From positions 1 to 64,000 of the forward strand of contig MCGO01000131.1 in assembly GCA_002104985.1 (NCBI GenBank): a DNA stretch of 64,000 nucleotides, read 5' to 3'. The position numbers and the translations under genes were made by a program. This document shows positions 1-64,000 of the stretch, one piece after another. The notes under the pieces were generated by a model, which saw nothing but the letters and a program-made list of their open reading frames with translations, was not told the DNA's origin and did no database searches. Numbering within the stretch: the first letter of the stretch is position 1; each line of letters begins with the position of its first letter. The stretch comes from Rhizoclosmatium globosum. Its lineage: Eukaryota; Chytridiomycota; Chytridiomycetes; Chytridiales; Chytriomycetaceae.

Positions 1-245
1 TAAACTTTTTGCGGAAGATGGATGATATTTTGTTGCATGATTTTTGTGACAATGTTGTGAAGGCAGTTACGGAGATTCAATTCAAGGAAATTCAGTTATT
101 ATTTTGGATTCATTTTCTTAAATAAAGTTCAGGTTTTTGAGGGGTTGTTCTGTTTAAAGAATTAGAGGACGGGTGAAAAATAATGGCTCAAGAGCATTAA
201 TAAGACCTGTATAAAATTTGATGAGATTGTGAAATAACTTGGAAA

Positions 246-1140
246 CTAATCCCCACAATTGCCAGCTCCAGAACCTCCACCATCATGACCACAATCAGAA
301 CAATCTTCTCCACTGCCCCCACTAGATCCTTGTGCACTAACACGTTTGACACCAGCAGAAGCACTGTGGGAACCACATTCACTTGGTTGAGCTCCACACT
401 TGAAGTAATCAGAATTTCCACATCCACCCCACCAAACAGGACTGTAGAGATACTGACCATGTCCCCAAAAATGGAATTTGTTTCCATAACAACCCCAGTT
501 TCCACACATGGGAACACTTGACTGACATCCACAAGCAAGAACTTTTGTTTTACTCTGTGTTTATGATTATAACAAACAGTAGAGTTAATAATTCTTACTT
601 CTGCTGAGCAAACCAGATTACTGCTTTGCCTGCACCAAGTTGTTTCCACAGTTTGAATGACTTGTCCAATGTTTTGGCTTCTATACTGTTGAGATTTATG
701 ACGGAGGCCATAGAATCAGTATTGTGCAGGATGGCATTGTTCAAAAACTTATTGTATTGATCACTCTTATCAACAAATCCTCTAACCATTTTCCTGTGAA
801 TCCACGTTGCCTTATAACAGCTCCCACAAGATCCAACGAAAGCGGTACCGTAATATTCCTATAGGCACAGACTTTCTTGGAGAAATTTGAAACATGTACT
901 CTATCTTTGAATTCCTTGTCTTGCCTGTATACGTTAAACTGTTCTCTCAAAACCATATTAAGTTGCTGATGTATCATTTGATGCTGGAAGTGGGGTTGGA
1001 AACAGCTGCGTCAAATGTAGCCAAGCTTTTAAAACATTGATATCACTAGTAGTTTCATTGAGTGCAGCAGATGCCATAAGTAATTGCCGAGTCTGGACCC
1101 AAAGTTCAACATCGTCAAAGAACCGTTTGCCAGTCATTCC
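246..1140 (-). pseudogene. Decayed gene of unknown family with Cys/Gly-rich C-terminus
   Basis: Protein-like sequence can be followed on the minus strand, but only by changing frame. One stretch (about 1140-1000) reads GMTGKRFFDDVELWVQTRQ and onward, then meets a stop. A second (about 960-780) contains VSNFSKKVCAYRNITVPLS. A third (about 780-600) contains SIEAKTLDKSFKLWKQLGAG. The third ends at a good GTAAGA donor near 598; an acceptor ACACAG near 557 leads into a tail rich in Cys, Gly and Trp (LACGCQSS, MCGNWGCYGN, CSDCGHDGG) that stops at 246. The frame change near 785 and the stops upstream suggest a broken gene, although sequencing indels cannot be excluded. I do not recognise the family. 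It sits in a transposon-rich area, so it may be a transposon-encoded protein. Confidence 0.35.
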
Positions 1141-2852
1141 ATCTCCCTCTTGGTGTTAACGCCTTATTCAGTCAAGTGCCTGTGGTGTGAGGAATCAAAC
1201 CTTGTTGATGCAAAAAAGTACATCTTGTATCAAATGGAAGGTTCTACGTTTGAGTGCATGCATCCATTCAGCTAATGCATGAGTTACCGGTTTAAGCCCC
1301 AATCCTCCTGGGATCCATCCTTCGGATCGTGGTAAGCGCCAGGAAGGTCATGCATTCTTTTGAATGGCATGCAAACAAAAATGGTGTAGGGGACCCAAGT
1401 GAGGTGTTGAAACTTCTACAGAAACCACCACGATTATGGGATGAATGGGCTTCAATGCTTCAATTTCGGTGGTTTGCTTCTTGAATTTGTAAAAGAACCC
1501 AGTTTTTGAAGAGGATGGGGCTGCTTGAGCCTGCACAGCAGGCTTTACAGCATATACAGATGATTGAAGCATAAGTAACTTGTGGCTTTGAATGAAGTTG
1601 AGTGTGGCCCGCTGAAATCAGGTTTAGTTCTTCTTCTTTCCCAGGCAACAGTGGCAGTGTCGGAAATGTGTTGGGTTCATGTCAACTTTGAGAAATTTCT
1701 CAACTTTGACCACCCCTATTGTGAGAATTCAAGGAGCGGTAATTGCAAGTGACAGTAAACTGTCCAACAGTAGAGGGGCCTGGGTAGCAAGAACAAGGGC
1801 ACATAATTGCTTATTTGGAAGAACAACCAAAGGCACAAAACAGCCTCAACCAGCTTCTCTATTGAATCTCCAACCAGTGAATATGAGGCTGCCACATGTA
1901 CTGTATGTTCAACCAGGCTTCCGTGTGAAGGAACCAGCCCATTTGTGCCCATATCAACTGTTAACAAGATAAAGAATGATGGTTTCAGATGAAGAGGCCC
2001 CAATGTAGTTGAATTTCTGATTTGCTGCTGTCTGATTGGACTACTCTACCAAAGCACTCAGGTTTGGGATTACAAGGCTGCTATTGTCTTCTTTAAGTAC
2101 CAGTTAGAGCTTGCCTTGCACCAGAATACTGCCAGTACCACCAGTGTCAATTATGAACTGCCATCCATCAGTGAAACAAGATCCTCAACTATTGTTGCAT
2201 TATTACATGAAATGGTTCAGGACTTTTGTTGGAGGAACAACTTGACACAAATCCTGATGGAGCACAGGAGGCTATTCTCAGGCTACAATCTTATTTTGGG
2301 GCTTTGCAAAAAGCCAAGTGGCTGGCTGACCTCCTGAATATATGGTGCAGAGTGCAGATTTACATAGCTGGACTTACATAGGGAGTGGTGAGGAACTTAA
2401 GGTCTATGTAGTTGGTGGTATGAGGAAAGTACTTACCTCAACTTGCATTTTTCACAAAAAATAAACCACCTCTCACAATTCAAAGTTTATTTTATTCAAA
2501 AGACAAAACCGTAGATTGATAGAGCGGAGTTGATTTAGTTGAGCAACAGTGAGCAACCCAAGCAAATAACTTCATGAAACAGAGCCAAAAAGGCAACATT
2601 ATGTTAGGGAGGAGCCTTTCTTTAGAATATTATGAACAGATTATTGGCATCGCATAAGCGGTGTCAAACGGACCCAATAACAAACTACCCTGCACCAAAG
2701 ATATCTGCCACTGACTTGACTCATCAAGGAAAACAGCGTTTTTCAAGTGCTCAAAGTGACACTAGAATCTGCCTAAATTGAAAGACTAATTTTGCTGCTG
2801 TTACAAACTGAAAGAAACTGACAATTTTCATGGTGGAACCATATCATCAGCA
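1141..2852. other. No convincing gene
   Basis: Only short, unconvincing open frames occur here, on both strands, including one at 2116-2337. None shows a recognisable motif or a coherent splice pattern. The stretch is probably decayed repeat sequence between two broken genes. Confidence 0.4.
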
Positions 2853-3752
2853 GTGCAACTTGTCAAGTGCAAAAGTCTTCACAATGTGAAACAGCTGAAA
2901 GTTGTAATGAATCAGCTTACCTCCATGGTTTTCCTGTTCAACAACCAACAGAAAGCCACAAATCTTGCTCAAAGCCTCAGATCATATCACATCAATTGGC
3001 ATACAGCATATTTTACTCTGATTGCTTCCAGTAAAACTAGAAAGGAGCCCTCAAAAGCATTTGCAGCAGCTTGGCTGGTTCACAATGCTCAAAAAATACA
3101 GATGATTGCCAACTTTTTCTTCAACAATCTTCAGTGCTCTCTTTTTTGGGCCTTCATATTAAGCCTTCATATGAAGACAAAAGTTTTGTTCAAAGATGTT
3201 TGAGTGAAGTTGAGAGGATTGATTCCTCTGCTCCCTTTCATCTGATAAACAAAGCCTACATGCATTTAGTCACTTGGTTGGAAATTCTTGGTTTCAAGAA
3301 TGCAGTGTTCAAGTTGGGAATCTACTTGGATGGTCATGAACAAGACAATGTCAAGAAATATAGACAACACTACATTGAGAGAATGGGCTGGAGATCTGTG
3401 TTCATCACCCAATTTGATGGGAAGAGAGAGTGGCAAGGAAGTCATGTGTGAGAAAGGAAATGGAAAGTATATTATGGTTTTAGAATTAATTTGCGAGTGT
3501 CACAGAGTCTTTTCAAGAGTTTTGATGAGCCTGGGAAGAATGCAGATGATTGGTGGACATATGCGAAGGCTTCCTGGAGCAAGTGAAAGAACATGTGATC
3601 CCAGTTTACTTGTTCCATGCAGCTTCATTAAAACACCTTCCTTATTCAATTCCTTCACATGAATCATATCATTTGTGGCACGCATGCCAACAGTACAAGT
3701 TTGAACTTAGTTTTCCATCAAATGGTACTTCACACACGGTTGGTTGCAGCCA
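2853..3752 (+). pseudogene. Decayed DDE-type transposase, left part
   Basis: Three overlapping frames carry pieces of one protein. The clearest piece (3071-3451) contains KLGIYLDGHEQDNVKKYRQH; an aromatic-x-DGHE-x-D-V-x-x-YR block of this kind is familiar from transposases abundant in fungal genomes. About 60 residues on, in another frame, EPGKNADDWWT is readable near 3530-3555, matching the PGKN-x-DG-WWT block that follows in that family. Frame changes and stops show it is dead. The reading frame at 3550-3756 would continue across the inserted pogo-like element into sequence starting at 5724, so the element appears to have landed in this already repetitive gene. Family naming rests on motif memory, without a search. 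Confidence 0.55.
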
Positions 3753-3754
3753 TT

Positions 3755-3778
3755 GAGTGACCCGGATATTCCGAACAA
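3755..3778 (+). repeat. Left terminal inverted repeat
   Basis: A 24-bp perfect inverted match to 5697-5720. The pairing extends to 25 bp if the T at 3754 and the A at 5721 are included, because the flanking bases are also complementary. Confidence 0.85.
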
Positions 3779-3873
3779 CCTCCGGAAATTCCGAACAAGA
3801 ATTAATGACTCATTTTTCAATCCTTAACTCTATACCTTGAATTTATTGACTTCAATAGAAAAATATAAGCAAT

Positions 3874-5526
3874 ATGAAACGACATGCTACTGGTCCCAGT
3901 AATCCACAGCCTGGTCCATCCAAGAATTGCCGAGTTCTGGCAGAAATGACCAACCTGATCAACAATGGATTCTCGGTTAACTCTGCCGCTGAGGAAGTCA
4001 GTACCAACCTTTCCACAACCAAGGAGACAATTCGGGGAATATATTATCGAATGATAGAGCACCCAAATAGAACCCACGGCAATTCAGTGTTCTCTGATGA
4101 GGAGGAGAACGCACTCACAGCCCTTCTTGAAGCAAGATCCTTGTGCCGCCAGCCAATGTCCCGTATGGCTTTCATCGACTTTGCAACAACAGTGTTCCAC
4201 GAGATTAATGGACCTTCAGAGTGGACTGCTGAGAAATGGTACGATGGTTTCATATCCCGCCATTCAGATCGCCTTTGCCGCCGAGCCACGAAAGCAATCT
4301 CCAAGGCCCGCATCAGTCCTGTAACCTATGAGTCAGTCTGTCTATGGGTGGAAGCGTATGGAAAATACATGAAAGATAAAGGCTACAAGTTCCAGAATGT
4401 GATGAATGTGGATGAGATGCGAATCAAACTTCAAAACGACAACTCACAATCTACAGTGCTGGAAAGCACTCTTGTTGCTCGCCCTGGGGAAGTCAAAGGA
4501 GACAGGAGCAAGCATGCAAGCTTCCTTTCCTTCGTTGTAGCCACTGGCGAGCAGGTGATGGACGTTTTGATTTTGCCCCTTGAGTTCGGAAATCTCCAAT
4601 TAGAAGATCCAGACGCACAATACGGTTTCAACAACAAGACTCCTGTAATTTTATTGTTCAGCGACACAGGATTCCTCACAGAAACCCAATGGATTCCGAT
4701 TCTGACCGAGCTGGCGCAGCGTTGGAAAATCTTGCATCCAAGAATCAAACCCTTCCTTCTTTTAGACAATCTTGGGACACACAAGACGTTTGATGTCTTG
4801 CATCATTGCTATAATTGTGGTATAGATGGGTTCCCATTCCCTGCCAATACTACTCACTTCTTGCAGCCTCTAGATGACGTGCTGTTTGCAAATTTGAAAA
4901 ACACCATTGTTCGACTTTATCGTGCCAAAAAGAGCTTCAGCTTGGACCTTCTTGGATCTCTTGGCAAGGAGCTTGTTCCTGTAGCGTTAGAAGCTAGAAA
5001 CTGCCTCACACCGGCTTTGATTCAGTCTGCCTTTTGTAGAACAGGAATTTATCCGTTCGACAAGGAAAAAATTTGGGAGAAAGCCAAACTCAACGTTGCT
5101 GCCCCACTGGATGAGACAGACCCGCAGAATGCCGCCATCAACCTCCTTGTCCGACTCTTTCGATCGTCAGCAACCTCTGGACCTGTTGGAATGGCGGCGG
5201 TGAAGCCTAAAAAGTTCCTTAAATTGGATCAACCCTACAGCCTCAATCAACTCTTCACTGCACAACAAAAGGAGCTCGAGGAAAAAGAAGCTGCAGCCGC
5301 TGAGAAAGTTACCGCCAAAGCATTGAAGCTGGAAGCACAGGAAGCCAAAAAGCGAGCAAAGGCAGAGGAGAAAGACGGGAAGCAGTGTCAAGCGATTCCA
5401 ACAACACCCGTTGTTCATCCCTGTGGAAGTCCAGCCGCTACTGGCTCACCTGTATGCGATGTAGAAACTACCGAATCTGTCCTGGATGTAAGGAAAACTG
5501 TGCGCAACAGTTTGATGACCATGTAG
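3874..5526 (+). CDS. pogo/Tigger-like DDE_1 transposase
   Basis: A single 550-residue open frame with no intron. The N-terminal ~60 residues form a likely helix-turn-helix (NLINNGFSVNSAAEEV), followed by a second DNA-binding region typical of CENP-B/pogo proteins. The catalytic core shows the three expected acidic positions: D in MNVDEM near residue 170, D in FLLLDNLGTHKT near residue 300 (followed by the conserved His), and D in HFLQPLDDVLFANLK near residue 340. This is the DDD form of the DDE_1 superfamily. The last ~80 residues are a charged Lys/Glu/Ala coiled coil. It should bind the element's inverted repeats and catalyse cut-and-paste transposition in the nucleus. The start at 3874 is the first ATG inside the left repeat. 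All catalytic blocks are intact. Confidence 0.9.
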   Translation: MKRHATGPSNPQPGPSKNCRVLAEMTNLINNGFSVNSAAEEVSTNLSTTKETIRGIYYRMIEHPNRTHGNSVFSDEEENALTALLEARSLCRQPMSRMAFIDFATTVFHEINGPSEWTAEKWYDGFISRHSDRLCRRATKAISKARISPVTYESVCLWVEAYGKYMKDKGYKFQNVMNVDEMRIKLQNDNSQSTVLESTLVARPGEVKGDRSKHASFLSFVVATGEQVMDVLILPLEFGNLQLEDPDAQYGFNNKTPVILLFSDTGFLTETQWIPILTELAQRWKILHPRIKPFLLLDNLGTHKTFDVLHHCYNCGIDGFPFPANTTHFLQPLDDVLFANLKNTIVRLYRAKKSFSLDLLGSLGKELVPVALEARNCLTPALIQSAFCRTGIYPFDKEKIWEKAKLNVAAPLDETDPQNAAINLLVRLFRSSATSGPVGMAAVKPKKFLKLDQPYSLNQLFTAQQKELEEKEAAAAEKVTAKALKLEAQEAKKRAKAEEKDGKQCQAIPTTPVVHPCGSPAATGSPVCDVETTESVLDVRKTVRNSLMTM

Positions 5527-5696
5527 AGAGTTGTAATGCAGTTGAGCCTTGAATACCATATATCTCCTGTCCTTATCACTAACAGTTATTGTTCTTCCAC
5601 CATTTATTAAATCAAATAAACGTTGACTTGTGGTTTCAAAGTTATGTCTTGGGAGTGATGGGGGCGGCGGTGACGAATGATTGAAGTTTGCAGAGC

Positions 5697-5720
5697 TTGT
5701 TCGGAATATCCGGGTCACTC
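5697..5720 (-). repeat. Right terminal inverted repeat
   Basis: Reverse complement of 3755-3778 with no mismatch. Unlike the left end, no second subterminal copy of the motif is seen inside this end. Confidence 0.85.
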
Positions 5721-5723
5721 ATT

Positions 5724-6000
5724 GGCATCCAGATATTAGTCTCGCTTCAACAAAACCTTGTTGTGAGGCTTAAGATGCTGTGAACAGCTGTCAGGATGAT
5801 AAGCACAAACTTATCCAGCATTTGTGCAGTTCAAGCCCACAACTGACGTCTTGGAAGCAAACTCCTATTGAAGATTTATGACAGGACAATTCTACAATTA
5901 TTCAAGCCTTTCACAGGCAAACAGAATTATTGAATGAATTGGAATTGAGTCTTCAATTTTGCACAACAATAGAGGAAAGGGCAGATAGAGGTGAATTCTT
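5724..6000 (+). pseudogene. Decayed transposase, continuation right of the inserted element
   Basis: Removing the inserted element and one ATT joins the reading frame ending at 3753 to WHPDISLASTKPC, starting near 5724. It then breaks at stops, with further protein-like pieces such as AFHRQTELLNELEL near 5910. This is the expected right-hand remainder of the broken transposase at 2853-3752. Confidence 0.35.
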
Positions 6001-7128
6001 GCATTCACACAAATTCTCATCCATTAACCCGTGTATCCTACTTTATGCTCGTTTTCAGTGAATCAAGCTAGTCTGCACTATGCTCCACCCCCCTCCTGCA
6101 TCAAGACTTGAAATATTAATCAGTGGTCCGAGTTAAAAACTGGCAAATACTATGACTCTCAACAACCAAGAATTCCAAGGGATACAGCAGGCTGTTCTCA
6201 AAGTGATCCAGCATGTTGTCATCTAGTTCTCTTTGGAGCAAGCACAGCTCTGCATTACTGGTGATTAACCCCACATTTTGTTGTTGGAAAGCGCTGGCGC
6301 TAGTCTCCTAGGCTTTGATCAGCCAAGATGTTGTCAGCAAAAACAGTGTCTTCCCTCATAGTCTTCTTTATGCCTCCAGGAGGAAGGGCAACATCATAGC
6401 CACTGTGACTCTGTTTGCTTCTATGTTCCCTTACATTTTGCTGCTCAATTTTCTTTCCACTTTTCCTTTGGTGGCCACAAGGATTTCCTTGTGGTGTAGT
6501 TGCTACATAAGGATGACACAGTATTTGTGTTGGTGATTGTGATGTTTGAAGGATTTTTCTTCTGAAGTTCCTTCACGTTAACGTTCTACATCCCCCATTC
6601 AGGGGACCCTCCACCGTTCTAGTGTATGTCCCTGATAAGCTGGAAGGATAGCTGGCCTAAAGCTGTATGGTTCCTTGGAAGGTTCTTGATTGTGTCACTT
6701 CAGGAACACTGTTCACCACTAATAGTGTCTATATGCATAATTAGTGTTGATTCACTAATAGTGTCGACGACACTATTTAATATTAAAACTTGAGAACCAG
6801 CCTTCAAGGAAAAAATTGACACTTTTTAATGTAAAATATTTAACGTTATTAAATGTGAGATTTCATATTATCCAACTTTTGACTGGTTATAATATCCATT
6901 TTAACGTAAGGTTTGTTTAACAACATCACTTCAGCACAACTGAACTTCGCCTTATTTAACCTACGTCCGTGTGCTGCTAAACTGTCTTTCATGAGTTCCG
7001 AATGCCAATGCATCCAGAATAGCATTCTTCTCCATTCTGCATCAAATCAAACAACTTTCCAAGAAGGCATTGTCGACGTCCATCACTCCCAACTCGGTAG
7101 CACTTGATACACGGATGTCGCCAAATCC
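6001..7128. other. No gene seen; contains short palindrome and small direct repeats
   Basis: AT-rich sequence with only short open frames. CACTAATAGTGTC occurs twice (6717-6729 and 6753-6765). The second copy runs into an odd-centred palindrome at 6757-6777 (AATAGTGTCG / CGACACTATT around one base). No protein-like reading of any length is visible. Confidence 0.4.
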
Positions 7129-8872
7129 TTGGGGGCATTCCTTACAATCCTAATGATTGACCATGACTACGTTCCAAGTGAGTCGGAGGAGGAAAAAGAA
7201 GCTGCTGCAAACTTTCTGGCACAACCTTCATCTGATGAAGAGAACACTGAGAATGTAATTCATCAAAAGCGCAAAAGGCAAGGATACATCACAAACAGAT
7301 TATTTTATTGACAATTAAATGTACTTATATGCAGAGCTTTACAACAAAACGTTCCACTAGCTTCAAGGAAAGTTATCATGTGCTGTATATATAATGAGCA
7401 GGTGAAAGGATCCGCCACAATACCTGCACGGGCAATCAAACAGTTTCCAAACGCATTTCGCCAATCATACGGGGCCAACCACAAGAAAGCATGTCGCTGG
7501 TTCAAGGATTGTGAAGGAACGTTTGATTGTGGATCTCTTCATGTTTTGTCACACACTGACGGTGGACGAGTCCGACTTCAACGCAAAGCACGTAGAGGCT
7601 GTGGTTGTAAAGTTTTACCATGGGTTTCTGCCATCCATCTGAAGTTGAAAGACGAGTTTGAGCATCTTTGGAAAGCAGGAGTGAAGTTTGATCTGAATTT
7701 GTTGAGGACGTTGGCTGTGTCGTTGGTTTCAAGGGGCCTGGAATATGGTCCAGACTACGAGATGCTGTTAGGCAAGGATTCAGTTGACATAGATGGAAAA
7801 AAACATATTGACAAGCTTACCTATCTATGGATTCAGAACTTCATGGAGAGCAACAATATTGTCACTTGTTGCCAAACTGGAAAGTTATCAGCGTCTCCTG
7901 AAAAACAAGAAGCTATTGAGCAATCTGTTGCTTACCACATGGGTCAACTGAAACGGGATTTTGAAAATGGCACATTGGATGAGGATCTGGTTTGCAATGC
8001 AGACGAAGCCCACTTCATTGTCAATATGGATAACCACAAGACCCTTGGATTTATCAGGGATCTTGGGAGGGGAAGGAATGACTATGGTGGTTTGGATGGC
8101 AGGAGGAAAGGAGGCGCTATTGGGGGATCCAATGATGATCTTCCAGAATGCACAGTCTTCGTTCCCAATCCGTGGAGTTCCAAATGACGTTGTTGGAGTG
8201 TCTTACCAGACTGGTCCAAAAGGCTGGATTGATCGCAATGTTTTCCCTCTTTTCATTTCTGACCCCAAATTTCGTTCGTCATCGAAATGGAAAGTTGGCT
8301 GATCCTCAAGGTCAAAGGTGAATAGCTTATTCTCTTTCTTCTTTATCTAAATTAAACAATAGGTAACTCTTTTTGTCGATAATTGTGGAGGCCACAATGA
8401 CTCACCTCTCTTATGACGTGCACTTGACAACGCCAATGTAAAGCTTCAATATTTCCCCCCAAATTAAACTCATTTGTGCCAGCAAGCAGATCAATGGCCG
8501 ATTCAAAAGGTTAAAGAATGTTGGACAAAGATCTGGAACAAGGAAAAACTGCGCATGCTTGAGAATGAAGATGTGTCAGGAGCTTCTGGAAAGTTAAAGT
8601 ATCCTGGGAAGCACTTCTTTCTGCACACAGCCTCTCAATCCGTGAAAGACGCCAACGCCCAAAAGGACAGTGATGGCCTCTCCTACACCAGAAAAGCTAT
8701 GATTCGTTGCGGACTAAGTCTTGAAAATGGAGAATGGAAGGAATCCATGCTTTCTAAACAGCTGCAAGATATTATTAACAAGTTTTGCGAGAACTTTGAT
8801 GGGACACCAGTGGATGAGGTTGTCAAAAGTGAACAAGAGTGTAGTTCTGCTATTAGTGGTTCACGGTGTAGT
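7129..8872 (+). pseudogene. Decayed DDE_1-superfamily transposase
   Basis: Parts of one transposase can be read in order, in different frames. An acidic N-terminal piece lies at 7129-7311. The main piece, 7378-8080, contains LVCNADEAHFIVNMDNHKT, where the Asp is the likely first catalytic residue. After a frame change near 8060 the protein resumes in the frame of 7961-8302 with GGEGMTMVVWMAGG and RGVPNDVVGVSYQTGPKGW. FVDNCGGHND near 8372 would be the second catalytic Asp. QYFPPN-stop-THLCQQAD near 8448-8490 would hold the third, and the TAA there is in frame. A C-terminal piece follows at 8474-8887. The frameshift and stop make it inactive. It belongs to the same broad superfamily as the element at 3755-5720 but is clearly a different lineage. 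Confidence 0.7.
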
Positions 8873-9464
8873 GTGTTTTCTACTTGAGATTGCATTCTAG
8901 CAACTTGACTCACTGATGAAACACCCTCCAGCATTAGTAATGTACGTAGAGTCACACACTTTTCAAGGGTTGAAACGCACTACACGTCAGCTCTATGATT
9001 TCTTGGCAACCTTTAGAATGAATTGGACTGTCCTCTGTACCCAACTGGTCTTGGTTATTAATCTTGCCTGGTGCCCATTATTTCTGCCATTTTCTGCTTG
9101 GCATTTTCTGCATCACTGCTACTCGAAGCCTGAGTGACAACCATTGCAAAAGGCATTATCTCCAACAAATTTTTCATGTTCACAAATTCATAGAGCCAGC
9201 ATAGACGGCTTTTTTGTAACAAAATTGAGTACAAGGCAAGAGGAAATTGTTTTTTACCAGCACAGGGTTGACATGTCTCATGCATAATACCAAAGAATAT
9301 TAGAGCTCCCATTTAGGGGTGGTTCCAAATGACTTTCAATCCCGTCTTGAAATTTATTAGTGAAAAAAATAGCTACCATTTTTTCAGTTGAACGCAAAAC
9401 AATCCCGCCCAAAAAAAACAGAACAGAATGACCCCCAAAGAAAGAGCTGTCAGCCAGCCATAAA

Positions 9465-9825
9465 ATGAAAGCACCAACCAAGAACACCCTCAAAGATGAA
9501 TTGGAGGCTGCCAAGGCCGAGCTTGCCAAATTGAAGGGTAGGGGACCGGGAGGAGGTATTGTTTGAGGGATCTGCAAAAGGAAAGAAAGGCCTAGTTTCT
9601 GCTATTGCTTTGTTGGGAACTGGATTGAAAGAGGGATTGGAGGCTCTGGGAAGAGGTATGGTGAACAAGCAGTCAGGAGGTGATTCAGAAGCAATGAAAA
9701 CCCTGATCCAGCTTGCTGAGAGAACAGCAGATAAAACAGACAAGATGGCAGATTTAATTTCGTCTCTTGCTGCAATCTTGACTCAAGCAGTCGGCGGTGG
9801 AGCCCGGGTTGGAAGTGTTGCTTGA
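9465..9825 (+). pseudogene. Small helical protein, frame-shifted (copy 1)
   Basis: An ATG at 9465 opens a Lys/Glu/Ala-rich coiled-coil start (KNTLKDELEAAKAELAKLKG) that stops after 34 codons. From about 9559 the next frame continues with EGSAKGKKGLVSAIALLGTG and LAERTADKTDKMADLISSL to a stop at 9825, followed by AATAAA near 9880. No good intron joins the two parts, so a one-base shift is likely. It converges on a Harbinger transposase remnant on the other strand. PIF/Harbinger elements carry a second DNA-binding protein gene, and this could be its C-terminal part, but no Myb-like domain is visible. Confidence 0.35.
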
Positions 9826-9918
9826 TATGTTGATCCTTGCCTTTGTCTACGCCTTCCATTTCTCTTCTTATTTTTCTCAATAAATTTATTATCACTACTA
9901 AGAAAATTAAGTCTTTCA

Positions 9919-10255
9919 GGTTGTCCCTTGCAGCCCTTGCGTTAGGTACGGAGTCATAATGTGCTGGAAAAGTTGATATCCAGCGTCAGCAAGGAAGAAT
10001 ACATGGATGTTTTGACCAAACCACAAGCGGTTGAAGGCTGATTTGTTGCTGCAACTTCTGATCGCAGCAAGAACAAAATAAAGCGCATCTTGTGATCCAC
10101 AATTGCCTGCATATTGAAGGCAGGAAATTCTTTTCGACAATTCCAGCCAAGAAAGTCAGCAAAGCGGCAAATTCTAAAAAAGGAACCATCAATTTCCCAC
10201 AAGATGTTTGGAATCTTGTACAATTCTGCAAAACCATCACTTATTTCCTGCCTCG
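9919..10255 (-). pseudogene. PIF/Harbinger transposase remnant (copy 1)
   Basis: On the minus strand, IPNILWEIDGSFFRI followed by KEFPAFNMQAIVDHKMRF matches the IDGTHI...NVQAVVDHDLRF block of the DDE_Tnp_4 (Harbinger) transposase family, with the first catalytic Asp in EIDG. After a frame change, SNKSAFNRLWFGQ and FFLADAGYQLFQHIMTPYL match the second catalytic region (LADAGY...TPY). The segment with the third catalytic residue (a Glu in the family) is missing, as is most of the N-terminus. It is a non-functional fragment. Confidence 0.65.
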
Positions 10256-11055
10256 GTTGTTGGCTCGGATTGTGTCATGTTGAAATCTTTGAACAAGGAC
10301 CTTGTCCACTTGCAGAACGTATTCACATACACAAGTTTTGGACATTCCAAACAAAGAACTGGCACTGGTATATGTGTTTCCGGAAGTTACATAGTGCAGA
10401 ATTCAAGCAGCGATGAACTCAAATGAGGCTCAAATACAACAGAGGTTTCTCTTAAACCAGCCAGTGTTTTCTACTTGAGATTGCATTCTAGCAACTTGAC
10501 TCACTGATGAAACACCCTCCAGCATTAGTAATGTACGTAGAGTCACACACTTTTCAAGGGTTGAAACGCACTACACGTCAGCTCTATGATTTCTTGGCAA
10601 CCTTTAGAATGAATTGGACTGTCCTCTGTACCCAACTGGTCTTGGTTATTAATCTTGCCTGGTGCCCATTATTTCTGCCATTTTCTGCTTGGCATTTTCT
10701 GCATCACTGCTACTCGAAGCCTGAGTGACAACCATTGCAAAAGGCATTATCTCCAACAAATTTTTCATGTTCACAAATTCATAGAGCCAGCATAGACGGC
10801 TTTTTTGTAACAAAATTGAGTACAAGGCAAGAGGAAATTGTTTTTTACCAGCACAGGGTTGACATGTCTCATGCATAATACCAAAGAATATTAGAGCTCC
10901 CATTTAGGGGTGGTTCCAAATGACTTTCAATCCCGTCTTGAAATTTATTAGTGAAAAAAATAGCTACCATTTTTTCAGTTGAACGCAAAACAATCCCGCC
11001 CAAAAAAAACAGAACAGAATGACCCCCAAAGAAAGAGCTGTCAGCCAGCCATAAA

Positions 11056-11416
11056 ATGAAAGCACCAACCAAGAACACCCTCAAAGATGAATTGGAGGCT
11101 GCCAAGGCCGAGCTTGCCAAATTGAAGGGTAGGGGACCGGGAGGAGGTATTGTTTGAGGGATCTGCAAAAGGAAAGAAAGGCCTAGTTTCTGCTATTGCT
11201 TTGTTGGGAACTGGATTGAAAGAGGGATTGGAGGCTCTGGGAAGAGGTATGGTGAACAAGCAGTCAGGAGGTGATTCAGAAGCAATGAAAACCCTGATCC
11301 AGCTTGCTGAGAGAACAGCAGATAAAACAGACAAGATGGCAGATTTAATTTCGTCTCTTGCTGCAATCTTGACTCAAGCAGTCGGCGGTGGAGCCCGGGT
11401 TGGAAGTGTTGCTTGA
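11056..11416 (+). pseudogene. Small helical protein, frame-shifted (copy 2)
   Basis: Identical to the sequence at 9465-9825 because it lies in the second tandem copy. It has the same internal stop and frame change, so the break predates the duplication. Confidence 0.35.
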
Positions 11417-11509
11417 TATGTTGATCCTTGCCTTTGTCTACGCCTTCCATTTCTCTTCTTATTTTTCTCAATAAATTTATTATCACTACTAAGAAAATTA
11501 AGTCTTTCA

Positions 11510-11846
11510 GGTTGTCCCTTGCAGCCCTTGCGTTAGGTACGGAGTCATAATGTGCTGGAAAAGTTGATATCCAGCGTCAGCAAGGAAGAATACATGGATG
11601 TTTTGACCAAACCACAAGCGGTTGAAGGCTGATTTGTTGCTGCAACTTCTGATCGCAGCAAGAACAAAATAAAGCGCATCTTGTGATCCACAATTGCCTG
11701 CATATTGAAGGCAGGAAATTCTTTTCGACAATTCCAGCCAAGAAAGTCAGCAAAGCGGCAAATTCTAAAAAAGGAACCATCAATTTCCCACAAGATGTTT
11801 GGAATCTTGTACAATTCTGCAAAACCATCACTTATTTCCTGCCTCG
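11510..11846 (-). pseudogene. PIF/Harbinger transposase remnant (copy 2)
   Basis: Second copy of the fragment at 9919-10255, with the same frame change between the EIDG block and the LADAGY block. Decay therefore happened before the tandem duplication. Confidence 0.65.
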
Positions 11847-12044
11847 GTTGTTGGCTCGGATTGTGTCATGTTGAAATCTTTGAACAAGGACCTTGTCCAC
11901 TTGCAGAACGTATTCACATACACAAGTTTTGGACATTCCAAACAAAGAACTGGCACTGGTATATGTGTTTCCGGAAGTTACATAGTGCAGAATTCAAGCA
12001 GCGATGAACTCAAATGAGGCTCAAATACAACAGAGGTTTCTCTT

Positions 12045-12067
12045 AAACCAGCCAGTGTGGCTGGTTT
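12045..12067. repeat. Perfect hairpin at the end of the tandem duplication
   Basis: AAACCAGCCA (12045-12054) pairs perfectly with TGGCTGGTTT (12058-12067) across a GTG loop. The duplication breakpoint falls at the loop: copy 1 keeps only the left arm (10454-10463) and then jumps to the start of copy 2. Confidence 0.8.
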
Positions 12068-13850
12068 GCCTTCTTCCCATTGAAAAACACGTATGGAGAA
12101 GAGGCGTTGAACTGTGGCACGTTCCGAGCGCCAATCAGATGACAGCTGAGTTAGGCCTTGAGGGCAAATCTAAAGTGATGAGATGTTCAATCAATTTTTT
12201 AGATCATTTTTTATACAAAATGTGTTTATTGTACATTTTATACCTCCCTCGCATCCTAGTTAGCATCTTTTCTTTTGATACATGCCCTGTATGAACAGCA
12301 TCATTTGAAAACAAGAGCATGGACACTAAAAAATTGCGTATCTGTTTGAGATTGAAGGAAACCAACAATATCAACATTGAAAAATAAAACTCAACAAACA
12401 AATAAAATCAGATGGAAATTACCAATGAAGAAGATGTAACTTGATAGTTTCTATTTGATTAAAGAAGGTGGCTCTTGCAAACTAAGATGATTATAATACT
12501 ATGAGCATGATATTGTAAACATTTGAAGTGGGCATTCTTGACAGCTATCCTACTTTCTTCGCGCAGACTCTTAATCAAACAAATCATCCTGTCAACAATT
12601 AAATAAAATCACCCAAGACTTTCTTCTATTAATTCTAAAAATCAAGGAATCACTATGTGAAAACTTTCTCAAATTGAGACATTTGTGTTGCGGAAGCTTC
12701 TTGACAAGATGAGTCTAAGATTGGAAAGCTTAAAACTTAGAGCACTTGGATTTATTGTGAGCTAAGAGGACTTACATTAGTGAATATTTTGGGTTGGTGT
12801 TAGCACACTTATACCTTTTGAAGATTGTCCTTATAAGCATTTATTTTACAAAAGGAAATAATGTAGAAAAATGGTAATAAGAAGATAGAAATCAGTTAAA
12901 AAATTGTATGTCAATCAATATGCAACCGTAAGCAGAAACAAATAAGACTTGCTGAACAAGTACATCCCTGAAAGTAAGGACATGGCCTGAGGCATATGTT
13001 TTGCTGTTCATAAATTCAGTAGGAGGATGTTATATCTGCGGAATTCATACATCTTAAAAATATTGACTGAAAGCAAGACAGTTGTTATTAAAGTGGCATA
13101 GAATAAGGAAGCTCAATAAGGCAGCCACAGAAACCTTTAGAGAACTTCAACATTAAACCTTCTTTAATTGTTCTTTTCTTGAATGTCAGTGTTGCAAGCA
13201 GTATCTTCAATCAGTGTTCCTGACTGATGGGTAAGAAAGATGGAAGCATACACTCAATGACAGAAGATTACCATAGACTTTGAAATTGGTACAAAGTAGA
13301 GGGAGCACGCTGATGGAAAATGGTGGTTTTTGTAGAAGTCAAAAAAAGGAATGGCTTGGAAAATGCCTGTGATCTGACCAATTTTTTGCAATGTGACTAC
13401 CCCAATTTTCACATCTTCACTTAGTTCCACATCTGTTATTTATTACTTCCCATGCAGGTTTTGTTAATTAAATTGCAAAATATATAATGAAAGAATTAAA
13501 CATGTGGCCAGTTTGACTGTCCCGCAAAAGTCCATTCAAACTCACCTCCAACTTTTTTAGAGAGACTATAACTAACATTTAATTCAAGTTCCATGTGGTT
13601 TACAAAAAACAAACCTCAAGATGTAAATGCATTGATTAGACTGGCTAGAATCTTTTGTGTCTGCGTGCCCAGGATTCAGATTGTTGCAGGCAACATAATG
13701 TAGACAATAATAGCCGCCATTGTGAGTAAGTCTCCCTAAAGTCCTTGGTTCAACTTGTTGTATAAAAAAATTAGTCAAGAGCTTTCATTTTCATGGAATC
13801 TGGGGAAAATATTGAATTGAAAACGTCCACCAAAGCAGACGTGTTGGAAT
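12068..13850. other. AT-rich sequence without recognisable genes
   Basis: Nearly 1.8 kb of AT-rich sequence dense in stops on both strands. The few short open frames (for example 13584-13778, minus) have no recognisable content. No inverted repeats or tandem arrays stood out by eye. Confidence 0.45.
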
Positions 13851-13854
13851 TTCT

Positions 13855-14818
13855 TCATCTAGGTTCATCAAGACTTTGGTTGTAGTTTGAGCTGCTTTGC
13901 TGCAGGTATGAGGAGCATATGAAAGAATTATTGAGAAGTTTCTTGCAGTTCCAATGTCCACTCATATACTTCACAGAAAAGTTCAAAATTCCTCCATTCT
14001 CCTCCACAACAGCTTCTGGATGCACATTTTGATGTTCCTCGTCTTCAGGTTGAGGTAATTGTGTATAAGTGGCTGTCAAGAAAGAACTTCAAATTGGAAT
14101 TTATGATGAGACAGTTGGAGTACAGAGTCTCTGTGAGAGAACGCAGCATAAAGACAAGGGGGTTTTCTGTTCTAACGTGATTGGCCTCCTCTTCAGTTGT
14201 GTGATCCAAAATGATATAGCCTTGCTTTGTTGGATTGCGTATCATTCTGAGAATCATTTTCAAATATTGTAATTCCCTTGCTTTTATAATCGCGAGTTGT
14301 ACTCAAGGAAGCTTTGCTTACCTGAATGCAATCTGCTTCAGTGTCCTTGGGGGTAGGGATGTGCGATCTCTTCTATTTTGGGGACCTTCTCTTCTCTGCA
14401 GGCAATTGCGACGCGTATTGTACCTTTCCAAGAGGCCTTGATAATACCATCCCTGAACGCATTCCACAAAGACCTTAATGTTGAGCAATCAAGTTGCGAT
14501 AAGGGCAGAATTTTTTTGTCCTTCTTCTGAACATAGATTTTCTTTATTTGGAACGGAATATTTTAACTTTGTTTCTATCATGATGATCAAAATCCTTGAC
14601 TATGAGGGCAATGCACTCCACGCGTTCTGCGGAAAGAATTCCCTGCGTCCAACCAGTTTTAAGTGCCATCCAAGCAAAAGCTCTTTGTCTTGAACATTGA
14701 ACGTATAAATAGCCTGCAATCCTTTTGTCTCTGTGTTGTCTGACAGATGCAGATCCTGAGAATACACAAAGAACATGAGCAAACATTGGCAGCTTGGGCT
14801 CCAATTCTCCTTCATCAC
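13855..14818 (-). pseudogene. Unidentified coding remnant
   Basis: Several minus-strand pieces read like protein in the right order but in different frames: DNTETKGLQAIYTFNVQ near 14750-14690, SAERVECIALIVKDFDHHD near 14640-14580, NIKVFVECVQGWYYQGLLER near 14480-14420, and RMIRNPTKQGYIILDHTTEE near 14250-14190. No single open frame connects them, and I do not recognise the family. They suggest a broken gene or transposon protein, but chance open frames remain possible. Confidence 0.25.
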
Positions 14819-14849
14819 GAGGTAGAGGGAACAGGGTGTTGGCAGATAT

Positions 14850-15010
14850 TTGTGGATTCGAACGATTTCGTCAAAAGTCGGTCGAAATCACCCAAAAATC
14901 AACCAACTGGCTGATTGCAACCAGATAAAATAGTTCATTTCATTCATGCAACCAAATAATAACCCGATTTCAACTGATTTAAACCGATTTCAACCTATTA
15001 CCGACAAGTC
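14850..15010. repeat. Cluster of imperfect short repeats
   Basis: Short related motifs occur in both orientations: GGTCGAAATC near 14880, then CCGATTTCAAC, CTGATTTAAAC and CCGATTTCAAC near 14960-14995, ending at CCGACAAGTCGG. The pattern resembles the end of a degenerate inverted-repeat element, but no partner boundary is seen. Confidence 0.3.
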
Positions 15011-15511
15011 GGCTCGAACTTCGAAATGAAACAGATGGTTAAATAAACAATAAAGGGGAGGAAATCATTTAATGGACTCATCCATTGACTAATAGTAATT
15101 ACTAATAAAACCAAAGGAAGTGCCAACGCCATGGTAAGACCCTCCATCACAACGCTTTCTATTTACAGCTCTTTAAGTCTTGAAGCGAATTCAGTTCTAA
15201 CTCACAACTTTATTCTTGATACCCGCTTAGGTTTCTCATCAACGATACCATATATCAGTTGTGCATTTGTCAGTTTCTGACTAACCCACTTCATTCCCAC
15301 TCCCGACACGAATGCAACTCTCAATCACAGCTAATCTTTCTCTTCCCCTTAGTTCAAATCTTATTTCTCATTTGATTATGATAATTATGACGGCTTGACG
15401 CACGTGGTATGACGGCTCATTTACCGTGCGATTGCATCATCGTCCAAGTGATATCGATAAGAGGAAACCAAATTTCGTTTCCGATCCGAAGAAAAAAACA
15501 AAACTTCAACG

Positions 15512-17353
15512 ATGGCAGACAAGGATGCTGTGCAGGTCATCAACACCTCATCCGGGGGTCAACTACACCGTAAACTGCAAGCTCGTCACTTGGAAATGAT
15601 TGCGATCGGTGGTACAATTGGGTAATGTGTCTATGTATTTGCCACTAAATTTGGAACCTGTCAAACTAACGTCCACTCACTCTTTTATCTCCTTTCAACA
15701 TATAGAACTGGACTCCTGTTGAAGTCTGTGAGTAGAGAGTGAATTCCATATTTTGGCTTGGGGCACTTCTATGGCTTGTTCAGAACCTTACCTTCCAAAA
15801 CTGAAAACAGGGAGGATCTATTTACACGGCTGGTCCACTTGGTGCATTGCTTTGTTTCCTTATCGTTGGAATCCAAGGTTATGCCGTAACTGTCGCACTG
15901 GGTGAAATGGCGACTTTGATCCCAGTGTCGGGAGCATTCTCTCACTTTCCTGGTCGTTTCGTGTCTCCTGCGCTGGGACATGCGTCTGGATGGAATGTGA
16001 GTACTTTCGAATATTTTGGCGGGTGTTTATGTAACAGGGCCCTCTTAGTACTGGTTGAACTGGGCTGTCACAATTCCAACTGAGATGGTCGCCGTCGCCC
16101 AATTCATGCTTTACTGGCCAAATGCCCTTCCAAACTGGGCTTGGAGCGTTATCTTCTACATCCCTATCGCTGCCGTCAACTTGGTCACTGTTTTGGCATT
16201 TGGAGAGATTGAATTCGTTCTCAGTATCGTCAAAATTGTTGCAGTCGTGTTCTTCTTGATTGTTGGTACTTTTGTTTGGCTTGGGGTTGGACAAGGCGGT
16301 ACGGGTCCCCTCTGGTTCAAGAACTACTCACCAGCGATTAAGGGAGACGATGGATTCAACAGATTCTTGAACATTGCTTCAGGATTTACCACCGCATTCT
16401 TTTCATATGGTGGAACCGAGCTCGTTGGACTGACTGCCGCTGAAGCTGACAATCCACGCAAGTCTGTACCACGAGCCATCAACGGAACATTTTACCGTAT
16501 CTTGATTTTCTACATTGCAGCTATCTTCCTCGTCGGTGTCTTGCTTCCTCCAGACTCTGAAGTTCTCGACCCATATTCTGGAAACGGAATTCAACAATCT
16601 CCTTTCGTCTATGTTTGGACTGTTATTGGAATCGACGGCGCCGGACACCTCATGAACGCAGTTATTCTCATCGCCGCACTTTCTACTACAAACTCTGGAG
16701 TCTACGCTTGCTCAAGAACTTTGCTTCGTCTTGCTGAGGATGGCAGTGCTCCCAAATTCTTTGCGAAAGTTGACAAGCGAGGAATTCCAGTAAATGCTAC
16801 ACTCTTGTCTCTTGCCTTCGGGGTTATCGCTTTGATTGCCAACTATGGTGATGCAAGTGGTCAAGTGTTTAACTTTTTGTCCAATTTGTTCCCAGCCATT
16901 GCCTGGATTATTATTTCATATACTCACTTGCGATTCCGTCGAGGATATATCGCGCAGGGAAGAAGATTGGAAGACCTTCCATATATTGCCCCATACTTCC
17001 CTTATCTTGACTTTACTTCCCTGACAATTGGATTCGCAGTCATCATTTACATGTTCTTCTCCGCCTTTTACCAAGTCTCTACCTTTGACGTCAACTGGTT
17101 TACAGGATACTCATGGATCTATGCCGGTTATCCCATCGTTGGATTTATGTTCCTCGTTGGTGGCTGGTTGCATGGTCACAGAAACGGAACCGGATTCTGG
17201 AGTGGTTTCAAGCTGATTCGATATGAAGATATGGACTTTGAAACTGACCGTTTGGTGGAGACTCCTGAACAAATTGCTGAGAATGCTTTCATCAAGGAGA
17301 AGCCAAAGTCAACAAAAGAATGGGCGAAGAAGATTTGGTACAAACTGTTCTAA
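15512..17353 (+). CDS. Amino-acid permease (APC superfamily, YAT type)
   Basis: Four exons join in frame: 15512-15621, 15706-15727, 15811-15996 and 16049-17353, giving 540 residues, the usual size. The protein has a short cytosolic N-terminus, then the family signature LEMIAIGGTIGTGLLLKSGG at the first membrane helix, GWNYWLNW across intron 3, FFSYGGTELVGLTAAEADNP in the middle, and twelve expected hydrophobic spans. The C-terminal tail is charged and cytosolic. It should be a plasma-membrane proton-coupled amino-acid importer; the substrate cannot be read from sequence. The first two introns sit inside the conserved helix-1 region and leave a 22-nt micro-exon. An AATAAA lies near 17380. The 5' leader after 15430 is gene-free. 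Confidence 0.93.
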
Positions 17354-18022
17354 GATAGCAGAAGGTTGCTTCATAGAATGTAATAAATTACTACGTGGTT
17401 ATAACGTTCTTTTTATTATATCAAGATTGAATTCAGATTTTGTTCGAAACTGGAAGTGCGGATTTTACACTGGTTCTCACTTAGAAGATCCAAGAATTGA
17501 TGGAGACTGAAACCTTAGAAATTCCTCTCCTCATGCTACTCCTACGGCTGTCCAGCTTGCATACACTTGCATTGGTAACCAAACCAGCAAGTTTGTTAAT
17601 GCATGATTTGATGCAGACAAGACAGGCCCACGTTGCGATATATACTGTTATATACTTTCACCACAATCTCCACCTCCTACACTCTTGCCATAATTACAAC
17701 TGTTACTATGCAACGTTTCAGGGCCAGAATGAGTATCAATGTTTTCAGCTCTCTTCCTCCAAGTCTGAAAATAATGCGCATAGTCAGAGGTATTTTTTGC
17801 GATTCTCAACATCCAAGTCCCAAACGCGCGATTCCAGAATGTCATTGGGGATTAAAAGAGTTTTTTTTTATGATGAGCTGTGTGTCCCCACAGAATGCTT
17901 GACTTTGTTTGAGGCCCTTTTAATCTATTTCTAAGTTTGAAATTGAATACAATGACCCTTTTTCTTATTTATCTAAACGGAAATAAAAAGCCACGTGATT
18001 TGTATCCAAGATTTCCAATAAA
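17354..18022. other. Intergenic; no gene supported
   Basis: Open frames exist (up to 145 codons at 17497-17934, plus) but have no motif, no signal sequence and irregular composition. I treat them as chance frames in the 3' region of the permease and the promoter of the kinase gene. Confidence 0.45.
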
Positions 18023-19847
18023 ATGGCGACAGCCCCATCCCGTTCCCCCCTCGGACGTATCTTCTGGCCAGCGCTGAAGAAGAGTGTGATTGTTGAAGCA
18101 AAACCAACACACAGCCTTGAGTTAGAAAATCGAGCGAAGGTACGTTGCTTTTGATTGGGTGTGTTTTCTTTCTATAACGCTTTCCCCGTTGCAGTTTCAA
18201 GCTTCTCTCTCAAGAGAACATCAGCTCTTTTTGGAGAATCGACTGTTGAAAGAGGTGACGATCTCATTTCAAACGTTCATCATCAATTGTAACACAAACT
18301 TCAAAATCAAAAGACACACAACGCCGAAATTATTCTGCAAATGACATTAACCAGACAAACAGCTTTGAATCTGGAACTTATGGAACAAAACATCAAAACG
18401 GAAAAAGGAAGAGCCGACGTAGGAATACTCGTTGTAAATCTCTCCTAAAACACGAACAGGAGCTCGAAAAGAAATTGCGCACCACCCTCAAAGAAAATGA
18501 AGCACTAGGCGAGGAATTAGCCGCTGCCAAAGCTAGTTTCCAAATAACTTTGTACAAAACACAAACCGCTCATCAAATGGAGCAAGAGTTGCAAGCAACC
18601 ACTCATAAAATGGCCCTACAGAATTTGATGGAAAACTCCAGGACCGAGTTCAAACGTTTCGTTCAGGATTGTCTTGTTTTTCAAAAGGAGCAGGTTTGTA
18701 GTTTTAAATCGATTTGAATAAACTCAATCCATTCAGGTACGCAACGACATACCAAGCTATCCTATGCGTTTCTGCACGTTAGGGTAAGTCTATTACGACT
18801 ACATCATTGTGCATTGAACTTTTATCTAGAACCGATATGGAAGAAATTGTGGAGGCTGCACCTGAGATGTCAGACGTGGTCGCTGAAAAAATTATGCGTA
18901 AGTTGAGGTACCCCTCACTTCGAATACATCGCTAATAACAAATTACAGTATCTCGAAGAACTGATCCAACACGTTTCGGAAACTACCGATTTCAGAAAAA
19001 GCTCGGCGAAGGCGGAACTGCTGTAGTAAATTTGTACAAAGATTCGAGAAGCAACAAGTTTGTTGCAATCAAGAAGTTGTCAGAGGCAGTATTGATGGAC
19101 TTTGCAATGGAAGTGGAGGTTATGTCCATTGCAAAGCACCCTAATTTGCTTCCATTGTTGGGTTTAAATTTTAAAGTATCGGGTTCGGGTTTTTTGACTG
19201 TAGCAGGGGAAATTGTGATGGATGTTGTCGAGTTTGGACTTCAAGGTCTCATGGATCGGCCTAAAGTGTCATTTCTATGGATTCAAAGTTTAGCATTTCA
19301 GCTTCTGGATGTTGTACAATACCTTCACGATGTGCTTGGGGTGGTGCATCGTGATATCAAACCAGAAAACATTAGATTGACAAAAGGTGGAATTCTTAAA
19401 CTTGGTAAGTACTTTTAATTCTAGATTGGGGAAAAAATTATATCTTAAAAATTCTTGATAGTGGACTTTGGAGCCGCAGTTTTTATGAAGAAAGGTCAGG
19501 AAAGCAGAGTCCAGGGTTTGACAAGGTGGTGCGGCACACCAGATCACTCAGCCCCAGAAGTATTTCAAAGGCGACAATATGGTAGTTCGGTAGATATCTA
19601 TTCGGTTGGAACGATCCTCGAGTATTTGCAGTGGATTATGGACGAGGCTGTCCCTCGCGTGCACCGAAACATACTCAATGAACTTGTGAACGTGTGCAAA
19701 AATGAAAATCCATCATTAAGACCCAACGCAGAGGAGGCTATGATGCATTATCTCTTTGCGGGTGTGGACCTTTCAGAACCAGAACGGTACCGCCCAATTC
19801 GAGACTATTTTGCAAAGCCTTGCTTCCCTCCTTCCTATAACCATTAA
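18023..19847 (+). CDS. Serine/threonine protein kinase with N-terminal coiled coil
   Basis: Eight exons (18023-18139, 18195-18254, 18314-18418, 18460-18693, 18737-18783, 18830-18897, 18949-19404, 19462-19847) join in frame to 490 residues. Residues ~25-170 are a Leu/Glu/Lys-rich coiled coil (LELENRAK, ELEKKLRTTLKENEALGEEL). The kinase domain begins near residue 210. It has a glycine loop (KLGEGGTAVV), the ATP-anchoring lysine (VAIKK), an alpha-C Glu (FAMEVEVM), the catalytic loop VVHRDIKPENI, the DFG motif split by intron 7 (VDFGAAVF), and an APE-like SAPEVF. All catalytic residues are present, so it should be active. The coiled coil probably drives dimerisation or targeting. I cannot assign a kinase subfamily; substrates are unknown. 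The exon-3 acceptor was chosen to keep the coiled coil in frame and is the least certain junction. Confidence 0.85.
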
Positions 19848-20172
19848 ATGATCCGTTTCTTTATTTGTCTTGTAAGTGCTTTCACTTACAACTTCGATAA
19901 CTTAGTCTCGTCCTTTCCAGAATAATTAGTACCCAAGAAAACCACGAAAAAACAAAAAACAAGCACATTTTTATTATCCCATAGAGAAAGTAAGTGAGCA
20001 AGTATTAATTCAATTAAAACAATCAAGAACTAACCCCAATAACTACTGCTTATTATTCTAGGCAAGAAAAGAAAGAGAAAACGAGAGAAAAGAATGAAGA
20101 TGATGCAAATTGTCAAGACTGCTGATTCAAGTTGGAAAGAAAAAACACCAACAAACACACGCGCAACACTTG
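19848..20172. other. Intergenic region between kinase and centromere-type gene
   Basis: AT-rich and A-rich sequence with AAAAACCACG and GAAAAGAAAG tracts, no protein-like frame. It must contain the kinase 3' end and the promoter/leader of the downstream gene. Confidence 0.4.
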
Positions 20173-23085
20173 ATGGAGATGGACGCCTTCCTCATTGGAG
20201 GTAAACAGAGCATTCTTCGCACAGCCATCCAAAGGTACTAAAACAGGCAGTGTTCAGGCACTACCACCACCGGGGCAGTCAAAAAGGCAGGCGGCAGAAG
20301 CAAGAAAGCCACGACGCCCGCGGCCACAGCCAAAGCCAAGGCACCTTCGAAGCCGCGAAAAGACGCATCAAAAGCCTCGGTTTCAGTGGCGCCATCTGCC
20401 ACTGCAACTGCGACTGCAACTGCAACAGCGGCACCTGCTGCGGAGCCCGTGTCCGTGTCTGCCTCTGCCTCTGCATCCACTTCAACAACAACTTCAAACA
20501 CATCTCGAACTGCCGCACCAGCAAAGCGCGTTCGCATTCCCCCGCTCGAGTACTGGAACACAGACAAACAGCAAATCACTGTCCCGTCCGCCGCAGACGA
20601 ACCACCCCAAAAGAAGACTAAGAAATCAGATGCTGCAATCGCTGACGATTCTTCTGCTGAATCAGGAAAGAAGAAACGGAAGGAGAGCCTCGCTGACAAA
20701 AGGGAGCACGTCCCCGTCAAATATTCGGACAACGAATCAACCCCAACCGCATCTTCAAAACCTCGCGCAAAAAAGACCAGCCCACGTGTAACTGAACAGC
20801 CCCTCCCTCCTGGTTGGGCAATGACATCGAAACAACGCGCTACAGGTCATCTGGACTGTACATGGGTTGCTCCAAATGGGCTCAAATTTCGGAGTTACAA
20901 AAGTGTTCAGGATTACTGTGACAAGAATGGAATTCAACTCTCTTCCTTAAATAGTAATAATAATCATGAGGTGGGTACATTCATGTTTGACCACTAGAGA
21001 GGCGTGAAAGCGCAAACTTGTCTGAGGCAAACATACTTTCATAATCGAGAAAAACGAACGCAGCGATCAATGAAACAAAGCGAGTGTTGCAGAACTGATT
21101 TTCGTCAAATGATTGCGTGTACAATCTTTCACATCAAAAAAGAACTTGACCAAAAGTCAAAGAAATAGGAGTTAAAATCTATCCTATTCCAGGTTCACCA
21201 TGACCCAGAAATACAAGCTGTTCTGGAAGAATCCATCGCATCTTCTCATGCTGTTACAGTCTCGGCTGCCTCCAATCACGAAGACGATGAAGAGGATGAA
21301 GAAGTTCCTCTGACAAAGCCTGTCAAACAAAAGCCCACCCAACGCGTAAGTGATCATTTAATTAGATCCACGAATTGTTAATTGGAACATAGTGTGCTCA
21401 AATGATGGTAGAAATCATCGTCAAGGAACCAACCGCGTCTTCAGAGACAGCCATATCGAAACAGTCCGTCTCAGCTCTAGAGAAAACAACCAAAAAGCAA
21501 TCCAACGCAAAACAACAAAAGAAATCCTTGGCGTTGGAATTGAGTGATGACAATGACGAAACGAAATCTTCCTATGACAGTTCTATTCCTTCCGTTACGT
21601 CAGCTAAAGTCTCTTCCATACCGTCAACCACAACTGTCACTGGTGAAAAGAAGCAAATTGTCATCCCCCCACCAGTTCAAGTCAATATTCCTACTATTGA
21701 GCCGTACATTCCAACACATCAACCCAGCACCTTGCAAGAACTTCTTGATCGTGATAAACCTTCGGATCCAAAAGTGAGTTCCCCTGTTCATTTTAAAATT
21801 AACAATGTTGTCAACTTACGATATGGTTTTTAGAACCTCCAAAGTGTAGTGGATAATTTAAACCGCCGCCTCGAAGAAATGCGGACGCTTCGGTACACGG
21901 CACCTGAAAGCCTTCATGCACAATATAAAGTGGCTGCAGAGGCGAGGTATGCATGTGAGTAGACCAATTTTTCGAGGGACTGAAACTGAATATACAAAAA
22001 CCAGCATACGAAGAGAAATTAAAGGAACTCAAGGCCGAACTTGATGAAACGCGTTGCGCGCATCAAAATGCACTTGATACTGTTGTCAAAATGCGTGGGG
22101 CACTTGAGGAGTCAAATTCTGTTGTAGCTGGACTTCGGGCACAAGTGTCGGTAAAAGAAGGGAAAGAGGGAAAAGAGACGGTACAATTGCGAAAAGAAGT
22201 TGAAACGCTACGAATGGAGGTGGAAAAGGTCACCAAGGAGAGGGATATTCTTCGCAAAGAGAGCGAAGCACGGATGTGGGAAGTTGAGCATTTGGAAGAA
22301 GTTTGTGATGAGTTGGAAGCAGAGAAGGACGGAGTTCTGGAAGAGGTTGAGAAGTTGAGCAAGATGGATGAAGAAAGCGAGAGGGAGAAGAAGGTGTTGA
22401 GAGAGCAAGGTATGTTGATTGTTATTATGTTTAGTACTTACTATCTATGACAATCGCAGTGAACACTTTGACTGCTAAATTGGAGAGCTTAGAGAAACTT
22501 AGTCTGGAAGCAAGTGAACGTCCCGCTCAACCAGACCGGTACGCACAGAGACTGGAACGGATGGTTCGTATGTACGAAGAACTTTCGCAGTTCAAGATTT
22601 TGAGTGTGGAAGAAGCGCGCGCAGAGATTGATTCAGACGATGATGAAGATGAGGAGGAGGAAGAGACGGAGGAGGAGGTTGTATCACAGGATGAGATTGA
22701 TCGGGCAAGACGACGTAGTGTACGACGCCAAAGTGGAGTTGGAAAAGGGTTGACCAAAGTCCGTATGCCGCGGTTGGAAGATGTATTGGAGCATCGCTGT
22801 GAAATGAAAGGAACTCGAGGAGGTGAGTGTGTGTTGTTGGGATTCGGTTGGAGTGACTCTTGATTTGCAGAGATTCAATTCACTTTGACCATGCCAAAAG
22901 TGCAGACGGAAACATCAAGTCCCAACATTCTGTATACTCTACACGTTGCCAAGGATGATGAAGGTCGTGTGATGGAGGAGGATGACGATGAGTTGCCAGA
23001 GTACTTGAGTGGAGAAATGACTTTCCCTCGAGAGCGATTAATTGACTTTTTCCGCAAGACTGTGGGATGGTTGTTTTCAGCTTGA
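20173..23085 (+). CDS. Monopolin-type Csm1/Pcs1 protein fused to CENP-C-like motif and methyl-CpG-binding-like domain
   Basis: Eight exons (20173-20200, 20258-20970, 21193-21345, 21393-21773, 21834-21954, 22005-22409, 22460-22822, 22871-23085) join in frame to 792 residues. Residues 99-109, KRVRIPPLEYW, resemble the CENP-C motif that contacts CENP-A nucleosomes. Residues 192-240 begin LPPGW and include GLKFRS, as in methyl-CpG-binding (MBD/TAM) domains. Residues ~400-625 are a long coiled coil. Residues ~630-790 (MVRMYEELSQFKILSVEEA ... LPEYLSGEMTFPRERLIDFF) match the Csm1/Pcs1 globular domain. In yeasts Csm1/Pcs1 works in monopolin at kinetochores and in rDNA silencing and binds CENP-C. I infer a chromatin/kinetochore cross-linker. 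Intron 2 is long (222 nt); if retained, a short CENP-C-motif/MBD protein ending at 20997 would be made. Confidence 0.75.
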
Positions 23086-23612
23086 TGCTTGATGTGGTAT
23101 TATTGGTGGCGTTGGTGTTTTTTGGTGGAAGGTTTCTGGAAGAATTGTATATTACAGGAATTGTGAAATTGGAGCTCGTTGCTTTCATGTTTTTGAATCG
23201 TATTATTTACTTTTAAGAGGAGAGAAGAGAGTTATTAATGTTATGAATTTCTTTGGAAATATATACCCTCTACGGTATAACCTTGATGACGGTTGTCGGA
23301 AATGTGATACAAATTACTGGTAAGCAGGAACGTAATTTTGGAAATGAAGGATGGGTGAATTGGTTGTGTTCCAGCAAGTTGCAACTTCGAAAAATCGCAA
23401 AGGTGAGGAAGGAGGGTGACCCAAGCAAGTTCGGGAAGCGAAAGCGAAAGCGGCCAAGTTTTACGGATTGCAACCAAGGCAGAGGAAGTGTTTGCGAATG
23501 CACATTACGAAAGACTTTTGAGAGAGTTGGTTTGGACTGGCCGAGAGAAGGGACCTGTCACTCACGCAACTTGGCCTCACTCACTCACTCACTCACGCAC
23601 GCACCAAACTAG
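23086..23612. other. Intergenic region with TCAC microsatellite
   Basis: No gene is supported. A CACTCACTCACTCACTC run (about 23576-23602) lies just before the start codon of the next gene and is probably in its 5' leader. Confidence 0.5.
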
Positions 23613-24608
23613 ATGCCGACGCAGCCACCACCGCAGACGCAGACACAGCAACAACAACAACAACAACCTCCAAAACAAATGCGGCACAAACGAAGTGCGG
23701 CATCGTCACTGTCAAGTTCGAGTACGATGCCCTTTTCCCTTTCTAATCAAGTACTCTAAACTTACTCTGAATCAACTAAGGCGGCCACCACGGATGCACC
23801 TGCGGTCACGCCCAGTCGCAGCAATCGCAGCAGCAGCAACAACAACAGCAACAACCACCCCCGCCAAAACAGCATCACCACCATCACCATCACCCGCACT
23901 CACACCCGCATCCGCATCCGCATCCACCTGCTGCCACGCAACAGCCTCTGCCGCAGAAACTACCCCAGCAACAGCAGCAGCAGCAGCAGCAACCTCTGAA
24001 GCAGCAGCAACATCAACCCCAACAATCTCACTCCAAAAAACAACATCCTCCCGCTTCCTCCATACCTGTCGCTCCATCATTAACTGCAACAACATCTTCC
24101 GACCTCGTTCCTTCGTCTGATATATGGTACAAATCGGATGCGGAAGAAAAACAACGGATCCGTGAATTCTGGCTCGAACTCGGTGAAGATGAGCGTAGGA
24201 ACCTGGTCAAGAAGGAAAAGGATGCTGTCATGAAAAAGATTAAGGAACAGCAGAAACATACTTGTTCATGTCCAACCTGTGGAAAGAAAAAGTGAGTATA
24301 GGTTTCTGAGAGTACCTGTGTCAGTGCGTCAGTACAAATGACGGAGAGAAGGTGTTTTGTGGGTTGAGAGTGCGTCGAGTTTTCTCAAAGTGTGTGTGGA
24401 TCGAAAACTTGACTAGGAATCGGAATATTGTGAACGGAAGGGGTGCTGTTTTTAAGTGAACCTTAAGGCTTCATGGGCATGAACTCATCAATATGTGCTT
24501 AAATACGAGAACGGGATAGACTCTGCAATTCTGTTGCAGTACCTGGGACAGAGGGTTGTTGTTGGATGGCCATGATGTTCGATTGAGTGGAGGCGACAAA
24601 ATTAACTC

Positions 24609-24642
<34 letters not shown>

Positions 24643-27600
24643 TTTACGAATGACGGACTGCATAAAGGGTGATTGCTTGGATAGATGAAATGGATTCAAC
24701 CGGATGGACAGCCTTTAAGGCTTTCAGAGCTGTTACATTCGTGGAGAACAAATGTGATATTGGAAGCAAAAACAGTTCTCTGACTGAAAGACTCTGGGGC
24801 ATTAGAATCGGAAAGTCGAATAGAAATATTAGGCAGGATAGCGAATATGGACCCTCTGCGAATAGCATTAGCATAGCGAACATCGGCTCAGTTTTTTGGG
24901 CTGAGAATGTTGCCCTGGTTTGCAGCCTCAGTATCGAAGGCTGTATGGGAATGAGGATTATGATTACAAATAGCGAGAATTGCCTTTAAGATTCACAGTC
25001 TGAGGAATGGTCCTAATCATTTCTTTCAGATCACTGATTGAAGAAGAACTGGAACTCCTTTATGATGCTTACTACGAAGAACTCGAGAACTTTGCTCAAA
25101 GTCAATCATCACAAGCCCCAAATGGTGCCTCCAACTCAAATCCTGTGCCCCCACCGGTAAAACATAGTAACAATCCATATTCAAAAGGTTAGTTTTGTTC
25201 TTAATTGCTAGAGAAGGCTGAGCCTAATGCTGTAAATTCAGTGATCGAACCGCCACAACCACATTACTGTTCAAACCATCGTCACCACCATCATCATCAC
25301 CACCACAAAGAAGATGATTTAGACTATACAGACGAGTATGATGAAGAATATGACGACGAAGACGAACACGACCATGATAGTCACGGACATCATCATCACC
25401 ATCATCACCGTCCTCGTCCTACAACAGCAAGGAGTAGTATATTTGAATTTGGAAGCGGACTAACAGTAAAAGGTGTCTCTTTGGAAGATTTCAATGATTG
25501 ATGACTAAATCTATTCTTTCAGATGGGGGCATCTTGACTGTAGCTGAGGACTTTCTCAAAAACGATGGTCGAAAGTTTCTGGACCTTATGGAGCAATTAG
25601 CTGAACGAAAGATTCGGTTATTGGAAGACGACCAAGATCCCAATAATATGACAATTGCTCAACAGCAGCAACAGCAACAGGCAACGGCTGCTGTAGCCGC
25701 TGCTGCTGCTGCAACGCATACCTCTACTGCTGCTCCGACACAAAACTCTGCCCCGCTTGCCCCTGATTCTCTGGACGGAGATGGTGAAGAGGAAGAGGAA
25801 GACGAAGAAGAGTACGATGATGACGAAGAAGGGGATGAGGAAGAATATGACGACGAAGATCTTGAGGACGATGAGGAATACGATGACGAAGAAGAGGAAG
25901 AGGTGAATATTTTTGACTACAGTTTGAGTGCTCACGTATTCTATGCACTTCAACCAGGACATTCTAACAGAAGAGCAAAGGATGGAAGAAGGTCGACGTA
26001 TGTTCCAGATCTTTGCAGCCAAAATGTTTGAACAACGTGTGTTGGCTGCGTACCGAGAGAAGGTTGCGTACGAGCGTCAGAATCGGTTGCTCCAAGAGTT
26101 GGAAGAGGAACAAAAACTCAAGGATCAGAAAGAGGAAGCTAAACAAAGGCTGAAGGAAAAGAAAAAGGCCCAGAAAAAGTAAGTTACTGTTATAATATTT
26201 ACGCGTTGTATTGATTGGTTCAATAGAGCGGCAAAACTCCAAAAAGAGGATGAGAAGCTACAACGGGAGAAGGAAAAGCAAGCTGAGGAAGAGGAACAGC
26301 GGATCCAACGCGAAAAGAAGGCTGCCGAGGATCGGTACATTTCATAGTTAAAGGATTCAACAATAATTTCTGAACCAATTTTACAGTGCCAAGCGAGAAG
26401 CCGAACGAGCAAAAAAAGAGGCAGAACGCTTGAAGAAAGAAGAAGCGGAACGAGCGCGTCGTGAAGCTGAACGCAAACGAAAAGAGGAAGAGATCCGAAA
26501 GCAGAAGGAAGCTGAAGAGAGAAAGCAGAAAGCCAGAGAGGAAGCTGAACGCATAGAGCGAGAGAACCGTGAGCGCAAGGAGCGCGAGAAGGAAGCTGCA
26601 CGTCAACGTGCACAGAAAGCTCGCGAGGAAGCGGAAGCTCGTGCTCGTGCCCAGGCTGAGGAGGAGGAACAAGCACGAATGGCGAAAGTTGCTGCAGAAC
26701 AGGCAGCCGCAAGTGCGGCTAGTGCTGCTGTCGAACCAAAGTCTTCCTCTCACGGGACTGCTTTGTCTCCAGACAGCAAAGTTCGACAGCAACTCGCAAC
26801 CATGGGGTTGAATGAATCTGCTGTTACTTCATCCATCTCTGCCGCACATCTAGGATATCAGCAACAACAACACCAGATGTATGGGTCTCATCAGCCTATC
26901 GCTCAGTATGTTGTTTCTGGACCACCGAAATTGCAGCAGTATCAGCAACAACAACAGCCAATGATGATGCCATCAGGATTGGGTGGGATGAACAGTGGGC
27001 CACCAGCGCAAAAAACTGGTCTTGAAGTGTCCCCTCCATTAACGTCGACTATGGCTCCTGTTAATGGTATGACAAATTATGGAGGATGGAATCAGAATGG
27101 ATACAATGGAGTCCAGGTTATGAACCCTCCAATTCGTCAGACCACTGTTCCGCTCGGTTCCAACTTCAATGCGATTGCTGGCGTTTTGCCAACTCCACCC
27201 CAATCTGCCATTTCTCCTGAACTGGAATTGGCCCCTCTTGGAGTTCACTTGAATAGACAGGCTTCAGCCCCTCTTGCTCACAAAGCAGTGGGTCGTCAAG
27301 CTCCCATTGGTAGGCCGTCGGCTTTGTCGATCTCATCCTTAGATGGTCTTGGCTCGAGCTCGACTGCCAGTCCAATTCTGACACCTTTAGTTGATCACTT
27401 TGGGCCAGCTGGGCAATATGCAAGCAGTCAATTCAATGCTTCATCGAATGGTTTGCTGAAAAAGTCGACCGCATCTTCATCGTTTGAAAATATTCCTTCA
27501 TTCAATGATGGATTTGTGGAACCGTCTTCCTTGCTTGGTGGTGGGCTTGGGGCTAAGCAATTGCTTAAACCTGATATCAGTCGAATTCAACAGAATCAAG

Positions 27601-28390
27601 CTCAACAGCAGTCGGGGATGTTTTTGGGAGCCTTCAACTACGATCAGCAGCAGCAGCAACAGCAACAACATCAGATGCAACAACAGCAACAGTTGCATCA
27701 TTTGAATATGTTGCAACAGCAGCAGCAGCACCAACAGCAGTTCCAACAAGCACAGAATAATCACTTGATGCAGCTGTCTCATCAGCAGCAGCAACTTGCT
27801 CAACAGCAACAGCAGTTTTCTCGTGGTGGTTCTGACTTGAAGGGTTTTGGGTTCGATTGGGAGCCAGGTACAAAATTTTTTTCTCCTCATTTTAGACACT
27901 GACTACCTTTATTCAGAAGTGGATAATGGGAAGCTTTCCTCGCGCTTTTCCAATAATGCCTCTCATAGCTTGAACTCCATGAATTACTCGTTGAGTGATG
28001 AATTCTCTGGAGTGTTTGGGGAAAACCGATCACAGTTCAGCGGTCAGAATCCTCAGTTCCAACGCACTGTGAATCAAATGTCTCCTCCGAGCCAGTCTTC
28101 TCCTATTCCTTCTGTTCTTGGACTGTTTGACAAGTCTGTCAGTTATCAATCGCCTTTGACTTCGGGTCGAACAGTTGGTAACAATGGGATCTTCCAGCCT
28201 CAACAACTGCAACAACACCAACAGCAGCAGCAGCAACAGCAGCAGCAAAGTTTTGGTGTGATTGGACAGCAACCTCTGCAGTCATCCCAGTTTTTCCCAC
28301 AATCAGGCCAGGGTGCTTACAAACGTATGTCCATACTTTATCCATGAAACTTTTCACTTACGACGCGTTTTATCCCTAGACTTTGGATGA
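23613..28390 (+). CDS. NST1: NST1-like stress-response protein
   Basis: Ten exons (23613-23721, 23781-24291, 25030-25187, 25212-25472, 25523-25902, 25958-26178, 26227-26334, 26387-27867, 27917-28324, 28380-28390) join in frame to 1215 residues. The family blocks are all present: [89 protein letters not shown] 250-residue Glu/Arg/Lys single helix follows, then a Gln-rich, low-complexity C-terminus. Poly-Gln and poly-His runs also fill the N-terminus. In yeast Nst1 is a cytoplasmic protein linked to salt tolerance and condensates (P-bodies); the same is inferred here. Intron 2 is unusually long (738 nt). The last exon, encoding only HFG-stop, is a best guess; reading through intron 9 would end the protein at 28347. 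Confidence 0.85.
24292..25029 (+). other. Unusually long intron of the NST1-like gene
   Basis: GTGAGT...TTTCAG, 738 nt, against about 50 nt for most other introns. It includes a GAT/ATG trinucleotide tract at about 24612-24640 and a 106-codon open frame (24669-24989, plus, non-ATG start). The tract makes a His-rich frame on the minus strand. No transposon ends are seen. Confidence 0.6.
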
Positions 28391-28727
28391 ATTTGATTCC
28401 TCTTACTTTCCTTTGTTTCTCTGTTTTCATCTTTGCTTTCCCTTTTGTAACTTGTGTGTTTTCTATTCTTCATTTTTGTGGTTTATAGGCTGTTGACTTG
28501 GGTTAATAACTATTACATGTTTGATTTGTGAATTATTGTGTTTCAAGAAGAACATCCATGCGTTGTGTTGCTGCAAAAAAACTGACAATTCAAAACATCG
28601 GTTACAAACAATGAGCGCTACGAAAGTAGAGTGAGATATAAAACGATCTATTCATTCATGACATGGCCACACACACATACAACAATAGAGAAAACTTTCT
28701 AGATCAACGCGTCTCGTTTGGTTGACT
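28391..28727. other. Convergent 3' region, no gene
   Basis: T-rich downstream sequence of the NST1-like gene and the 3' end of the secreted-protein gene on the other strand. No protein-like frame. Confidence 0.45.
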
Positions 28728-29147
28728 TTACATGAAGAATACACAGGCAAGCATAGATGCAACATTGAGCGAAATAGCCATTGAGTTACTGGTGGTAGCC
28801 AAGATGTTACCAGCAGTAGTGGTGGCAGCGGCTGCTTGTGTGGTTGGTGCTGGAGCAGTGGAAGGTGCAACAGAAGCAGACGATGGTGCAGCGGAGGAAG
28901 GTGCAGCAGACGATGGCGCAGCAGATGTTGCATTAGCAGACGTGACTGGAGCAGCTGTGGTTCCAGATGCTTTCGCAGCAGCAGCAGTAGTTGATCCAGC
29001 AGCGGCAGAAGCGGCAGAAGCACTTCCTCCAGCAGCGGCGGCAGCAGTACCAGTTGTCACAACAGCAGCAGCAGCAGCAGAGGTAGTTGTAACTGCTTGA
29101 GCACTAATGCAAGAAGCCAAGAAAGCAACGACAGCGACGGATTTCAT
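28728..29147 (-). CDS. Secreted Ala/Ser/Thr-rich, probably GPI-anchored protein
   Basis: A single-exon frame of 139 residues from the ATG at 29147 (143 from an in-frame ATG at 29159). It starts with a classic signal peptide, MKSVAVVAFLASCISAQA, with a likely cut after AQA. The mature part is almost all Ala, Ser, Thr, Val and Pro, including tandem SSAAP units, and should be heavily O-glycosylated. It ends in a hydrophobic tail (MAISLNVASMLACVFFM) after a small-residue stretch, as in GPI-anchored wall proteins. There is no catalytic domain. It is probably a cell-surface mucin-like structural protein. The GCN-rich composition leaves a long antisense open frame that I regard as a shadow. Confidence 0.75.
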   Translation of the reverse strand: MKSVAVVAFLASCISAQAVTTTSAAAAAVVTTGTAAAAAGGSASAASAAAGSTTAAAAKASGTTAAPVTSANATSAAPSSAAPSSAAPSSASVAPSTAPAPTTQAAAATTTAGNILATTSNSMAISLNVASMLACVFFM

Positions 29148-29356
29148 GTTGAAGATCATTGTGAAGGATGTGCAGATGTTTTTTCAGATGCTGTTTTTTC
29201 GAGGGATTGTTCCTGAAAACGCGATTTTGTGACAATTCATTTTGACAGCAGTATCTTTTCCCCATGAATGGAATGAATGTACCATTTTATTGATTCCAAG
29301 AAACAAAAACTACTTTTCAAACTACTATTTGCAAAACTATCATGATTTAAGAATAT

Positions 29357-29757
29357 TTACTTTTTGGATAGGAGACCACAAACAGAGTCCAACGGAACAC
29401 TTGCCAACTGTGTCATAGATAAATTATCAATACGTACAGTAAAAGATGTCCAAAAAAGCTTACCCAATTGTTGAAAGTTGCGGCTTCTTGAGAGTTGCAT
29501 CCAGTACTGCCTTGATGCACACAAGAATTTACAATGTTCCGTGTATTGATCAAGTCTTTACAAAGAATAGATAAGTCTTCAGGAACTTGATCGAGACCTG
29601 TTCCACTTGAGAGGCACTGTTGTACACAAACAGGAAGGCCGAATACACCACTGGTAAGAGACAAAAGGTCTATTTGAGGAACTGGGGATGCAAACAATGG
29701 CTGTGACAAGGCTGTAAGCAAAACGAGACAGCTGTAGATAGAACTAATGATAGACAT
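29357..29757 (-). CDS. Small secreted cysteine-rich protein, CFEM-like
   Basis: Two exons on the minus strand (29464-29757 and 29357-29407, intron 29408-29463) give 114 residues. The ATG at 29757 is chosen because it starts a signal peptide (MSIISSIYSCLVLLTALSQP...FAS); an in-frame ATG at 29802 adds a hydrophilic extension. The mature protein has six cysteines in LPVCVQQCLS, LSILCKDL, NSCVHQ, TGCNSQ and DSVCGLL, resembling the spacing of fungal CFEM domains, which have eight. It lacks the usual long Ser/Thr tail. CFEM proteins act at the cell surface or outside, some in haem and iron capture. Here that role is only a possibility. Confidence 0.65.
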
Positions 29758-30032
29758 ATTTTGATTTCCAGGCCAAGAAGTGTTGTCTGGATGTGCTGAC
29801 ATTTATTCACATTTCTTGGCGGGAAGCGGGAAACGACTGCATCCCATCGAATGAACCCCTTCCGACTTTCTTTCCTTCCTTCTCCTTTGTAATTTGTTGA
29901 GGCACCCTCAATCCAAGGAGGCGCGTTTGTTCCAAGAATAGAATATGAGGCGAACCACGCCTCCTCTAACGGGCACAAAATCACAAACTCGTCCTCACAC
30001 AAACGCAACAAAAAACAAAACCAAGAATCTTG

Positions 30033-31284
30033 ATGGGTCATAAACCAAAGTTTGCCAACGCAACCGTTGCTGCTGTCCAGAGAAACATTGAACAGACTCC
30101 TGCAGCTACAGCTAAACTCTCAAATAACAAGGTATTCTTCTCTTCAACTTAGTTGTGGTGAATTCAATCGGTCAACTACAGTCTGCCACTCCAATCTCAA
30201 AACCACAAACTCCAATTTCGAAGCAGCAACCACTTGTTCAAAAGCAGGCGCCAGTTGCTAAACCGTATGCCAACCAGAAACCTGGCCAGACTTTTGTTCA
30301 GGCGCAACAGGCTCTTCTTTCGCTCGCCCTCCTCAGTGTGTTGCTTTCCCAACAAAAGTCAGTCACCAACAATAAGCCAAAACCCACATCATCCGTCAAA
30401 CACGTCAATCCTCTTGCTCCATTGACACCTGGCAAAGCGGCCGCTGGTCTTCCGGATAATGTGTTTGGAAATATGTTTGACCTCCCAGTCAAATGGGCGG
30501 CGTCGCTCAAGCCGGCTAAGCCAGTTCAAAGAATTATCGGACCCCAGAGGGCTCCTGTTCAACAAATGCAACATTTGACAATGAATAGTAAGCCATTGGC
30601 GAAACAAAATCAGAAGGCTCCTCTGCAGAAGAAAGCTCAAGCTTCTTCACCTATCAAGCCACAACAGTTCCGTGCTGCACCAAAGAAGTACGATATGGTA
30701 ACTAGAATACAATATGTCACTTTCTACTCTCTCTAATATAATCATAGGGTCCTGGATACGAAGGATTCTTCCAGGCTGCCTTGTTCCAAGAACCAGCCAG
30801 CTGGACTAGAAACCAGTCTCCATGCCATGCCCCCCACCGTGCTGCTCCAAAGCAATTGAACAAGCAACCTTCCTTCAAAGCCGCCACTCCAATCAGCAAG
30901 CCATCTACCCCAGCTCCAAAGGCTCAAGCCAATAACAACTTGAAGGGAAACAAGGCTGCATCAGTCTCTGCCACCAAGAACAAGAATGCAATCAAGTGGA
31001 ATTCCCCAGCTGGAAAACAGCTTATCCTCAGACCAAAGAACGAGCTCGTTATTTACACCCCACTTTGGATCCAAGTCTACCACTGGGCCCAATTTAGAGG
31101 ACAGAAGCAACAACGCGGTCGTTCTGCGGAAAAGACCACAAGAGCTCAGAGATTGTTGCAGCAGAAGCAAAGAATTGCGACTGAGCGTAACCCAAACGAC
31201 AGACAACAAGCAACCAAGTCTCCAATTCATAGCGCACGTCCTGCGTTGCCAATCAAGCAGCCAGGATCAGCCAAGAGAAAGTAG
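30033..31284 (+). CDS. Basic low-complexity protein, paralogue A (unknown function)
   Basis: Three exons (30033-30131, 30182-30697, 30748-31284) join in frame to 383 residues. The protein is rich in Lys, Pro, Ala and Gln. A short hydrophobic helix (ALLSLALLSVLLS) lies near residue 75. The conserved core starts FRAAPKKYDM, spans intron 2, and continues GPGYEGFFQAALFQEPASW, IKWNSPAGKQLILRPKNELV and YTPLWIQVYHWAQFRGQKQQ. I do not recognise the family. A second gene at 33180-35043 has an almost identical core and intron, so the two are recent duplicates or exchange sequence. Paralogue A lacks the C-terminal membrane segment of its sister and ends in a basic tail (PGSAKRK). Confidence 0.75.
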
Positions 31285-31463
31285 AACGCGCGTATTTCGA
31301 TCTGTCATGTGTTAATTGCCATCTAATGTTTCAATATTTTCATAATAAAATGTATCTATATATTACTTAGCAATTTTAAATCTTGACATGGTCGAAAAGA
31401 AACAAGACATTGGTTTGTACAAAAAAAGGCACCCAAGTTTTATTCAAATAATGAACGCATAAT

Positions 31464-32827
<1,364 letters not shown>

Positions 32828-33179
32828 GGTTGCTTTGTGTTGTTTGGAGGACTTTTTGCACAGACTTTGGGGACAACTGGTCAATGCCGCAAAAAGGAAA
32901 AAGAACACACGCGCTTCATTCGGACACTGTCTTCGCGTCCGTACATAACATGCCCTAATTCCACATTCAACCTTAAGCTTCCCCTTTACAAACTTTGAGT
33001 GACGCCACGATTTGAGTGCTTCTCCCCTTTGGGTATTTTTAGAACGGACGCCACCTTCCTTCCTGCCCTGACATCAACGCCTCACCATCACGCAAAAATG
33101 ACCCGTGTTCCAAAAAAAGGTATAAGTTGCGCAACTTCCTTACTTTTCTTCTCTCAAAACAAACTCTCCCTCAACTTAC
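32828..33179. promoter_or_regulatory. Divergent intergenic region: adenosine kinase / paralogue B
   Basis: Both genes start outward from this 352-bp stretch, so it must hold both promoters. An ATG at 33098 opens a short frame (MTRVPKKG) upstream of the chosen start of paralogue B at 33180; it could be an upstream ORF or an alternative first exon. No individual promoter element is claimed. Confidence 0.45.
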
Positions 33180-35043
33180 ATGACTCGTAAGACTGGAAAC
33201 CAAAATGCTGGCAATGCCACTGTCGCTGCAGTTCAGCAAACCCACACTGCCAATATTCAGGCGGCGAAAAACGTGATTGCGCCAAAGCAGCAAACTGCCT
33301 CAAAGCCATCCACTCCCGCTTCTAAGCCAGCAACTCCTGCTCCAAAGAGTAACACTGCCTACAGTTTCGTTGCTGCCCCCAAGGTATGATAAATTAAAAA
33401 ACAAAGTAACATCAGCTATTCAACTCATATCTTCCATCCCAGCCTGCCACACCACAAGGTCAAAAGGTCCAGGCTGCTCCACAAAAGGTTCAGGCTGCTC
33501 CTCAACAACAAAAAGCTCAAGCCGCCCCAATTAAACCCCCACAGTTCCGCGCTGCACCAAAGAAGTACGATATGGTAACTAGAATACAATATATCACTTT
33601 CGACACTGTCTAATATAATGATAGGGTCCTGGATACGAAGGATTCTTCCAGGCTGCCTTGTTCCAAGAACCAGCTAGCTGGACTAGAAACCAGTCTCCAT
33701 GCCATGCCCCTCACCGTGCTGCTCCAAAGCAATTGAACAAGCAACCTTCCTTCAAAGCCGCCACTCCAATCAGCAAGCCATCTACCCCAGCTCCTAAGGC
33801 TCAAGCCAACAACAACTTGAAGGGAAACAAGGCTGCTTCAGTCTCTGCCACCAAGAACAAGAATGCAATCAAGTGGAATTCCCCAGCTGGAAAACAGCTT
33901 ATCCTCAGACCAAAGAACGAGCTCGTTATTTACACCCCACTTTGGATCCAAGTCTACCACTGGGCCCAATTTAGAGGACAAAAGCAACAACGTGGTCGTT
34001 CTGCCGACAAGACTAACAAAGCTCAACGATTGCAACAACAGAAGCAGAGAATCTCTGCTCAACGCAAACCAAATGACAGACAGCAATCCCCAGCTCCAAA
34101 GCAATTGTCTCGTCAAGCTTCTGCTGTTCAGCCAAAGTCGCCAGCTCCTGTTTCTCGTCAGGCTTCATCTATTCAATCCAAGTCACCTGCTCCTCTCTCC
34201 CGCCAACAATCTGCCTTGCAACAAAAGAACAAGCCAGCAAGTCCAATCAAGAAGAAGGGCAACTCCTCCCCAGTTGATTACAGCTCCAACACGTGGGAAC
34301 AATACTACACACCTAAGCTTGTTGCCAAATCTTCTTACCCAGTCTACGAGCAAGCCCCAGCTCCAAAGGCCGCTCCAAACAAGAACATCAAGCTCGCTCC
34401 AGGAAAGAGTTTGAAGTCCAAGATCCCACCCCCACAAGAAGCCAAGTCCCCAGAAATCTTCTCATTTGTCAAGTCCCCATCCGCTTCCGCCGCCCACAGC
34501 CGTGCAACCTCTGCCCAATCAAACCGCAATGCCGCCCCATTGAAGAAGCAACCCTCCGCCAGCTCTCCAGTCTCTGGCCCAGACTTCTTTGCACAGTACC
34601 TTGACCGCTCTGCCTCCCCAGCCCCTTCCAAGCCAACAAGCCGTCAAGCCTCCGCAAAACCACTCACCCCAAGCCAGCAATACGCTGCCCTCCGCGCCAC
34701 AAAGCCAAAGCCAGCCCCATACATGAACTTGAAGGCCCCAATGCCACGTGAGATGCTCCACCCTGGATCTGAGGGCGCGAATATCCTTGCAATCAAGTTG
34801 AACAATGATGCGGAACAGCGTGGTATTCAGTTGGCTCCAAAGCCAAAGCACCAGAAGAACGCGCATGCTAGAAACTACAGTGCTAAGAGTAATGTCAAGA
34901 GCAAGCCTTCTACTCCAGCAAAGAAGAAGCCTGTTACTAAGCAAAATAGTGGCGTTAACTCTTGGTTTACTCCATCTGGTCTTGCTGTTGCCTCTGCTAT
35001 CGTTGCTATTGGCGGTGTTGGTATTTCCAAGCTCATGAACTAA
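33180..35043 (+). CDS. Basic low-complexity protein with C-terminal membrane anchor, paralogue B
   Basis: Three exons (33180-33383, 33443-33574, 33625-35043) join in frame to 584 residues. The N-terminus (NATVAAVQ) and core (FRAAPKKYDM / GPGYEGFFQAALFQEPASW / YTPLWIQVYHWAQFRGQKQQ) match paralogue A. Intron 2 is also 50 nt and differs at only a few bases. A long Pro/Ala/Ser/Lys region follows, with repeats such as SRQAS and SPAP. The C-terminus ends WFTPSGLAVASAIVAIGGVGISKLMN, a single hydrophobic span close to the end, as in tail-anchored proteins with a cytosolic body. The unknown basic body could bind nucleic acid, cytoskeleton or ribosomes at a membrane; this is inference. AATAAA lies near 35101. 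Confidence 0.8.
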
Positions 35044-35169
35044 ATGTGCGTGGTGGTGTCGGGTTTTCTTTTTCTCTTGTTGAATGTAATAATAATGTGG
35101 AATAAACTGTGATGAACTTGTACGAGTCTTCCCTTTTTATTTATGTATCACCATCATATCCTCATCAAC

Positions 35170-38100
35170 TTAAGCCGTTGTAGCTTTGGCATCTGTCACA
35201 CCTTTAGATGGAAACAATTCTTCTTTTAATCCTGGGTAGCATTTATCGATGTGCTGCCATGTGACAGTTCCCAGGTTGTGAGTATTCGACTCAAACACCT
35301 TCTGGTCCGACAGAACGAGCAGCATATTCTTGAGCGACTCCAAAACACCCTCAGACTGCGAGATAAGTTAGTCATATAAAATGCAGAAACCCTGTCCACA
35401 TACCACGAATTCCGAGCCACCAGCATTTACATAACGATTCATGTAATCCAACACCTTGACCCACAATCCAGTCAAGTCTTTGTACCGCAAAAGCCTGTTG
35501 AGGTATTGCAAAAAGATTCTGGACAACAGGCCAGCAACAGTCATTCTCGTCTCATCCATTCCACTTGCATCCAATTTCCTAATTTCTGGTTTCAGAAGTT
35601 CCTCCAGCAATGGGAACAAAACGTTTTCGAAGCAATCAACTCCAGTCTCGAGTGTAGACGTCGTAAGATCTTCAATAACACCTGCTGCGTTGGCTTTGGG
35701 CGTTAAAACTGTCGTTTCGAGCTCCTTAGACAGAAGGGATCGCTGTAAAAGAGTCAAACTGTATTGTCTGATTTCTTTTCCAGGGTTATAACACTGCTGT
35801 CCTAATCCTGAGAGCAAAGGAAGCCAGAACGCAAACCAAGCTAAGGAAGCGTAACTTTTAGACACAATGAATCACAACTTTAATGCACTCACTTCGTTCC
35901 CGTCCGATAGATCCTGATGTTACCAATCCAGGAATCTTGGCATTCAAAGAAAAAACTTTCTCCAAAGCCTTGATAGCACGCTCTGTCGCAGCTTGTACAT
36001 GAAGACTGCGCATAATTTTAGATATAAGCAATACGATTTGCCAAATTACCTTTTCTGAGAAACACGGGGACTCATCGCGGCCGCCCTTCCATCCGGAGAT
36101 CCAGCAGCAGCACCCACATTCAAAATCACGCCGCCAGCAGAAGTGACAAAGCTCAACAACAAGTCAACACAGTCTCCAAAGTTATCCGCTGTCAATGAGC
36201 TGTTAGACCCATCACTGACTAGAATGCAAGCCGCTTCCAAGCTGAATCGCGAGGCTTCGAAATGCATTGACGTAGAACTTAAGAGGTGTAGGACGGCATC
36301 CCATTTGGGGTAACGAAGGATTAATGATGGGTCTGTTTTGATGAGTTGAAGGAATCCTGCCATCAATTGTTCAGCGACAACACTGATTGTTTCTTGAGGA
36401 AGTGAAGTAATGAGTTCAATCGCTTGGAAAACTTGGGGCAGCATGTCCTCCTGAATATAGTGAGCTGTCAATTCAAACGTATCATTCAACGTACCTTGTG
36501 AACCATACGAATAAGCAAACGCATCAACCCAACAACAGCTCTTTCCAATAGAGGCGGGTGCTCCAAGTTTCCTACAATCAGAATATTGGAAATCAATTCA
36601 AAGGCAACTGGCCACACCACTCTCAATCGATCTCGATTATGGAATGTGATGTTGATAAGAAGCTCCAAATAGAATGCGACTGACAATGAATACTTTGGTT
36701 TGGCTACTGCCTCACCGTCCTGGTTCAACAATTGTGTAGTTTCACCCGTTTTCTCCCCTCCAGCCTGTGAATTCTTTTCATTGGGGAACAATGAAGCTTG
36801 TGACGACCGTTGAGACAATTTGGTTGAAGTAAATGAAGCCTGGACCACAGTCGAGAGAAGGATTTGCAGCGATGGTTCTTCCAAGAACCTGGTATCCAAA
36901 AACAAATCCTCAATACGACAAGCACCAATACAAGTGAATGTGTTTCGCTCCGCATCCAACTCCTCAGCAGTTGGTGTCAAATCGTCATCATCGTTTCCAC
37001 CAACACCCAACAACTGTGTCAACGACATGAAGAAACCTCCACCAGATTCTTTTCGTGGTGCTGGCGCCTTCTCCTTCACTTTCAAACGTGGGATCAATGC
37101 GCCTCTTCGAATAAAGTTATCTGCCGTCAATAAACTGGCGGGCAAGAGGGAATGTAAGAACAAGTTGCCCAGGATATCGATAATCTATGTACCACAAACA
37201 AATTAGAATCTCTCTCAACCACAAATCCAATAATGAATATCTTACATTCTTCCAACCAGCTCGAACCGAGTTTCCATACTCCGCCGCTAGATTGAACATC
37301 AACACACAAGCAACCTGACTCTTGTAGTTTCGTCCAAATTCCACAGCCCATGGATCAACTCGAACTGGGGTCTCGCCCGCTCCAGGAGCTCCCTCTTGCG
37401 CGTCCAACTTACGCTCAGGTGGTAACTTGCCATGGTCCTTCAAGAGTCCAGTAGTCTTGGACAACGAGATAATCACGTTATCCAAGACGTCAGTCATATG
37501 ATACAAATTGGCAATAGAAGCGCATTGGTGGAACCCAACAACAGCTTTTTGGAGAGTTAGGGAGTCTTCGGAGCTGTCAAAAGCTGGTATATTGGAAAAT
37601 AAGCAGACGTCCAAAGGTCAGTCAATCAAAACATACCATATGAAATAGCAGCCACAGTCGCAGCCGATACAGCAGCAAACATGTCTTTGCTGAATGATCC
37701 TCTCGGTGCAGTCATCAAAGGATTCATTGTCTCCGTTTTCTTCATCAACTCCTTCCAGGAATAACTGAACCCGAGGTCACCTTCGTGCTCCTCTGGCATG
37801 ACAATCTCATTCGTTTTGATAGCATCATAAATAGCGCGAAGGTATTCAGGATCAAAGTCCTTTCCGTTGTTACAGCCGCGGTTGTTCCTTTGGAAATCTT
37901 CTGGAGTCATACGTTTACGGACTTGGGGGTTGTGTTGGTCTGTGTTGAGAAGAATGATGGAGAACGCCAACACAAAACCAGAACTTTGATCGGCAATGTG
38001 GTGGTCGTGTGTGTCTTCCATGGCTTGGAAGTAGCCTTCGGCAAAGTTTTCAACGACACGTTCGATAAGCTGGGCTTCTCCTGGAAGACGGAAGCTTTCA

Positions 38101-41100
38101 AGGAGGAGACGAAGACCCTCATCCAAACGTTTCTAGGAGTACATCAGTAAATAACCTGGATATAGATGTAATGGAACTTACTCCTTTGAAGTTATACAGC
38201 TTGATAAAGGTCTTGAGAATATCCTCGTTGCCTCTCTTGGCAATGTATTCTCCAATCAATTTCTTATTAACTCCTGGCGTGGTCTTCAAGAAAATGGCAA
38301 TACTGTGTGGATCCGCGGGCGTAGGCAAAAGCTGCTTATCTGTAGACTCGGCGATAAATCACTCGAACCAGTGTCAACAATGGCAAACGTACCTTGCAAG
38401 AACCGAATACCGTCCTTAGGATTCACATTAAACCGTTCGGCGCCTTCACTCAACAGCCTCTTTCGTAACTTAACAGAAAGCAGCTCTTCCGGAGTTGGCT
38501 CGCGATACAATGAGTCTGCAAGTGGAGTTGTGACAATCGCTTCCCCACCAACACGACGTTCCCAAATATGCTTCAAAAGCAACATTAAACCATCAACACA
38601 TTGAACTTGGTGATTGATCATTGTGACCGGACCGCCAGGAGTGGCGTCGGGGAAAGTATGCTGGATGGGAGATTTTAAAATCCAAGTTAATTTGAAGGAG
38701 ATATCCTCACCTTACTCAAGAACCTTACAACTTCTTCATACAAGTTTCCACGACATCCTTCGTCACCATCAAAGTTGACCCAAAGCTCCGTAAAGAACCC
38801 AGGAATTCTGCAACACTGTACCATAGTCTCCAACAAGAGCTCTCTGGCTTCCGCAACAAGCACATTCCGCCCCGCAACGTTTTGCTGTCCAATACTCGCG
38901 ACAGAGACACGGTTTGTTCCAGTTACAGAGGAAGGGCGAATAGTCTCCCCATTTTCAGTGCGGGAAGAAAGCGCAGTTTCGTTCACATCCCAACTGACAA
39001 CTCCTGCATCTACTTTGCTCATGATCCAGTCCAAAAAGTATTCGAATTGGAATTTGAGGTAGTGTCGAGACGTCTGGAATAGTGTTAACAAAACACGAAG
39101 AATGTACGAAAGCAGCGTCATGTTGTTTGATGATGGGGGCGAATTGTAGGTCATGTTCAGGTTTTGAAGTATCTTTAAACAACAAGGACGATTAGAAGAA
39201 ATATCGGAAGTGAGAAATAGTTGATAACGGTACCTGGAACAAATACTTGATCAACTCATTCACAACCAAATCCTTACAAGCCAAAGCCATCTTATCTTCA
39301 TCCGTCATAACATATTCACCGCCACTAGTCAATCGCTCCAATTCGACTTCATATCCCCATCCAATCCATTTTCCCAAAGATCGCCCACCAACTTCTACAC
39401 CAACATTCAAAAGCGTCAAAGCAACAAATCGATGTGTCGAATCAGTATGATTGCGGTTCCGTGGGTCCATTAGCGTGACCAAGACACGAATCAACTCAAG
39501 GATAGCTGGGAGACCAAATGGTGCAAACACGCGGTGTCCAGTAGTTTGCTGTTGATCCGCAATCGCAAGACTTTTTGCTGGTGGTGCCGATTCGTCATGC
39601 TTTGTTTCTGTAGCACCATTTTCCAAAAGTGGTTGTTGCTCGTTGGTATTATCAACGTCATTCTCAGGAGAACCTTCATCAGTTCGAGGTTTTTGAACAT
39701 CATCGCTACCATCTAGTTTGATTTCGAGGTCTGTGTTGTTTTCGTCGTCCGAGTTGTCGTGGTGGTGGCCGACGGAAACGACTTCAGGTCTGTCTGAGTG
39801 AGATGCTTGAGCGGATATTGAGTCAGCAATCGAAATGACAGGGGCATCATCGTCAGCAGTGCTTGCAGGTTGAAGGTCTCCCTTTGACGAAGCAAAAACA
39901 GTTTCGGATTCGCCCTTCTGTTGTCGAGATTTCAAGGAACGCATAATATCAGAGGCTGCCGCTGCAGCAGGTGCAGATAAAGTTGCGGCATCAGTTGTTT
40001 CATTGCTGTTTGATGATTTTGGACGATCAGTTTGGTCCTTTGCTTTGAGAATTTGAGAGAGTCTTTCAAAGAGGACTTGAACAAGAATGATCAAAGTTTG
40101 TTCAGCTGATCGTTTCAATAGTTCTAAATTTGAGAAGTTAGTGGCAGATTCCATAGCTTTTTCACATGACAGTGACAGCAACTCTCCAAGGACTCAGGCA
40201 AATAACAAGCTTGCATTCGCTCCGCAGCTTGATCCCCAAAAATTTCGGTCTCATTGACTCTTAAATTGCGGAAATACTGAACATGCTTCGCTTCGCAAAA
40301 ACAGTCATGCAACGGGCTCGCTCACAAACTTACCACTGACGCGAAACTGGAAGTACATTCCAAAAGCAGTCTCAACCATTTCACAAATTGCTTTATCATC
40401 CAGAGTCTTTTGTCCTGCCTCACTCATAACGGTGACACGAATCAAACGAAGGATACGAGTCAATACAACTTCATCAGAGGCAGGATCAGAGGCTTCAAAC
40501 TTTGCATTCGCAGCAGTATGAGTCATGACTGACATGGCGTAAGGCAAATTTGGGTGATTTGGGTCTATTTTGGAAAAAGAGGTTAGATTGATGTGATTTG
40601 TGTTGTCGATGAGATGAATGGGTCATCGTAAATGATCAACACGAGCCCATCCGTTTCTTCGAAGAGCGGTTCCAGAATGCTTTGAGTTGAGGCAATCCTC
40701 ATGTCGCCATATTATGATGTAAGTCCGTTTCGACCGTTTCCCCGCTTTCAACTCCCTTAACATTCGTTTCACGTGTCATCATGCATTCATCGTATCTGCT
40801 CCTTTCAATCCATCCTACATTCGTCACAACACACTCATTCGATGGAAAGGATACTCGACAGATTTGACACGCACCAAGAACTCTGTACTTGATAAACTTT
40901 TCGACGGCAGCAAGGGCGGCACCAGTGATTGGCCCAGTTGTGTCGCCGGACTTGATTACTTCCAGAAAGGGGGCAAGAAGGAGGACTGGCTCCAGGTCGC
41001 GCAAGTCGGTAACAAGACCCAGCCGGGCCTTGAGGCGAGCGAACCCAGCCAGAAGCGGCCCTTCAATGAGTGCCGTGACACGATCGTTAGCGCCGTAGTA

Positions 41101-41607
41101 GGCGCCCTGCGTCTGGCTGAGGTGCGACTGAGATGGCAGCACCTGCGACTGGATTGCCGAAGAGTTTAAGTTGTTGGTGTTGGCGTTGTTGTTGTTGATG
41201 TGTCGAGGATCGGCGACAGCGGCAAAGGCAAGGACAAAGTCGAGACCCTTTTGCTGATTGTTTGAATTGGTTGAATTAGAAGCAACAGCCGAGTCCCTGA
41301 CAAAGTCGTAGTGCGGCGGCAAAGGCTGCCCCGCGTTGTAGTCCTGCCCGGCGACACTCAGCGACCAGCGCGCGTTCTTGCGCATCGCCGCTGTGACCGC
41401 TGCGATTTCAGAGTGCACAATGTGGTGCCAGCCAAGTTCGGGCCGCGGGTGCAGTGGCGGCTGCGTCTTCTTTGGCACTGCTGAAGGTGGAGGTACGCGG
41501 ACACTGCTGCCATTCACTGCATTGCTGGTGGCTGTAGTAGTGGCTGTAGCAGTGGTGGTGGTGGTGGACCCCGTTGGTAGTGGTGCCGCTGCCAACGCCT
41601 CAGTCAT
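35170..41607 (-). CDS. Arf guanine-nucleotide exchange factor, GBF1/Gea type (Sec7 domain)
   Basis: Thirteen exons on the minus strand (41607-40875, 40564-40334, 40123-39234, 39172-38711, 38660-38393, 38339-38182, 38132-37637, 37583-37246, 37184-36495, 36450-36050, 36005-35893, 35840-35404, 35355-35170) join in frame to 1800 residues. The N-terminal DCB region is shown by VHSEIAAVTAAMRKN and LEPVLLLAPFLEVIKSGDTT. A HUS region follows, then the Sec7 domain (about residues 825-1015) with the catalytic glutamic finger in ESFRLPGEAQLIERVVE and the motif ILLNTDQHNPQVRKRMT. HDS-type helical domains follow (RAIKALEKVFSL, WFAFWLPLLSGLGQQ). Such proteins exchange GDP for GTP on Arf1 at the cis-Golgi and start COPI coat formation. 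The domain order and length fit Gea/GBF1 better than the BIG/Sec7p group. An acidic Ser/Asp-rich linker lies at about 39480-39960. Confidence 0.9.
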
Positions 41608-42013
41608 GATTGGTTTGGAGGATGTTTGGATGGGCCACGCGGAACTTGCTGATTGACTCAAACCAAACAAACCAAATTACTAGTAAGATAAAAGTGTAAT
41701 AAAAGGGTATTCCCATGAGACATTACTATTAATGGGCGCACTTATCACTCCCTTTTAATGACTCGAGTAGTCCCATTATTGAGACAGGAACGCAATATTT
41801 AGAGATAACACTACATTATTTATACTGATATATATAATCAGTTTATTAATGAATGTATTAATGAAAGAGAGGAAGGTGCTGTCAAATTGTCACGTCCGAA
41901 AACAAACAAAGAAAAGTTCTCTCGTTCTGAACAACATCTGACCAGACAGAACTATTCAGGTATTACGCGTGCTTTGGTTAGATTCATGATTAATAGAAGT
42001 GCATGAGCAGAGA
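41608..42013. promoter_or_regulatory. Divergent intergenic region: Arf-GEF / dynein heavy chain
   Basis: A 406-bp AT-rich stretch between two outward-facing genes, necessarily holding both promoters. I looked for an RFX-type X-box, typical of flagellar genes, and did not see a clear one. Confidence 0.45.
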
Positions 42014-45000
42014 ATGGAGCCCGAAGGTGAATCGCTCATTGCCCCGAGCCCTAATCTCCGACGAAAGCGCAGTGGAGAAGTCATGAGTCCCAAGGACTTA
42101 ACCTCCGCGTCTCTTTCAGGTATTCATTCGTCTATTTAATTATTCCATTTATATTCAATTTCCATCACAGCAACACCACGCCAAACCCACTCAGCCGAGG
42201 CACCGCAGCTGCTCCCGTCGCTCTCGCTCTCGCTTTCGCTGCCGCCATCCTCCGCAAAGTCGTCCCACCGATCCCAGGCCGACCGCAAAGGCCACACAGC
42301 CCAGTCAATCCTCACCCAGCGGCTCTACACAACTTCAGCGCGAAAGGAGAACCCGCACTTTTCCGTTCCCCTTCCGCAATACAGAGTCAAAAACTACTCT
42401 GATGGAAACTATTCGTACTCAGAAGGAGCCTCGCCTAGGGCTGCATCCGCTTATTCCGCTGCAACAACATCCCTGCCCCTCCCGCAGGATCAACGACTGC
42501 AAAGTGCTCCAGCCAGCTTGTTTGCTGATGTGAATGAATTCGTATTTAACGACGACTCTTCGTCTGTGGCCGGTGGAAGCTCTGTGGCTCCAAAGAGCTC
42601 TTCTGCCACAGCTCGGCTTGACCCACTTTCTTTTGTGCCGCCAAGTGGGGGTACCACTCCTCGGCTTATTGCTCAGGCCGTGAGTATCCTCATTTTAATA
42701 GCATCACGTTTATCTAGCTCACGCATTAAAATATTAACAGGCTGAACAAGCACCTACTCCACCACGCAACCGTCCAACAGGCGTCCACAGTGCAACTTCC
42801 AGTAACGGTGGCCCACGCGTAGTCTTGAAAGCAAAGCGTCCCGTTATTCTCCCCATAAGTTCTACGCCAGGCCACACTGTCCGTCAAACTCATTCTAGAC
42901 CTCCGTCCCAACAAGCCTCTTCTCGTGCCGAAAGCGCCCGCTTTGTCCCGGAAATGGACTTGAGCTCCGTGGCCCATATTATTCGCTCCAAAAGACGCGC
43001 AGAGTCTTCTACAGTCGAAGGTGCCGATGATTTAGATAAATTAGGACTTGGCCACGTCCGAACTGGGTTTTCGGGTGTGCCAGTCATTCCTCCCATCGCT
43101 CCCTCCGAGAAAGATGGAATGAGATTGAGTTTAGTTACACCAGCACCCATCAAATCGGCGGACTCAAAGAGAGTGCGACTCATGCTGCCAGATGACCATC
43201 AAGACGTTATCGACGAGCGAAGCCCTTCCACAAAACTAAGCCAGGCAGAAACAGATTTTATGATTGTTGACGGAACCGATCTTGCGTCTCTCACACCATC
43301 CTCAGCAAAACCCCTCCTCGTTACACAACAACATCAACAGCAACCGGCTCCACCTCCATCTCCAAACCCATCCACAAAATCCCACCGCTCTCAATCACAA
43401 GAAAAGAAACAAAAAGTGTACACATTCCAGCTCGGCTCTGAAGAAGTCGCACCAACAGGTCTCGCACAGTGCAAAACTCCATTTGATTTCATAAAGTACA
43501 TTGAAACGCGTCCATCCAATACCAAGGAGTTTGCCTACTTGGTTGCTCTGAAGCCATCCCTTCAAAAGGGAAGCTTCACATTCAACCCGTATAACCTTGA
43601 AATTGTGCCATACGACGACATTGCAAAATCCGATGGATACTACACAATAAGCAATAAGGTAATATTTTCCATCGTTCATCCTTACACACTAACCCCCAAA
43701 AAACACAAAACAGGGAATAACCTGCTTCAACCACCTCGGCCACGGCGAATTCACACCCTTACATCAATGGCTCCGCGAACACAAACTCTTCCACAAGCTC
43801 CTCCAAATCCCCTTCTTTGCACGATACCGAATCTGGAAATGCTTCACAGTCTGGCACCGTACAGTCCTCCACACGAAAATCACACTCGCGAAGCAATCCC
43901 TCCAAAAGACCCTCTTCTTTGCCCACCCGATCCTCTGTCCAACGCTCTTTGAAGTCCGCGCCCTCTGCGCACAAGCCGCCCAACGCACGTTTGTGAACGT
44001 GGAGGAAGGCCGCGGGTACGAGCTCCAAAGGTTTTTGAAGGAGCAGGTTGAATGGGTGACGGGTGAATCTGCGACGGGGTTGCGAGAGTGGGAGAGACGG
44101 GTTCGGGAACTTGTTGAAGGCGCTAGTACGCGGTGTCTTAAGGAAAAGGGGTTTGATATCACGTTGAAGGAGGTGGATGAGAATGAGCAGGAAAACGCGT
44201 TGAAGGGGATTTTTAAGGGGCCGCGGTTGACGTATACTGAGCAGAGTGCGAGGAAGAGTGAGTGTTTGAGGTTGCAGCGGTTTGTGAAGGTTGTGGATTA
44301 TATGGTTGTGAATACGCTGCATATGCTTGTGGTGGATAGTGTGATGGAGTTGTTGGGAAATGTGTTTTGGGGATGTCATGACTCGGACGTTGTTGTGGAT
44401 GGGTATGAAGGCGCTGATGCTTTGAGAGATGAGCAAATTAGTTTGTTGATGACGCTTGAACGACCAGGTGGTGCTAATGAAGCTGTGGAAGTTGTTTTGG
44501 AACAAACAAGAAAAGCCAGTTCGGGAAGTCTGGGTAGTTTGGACGCGATCGGTGCGAGTGTTATCACGAGCGGTACTGTTCAAGTTGGAGGAGTTATTGT
44601 TGGGCCAGAGGTTCGGACTAGCGAATTGATGTTGTGTGGCTTTGATGGCTTCGCATCCATTCTCAGGTCTGTTTTTTGCATTTGTTTTATCCATATTCTT
44701 ACATTTATCTCAAGTCGCATTCTCCGTTCTGCTATGATTCAAGTTGAAATCCGTGAAGTATACGACGAAGACAAGACTCGTGGACATGGAGTGAAAATGA
44801 TGGAAGTTGATGAGCCCTCGTTAGAGTCGTCGCGTGTCACAACCGTGTCCAAGAGCGTTGCAGACGCAAGAAAGTCTACAGTGAAAGCTTTGCTCCCTAC
44901 AAAGCAGTGCCCATTGTTCAAACTTGAACTCCTTCTTCACTACAAGAGCCCAACAAAACATCTCTACTTTGAACCTTCCCTACCTGACTTCTTGAACGCA

Positions 45001-48000
45001 ATCGATGAGCTTCTCAAATCATATGTCCTTGCTGTAGAAGAGTTCCATCTTCTCACTAATACAATTCCCTTCTTGGATCCATCCAACCTTGCAGGTGGAG
45101 CATACAGCTCAAATCGTGGTCTTGAAGAATCTGAATTTGGAGAGGGTCCTCAGGTTACCGCCATCATCACCGAAGGTGGTTACTTCAGAGAAGTCTGTGG
45201 TCGTATACGAGGAGTCGTTGTCGGAAACTTTTTGAATGCTGCCGAATGGATGCTTGGGTTCAATGAAGTTCGCAGTATGTGGATTGATAATGAATACTTC
45301 AACGCCTTGAGAGAGTTGAAGCAAGCTGGCGGAGACGTAGCTGTTTTATTGGCAACGAATACAGGAGACAGCGGTATGGCTGGAATATTAATGGAGTACG
45401 AGGAGAAACGAGAGCGTGCACTCATTGAGGCTGCAATTGCAAAAGGCGAAGATCCGCCAGAACTTAAAAAGCGCAGTGTTTTGGAAATCGGTGCAACGAT
45501 CGAGCTTCGGGATGAAGCAGATGGAGGAGAGGCATATTCTCCTCTCTACGAGTTTTTTCAGGAGAGCTTGAGCAAATTTGCAAATCAAAGACAAGTTATG
45601 AACGCAATCAGCGTTTCTAGTGTCATCAATAACTTGAATGTGGATACGGGAAAACTAAAGAGCATTTTGGTTCCAAGCCCTGAACGATGCTTCTCAGATG
45701 TGGCCAAAATCCTGCCAGGCCTTTCACGTGACAAGAATGAACTGTTATTGACCGAGCTACAGACTTGGGTTCGAATTTTAAATACACAGCCAAATAATGT
45801 CGAGGCATTCGTTGAGTACTTGGGTTGGCTTGAGAAGAGTAAGTCGTCTTAACCATATTTTTGAACTTGTTTTAACCATCAAATTAGTCAAACTTGCTCT
45901 TCCTCTTGTCGAGAATATGGAAGCAGAGATTACTCGCCTATATAACCTCCTCGAAATGTATAAAATTCCCATCCAACCAACAGATCTGGCTCTATACCAA
46001 ACATTGCTGCCGACGCTCCGCTCCTTGCAAGAATCTGTCGATATCTCTACTGATACAAAGGAAGAAAACATCACCCGATTTGCAACAGAGCTAGAGAAGG
46101 CTCTGAACGACCTGATGGGAGAAGTCAGTGATGTCCGAAATCGTGCCCAAGATCCAATGGTTCTCAACTTGAGCTCGGACAGCAACATTGTGATTCGCTT
46201 TTTGGACGAATTGAAAGCCAACTTGAATGAAATTGAAGCCAAGAAGAAACGATACGAATCGTGGGGAGAATTGTTCAAGAATGGTGGAATCACTGTCGGG
46301 CAACCAGAGGAGAAGCCTGCTACTGGTAGGGGACAGCCTCCGCCACCTCCTACGGACGCTAAGAAGAAGCCTGTTTCGAGTGGAGAGTTGGAAGAGACTA
46401 TGACTGAAGTACAACTTAAAAGCACGCTTTGGATCAGTTTGCGCGAGTGGTCCAAGATGGCAAAGTAAGTATGAGTATTTTACTTAACGTTTATTAATTG
46501 TTCTGCAGCGATTGGAGAACGCAGCCGTTTGATTCGTTGAACATTGAAGAAATCAGTGCACAAATTCAAATTTATATGAAGACTGTGTATACTTTGGACA
46601 AGGGATTACCACCAAATGATGTTGTACCTAAATTGAAAGCTATGGTCGACGAGTTCAGAGTATGGTACCCAACCATTGTCGACTTGAGAAACCAAGCCTT
46701 GAAACCTCGACACTGGGAGCGTATACAAGATGCCATTGGCAAGCAAATCAACAAAGATGAGACATTTACCTTAGGCAAACTCATTGAGATGCGTGTGTTC
46801 GACTTCAAAGACGAAATCTCGAACATCTCAAGTCAAGCTGGTTCCGAAGCTGCCCTTGAGGAGATGTTGGCCAAAGTAGTCAAAATCTGGAATGAGGCTG
46901 AATTTATTGTCATCAGCTACCGAGATGCGAAGGATGTGTTTATTCTTGGAACTGTTGAGGATATTCAAACACTTTTGGAAGATTCGCAAGTAACTATTGC
47001 AACTATCAAGAGTTCAAGATTTATTGGACCCATTAAGGGTGAAGTTGAGAAATGGGACAGATCTCTTGCCTTATTTGCCGAAACTCTTGAAGCCTGGCTC
47101 ACCTGTCAACGAAACTGGCTCTATCTAGAAAGCATTTTCTCCGCACCTGATATTCAACGGCAGCTTCCAGATGAAGCGCGAATGTTTTCGCAAGTGGACA
47201 GAAGCTGGAAAGACATTATGCGAAGAGTCGCAAGGAATCCAAATGCAATTAAATCAGGCACTGTCCCTGGTTTACTGGAGACCCTTCAGCAAAACAACGC
47301 CCTATTGGACCAAATTCAAAAATGCCTGGAGGATTATTTGGAATCAAAGCGTCTGTTGTTTCCGCGGTTCTACTTCTTGTCCAACGACGAGTTGCTTGAA
47401 ATTTTATCTCAAACAAGAAATCCGCAAGCTGTGCAGCCACATCTCAGCAAATGTTTTGATGCTATCAAAAGTTTGGACTTTAACTCAAATGATCCCAAGA
47501 GTATCGATATCGCTGCTATGGTCAGTCCTGAGGGTGAACGTGTAGGCTTCATTAAAATGATCAAAGCGAGAGGAAATGTTGAGGCTTGGTTGGGAGCAGT
47601 CGAAGAGGCAATGTTCGCCATCCTTCGTCGATTAGTTAAAATTGCTATTAGTGAATATGAGCCAAACAAAAGAGCTGCATGGGTTATGGACCATGCAGGC
47701 CAAGTTGTTGTGACTGGAAACCAAATCATTTGGACGCGGGACGTCAGTGAAGCGATCAAATCGCCTGACCCCAACAAAGCGCTTACAACATTAAAACAAG
47801 ATTCCATCAATAATTTGTCACAATTGGCTGGACTTGTACGAGGGGAGTTAACGAAAATTCAACGTGCAATCCTTGGGGCGTTAATAACTATTGATGTTCA
47901 TAATCGTGATATTGTACAAGGTTTAGTCCAAGCCAGAGTGACAGGTTTGGCGGACTTTGAGTGGACAAAGCAGCTCCGATATTACTGGTACGTGAAGTCG

Positions 48001-51000
48001 TTATATACTATGATATCTGACGGTAATACTAGGGATATGGATTTGGATACATGCAATGTTAAAATGTCATCCGCAGTGTTTTCGTACGGTATGTTTTGAA
48101 TTCAGTTTCTACGGCATTAATGATAACACTAGGTTATGAATATTTGGGATGTTCACCTCGTCTTGTAATTACGCCACTGACGGACAGGTGTTATTTGACT
48201 TTGACTGGAGCCATGCAACTCAATTTGGGTGGATCTCCCGTTGGACCAGGTTTGTCACGTATAGAGTATCTTTGTAGTTGATATTCTTATGTTTTTCAGC
48301 CGGAACTGGAAAAACGGAAACTGTCAAGGATCTCGCGAAGGCTCTTGCACGGCAATGTGTGGTATTCAATTGTTCCGATGGCTTGGATTACAAAATGATG
48401 GGCAAAATGTTTGCTGGATTGGCACAATCTGGAGCGTGGGCTTGCTTCGACGAGTTCAATCGAATTGATATCGAAGTGTTGTCTGTCATAGCCCAACAGC
48501 TACTCACCATCAAAGCTGCGAAAGATATGAAGGCGATTAAGTTCAACTTTGAGGGACGCGAAATTCGGTTAATTGACACATGTGCAGCGTTTATTACAAT
48601 GAATCCAGGATACGCGGGAAGAACCGAGCTTCCAGATAACTTAAAGGCTCTATTCCGGCCTATTTCTATGATGATTCCAGGTTTGGGACCTCGAATAAGT
48701 TTAAGTCTAACTAATTTTCCTCAGATTATGGTCTCATCGCGGAAATAATGCTATTTTCAGAAGGATTTGAGAGTGCCAAAAAGTTTGCAGGGAAGGTCGT
48801 GAATTTATACAAGCTTTGCTCAGAACAACTTTCGCAACAAGATCATTATGACTTCGGGTGCGTAAATTCTCTTGTACAAACTGTGCTAAACGTCTTATTA
48901 GTATGCGAGCTGTAAAATCCGTACTGATAATGGCTGGTGCACTTAAGCGAGCAAGTCCAGAACTTGTTGAAGAAGTGGTTTTGATTCGTTCGTTAAGAGA
49001 TTCTAATCTTCCCAAATTTTTGGAGGAAGATGTATGCCTCTTTGCCGGTATTCTACAAGATCTATTCCCTGGGGTTGTCATTATCGAGAAAGATTTCAGC
49101 CTTCTCATTAATGCGTTCAAAGATGTTATGAGCGAGCGTTCGCTGGAAGTTGTGGACTCCTTTATAACAAGAATATGCCAGCTTTACGAAACTATGAGGA
49201 TTCGACACGGTGTTATGCTTGTTGGGTGAGACATTTGATTCAGTTTTACAAAAGACTCACTGTGTACTATAGGCCCACGGGTGGTGGTAAAACTACTTGT
49301 TACGAAATTCTCAGAGACGCGAATACGCTGCTGAAAGAAAAGTATCCAAATAATCAAGATTTTGCGAAAGTCAAAACCTGGGTTTTGAATCCAAAGTGTG
49401 TTGCAATGACGGAACTTTATGGCCAATTTAATCTAGCAACTATGGAGTGGAAAGATGGTTTGATTGGAACCATTTTTAGGGCTCAAGTTGCGGATGACAC
49501 CCCAGATGAAAAATGGACAGTCTTGGATGGCCCTGTCGATGCTCTCTGGATTGAAAACATGAACACAGTCTTAGATGATAACAAACTGCTGACGTTAATC
49601 AACGGCGAACGAATCAAAATGAACAACACCATGCACATGTTGTTTGAAGTAATGGATTTAGCGGTCGCGTCTCCTGCAACTGTATCTCGTTGCGGAATGG
49701 TGTATATGGATCCTGCAAGTCTTGGATGGTGGCCTTACTTCAGTTCTTGGCTTCGAAAGCTCCCATCCTACGTCCAAGACGATGCCAAAGACCACCTACG
49801 GATGCTATTTCACGACTACGTTGAAAAGGGCCTTCGTTTCGTCAGAAAAAGCTGTACAGAATTTGTGCCATCCGTCAACTTCAACCTCGTTGTGTCACTT
49901 TGCAACCTTTTGTCCACGTTTCTCGCCAAAGAGGATGAAATTGATTTCAAGGCGGAAATAATGGAGTTGAGAGGAGTTTTGAACCACATTTTTGTGTTTT
50001 GCTACACTTGGTCAATTGGTGGCAACCTTGCGGATGGAAATCAAGAAAGATTTGACACGTTCTTGCGGGATATGATTGATGGTCACCCTATCCCTGATTT
50101 TTCGATGCCATCATCGAATTCCATATTTGCTCATTATGTGGACATCAAGCGTCGAACATTCAGTGTCTGGGAAGACATAGTGCCATCATTTAATTACTCG
50201 AAAGATATACCTTACTTTCAAATGATTGTTCCAACACCGGACACAGTCAAATATGCATATTTACTCGAAGCTCTTTTGACAAATAGCTTCAGAACACTCT
50301 TTACTGGAGGTACCGGCGTTGGAAAGTCAGTCATTGTTCAAGACCTTCTTAACAGAATTAGCAAACCCAAAGGATACATTCCAATTCCACTCAACTTTTC
50401 AGCACAAACGAACAGCGAGCAAACTCAGCAAATTATGGAATTGAAGCTTGAAAAGAAAAGAAAGAGTTTTGGTGCCCCGAATGGTTTCAACAAAATCGTT
50501 TTGTTTGTTGATGACTTAAATATGCCCAAACTCGACACGTATGGATCTCAACCTCCAATTGAGCTCATTCGCCAATTTATTGACTTTGGGGGATTCTACG
50601 ATCGAGAAAAGCTGATTTGGAAGTCAATTGTTGATATTGAGTTAATTGCATGCTGTGCGCCACCTGGCGGAGGTCGTAACAACGTGACACCTCGTTTCTT
50701 ACGTCATTTTAATATGCTTAACATCCCTGCTCCAAGCGAAATGTCTCTTTCCAAAATATTTAAATCAATTGTTGAGGGATTCCTTAAGCCATTCGCTCAA
50801 GAAGTAAAAACTTCAACAGATGCAATTGTAAACTCTGCAGTTGAAATATATCATAGTATGTGCACTCAGCTGCTTCCAACTCCTGCCAAGTCTCACTATA
50901 CGTTCAATTTGCGAGATCTATCGAAAGTTGTGCAAGGTATTCTCCAGTTACAACCTGCCAATGTCAGCGTTAAAGCCGACATTGCGAAAGCTTTTATTCA

Positions 51001-54000
51001 TGAATCCTCGCGTGTATTTCATGATCGGTTGATTGATGAACCAGATCGCTTATTCTTCTTCAAACTTGTCTCTGAGCTTGTTGATCGCAACTTTGGAGTC
51101 AATATACCAAAGGACATTCTAGTTGAGAAACCAATCATGTTCGGAGATTTTCATAAGAGAGGAGTACCTATTGAAGAACGGCAGTATATTGAGTTCACGG
51201 ACATGAAGGTCATGAACACGTTGCTTGAAGAATACCTTGAAGAATACAACGTAACGCATAGCAAAGATATTCGTCTCATCTTCTTCATGGACGCCAAACA
51301 ACATGTATCACGTATATCTAGAATAATACGACAGCCGCGAGGAAATGCCCTGTTGGTTGGTGTTGGTGGATGTGGTAAACAATCCCTCACCAGGCTTGCT
51401 TGCCATATTTCAGATTATCAATGCATTCAAATCGAGCTCACACGAACATATGATACGGTAGAATGGCGTGAGGATTTGAAAAGGCTGTATCGCCTTGCAG
51501 GAGTGGACGGTAAAAACACTGTGTTCCTCATGTCCGATACCCAAATCAAGAAGGAAACTTTCCTGGAGGATATCAACAGTATATTGAACTCAGGAGAAGT
51601 ACCTAATTTGTTTGAGTTCGACGAACGCGAGAAGATTTTAGGAGAATTGAGACCAGTAGCAAGGGAAAAGGGTCTGCCAGAAGATCGGGATTCAGTGCAG
51701 CAGTTCTTTATTAATCGAGTCAGAGATAATTTGCACATTGTCTTGGCTACAAGTCCAGTTGGAGATGCATTTAGAAATCGATGTCGAATGTTTCCATCGT
51801 TAGTGAATTGCTCCGTAAGTGTTTATAGTTTACTCTGCTCCTTGTCTTACATTTTATCAGACAATCGATTGGTTCGACGAATGGCCCAAGGATGCTTTGT
51901 TGTCAGTTTCCAAAAGGTTCTTTGAATTCGTTGACCTTGGATCAGATGATATGAGAGACAAAATATCGAGTATGTGCGTTGAGATTCATGCATCGGTTGG
52001 AGCTACTGCAAAGCGCTTCTACGCAGAGCTTCGTCGACGATACTACACGACACCAACATCATACCTGGAGCTTATTAACTTGTATACGGCTATGCTTCAT
52101 GAAAAACGAAAGGAGCTAGGGTCTGCCAGAGATCGTCTGAAGAATGGATTGAGCAAGCTTTTGGAGACAAACCAACTGGTCGCAAATATGCAAATCGAAC
52201 TAGAAGAACTTGGCCCGGAGCTCAAGCAGAAAGCCACAGACGTAGAGGCCTTGATGGTGAAAATTGCGAAAGACCAGGAAATGGCTGACGGTGTTAGAAA
52301 AGTCGTAGGAGATGAAGAAGCCATCGTCCGAGATAAAGCTATTGTCACAGAGTCAATTGCCGCAGACGCTCAAAGAGACTTAGACGAAGCATTACCAGCC
52401 CTGAATGCAGCCTATAAAGCTTTGGATGCGCTCGAAAAAAAAGATATTGCTGAATTGAAAGTTTTCTCGAAACCGCCCGATCTTGTACTGCTAGTATTGG
52501 AAGCGATCTGTATTCTATTTAAAGTTAAGCCAGATTGGGAAAGCAGTAAGAAGCTTCTTTCTGATCCACAGCTCATGAAGAAAATGGCCGAATATGACAA
52601 AGACAACATCCCCGAATCCATCACAAAGAAATTGAGAAAGTACATTGAAAATCCTATTTTTAACCCAGAATCTGTCGAAAAAGTGAGCAGAGCTTGTAAA
52701 TCAATGTGTATGTGGGTGATAGCTATGGACATTGTAAGTGTGATTGAAAGTTAACGATTGTTACTAACATACCCCACTAGTATTCTCGAGTATTCAAGGA
52801 AGTTTTGCCAAAGAAAAAGCGCTTGGAAGAAGCCCAAACTACTCTGGAAGCCACTATGGCCAAGCTGGCTGAAAAAACAGCAGCATTACAAGAAGTCGAG
52901 GATCAGCTAACGAAACTGAAAGAAACATACGAAGCCTCAATTAAAAGTAAGAGAGTACTCTCTGAAAAAATGGAAGAGACTACTCGAAGACTTGCTCGTG
53001 CGAGCAAATTGACACTTGCACTAGCGGATGAGCAAGTTCGTTGGGCAGAGTCAGTAGAAGCGCTTTCTTCTCAAATAGACGCGCTTGTTGGAAATATGTT
53101 CTTGTGTGCAGCGTCAGTCGCATATTATGGCGCATTTACTTCCAACTATAGACAGGATCTAATAATTTTGTGGATTCGAAAATGCCAAGAGATTGGAATT
53201 CCAGTTTCAGAACACTTCAATATTTTGGACCATTTAGCAGACCCTGCAGTTGTTCGTGATTGGAACATTCAAGGATTGCCTTCTGATCAGCTTTCTACCG
53301 AGAATGGAATTCTTGTAACCAGAGGACGCAGATGGCCGTTAATGATTGATCCACAGGGTCAAGCAAATCGCTGGATTCGTGCGATGGAAGGAACGAACTT
53401 AAAAATAATTAAGCTCAGTGATTCTAAGTTTCTGCGGTCTTTGGAGAATGCGGTTCGAACCGGGCAGGCAATTTTGATGGAAGATGTGGGCGAACAGTTG
53501 GATCCGGCGATTGAACCACTTCTATTAAAACAAACAATCAGGCAAGGTGGGCGATTGTTGATGAAACTTGGAGATTCGGTTGTTGAGTACGATCGAAATT
53601 TCAAACTTTACATCACAACAAAATTGGCAAACCCGCATTATTTACCCGAAGTCTGCATCAAAGTTACCATCATCAACTTTACAGTCACAAAGCAAGGACT
53701 AGAAGGGCAGCTTCTCGCAGATGTTGTAAAAATTGAAAGGCCAGAATTGGAGGAACAGAGGAACAGCTTAATTGTCAGCATTTCAAACGACAAGAAGCAG
53801 CTCAAAGACATCGAAGAGAAAATTTTGAAGCTCTTATTCAACTCAGAAGGGAATATCCTTGATGATGAAGAACTGATTAACACGCTGAACCAATCCAAAG
53901 TCACCTCAGCAGCTATCAAAGAAAGAGTTGCTCTTGCGGAGAAAACTGAAGTGGAAATCAACTTCGCTCGTGAAAAATATAGACCTGTTGCAATTCGAGG

Positions 54001-56771
54001 ATCCGTCCTTTACTTCGTTATTGCAGATCTTGGAGAGCTTGATCCTATGTACCAGTTTTCACTCAAATACTTCAAAAATTTGTTCAATCAATGTATTACA
54101 GAAAGTGAAAAGGCTGATGATTTACAAGTCCGAATCAAAATTCTATGTAAAAACACAACTTACTCAATTTTCAGCAACGTTTCACGAGGACTGTTTGAAG
54201 CGCATAAATTAATTTATGCCTTCATGATTTGTGCGGCGATTTTGCGACAACGCGAGTCGATCTCTGAAAATGAGTGGAACTTCTTTATTCGTGGAAGTAA
54301 TCGACTGAACGGAGAAAACCCTCCTAAACCTGAAAGTCAGTTTATCACTGATATGATTTGGAATAATTTATGTGACTGTGCTCTGGCAGTGGAGACATTC
54401 AAGAGTGTCCAAGAGCATGTTTACACATTCGGTGCAGAATGGGATGAGATGATGGAATGTGCCGATCCATACAGCAAACGAATTCCGAGTGAACATATCC
54501 TAATGCTAACAGACTTTCAGCGGCTAATGCTTGTGAAGATTCTTCGAGAAGAAAAACTGGTTCCTTCAATAATCAGCTTTGTCAGCAGGAACCTGGGTCA
54601 AGAATTCATTGATATCCCACCGTTAGATTTAGTGAAAGTGTATAAGGATACGACTTCAAAGCTCCCCATGATCTTCATTCTGTCTTCTGGTTCCGATCCC
54701 ATCGCTGGTTTGATGAAAATGGCAGCCAGCAAGGAATTTAACATGCAAGATCGATTGCATATGATTTCTTTAGGACAGGGACAAGGGCCTATTGCCGAGG
54801 AATTAATTCGTAGAGCAACAATGCAGGGAGATTGGCTTTTCCTTCAGAATTGCCACTTGGCTGCAAGCTGGATGAATAGACTGGAGACCATTATCAAAGG
54901 ATTTGCCGACATGGAGATGAATCACAACTTCCGACTCTTTTTGTCGTCAATGCCATCGAAAGTATTCCCCTCCTCTGTTCTACAGGATGGAGTGAAAGTT
55001 ACAAATGAGCCACCGAAGGGTCTTCGTGCAAATTTGGCAAGATCATTTGCAGACATTTCCAAAGACTTGTTTGATGTACATCCGCCTCAGGGTGTTAAAT
55101 TCAAGAAACTTCTTTTTGGTGTTTGCTTCTTCAACGCCATTATTCAAGAGCGAAGTAAGTTGACGCTAGTTAATTTAATTGTTATTAACGGATCTTAGAG
55201 AAATTTGGGCCTCTCGGCTGGAATATTTGTTACGACTGGAGTAACAGCGACCTGGAAGTTTCAATCACAATATTAAAGAATATTCTGCTTGACAATAAGC
55301 AGATTCCTTGGGATGCTCTTTTATATCTTACAGGTGAAATCACGTTTGGAGGCCGAGTGACTGATGATTGGGATCGTCGTACTGTCCGTTCTATTCTCGC
55401 CAAGTACTACACACCAAACATCATACAGGATTCGTATAAATTCTCACCTTCTGGTATTTATTTTGCTCCACCGGATGGAGACTTAAACAGCTTCAAGAAC
55501 TACATTGATTCCATGCCATTCACTGAAGAACCAAGTATCTTTGGAATGCATGAAAACGCAAACATCAGTTACCAACTTCAAGAATCACGAAGAGTTGTCA
55601 AGACTGTACTTGATGTACAACCGAGGCTTGTAAGTGGAGGAAGCGGAAAGACGAGCGAAGAAGTTGTCATGGATGTTGCGACAACTATTTTGGACGGACT
55701 GCCTGAGTTTCTGTACATTGATTTATTTGCTATTGAGGACGCAGCAACTGGGGCTGGAGATGGCAACTCGATTGACTTGTTCGCCAAAGGAAGTGATGGA
55801 CGAATGCTGAATTCTCTAAGCACTGTGTTGATGCAAGAATCAAACAGGTTCAACAAACTTCTGAAAGTTGTCAAAAGCAGCTTAGGTTACTTGATCAAAG
55901 CTGTGAAGGGCTTGGTTGTAATGAGTGCCGAGTTGGAATTGGTTTATCAAAGCTTATTGAACAACGAGGTTCCAAAGGCATGGGCAAATGCCGCGTACCC
56001 GTCGTTGAAGCCACTTGCAGGATGGGTGAAAGATTTACACCTGAGAATTGGTGAATTGGACACCTGGATAAACAACGGTCAACCTCCATGTTTCTGGTTG
56101 CCAGGATTCTTTTTCCCTCAAGGGTTCCTGACAGGAGTCTTGCAAAATATGGCACGAAAGTACAATATTCCAATTGATAGTCTTATGTTTGCCTACAAAG
56201 TTTCAGAGTATGAGGAGGGTGACCCAGGAATTGTAAATGATGTATCTGCTGTCACAGCAAAAATGAGGATGTTTAAGACTGCACCAAGCACCTCACAAGC
56301 ACAGGGATATTCTGGGTTTCCACGATCTAGTCAGCTATATCCTGACGAAGATGGTGTCTTAATTCGGGGCTTATTCATTGAAGGTGCTCGATGGGATCGA
56401 GAGAGACGTGTCTTATCAGATTCGCTTCCAATGGAGATGTTTTCGGTATGTGTTTATGTGTTTTTCAATGCCAGATATTCAATTTAACTTAAACTGTCAG
56501 ACTATGCCCCTATTGCGTTTTATTCCAAGTCAAGTGGTACAAAGAGAGGGAGGCTTATACGTCTGCCCTCTTTACAAAACTTCTGCAAGGGCGGGAACTT
56601 TAACAACAACTGGGCAGTCCTCCAATTTTATAGTACCAGTAAATATCCCCACAGATAAACCTCAAGATTACTGGATTTCCAAAGGAGTCGCATTGTTGGT
56701 GAGTAAACTGTCAAAAAGTTACAATTTAACTCATTCGTAACATTCAAAAACAGTGCCAATTGAACGAATGA
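42014..56771 (+). CDS. Axonemal dynein heavy chain, inner-arm single-headed type
   Basis: Seventeen exons (first 42014-42119, last 56754-56771) join in frame to 4657 residues. Residues 1-~430 are a Pro/Ser/Gln-rich extension. The tail starts around [21 protein letters not shown] at residue 511. The motor has [20 protein letters not shown], then four Walker A loops: AAA1 [10 protein letters not shown] (~1962), AAA2 GPTGGGKTT (~2240), AAA3 GGTGVGKS (~2587), AAA4 GVGGCGKQS (~2935). The stalk and microtubule-binding tip follow, then AAA5/6 with [10 protein letters not shown], and the C-terminus ends GVALLCQLNE. This ATPase powers flagellar bending in zoospores. Sequence style suggests the DNAH1/3/6/7/12 inner-arm group; the exact member is unsure. 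A 48-nt in-frame segment at 44667-44714 is treated as an intron because it adds a hydrophobic insert. Confidence 0.93.
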
Positions 56772-57149
56772 ACTTGTGTTTTGCTCCTGCTTCTTTGCTT
56801 AATAAAATATTATGATTATCAGAGAGGTTTCATTAAAAATGATTTGTTAAGTGTTCATTGTGAGTGAAGCGAGCTGTAAAATCACATAAGTGAATAAAGA
56901 ATGCACATTGTTTGGGTTGATTTTGGCACCTCTCCTTTGGAAATAAGTAAAGCTATGTCGGGATGGGGTATTGGAAGTAACATAATGAAAGCAATCTCAG
57001 CGGCGAGAATTGATGTGATTCCTTTGAGTGCCAATCATTAAAAAAACACAATCTATTTTATGTTTTTTGATTTGCCTTTGATAGACAATGGAGGGAAAGA
57101 TGCCATTGTTCTTGGTTGGAAATACTTCACCCTTCACAGCAAGCCAAAA
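56772..57149. other. Short intergenic region; possible missing first exon of the LRR gene
   Basis: Follows the dynein stop codon. In-frame ATG codons at 57060 and 57150 precede the LRR protein, but neither gives a signal peptide, which a surface LRR-7TM protein should have. A small upstream exon encoding one may lie here; I could not define it. Confidence 0.4.
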
Positions 57150-59403
57150 ATGACGGACTGTGATTTGCTCCATGGACTATATCACTGGATACCATCTGGA
57201 GATGAATGTTGTCGTACGTCAAACGCGGTCGATTGTTCAAATGGAAATGTATCAGAGCTGTATGTTGAGATCACGATCGTCCCGATAAACTTTAATTCTT
57301 TTGAGTAGACGCCTGATTGGACCCGATTATTCTCGACCTTTCCCGATGGAAATAACTCAACTGACATGGCTCAAGGGCTTGTGAGTCTTCCTGCAAAAAA
57401 AATGAAGTTCTCAATAAAATTCAGGACTTTGATCGCAACCAACATCACTGGAAGCATACCTTCGGAAATCAGTCAACTACAACAACTAACACTTCTGTAA
57501 TCCGGATCCGTATATTTTATTATTGAATGTTAAAGTTTTAAATGCAGTCAGATTTCGTTACCACCAGGAAGTATATCAGGCCCAATTCCAACAGAACTGG
57601 GACTTTTATTGAATTTAAAGCGATTGTAAATTAATATCTGTTCTGTTGCTTGTTTCTGATTATCGTTTAGGGTTATAACGGGACTCGGAGCACCCAATGC
57701 ACGTCTATCAATAAATGGAACCATTCCATCGCAACTGGCTCGACTAACAAACTTGGAATATCTGTAAAAAATTAATTTTGACTTTATTGAGCCTTACTGA
57801 GAGAATCAGAGCTATATCATCTACTTCTGTAACTGGAGCAATCCCAACTGAACTTGGGAGGTTGTCACAGCTATCATCTTTAAGTCTGGAATGGAACTAT
57901 CTGTCTGGAACACTACCATCGGAAATCGGTAACTTGCAGAAGCTCACAGGCTTGTAAGAGATATTCTTGTAATCCCAGCATTGCTAATATCATTCAGGGA
58001 TATAAATAATAACCAGCTCCGAGGATCGCTGCCAACCTCTCTTGGAAACCTGACTCTCATTCAAAACATGTGAGGGTTTAGATTGATTGATGACGGATTC
58101 TAATTTGTTGGACAGAGACGTGGGTAATAACTTTTTTTCGGGCGCTATTCCAACCGAACTTGGTAAATTATCACAACTTTTAACAATGTGAGTGCTTTAT
58201 TTTAAGAGAGTTGATTCTTAACGGACATACGCAGACGATTTAGCGATAATAATCTGAGTGGATATGTCCCAGCTGAGCTATACAGCATAAATGGAATTCT
58301 ATCCATGTAAGCCTTTATTCAACTTTTGAAGTTTTGGCTAATACATTTCTTATAGTATGTGGGAAAACAACCCGCTCTTGTCGTCCAACAGTTTCCTGAT
58401 CTTTGATGCTGCTGAAATAGAAGCTCATGAGAAATTAACGAAAGCGCTTGTGGTTATAACGGCTCTATTTCTAATTATTGTCGCTGCCTATGTTCCTCTT
58501 GAGTCATACAAAAAGGGAGTCGGGATAAACATCAAAAAAATGACTAACGCATTCAATTTGACGCTGTTTCTTATGGGGCTCACGTTATTCATCATGGCTC
58601 TAATTCACAAGTTCACTGAATATGGTATAACGGAGGACGACTTTGGATACGGTACCCTCCTCCTTGGGATCTGTAATGCAACATTTCAGCTGTCATATAT
58701 CAAGTATTCATACGCACGGAGTCAAAATATTATTGAAACTGTGGCGTCGCAGGTATCGTGGATTGCAAGGGGTTTTGATATGCTGGCACCAATTATTTAC
58801 GTTCAAGTTATTCCCGCGGCGTTGCTTCTTGCTCCTTCACTGAGATATGATTCATTATATGCACTCAATTTTATTCTTCCGACTATTGCGATGGGTTGTA
58901 CAGCGCTCTTTGATTTTCTGCTGATTGGGGCGTTTTCAGTCTTTATACACAAGAAAACAAGGATTGGATCTGATGAGACTCTTGATCCTCGGTTTCTTAT
59001 TGTTAGTCGATACGGAATTGCGGCAAATATGATGTACCTTGTGGCAATAATCATTGAATGGGTAGTGGTTGGAGGTGACAAGTCAGTCGGTACACTAGCG
59101 ATTCCACTGTTCTGGTTTAGACACAAAGCTATTATGCAAACAATATTCATGCTAGGCGCTTCTATCATTCTGTTAATTATGAAGATTGCTTTGTATCTGA
59201 ACCAGAAAAGGGAAGACAAGAGAGCAAGGACGAACCTCAAACGAGCTAAACAAATTGTTGAAGGAAAAACTTCTGAAGCAACATCATCGGCTCGTGAATC
59301 AAGCGTTATTCATGTTCTGAATTTGGGTTCGAGTTGGAAAATCGGTGCAACTTCGAAACTGGGGACCGAGCCGTCCTTGGCTACATCTGGAACATTACTA
59401 TGA
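57150..59403 (+). CDS. Leucine-rich-repeat protein with seven predicted transmembrane helices
   Basis: Ten exons (57150-57259, 57309-57380, 57425-57496, 57548-57625, 57671-57763, 57810-57953, 57998-58069, 58116-58187, 58235-58306, 58356-59403) join in frame to 610 residues; an in-frame ATG at 57060 would add 30. The N-terminus has a Cys-rich cap (GDECCRTSNAVDCSNG). About nine plant-type repeats follow, with consensus G-x-I/L-P-x-E/S-L-G-x-L (for example TGSIPSEISQLQQLTLL, SGTLPSEIGNLQKLTGL). All introns are phase 2 and cut the same repeat position, mostly giving 72-nt exons of one repeat. The last exon encodes seven hydrophobic spans (first ALVVITALFLIIVAAYVPL, last TIFMLGASIILLIMKIAL) and a basic cytosolic tail. 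A receptor-like role at the cell surface is inferred. I do not recognise the 7TM family. Confidence 0.75.
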
Positions 59404-59595
59404 GCCCAAACCGTCGTTTATTTACATTTTTTCTTTTCCTTAATTTTTTGATACCTATCGGCTCACTTTCTATGCGTTCCAAGTCCGACTTAAATAATAC
59501 AAAAACAGCGGTGAGAAGGGGTCATACACCGCGATTCCATCGTTTCAATGATTGTGTCTGGACTCGCTGAGCTCACTTGAAATAGCAAGAAAAGA

Positions 59596-60231
59596 ATGGG
59601 CAAGTCCACCAACATCCTCAGACTCGGCGACCCCCTTCTCGCACGCATCTGCCAACCAGTTCTCCGCACCGAACTGCACAGTGAAAGTTTTGTCAGCCAA
59701 GTCGCGGCGCTCAAGCAAACTCTAACCGAGTTCCGGTTGTTGAATGGCTTTGGACGGGCGATTGCAATGCCCCAAATCGGCGTGCCAAAGCGGGTTGTTG
59801 CCCTCGATCTGCGCCATTTAAACTCCGATTTAAACCCTGATTTAAATAAGGCGAAGGCGTCGCTGAAACGGGACTTGGACTGGTCGGTTGCAAAGGGCCC
59901 AATTGCCTTGGTCAATCCAGAAATCACGTGGCGTTCAGTCGAATCGTTTAAGATGTTTGACGATTGTCTCTGTTTTCCGGATTTGCTGGTTCGTGTGCGG
60001 CGGTGCGACAGTGTTTCGGTGCGTTGGATGGATGAGAATACGGGCGAATGGAGGGTTGTTGAGAAACTGCCGCGGGACGAGGCAGAGTTGATTCAGCATG
60101 AATTGGATCATCTGGATGGCGTTTTGGCAGTGGACTTGGCGGAGGACAAAGAAATGGACATTATTACGCGAAGGGAATTCGAAGAGAAGAAAGCGGAATT
60201 GTTGAAGACGGTAGACTATCACATTGCGTGA
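59596..60231 (+). CDS. Peptide-deformylase-like protein
   Basis: A single exon of 211 residues. The three deformylase motifs can be placed: motif 1 GFGRAIAMPQIGVPKRVVAL (canonical GxGxAAxQ), motif 2 FDDCLCFP (canonical EGCLS), motif 3 IQHELDHLDGVLAVD (canonical QHExDHLxG). The metal ligands, one Cys in motif 2 and two His in motif 3, and the catalytic Glu of motif 3 are kept. Motif 2 has DDCLC in place of EGCLS, which changes residues around the substrate pocket. Classical deformylases remove the formyl group from N-formyl-Met of organellar proteins. No clear mitochondrial presequence is seen, though the N-terminus has a few basic residues. Divergent deformylase-like proteins are known in eukaryotes, and this one may act on another substrate. 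Confidence 0.8.
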   Translation: MGKSTNILRLGDPLLARICQPVLRTELHSESFVSQVAALKQTLTEFRLLNGFGRAIAMPQIGVPKRVVALDLRHLNSDLNPDLNKAKASLKRDLDWSVAKGPIALVNPEITWRSVESFKMFDDCLCFPDLLVRVRRCDSVSVRWMDENTGEWRVVEKLPRDEAELIQHELDHLDGVLAVDLAEDKEMDIITRREFEEKKAELLKTVDYHIA

Positions 60232-60301
60232 AATTGTATAGGAATAAATAAGTGTATATTGAATAGATTCCTTTTTTTAGAGTCGCTCTTGTACAGTGAC
60301 A

Positions 60302-61252
60302 ATGCTGTTGATCAACTTTGACGGAGCCTGCAAAGAAAACCCTGGCAAGATCGGCGCAGCAGCAGTAATCTATGAAGACGGTCGTGTAATTGCTGAAGTG
60401 GGAGAATTCGATGGTGCACCGGATGGAACCAATAACATTGCAGAGTACCGAGGCCTTATTATTGGCCTGAAAACAGCAGCAGCGCTGAATCGAGGAAAAA
60501 ATGTATCAGTTGAAGGCGACAGTAAACTCGTTATTGAACAGGTGATCGTCTTGTATTGGATCAGAGTGTCCATCGATGAACAACTGAAAGGGGGGGGGTA
60601 TGCCGTAAAGAACGACAAATTGAAACTGTTGCATACAGAGGCGATCAATGTGATAACATCTCATTCCCTTAAAGTGGTTTCATACAACTGGATTCCACGC
60701 GAAAAGAATATCGTTGCGGATCTACTTTCAAACATGGCAATCAAGCAAGAAAAGGACTTTTCATATATATCACTTCCGATAAAGGACCAAAAAAAATGGT
60801 ATAATAAAGCTGCAGCAGATCCGATGAAACACGTTGCAAGGTTCAGAGCCTCCGTCACGAACAGCTTCAAGATAAAGAATCTTGATGGTTCCACAAAACC
60901 ACAACCGGGTGATCGAATTGATGTGACCTGGCATTCTGACATTGAAGATCGGAAATACACAGACATCTCTATAAAACTGATGGACGCGGAAAGTCTCAGC
61001 ATCTACGAACTTGCTTTTCCACACACATCACCTCAAACTCCAGACTATTGTCTCGTGAACGAAAAATACACGCACACCAAAAAACCGTCGATCGATTTGA
61101 ATGTTTTATGGAGTGTTGTTATACTTCGGCAACGTGAAGGGACTTGTGGGAGTGGGTTGTGGGACTTTGAAATGGATGTCATTGAGTCTGAATTGACAAA
61201 CTATCAGACTCCAGTGCCCAAACCTGGTAAATCACAATTCCGAAATAAATAG
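60302..61252 (+). CDS. RNase H-like protein with C-terminal beta-rich extension
   Basis: An open frame of 316 residues from the ATG at 60302. Residues 1-~145 are a type-1 RNase H fold of the RVT_3 kind: INFDGACKENPG (first Asp), NNIAEYRGLIIGL (Glu), SVEGDSKLVIEQV (Asp) and WIPREKNIVADLLSNMA (last Asp), so the DEDD set is complete. A segment at about 60541-60596 that begins GTGATC and ends AAAG interrupts the fold between LVIEQ and GGYAVKNDKL; it may be an unspliced in-frame intron, next to a run of nine G. The ~150-residue C-terminus (VARFRASVTNSFKIKN onward) looks beta-rich and I do not recognise it. It should cleave RNA in RNA-DNA hybrids. A decayed copy of its middle part lies at 63363-63480. 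Confidence 0.7.
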   Translation: MLLINFDGACKENPGKIGAAAVIYEDGRVIAEVGEFDGAPDGTNNIAEYRGLIIGLKTAAALNRGKNVSVEGDSKLVIEQVIVLYWIRVSIDEQLKGGGYAVKNDKLKLLHTEAINVITSHSLKVVSYNWIPREKNIVADLLSNMAIKQEKDFSYISLPIKDQKKWYNKAAADPMKHVARFRASVTNSFKIKNLDGSTKPQPGDRIDVTWHSDIEDRKYTDISIKLMDAESLSIYELAFPHTSPQTPDYCLVNEKYTHTKKPSIDLNVLWSVVILRQREGTCGSGLWDFEMDVIESELTNYQTPVPKPGKSQFRNK

Positions 61253-61290
61253 ATTTTGTGGAACGCTTATTCCATACAGAGATAATAGAC

Positions 61291-63327
61291 ATGATGAACC
61301 GAGTTTTTTATCAATTTCTCTCCTTTCTTTCAACAATGCTTTCAGCCATATCTTCCAACAACGAGCATCGTCCACGACCAGTGATGAAGCGGTCTATAAA
61401 CTTTGCCGCCGCTGAGACTCCTTTCCCTCCTCATTCTGGCTTATTGTCCTTCTCTCAAGTTGTGGAGTTTGCCCACCAGTCACAAACAGCCATCAACCAC
61501 ACTTTCGCCGTTACAGAAAGGGCAAAGCGCCGGAAAGGAGCTTCAAATCTCGTTTTGGATCACATTTTGCCAGCTCTGGATGATCCAAGGACTTCCTTCT
61601 CACTCCCGTTGGTAACTCCGCATCGGTTGAACCAGCGCTTCGCCGTAGCACAAGACAACTCCGTTTTTACCGTTTTCAGGAAGTCGTATACAGCACTGAA
61701 GACAGCTTTCTTGGAGATGGACACAGACATATATCCTGGCTTTCTTTTACGGTAAACGTGATTTTGGTCAAATGAATTTTTAATTTAGAACAGCGGACCG
61801 GTTGGGGTCGGGAAAAGTCACATTCTTTATATCTTGGTCGCAGAATATCGACTGTTGCGCTCTACTTATCGTGTCACTTACATCCATGATTGTGCCGAAT
61901 GGAAAATCGATAAGTTTGGTTATATTCTAAGGGAACTGGTAATGACGTTTTTTGATGACAAAGACATCAGCGGAAAAGATATTGTCGAATGGTGCTCTGC
62001 AATCGTTGAAAGCGACAAGGAAGAAAAAATGATGATGATGCTCAATGCCCTGATTGTCTATATCCAAACCAAGAACCTGCAATGGATTATTGTATGCGAC
62101 CAATATAATGCATTCTACTCTCGCTCTGTTGTTGTGGACCAGTTTCCATTCACCATTATCGACTACCTTTCAAAAAAACGTGGCTCGAACATCAAAGTTA
62201 TTATTTCGGCATCGGCAAATAATGAAGGATTTCCAACGGAGTTACGTAACTGGTTTACACATGATATCGCTTCTCATAAGTTTGATGACGATGAGTTTGG
62301 AGCTTGGTGCAAGTATTTTCCACTCAAGAGTGGCAAAACAATTGACCCCAAATCAGATGAGGCACTGGATGCACTATACTGGACAGGTATTTATTTGATT
62401 ATTATATTGATCGATATTTAATTTGCTATGTCAGGAGGTGTTCCGTACGAGTTGTTTCTTTTGTGGGCACAACCAGAAGCTTCTCTTGTTGATAAAACAA
62501 GGAAATATCGCAAAAACCGGATGATTGAGATGGGTAGTAGCCATGGAAAGTTTTGTGACACCTTAACTGCTGAAAAGATGTTGAATCTCAAGGAGTGTAT
62601 TGCTCGCATAGCTCTCGGACTTCCTTGCCCAGATTTATTGGTTGGAAGAGACGACCAATTATTTGATGTCACTCTTCAACCTAAACGAGGACGTTGTAAT
62701 GAGTTTCTAAATCCCGTTGCTCGACGTACGCTGATAACTTATTATGGTCAAGGACTCTTGTCCCCGCTTGCATTGGTTACGGAACTGATCTTGAAGGGCA
62801 ATTACACACAAGACATCAAAAGTCAAATTTCGGCAAAATATTTGATCGTAACCATGGAAGTCTCAAAAAAGTTCTCATTCGAATACAAAGTGAAAACACA
62901 GACAGGCTTGTCGAAAGATGCACCCCGCAAACAATCTGTTGAATTGTTGGAGATTGTTCGCTTTATTGGACACGAAGTGCCCCCAACTGCTTCATTCAAT
63001 CCAAATCGATCAACATTATTTGTGCCTGAGTCCGTCAATTACCCTGGATATGACTTTTTCATATGGAATTCAAAAACGAAAACCATCTCTGCATTCCAAG
63101 TCACCATCAGAAATCCATTTTATAATCACACAAAGATTGACAGTACTTCAGCTCAACAAAACTGTGCTCATTGGATGACATATTGTTCTGCTAAATCATC
63201 GGAAGTGTATTGGGTGACACCGAAAAGTTGTCTTGGTGGTAAATCTAAAAAAGCTGAAGGTAACCTGGTAGTCTTGTTTGAATCTATCTCCAAGCGTTAT
63301 CCTGCTTTGGACCATCTCACACTTTAG
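61291..63327 (+). CDS. Crinkler (CRN)-type protein: P-loop NTPase plus nuclease-like C-terminal domain
   Basis: Three exons (61291-61751, 61794-62386, 62435-63327) join in frame to 648 residues. The N-terminal ~140 residues are basic and unrecognised; the LFLAK-type header of oomycete CRNs is not seen. The acceptor at 61793 restores LLRGPVGVGKSHILYIL, the Walker A loop near residue 155, and a likely Walker B is NLQWIIVCDQYN. The C-terminal domain has NYPGYDFFIWNSKTKTISAF followed by QVTI, the D...Q-x-T pattern of restriction-enzyme-like nuclease domains in CRN proteins. Such NTPase-nuclease proteins are expanded in chytrids and some are effectors or intragenomic conflict proteins acting in the nucleus. 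No break is seen. The start is uncertain; a second ATG is at 61336. Confidence 0.75.
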
Positions 63328-63362
63328 CAACGGAGAGATTTATAATAACAAGAGATTATTAT

Positions 63363-63480
63363 CTTAAAGTGTTATCATACAAGTGGATTCCACGCAAAAA
63401 GACTGTTGTTGTCGATCCCAACACAGTAATTAGATAATAAGAGGGTGGTTTCGTACGTGTTACTTCCGACCAAGGATTAG
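63363..63480 (+). pseudogene. Decayed fragment of the neighbouring RNase H-like gene
   Basis: The sequence encoding SYKWIPRKK near 63375-63410 resembles the segment near 60670-60720 (SYNWIPREK) at most positions, including CTTAAAGTG upstream and TGGATTCCACGC in the middle. Similarity continues, weaker and gapped, to ACTTCCGA near 63463. It is too short and broken to be functional. It places two related segments on either side of the Crinkler-type gene. Confidence 0.6.
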
Positions 63481-63605
63481 AATAGAATTTCAGCTGACTG
63501 AAAGTATTCGTTTACGAGGAGAGGTCGTGTATGGAAAGGGACATAACATCTTATATTGAACTCAGTATTCCATAATAAGAAGTATCCATCGACATCCCCA
63601 CATCT

Positions 63606-64000
63606 TTACAATTTCGCCTTCTTCAAGTTTGCAGCGTCCTGAGTTCTCAAAATACGACGCAGAATCTTTCCACTTGCAGACTTGGGAATCTCCGCCACAA
63701 ACTCCACACCACCTCTTAGTTTCTTGTGTGGAGCCACCTTTGCGTCGATAAACTCAATGATTTCAGTATCGGTGCATTTGACGTTTGGCTGTTGCGAGAT
63801 GGGTTAGTCTCCTGAATCATTCCGGATAGTATCACCTTCAAGACAACAAACGCGCGTGGTACTTCTCCACAAGCTTCATCGGGTCTTCCAATAACGGCTG
63901 CATCAGCGATGGCTGGATGTTCGAGCAAGTAGGCCTCCAATTCGGCAGGTGGGACTTGGAATCCTTTACACTTGATGAGTTCCTTCAATCGGTCGACAAT
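63606..64000 (-). CDS. Acyl-CoA synthetase / 4-coumarate-CoA-ligase-like, C-terminal part, with PTS1
   Basis: Only the 3' end is inside the window: the last exon 63606-63788, an intron 63789-63835, and an upstream exon from 63836 that runs off the right edge. The reading is [20 protein letters not shown] (adenylate-forming motif A8), then [20 protein letters not shown], and near the end [14 protein letters not shown] (motif A10 with its catalytic Lys). This is the C-terminal domain of the ANL superfamily, closest in style to 4-coumarate-CoA ligases and long-chain acyl-CoA synthetases. The protein ends KKAKL, whose AKL tripeptide is a type-1 peroxisomal targeting signal. Activation of a fatty or aromatic acid in the peroxisome is inferred. 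Confidence 0.9.

Follow-up and report, generated by a model that had tools for sequence, protein, structure and literature searches.

A predicted Csm1/Pcs1 protein of the chytrid Rhizoclosmatium globosum carries a putative CENP-C-type motif in its N-terminal half, and the same combination is predicted in three further chytrid genera, Obelidium, Siphonaria and Podochytrium; it is unusual, and it is the best supported of the claims made here. A methyl-CpG-binding domain (MBD) in the same half of the protein is an additional feature, seen, at the level of predicted sequences, only in the window protein among the proteins compared. The gene lies at 20173-23085 (+ strand) of the window, i.e., the whole stretch of 64,000 nucleotides that was analysed (contig C37 of a genome assembly of 56.9 Mb in 420 contigs). 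Joined, its eight GT-AG exons give 2379 nt, or 792 amino acids and a stop codon, which agrees with the eight in-frame exons and 793 codons of the first-pass annotation. The features of the gene are as follows.

20173-20200, + strand: exon 1, residues 1-9 with the start codon (in-frame splice chain; identical in the second haplotype)
20258-20970, + strand: exon 2, an unbroken single exon that holds both the CENP-C-like motif and the MBD (splice chain; Pfam; second haplotype)
20524-20556, + strand: CENP-C-like motif KRVRIPPLEYW, residues 99-109 (coordinates derived from the exon table)
20779-20934, + strand: MBD (PF01429), residues 184-235 (from the exon table; the genome profile search places the match at 20776-20934)
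20971-21192, + strand: predicted intron 2, 222 nt, GTGGGT...CCAG (same ends in both haplotypes)
21193-21345, + strand: exon 3, acidic linker (splice chain; second haplotype; coding-like codon changes)
21393-21773, + strand: exon 4, linker (splice chain; second haplotype)
21834-21954, + strand: exon 5, where the likely coiled coil begins (splice chain; second haplotype; coiled-coil-type matches; long helices in relative P0001)
22005-22409, + strand: exon 6, likely coiled coil (splice chain; second haplotype; coiled-coil-type matches)
22460-22822, + strand: exon 7, where the likely coiled coil ends, with the conserved LERMVRMYEEL block and the beginning of the Csm1 domain (splice chain; Pfam; relatives' alignment)
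22871-23085, + strand: exon 8, the greater part of the Csm1 globular domain and the stop codon (splice chain; Pfam; Csm1-domain profile against PDB; genome Csm1 search)

The Csm1 domain and the preceding stretch

The C-terminal domain had been proposed to match Csm1/Pcs1, and the whole protein indeed reaches 26.9 bits with the Pfam Csm1 profile at residues 710-775 (cut-off 22.6, E = 7.4e-6). Seven Pfam families match the protein at E<=10, of which MBD and Csm1, the two domains anticipated by the first-pass annotation, score above their curated cut-offs, and the other five score below. When a Csm1-domain profile from four species (88 positions) was compared with PDB sequences, 7 of the 8 matches were Csm1, and three PDB matches had E-values between 5.6e-4 and 8.9e-4. 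The Csm1 search of the genome gave four matches, two exon pieces each at the window locus and at a copy on contig C357, which corresponds to a single detected locus, apparently present in two haplotypes. A profile of 480 residues gave 69 PDB matches, mostly helical or coiled-coil chains among the 60 listed, with an Smc chain as the best (E = 1.1e-4); Csm1 chains reached E-values of only 0.12 to 0.29 among the same 60 of 69. In an AlphaFold model of the relatives' alignment (three sequences, P0001 first), P0001 shows long helices of good confidence, the mean pLDDT is 53.4, and the Csm1 domain lies mostly below 50. The stretch ahead of the Csm1 domain is likely to be a coiled coil.

In the available portions of the literature, Csm1 is described from many eukaryote lineages as a Dsn1-binding protein with a crosslinker role (PMC6823300, PMC7614391, PMC12595034) and as an ancient kinetochore part recruited via Dsn1 (PMC6823300, PMC12595034), and the same portions of these three papers do not mention a nucleosome-binding motif in Csm1. 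The sole genome match to the Csm1 partner LRS4 has 17.2 bits, below the cut-off of 24.2; Lrs4 probably diverges fast, according to the accessible text of PMC6823300. Compared with Csm1/Pcs1/TITAN9, the monopolin core at the outer kinetochore, the chytrid protein is alike in its Csm1 domain above the cut-off, its preceding stretch of likely coiled-coil type and its one detected locus, whereas its N-terminal half adds the CENP-C-type motif and the MBD.

The CENP-C-like motif

In yeasts, monopolin binds CENP-C as a separate protein. In the chytrid protein, the translated exon chain itself contains KRVRIPPLEYW at residues 99-109, a segment that had been noted for its resemblance to the CENP-C motif. 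Compared with PDB sequences, it has four matches at E<=10, all of them CENP-C or Mif2, and because the motif is short the best E-value is only 0.014. A profile made from the motif in the window protein and in its three relatives (see below) found 3 CENP-C chains among 10 PDB matches (best E = 0.016). We further derived a position-specific scoring matrix (PSSM) from five CENP-C motifs, of which three came from PDB chains and two from CENP-C-like genes of the same genome, with no Csm1 sequence in the training set. The null set comprised 77,409 positions, taken from 808 open frames (60 amino acids or longer) of the window and 15 of 58 genome loci, with the CENP-C and Csm1 gene loci among those excluded. 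KRVRIPPLEYW scored 26.6 bits and ranked first of the 77,409 positions, the next best scoring 13.4, which bears out the resemblance. Across its six frames, the window contains a single R.R..P..[YF]W, compared to 0.02 on average over 100 mononucleotide-shuffled sequences. The likeness extends to the core of the motif only, without the RGE..Y continuation of CENP-C proteins.

The protein has this nucleosome-binding core in common with CENP-C/Mif2 but differs from it in having no cupin match (PF11699 is not among the seven Pfam families at E<=10), and separate CENP-C-like genes exist elsewhere in the same genome. With KNL2/M18BP1 proteins that carry CENPC-k, it shares the placement of a CENP-C-like motif in another centromere protein, but it has a Csm1 domain instead of SANTA (no PF09133 among the same seven families). 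A SANTA profile search of the genome found none, which does not show absence. As far as PMC9210943 is available, the CENP-C-like motif of KNL2 serves centromere targeting and CENH3-nucleosome binding, requires its Arg and Trp, and is present as CENPC-k in KNL2 of chytrid fungi; its spacing, KRSRSGRV/LLVSPLEFW, differs from that of KRVRIPPLEYW. Identification of the window protein as CENP-C or KNL2 was rejected, given that it has neither a cupin nor a SANTA match.

Relatives

A search with residues 620-792 drew on 3631 candidates and identified three proteins, those of Obelidium mucronatum, Siphonaria sp. JEL0065 and Podochytrium sp. JEL0797 (Obelidium and Podochytrium belong to the Chytriomycetaceae), which are 65-72% identical to the window protein over these residues; the 480-residue profile search, in which the 7986 best-sharing candidates were scored, returned the same three only. 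All are predicted gene models, and one of them (P0002) carries the UNVERIFIED_CONTAM flag that the source attaches to Siphonaria sp. JEL0065. Csm1 scores above the cut-off in 3/3 relatives, and all three contain KRxRxxPxx[YF]W near the N-terminus. K99, R100, R102, P105 and W109 are invariant in the four proteins, and the N-terminal halves otherwise align poorly. The PSSM scores of the relatives' motifs (14.3, 14.4 and 13.4 bits) are about equal to the best null score of 13.4; in each of the four proteins the motif is the best PSSM window, the second best in the relatives scoring 1.9, 5.1 and 0.1. The window motif is thus strong by itself; taken individually, the relatives' putative motifs are near the noise ceiling, and they rest on shared position and invariance.

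Pfam recognises no MBD at E<=0.1 in the three relatives, and in the four-protein alignment the window protein alone has the MBD block. A protein search with the MBD part yielded no candidate sharing three 5-residue words, an outcome that would still be compatible with the existence of relatives. The first-pass annotation knew of no description of this architecture and had suggested searching other chytrids for it. The MBD was seen only here and was lacking in all three relatives found, but the motif is not peculiar to the window protein and accompanies Csm1 in every one of them. The simplest history would be that the motif is older in these chytrid Csm1 proteins and that the MBD was gained later; alternatively, the MBD would have been lost in the others.

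Gene structure and the second haplotype

The choice of exons is not unique, as 12 open GT-AG chains exist near the junctions initially proposed, differing only at introns 2, 3 and 7; in the chain used here, TTCCAG is the acceptor of intron 2, and the donors are GTAAGT for intron 3 and GTGAGT for intron 7. Intron 2 is 222 nt long, compared to 47-60 nt for the other six, its donor GTGGGT is less regular, and other acceptors for it also leave the frame open. Because the CENP-C-like motif and the MBD lie within one exon (20258-20970), their linkage does not need splicing; the joining of both to the Csm1 domain depends on removal of the predicted intron at 20971-21192. If intron 2 were retained, the frame would end at 20997 and yield a short protein with the motif and the MBD, ending in GTFMFDH, which could be a natural isoform. 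The neighbouring genes encode a kinase on the upstream side (two exon pieces in our reading) and an NST1-family protein on the downstream side, neither family being centromeric.

The region (18501-25500 of the window) matches contig C357 with 95.9% identity over 7 kb, and, on this match, the assembly holds two haplotypes at the Csm1 locus. In the C357 copy, the eight exons form one open frame, GT and AG are kept at all seven introns, and the sole coding indel between the haplotypes is 6 nt. The changes counted were 34 synonymous and 24 non-synonymous (pN/pS 0.21), with 11, 11 and 36 substitutions at codon positions 1, 2 and 3, respectively. The pN/pS ratio is 0.23 in the linker (residues 241-425) and 0.07 in the C-terminal part (residues 621-792); the MBD (residues 186-240) has 2 synonymous and 2 non-synonymous changes, and the coiled-coil part (residues 426-620) has 1 and 3, a ratio of 0.8 that comes from very few changes. 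In exon 3, 5 codons are changed, 3 silently and 2 with replacement. This substitution pattern supports, on small counts and as evidence of coding rather than proof of splicing, the view that both the stretch before intron 2 and the stretch after it are coding. Intron 6 differs at 14/50 bases between the haplotypes, exon 6 at 2/405 and exon 7 at 8/363. Provided that intron 2 is spliced as predicted, the protein is real in its gene structure and domain content, and the earlier reading as one gene gains further weight from the second haplotype and from the three relatives, whose predicted proteins have the motif and the Csm1 domain together.

The methyl-CpG-binding domain

The Pfam MBD profile matches residues 184-235 with 30.4 bits for the whole protein and 35.4 bits for the segment (cut-off 21, E = 2.9e-7), confirming the MBD likeness suggested for LPPGW...GLKFRS, the two parts of which begin at residues 192 and 217. 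In the PDB comparison of this segment, the best 26 of 40 matches are MBD-type (MBD2, MBD3, MBD4, plant MBD6, MeCP2, BAZ2B and an attachment-region-binding protein, the last two of which we take to be so), the closest being MBD4 (E = 5e-7). In the alignment to MBD4, with numbering transferred, two Arg and an Asp coincide with methyl-CpG-contacting residues, and a Thr occupies the position of the fourth such residue, presumably Tyr123 of MeCP2, where methyl-readers have Tyr. The contact roles of the MeCP2 residues are those given in the accessible part of PMC8811898. By profile, the chytrid domain is of the same MBD family as MBD4, MBD2 and MeCP2, but it has Thr for Tyr and is fused to Csm1, and its loop between the first Arg and the Asp is four residues shorter than that of MBD4. 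With the two Arg and the Asp kept but Thr at the Tyr position, the evidence is mixed, and the domain is possibly selective for methyl-CpG.

It had also been asked whether the genome has DNA methyltransferases, and there are 31 matches to them at E<=1 (unsorted by type, some with internal stops and many of them fragments), as well as a DNMT5-like gene on contig C101. MBD matches in the genome are confined to C101, C357 and the window, plus a weak one with stops on C374. In the C101 stretch (180500-190000), the MBD (2446-2580 of the stretch) lies upstream of DNMT5-like methyltransferase/SNF2 sequence. Two downstream pieces match PDB 7r76_A with E = 1.3e-79 and E = 5.3e-18, in the same order as in the chain; this entry bears the name DNA repair protein Rad8, and we take it to be Cryptococcus Dnmt5. 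Of five C101 pieces, Pfam at E<=0.01 identifies one MBD and one SNF2, and three have no match; because C101 is absent from the PF00145 matches of the genome, the DNMT5-like label comes from the 7r76 match only. We infer, through one predicted phase-0 intron, that the C101 MBD exon belongs to the same transcript as the DNMT5-like gene. Cryptococcus Dnmt5 has an N-terminal chromodomain according to the available text of PMC8407549, and an MBD is not mentioned in the accessible part of PMC10538959, which was examined for DNMT5 and MBD. The window and C101 MBDs are identical at 25/45 hand-aligned residues (MBD4 is nearly as similar, with 21/45) and have the same shortened loop, and a predicted phase-0 intron follows 13 residues after NGI in C101 vs. 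12 in the window gene; the C101 domain differs in keeping the Tyr and in being followed by methyltransferase and SNF2 sequence. A common origin of the two chytrid MBDs, perhaps by exon copying, is plausible.

Like mammalian MBD3, an MBD without methylation reading, the window MBD might bind DNA or a protein partner irrespective of methylation, a substantial possibility that we place only somewhat short of probable. Such binding would suit the Thr at the methyl-contact Tyr position, and 5mC is reported to be scarce in early-diverging fungi, where 6mA largely replaces it according to the available part of a review (PMC13297926). However, the two Arg and the Asp are kept, and the sole other MBD above the cut-off outside the two haplotypes adjoins DNMT5-like sequence; the CpG observed/expected ratio of 0.73 in the window, set beside 0.88 in the C101 stretch, is at most a weak hint against this alternative.

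Proposed role and alternative explanations

In CENP-C, basic residues of the motif contact the H2A/H2B acidic patch and aromatic residues contact the CENP-A tail; in vitro, its selectivity for CENP-A is modest, and alone it is insufficient for kinetochore targeting (PMC5371998, as far as available). We favour, as the probable reading, that the window gene encodes the organism's Csm1/Pcs1, a self-targeting monopolin crosslinker that would grip CENP-A nucleosomes, with the MBD adding a DNA or methyl-CpG contact. The coiled coil would dimerise Csm1; in the presumably flexible N-terminal half, Arg100 and adjacent basic residues would engage the H2A/H2B acidic patch, and Tyr108/Trp109 would lie against the CENP-A C-terminal tail, which is hydrophobic (residues assigned by alignment to CENP-C). 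Each Csm1 dimer, with its two motifs, could then directly clamp two centromeric nucleosomes, alongside recruitment through Dsn1, and the C-terminal domain would still bind Dsn1 and other partners. The MBD would be an extra DNA contact, possibly methyl-CpG-selective, that strengthens the hold on methylated centromeric DNA. Reading of CENP-A nucleosomes and of methylation, like function throughout, is here deduced from sequence.

A stronger proposal, which we put forward tentatively as possible but not likely, is that the chytrid Csm1 reads the centromere twice, through the motif on CENP-A nucleosomes and through the MBD on methylated centromeric DNA, and crosslinks without needing recruitment by Dsn1 or CENP-C; if true, DNA methylation would feed directly into kinetochore organisation. 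In the accessible text of PMC8407549, 5mC marks and is enriched at native centromeres in Cryptococcus, and an MBD that reads methyl-CpG would join such enrichment with kinetochore crosslinking. A nucleosome-binding motif within Csm1 itself would point to direct recruitment as a second route, and to a further means of crosslinking centromeric nucleosomes. Our literature search, with most subscription papers outside it, found no paper joining Csm1 with the CENP-C motif, or Csm1, CENP-C and chytrids; within the same scope, none joined monopolin, methyl-CpG-binding and fungi, or DNMT5, methyl-CpG-binding and chytrids, and none among the matches listed had Csm1 or monopolin together with MBD or methyl-CpG.

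The motif might instead be a general acidic-patch anchor that tethers Csm1 to any nucleosome, without CENP-A selectivity, as the lack of conservation of the canonical motif's C-terminal extension in chytrid Csm1 would allow. We consider this rather unlikely, because all four proteins share the Pro and the Trp and have Tyr or Phe directly before the Trp, and in CENP-C it is the aromatic part that faces the CENP-A tail (PMC5371998, in its available part). Two adjacent genes, a short one encoding the motif and the MBD that ends at 20997 and a separate downstream Csm1 gene, would account for the unusual length and the GTGGGT donor of intron 2, for an exon 2 that is open through the donor to the stop, and for a Met in the Csm1 frame within exon 4. 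This arrangement is nevertheless improbable: the motif and the Csm1 domain are in one predicted protein in 3/3 relatives, the intron ends and the frame are kept in the second haplotype, and exon 3, upstream of the exon 4 Met, changes like coding sequence. Least credible of all is a resemblance by chance between the CENP-C motif and a basic region of low complexity, to which the shortness of the motif, PDB E-values of only 0.014 and 0.016 and the relatives' scores near the null ceiling would lend themselves, but not the 26.6 bits of the window motif against a best null of 13.4, the single occurrence in the window against 0.02 expected, or the five residues and the position kept in 4/4 proteins.

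Other centromere-related genes of the genome

The first-pass annotation had asked whether the genome also has a normal CENP-C; CENP-C-like genes were recognised by cupin matches and motifs. Near-identical CENP-C cupin matches lie on C33 (41806-42120) and C365 (74706-75020), with the motif EKRTRMAPLEFWRGEQIKY; we read the two as a haplotype pair, and the stop inside each cupin match as an intron. A further cupin match, below the cut-off, is on C135 (133997-134277), with the motif KSRRVSVQPVEWWKGERVEY. On this reading, there are two distinct CENP-C-like genes in the genome, and they differ in their variant of the CENP-C motif. A gene on C57 (351500-354500) has the tail RRIRGQWGGLA and is, we assume from its likeness to fungal CENP-A sequences, a CENP-A candidate. 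Divergent H3-like C-terminal halves that closely resemble one another and contain an insertion (VREITEDFVNGSLFAMNES...) were also observed at four places, on C146, C393, C68 and C79; they may represent either remnants or a second variant of CENP-A-like type.
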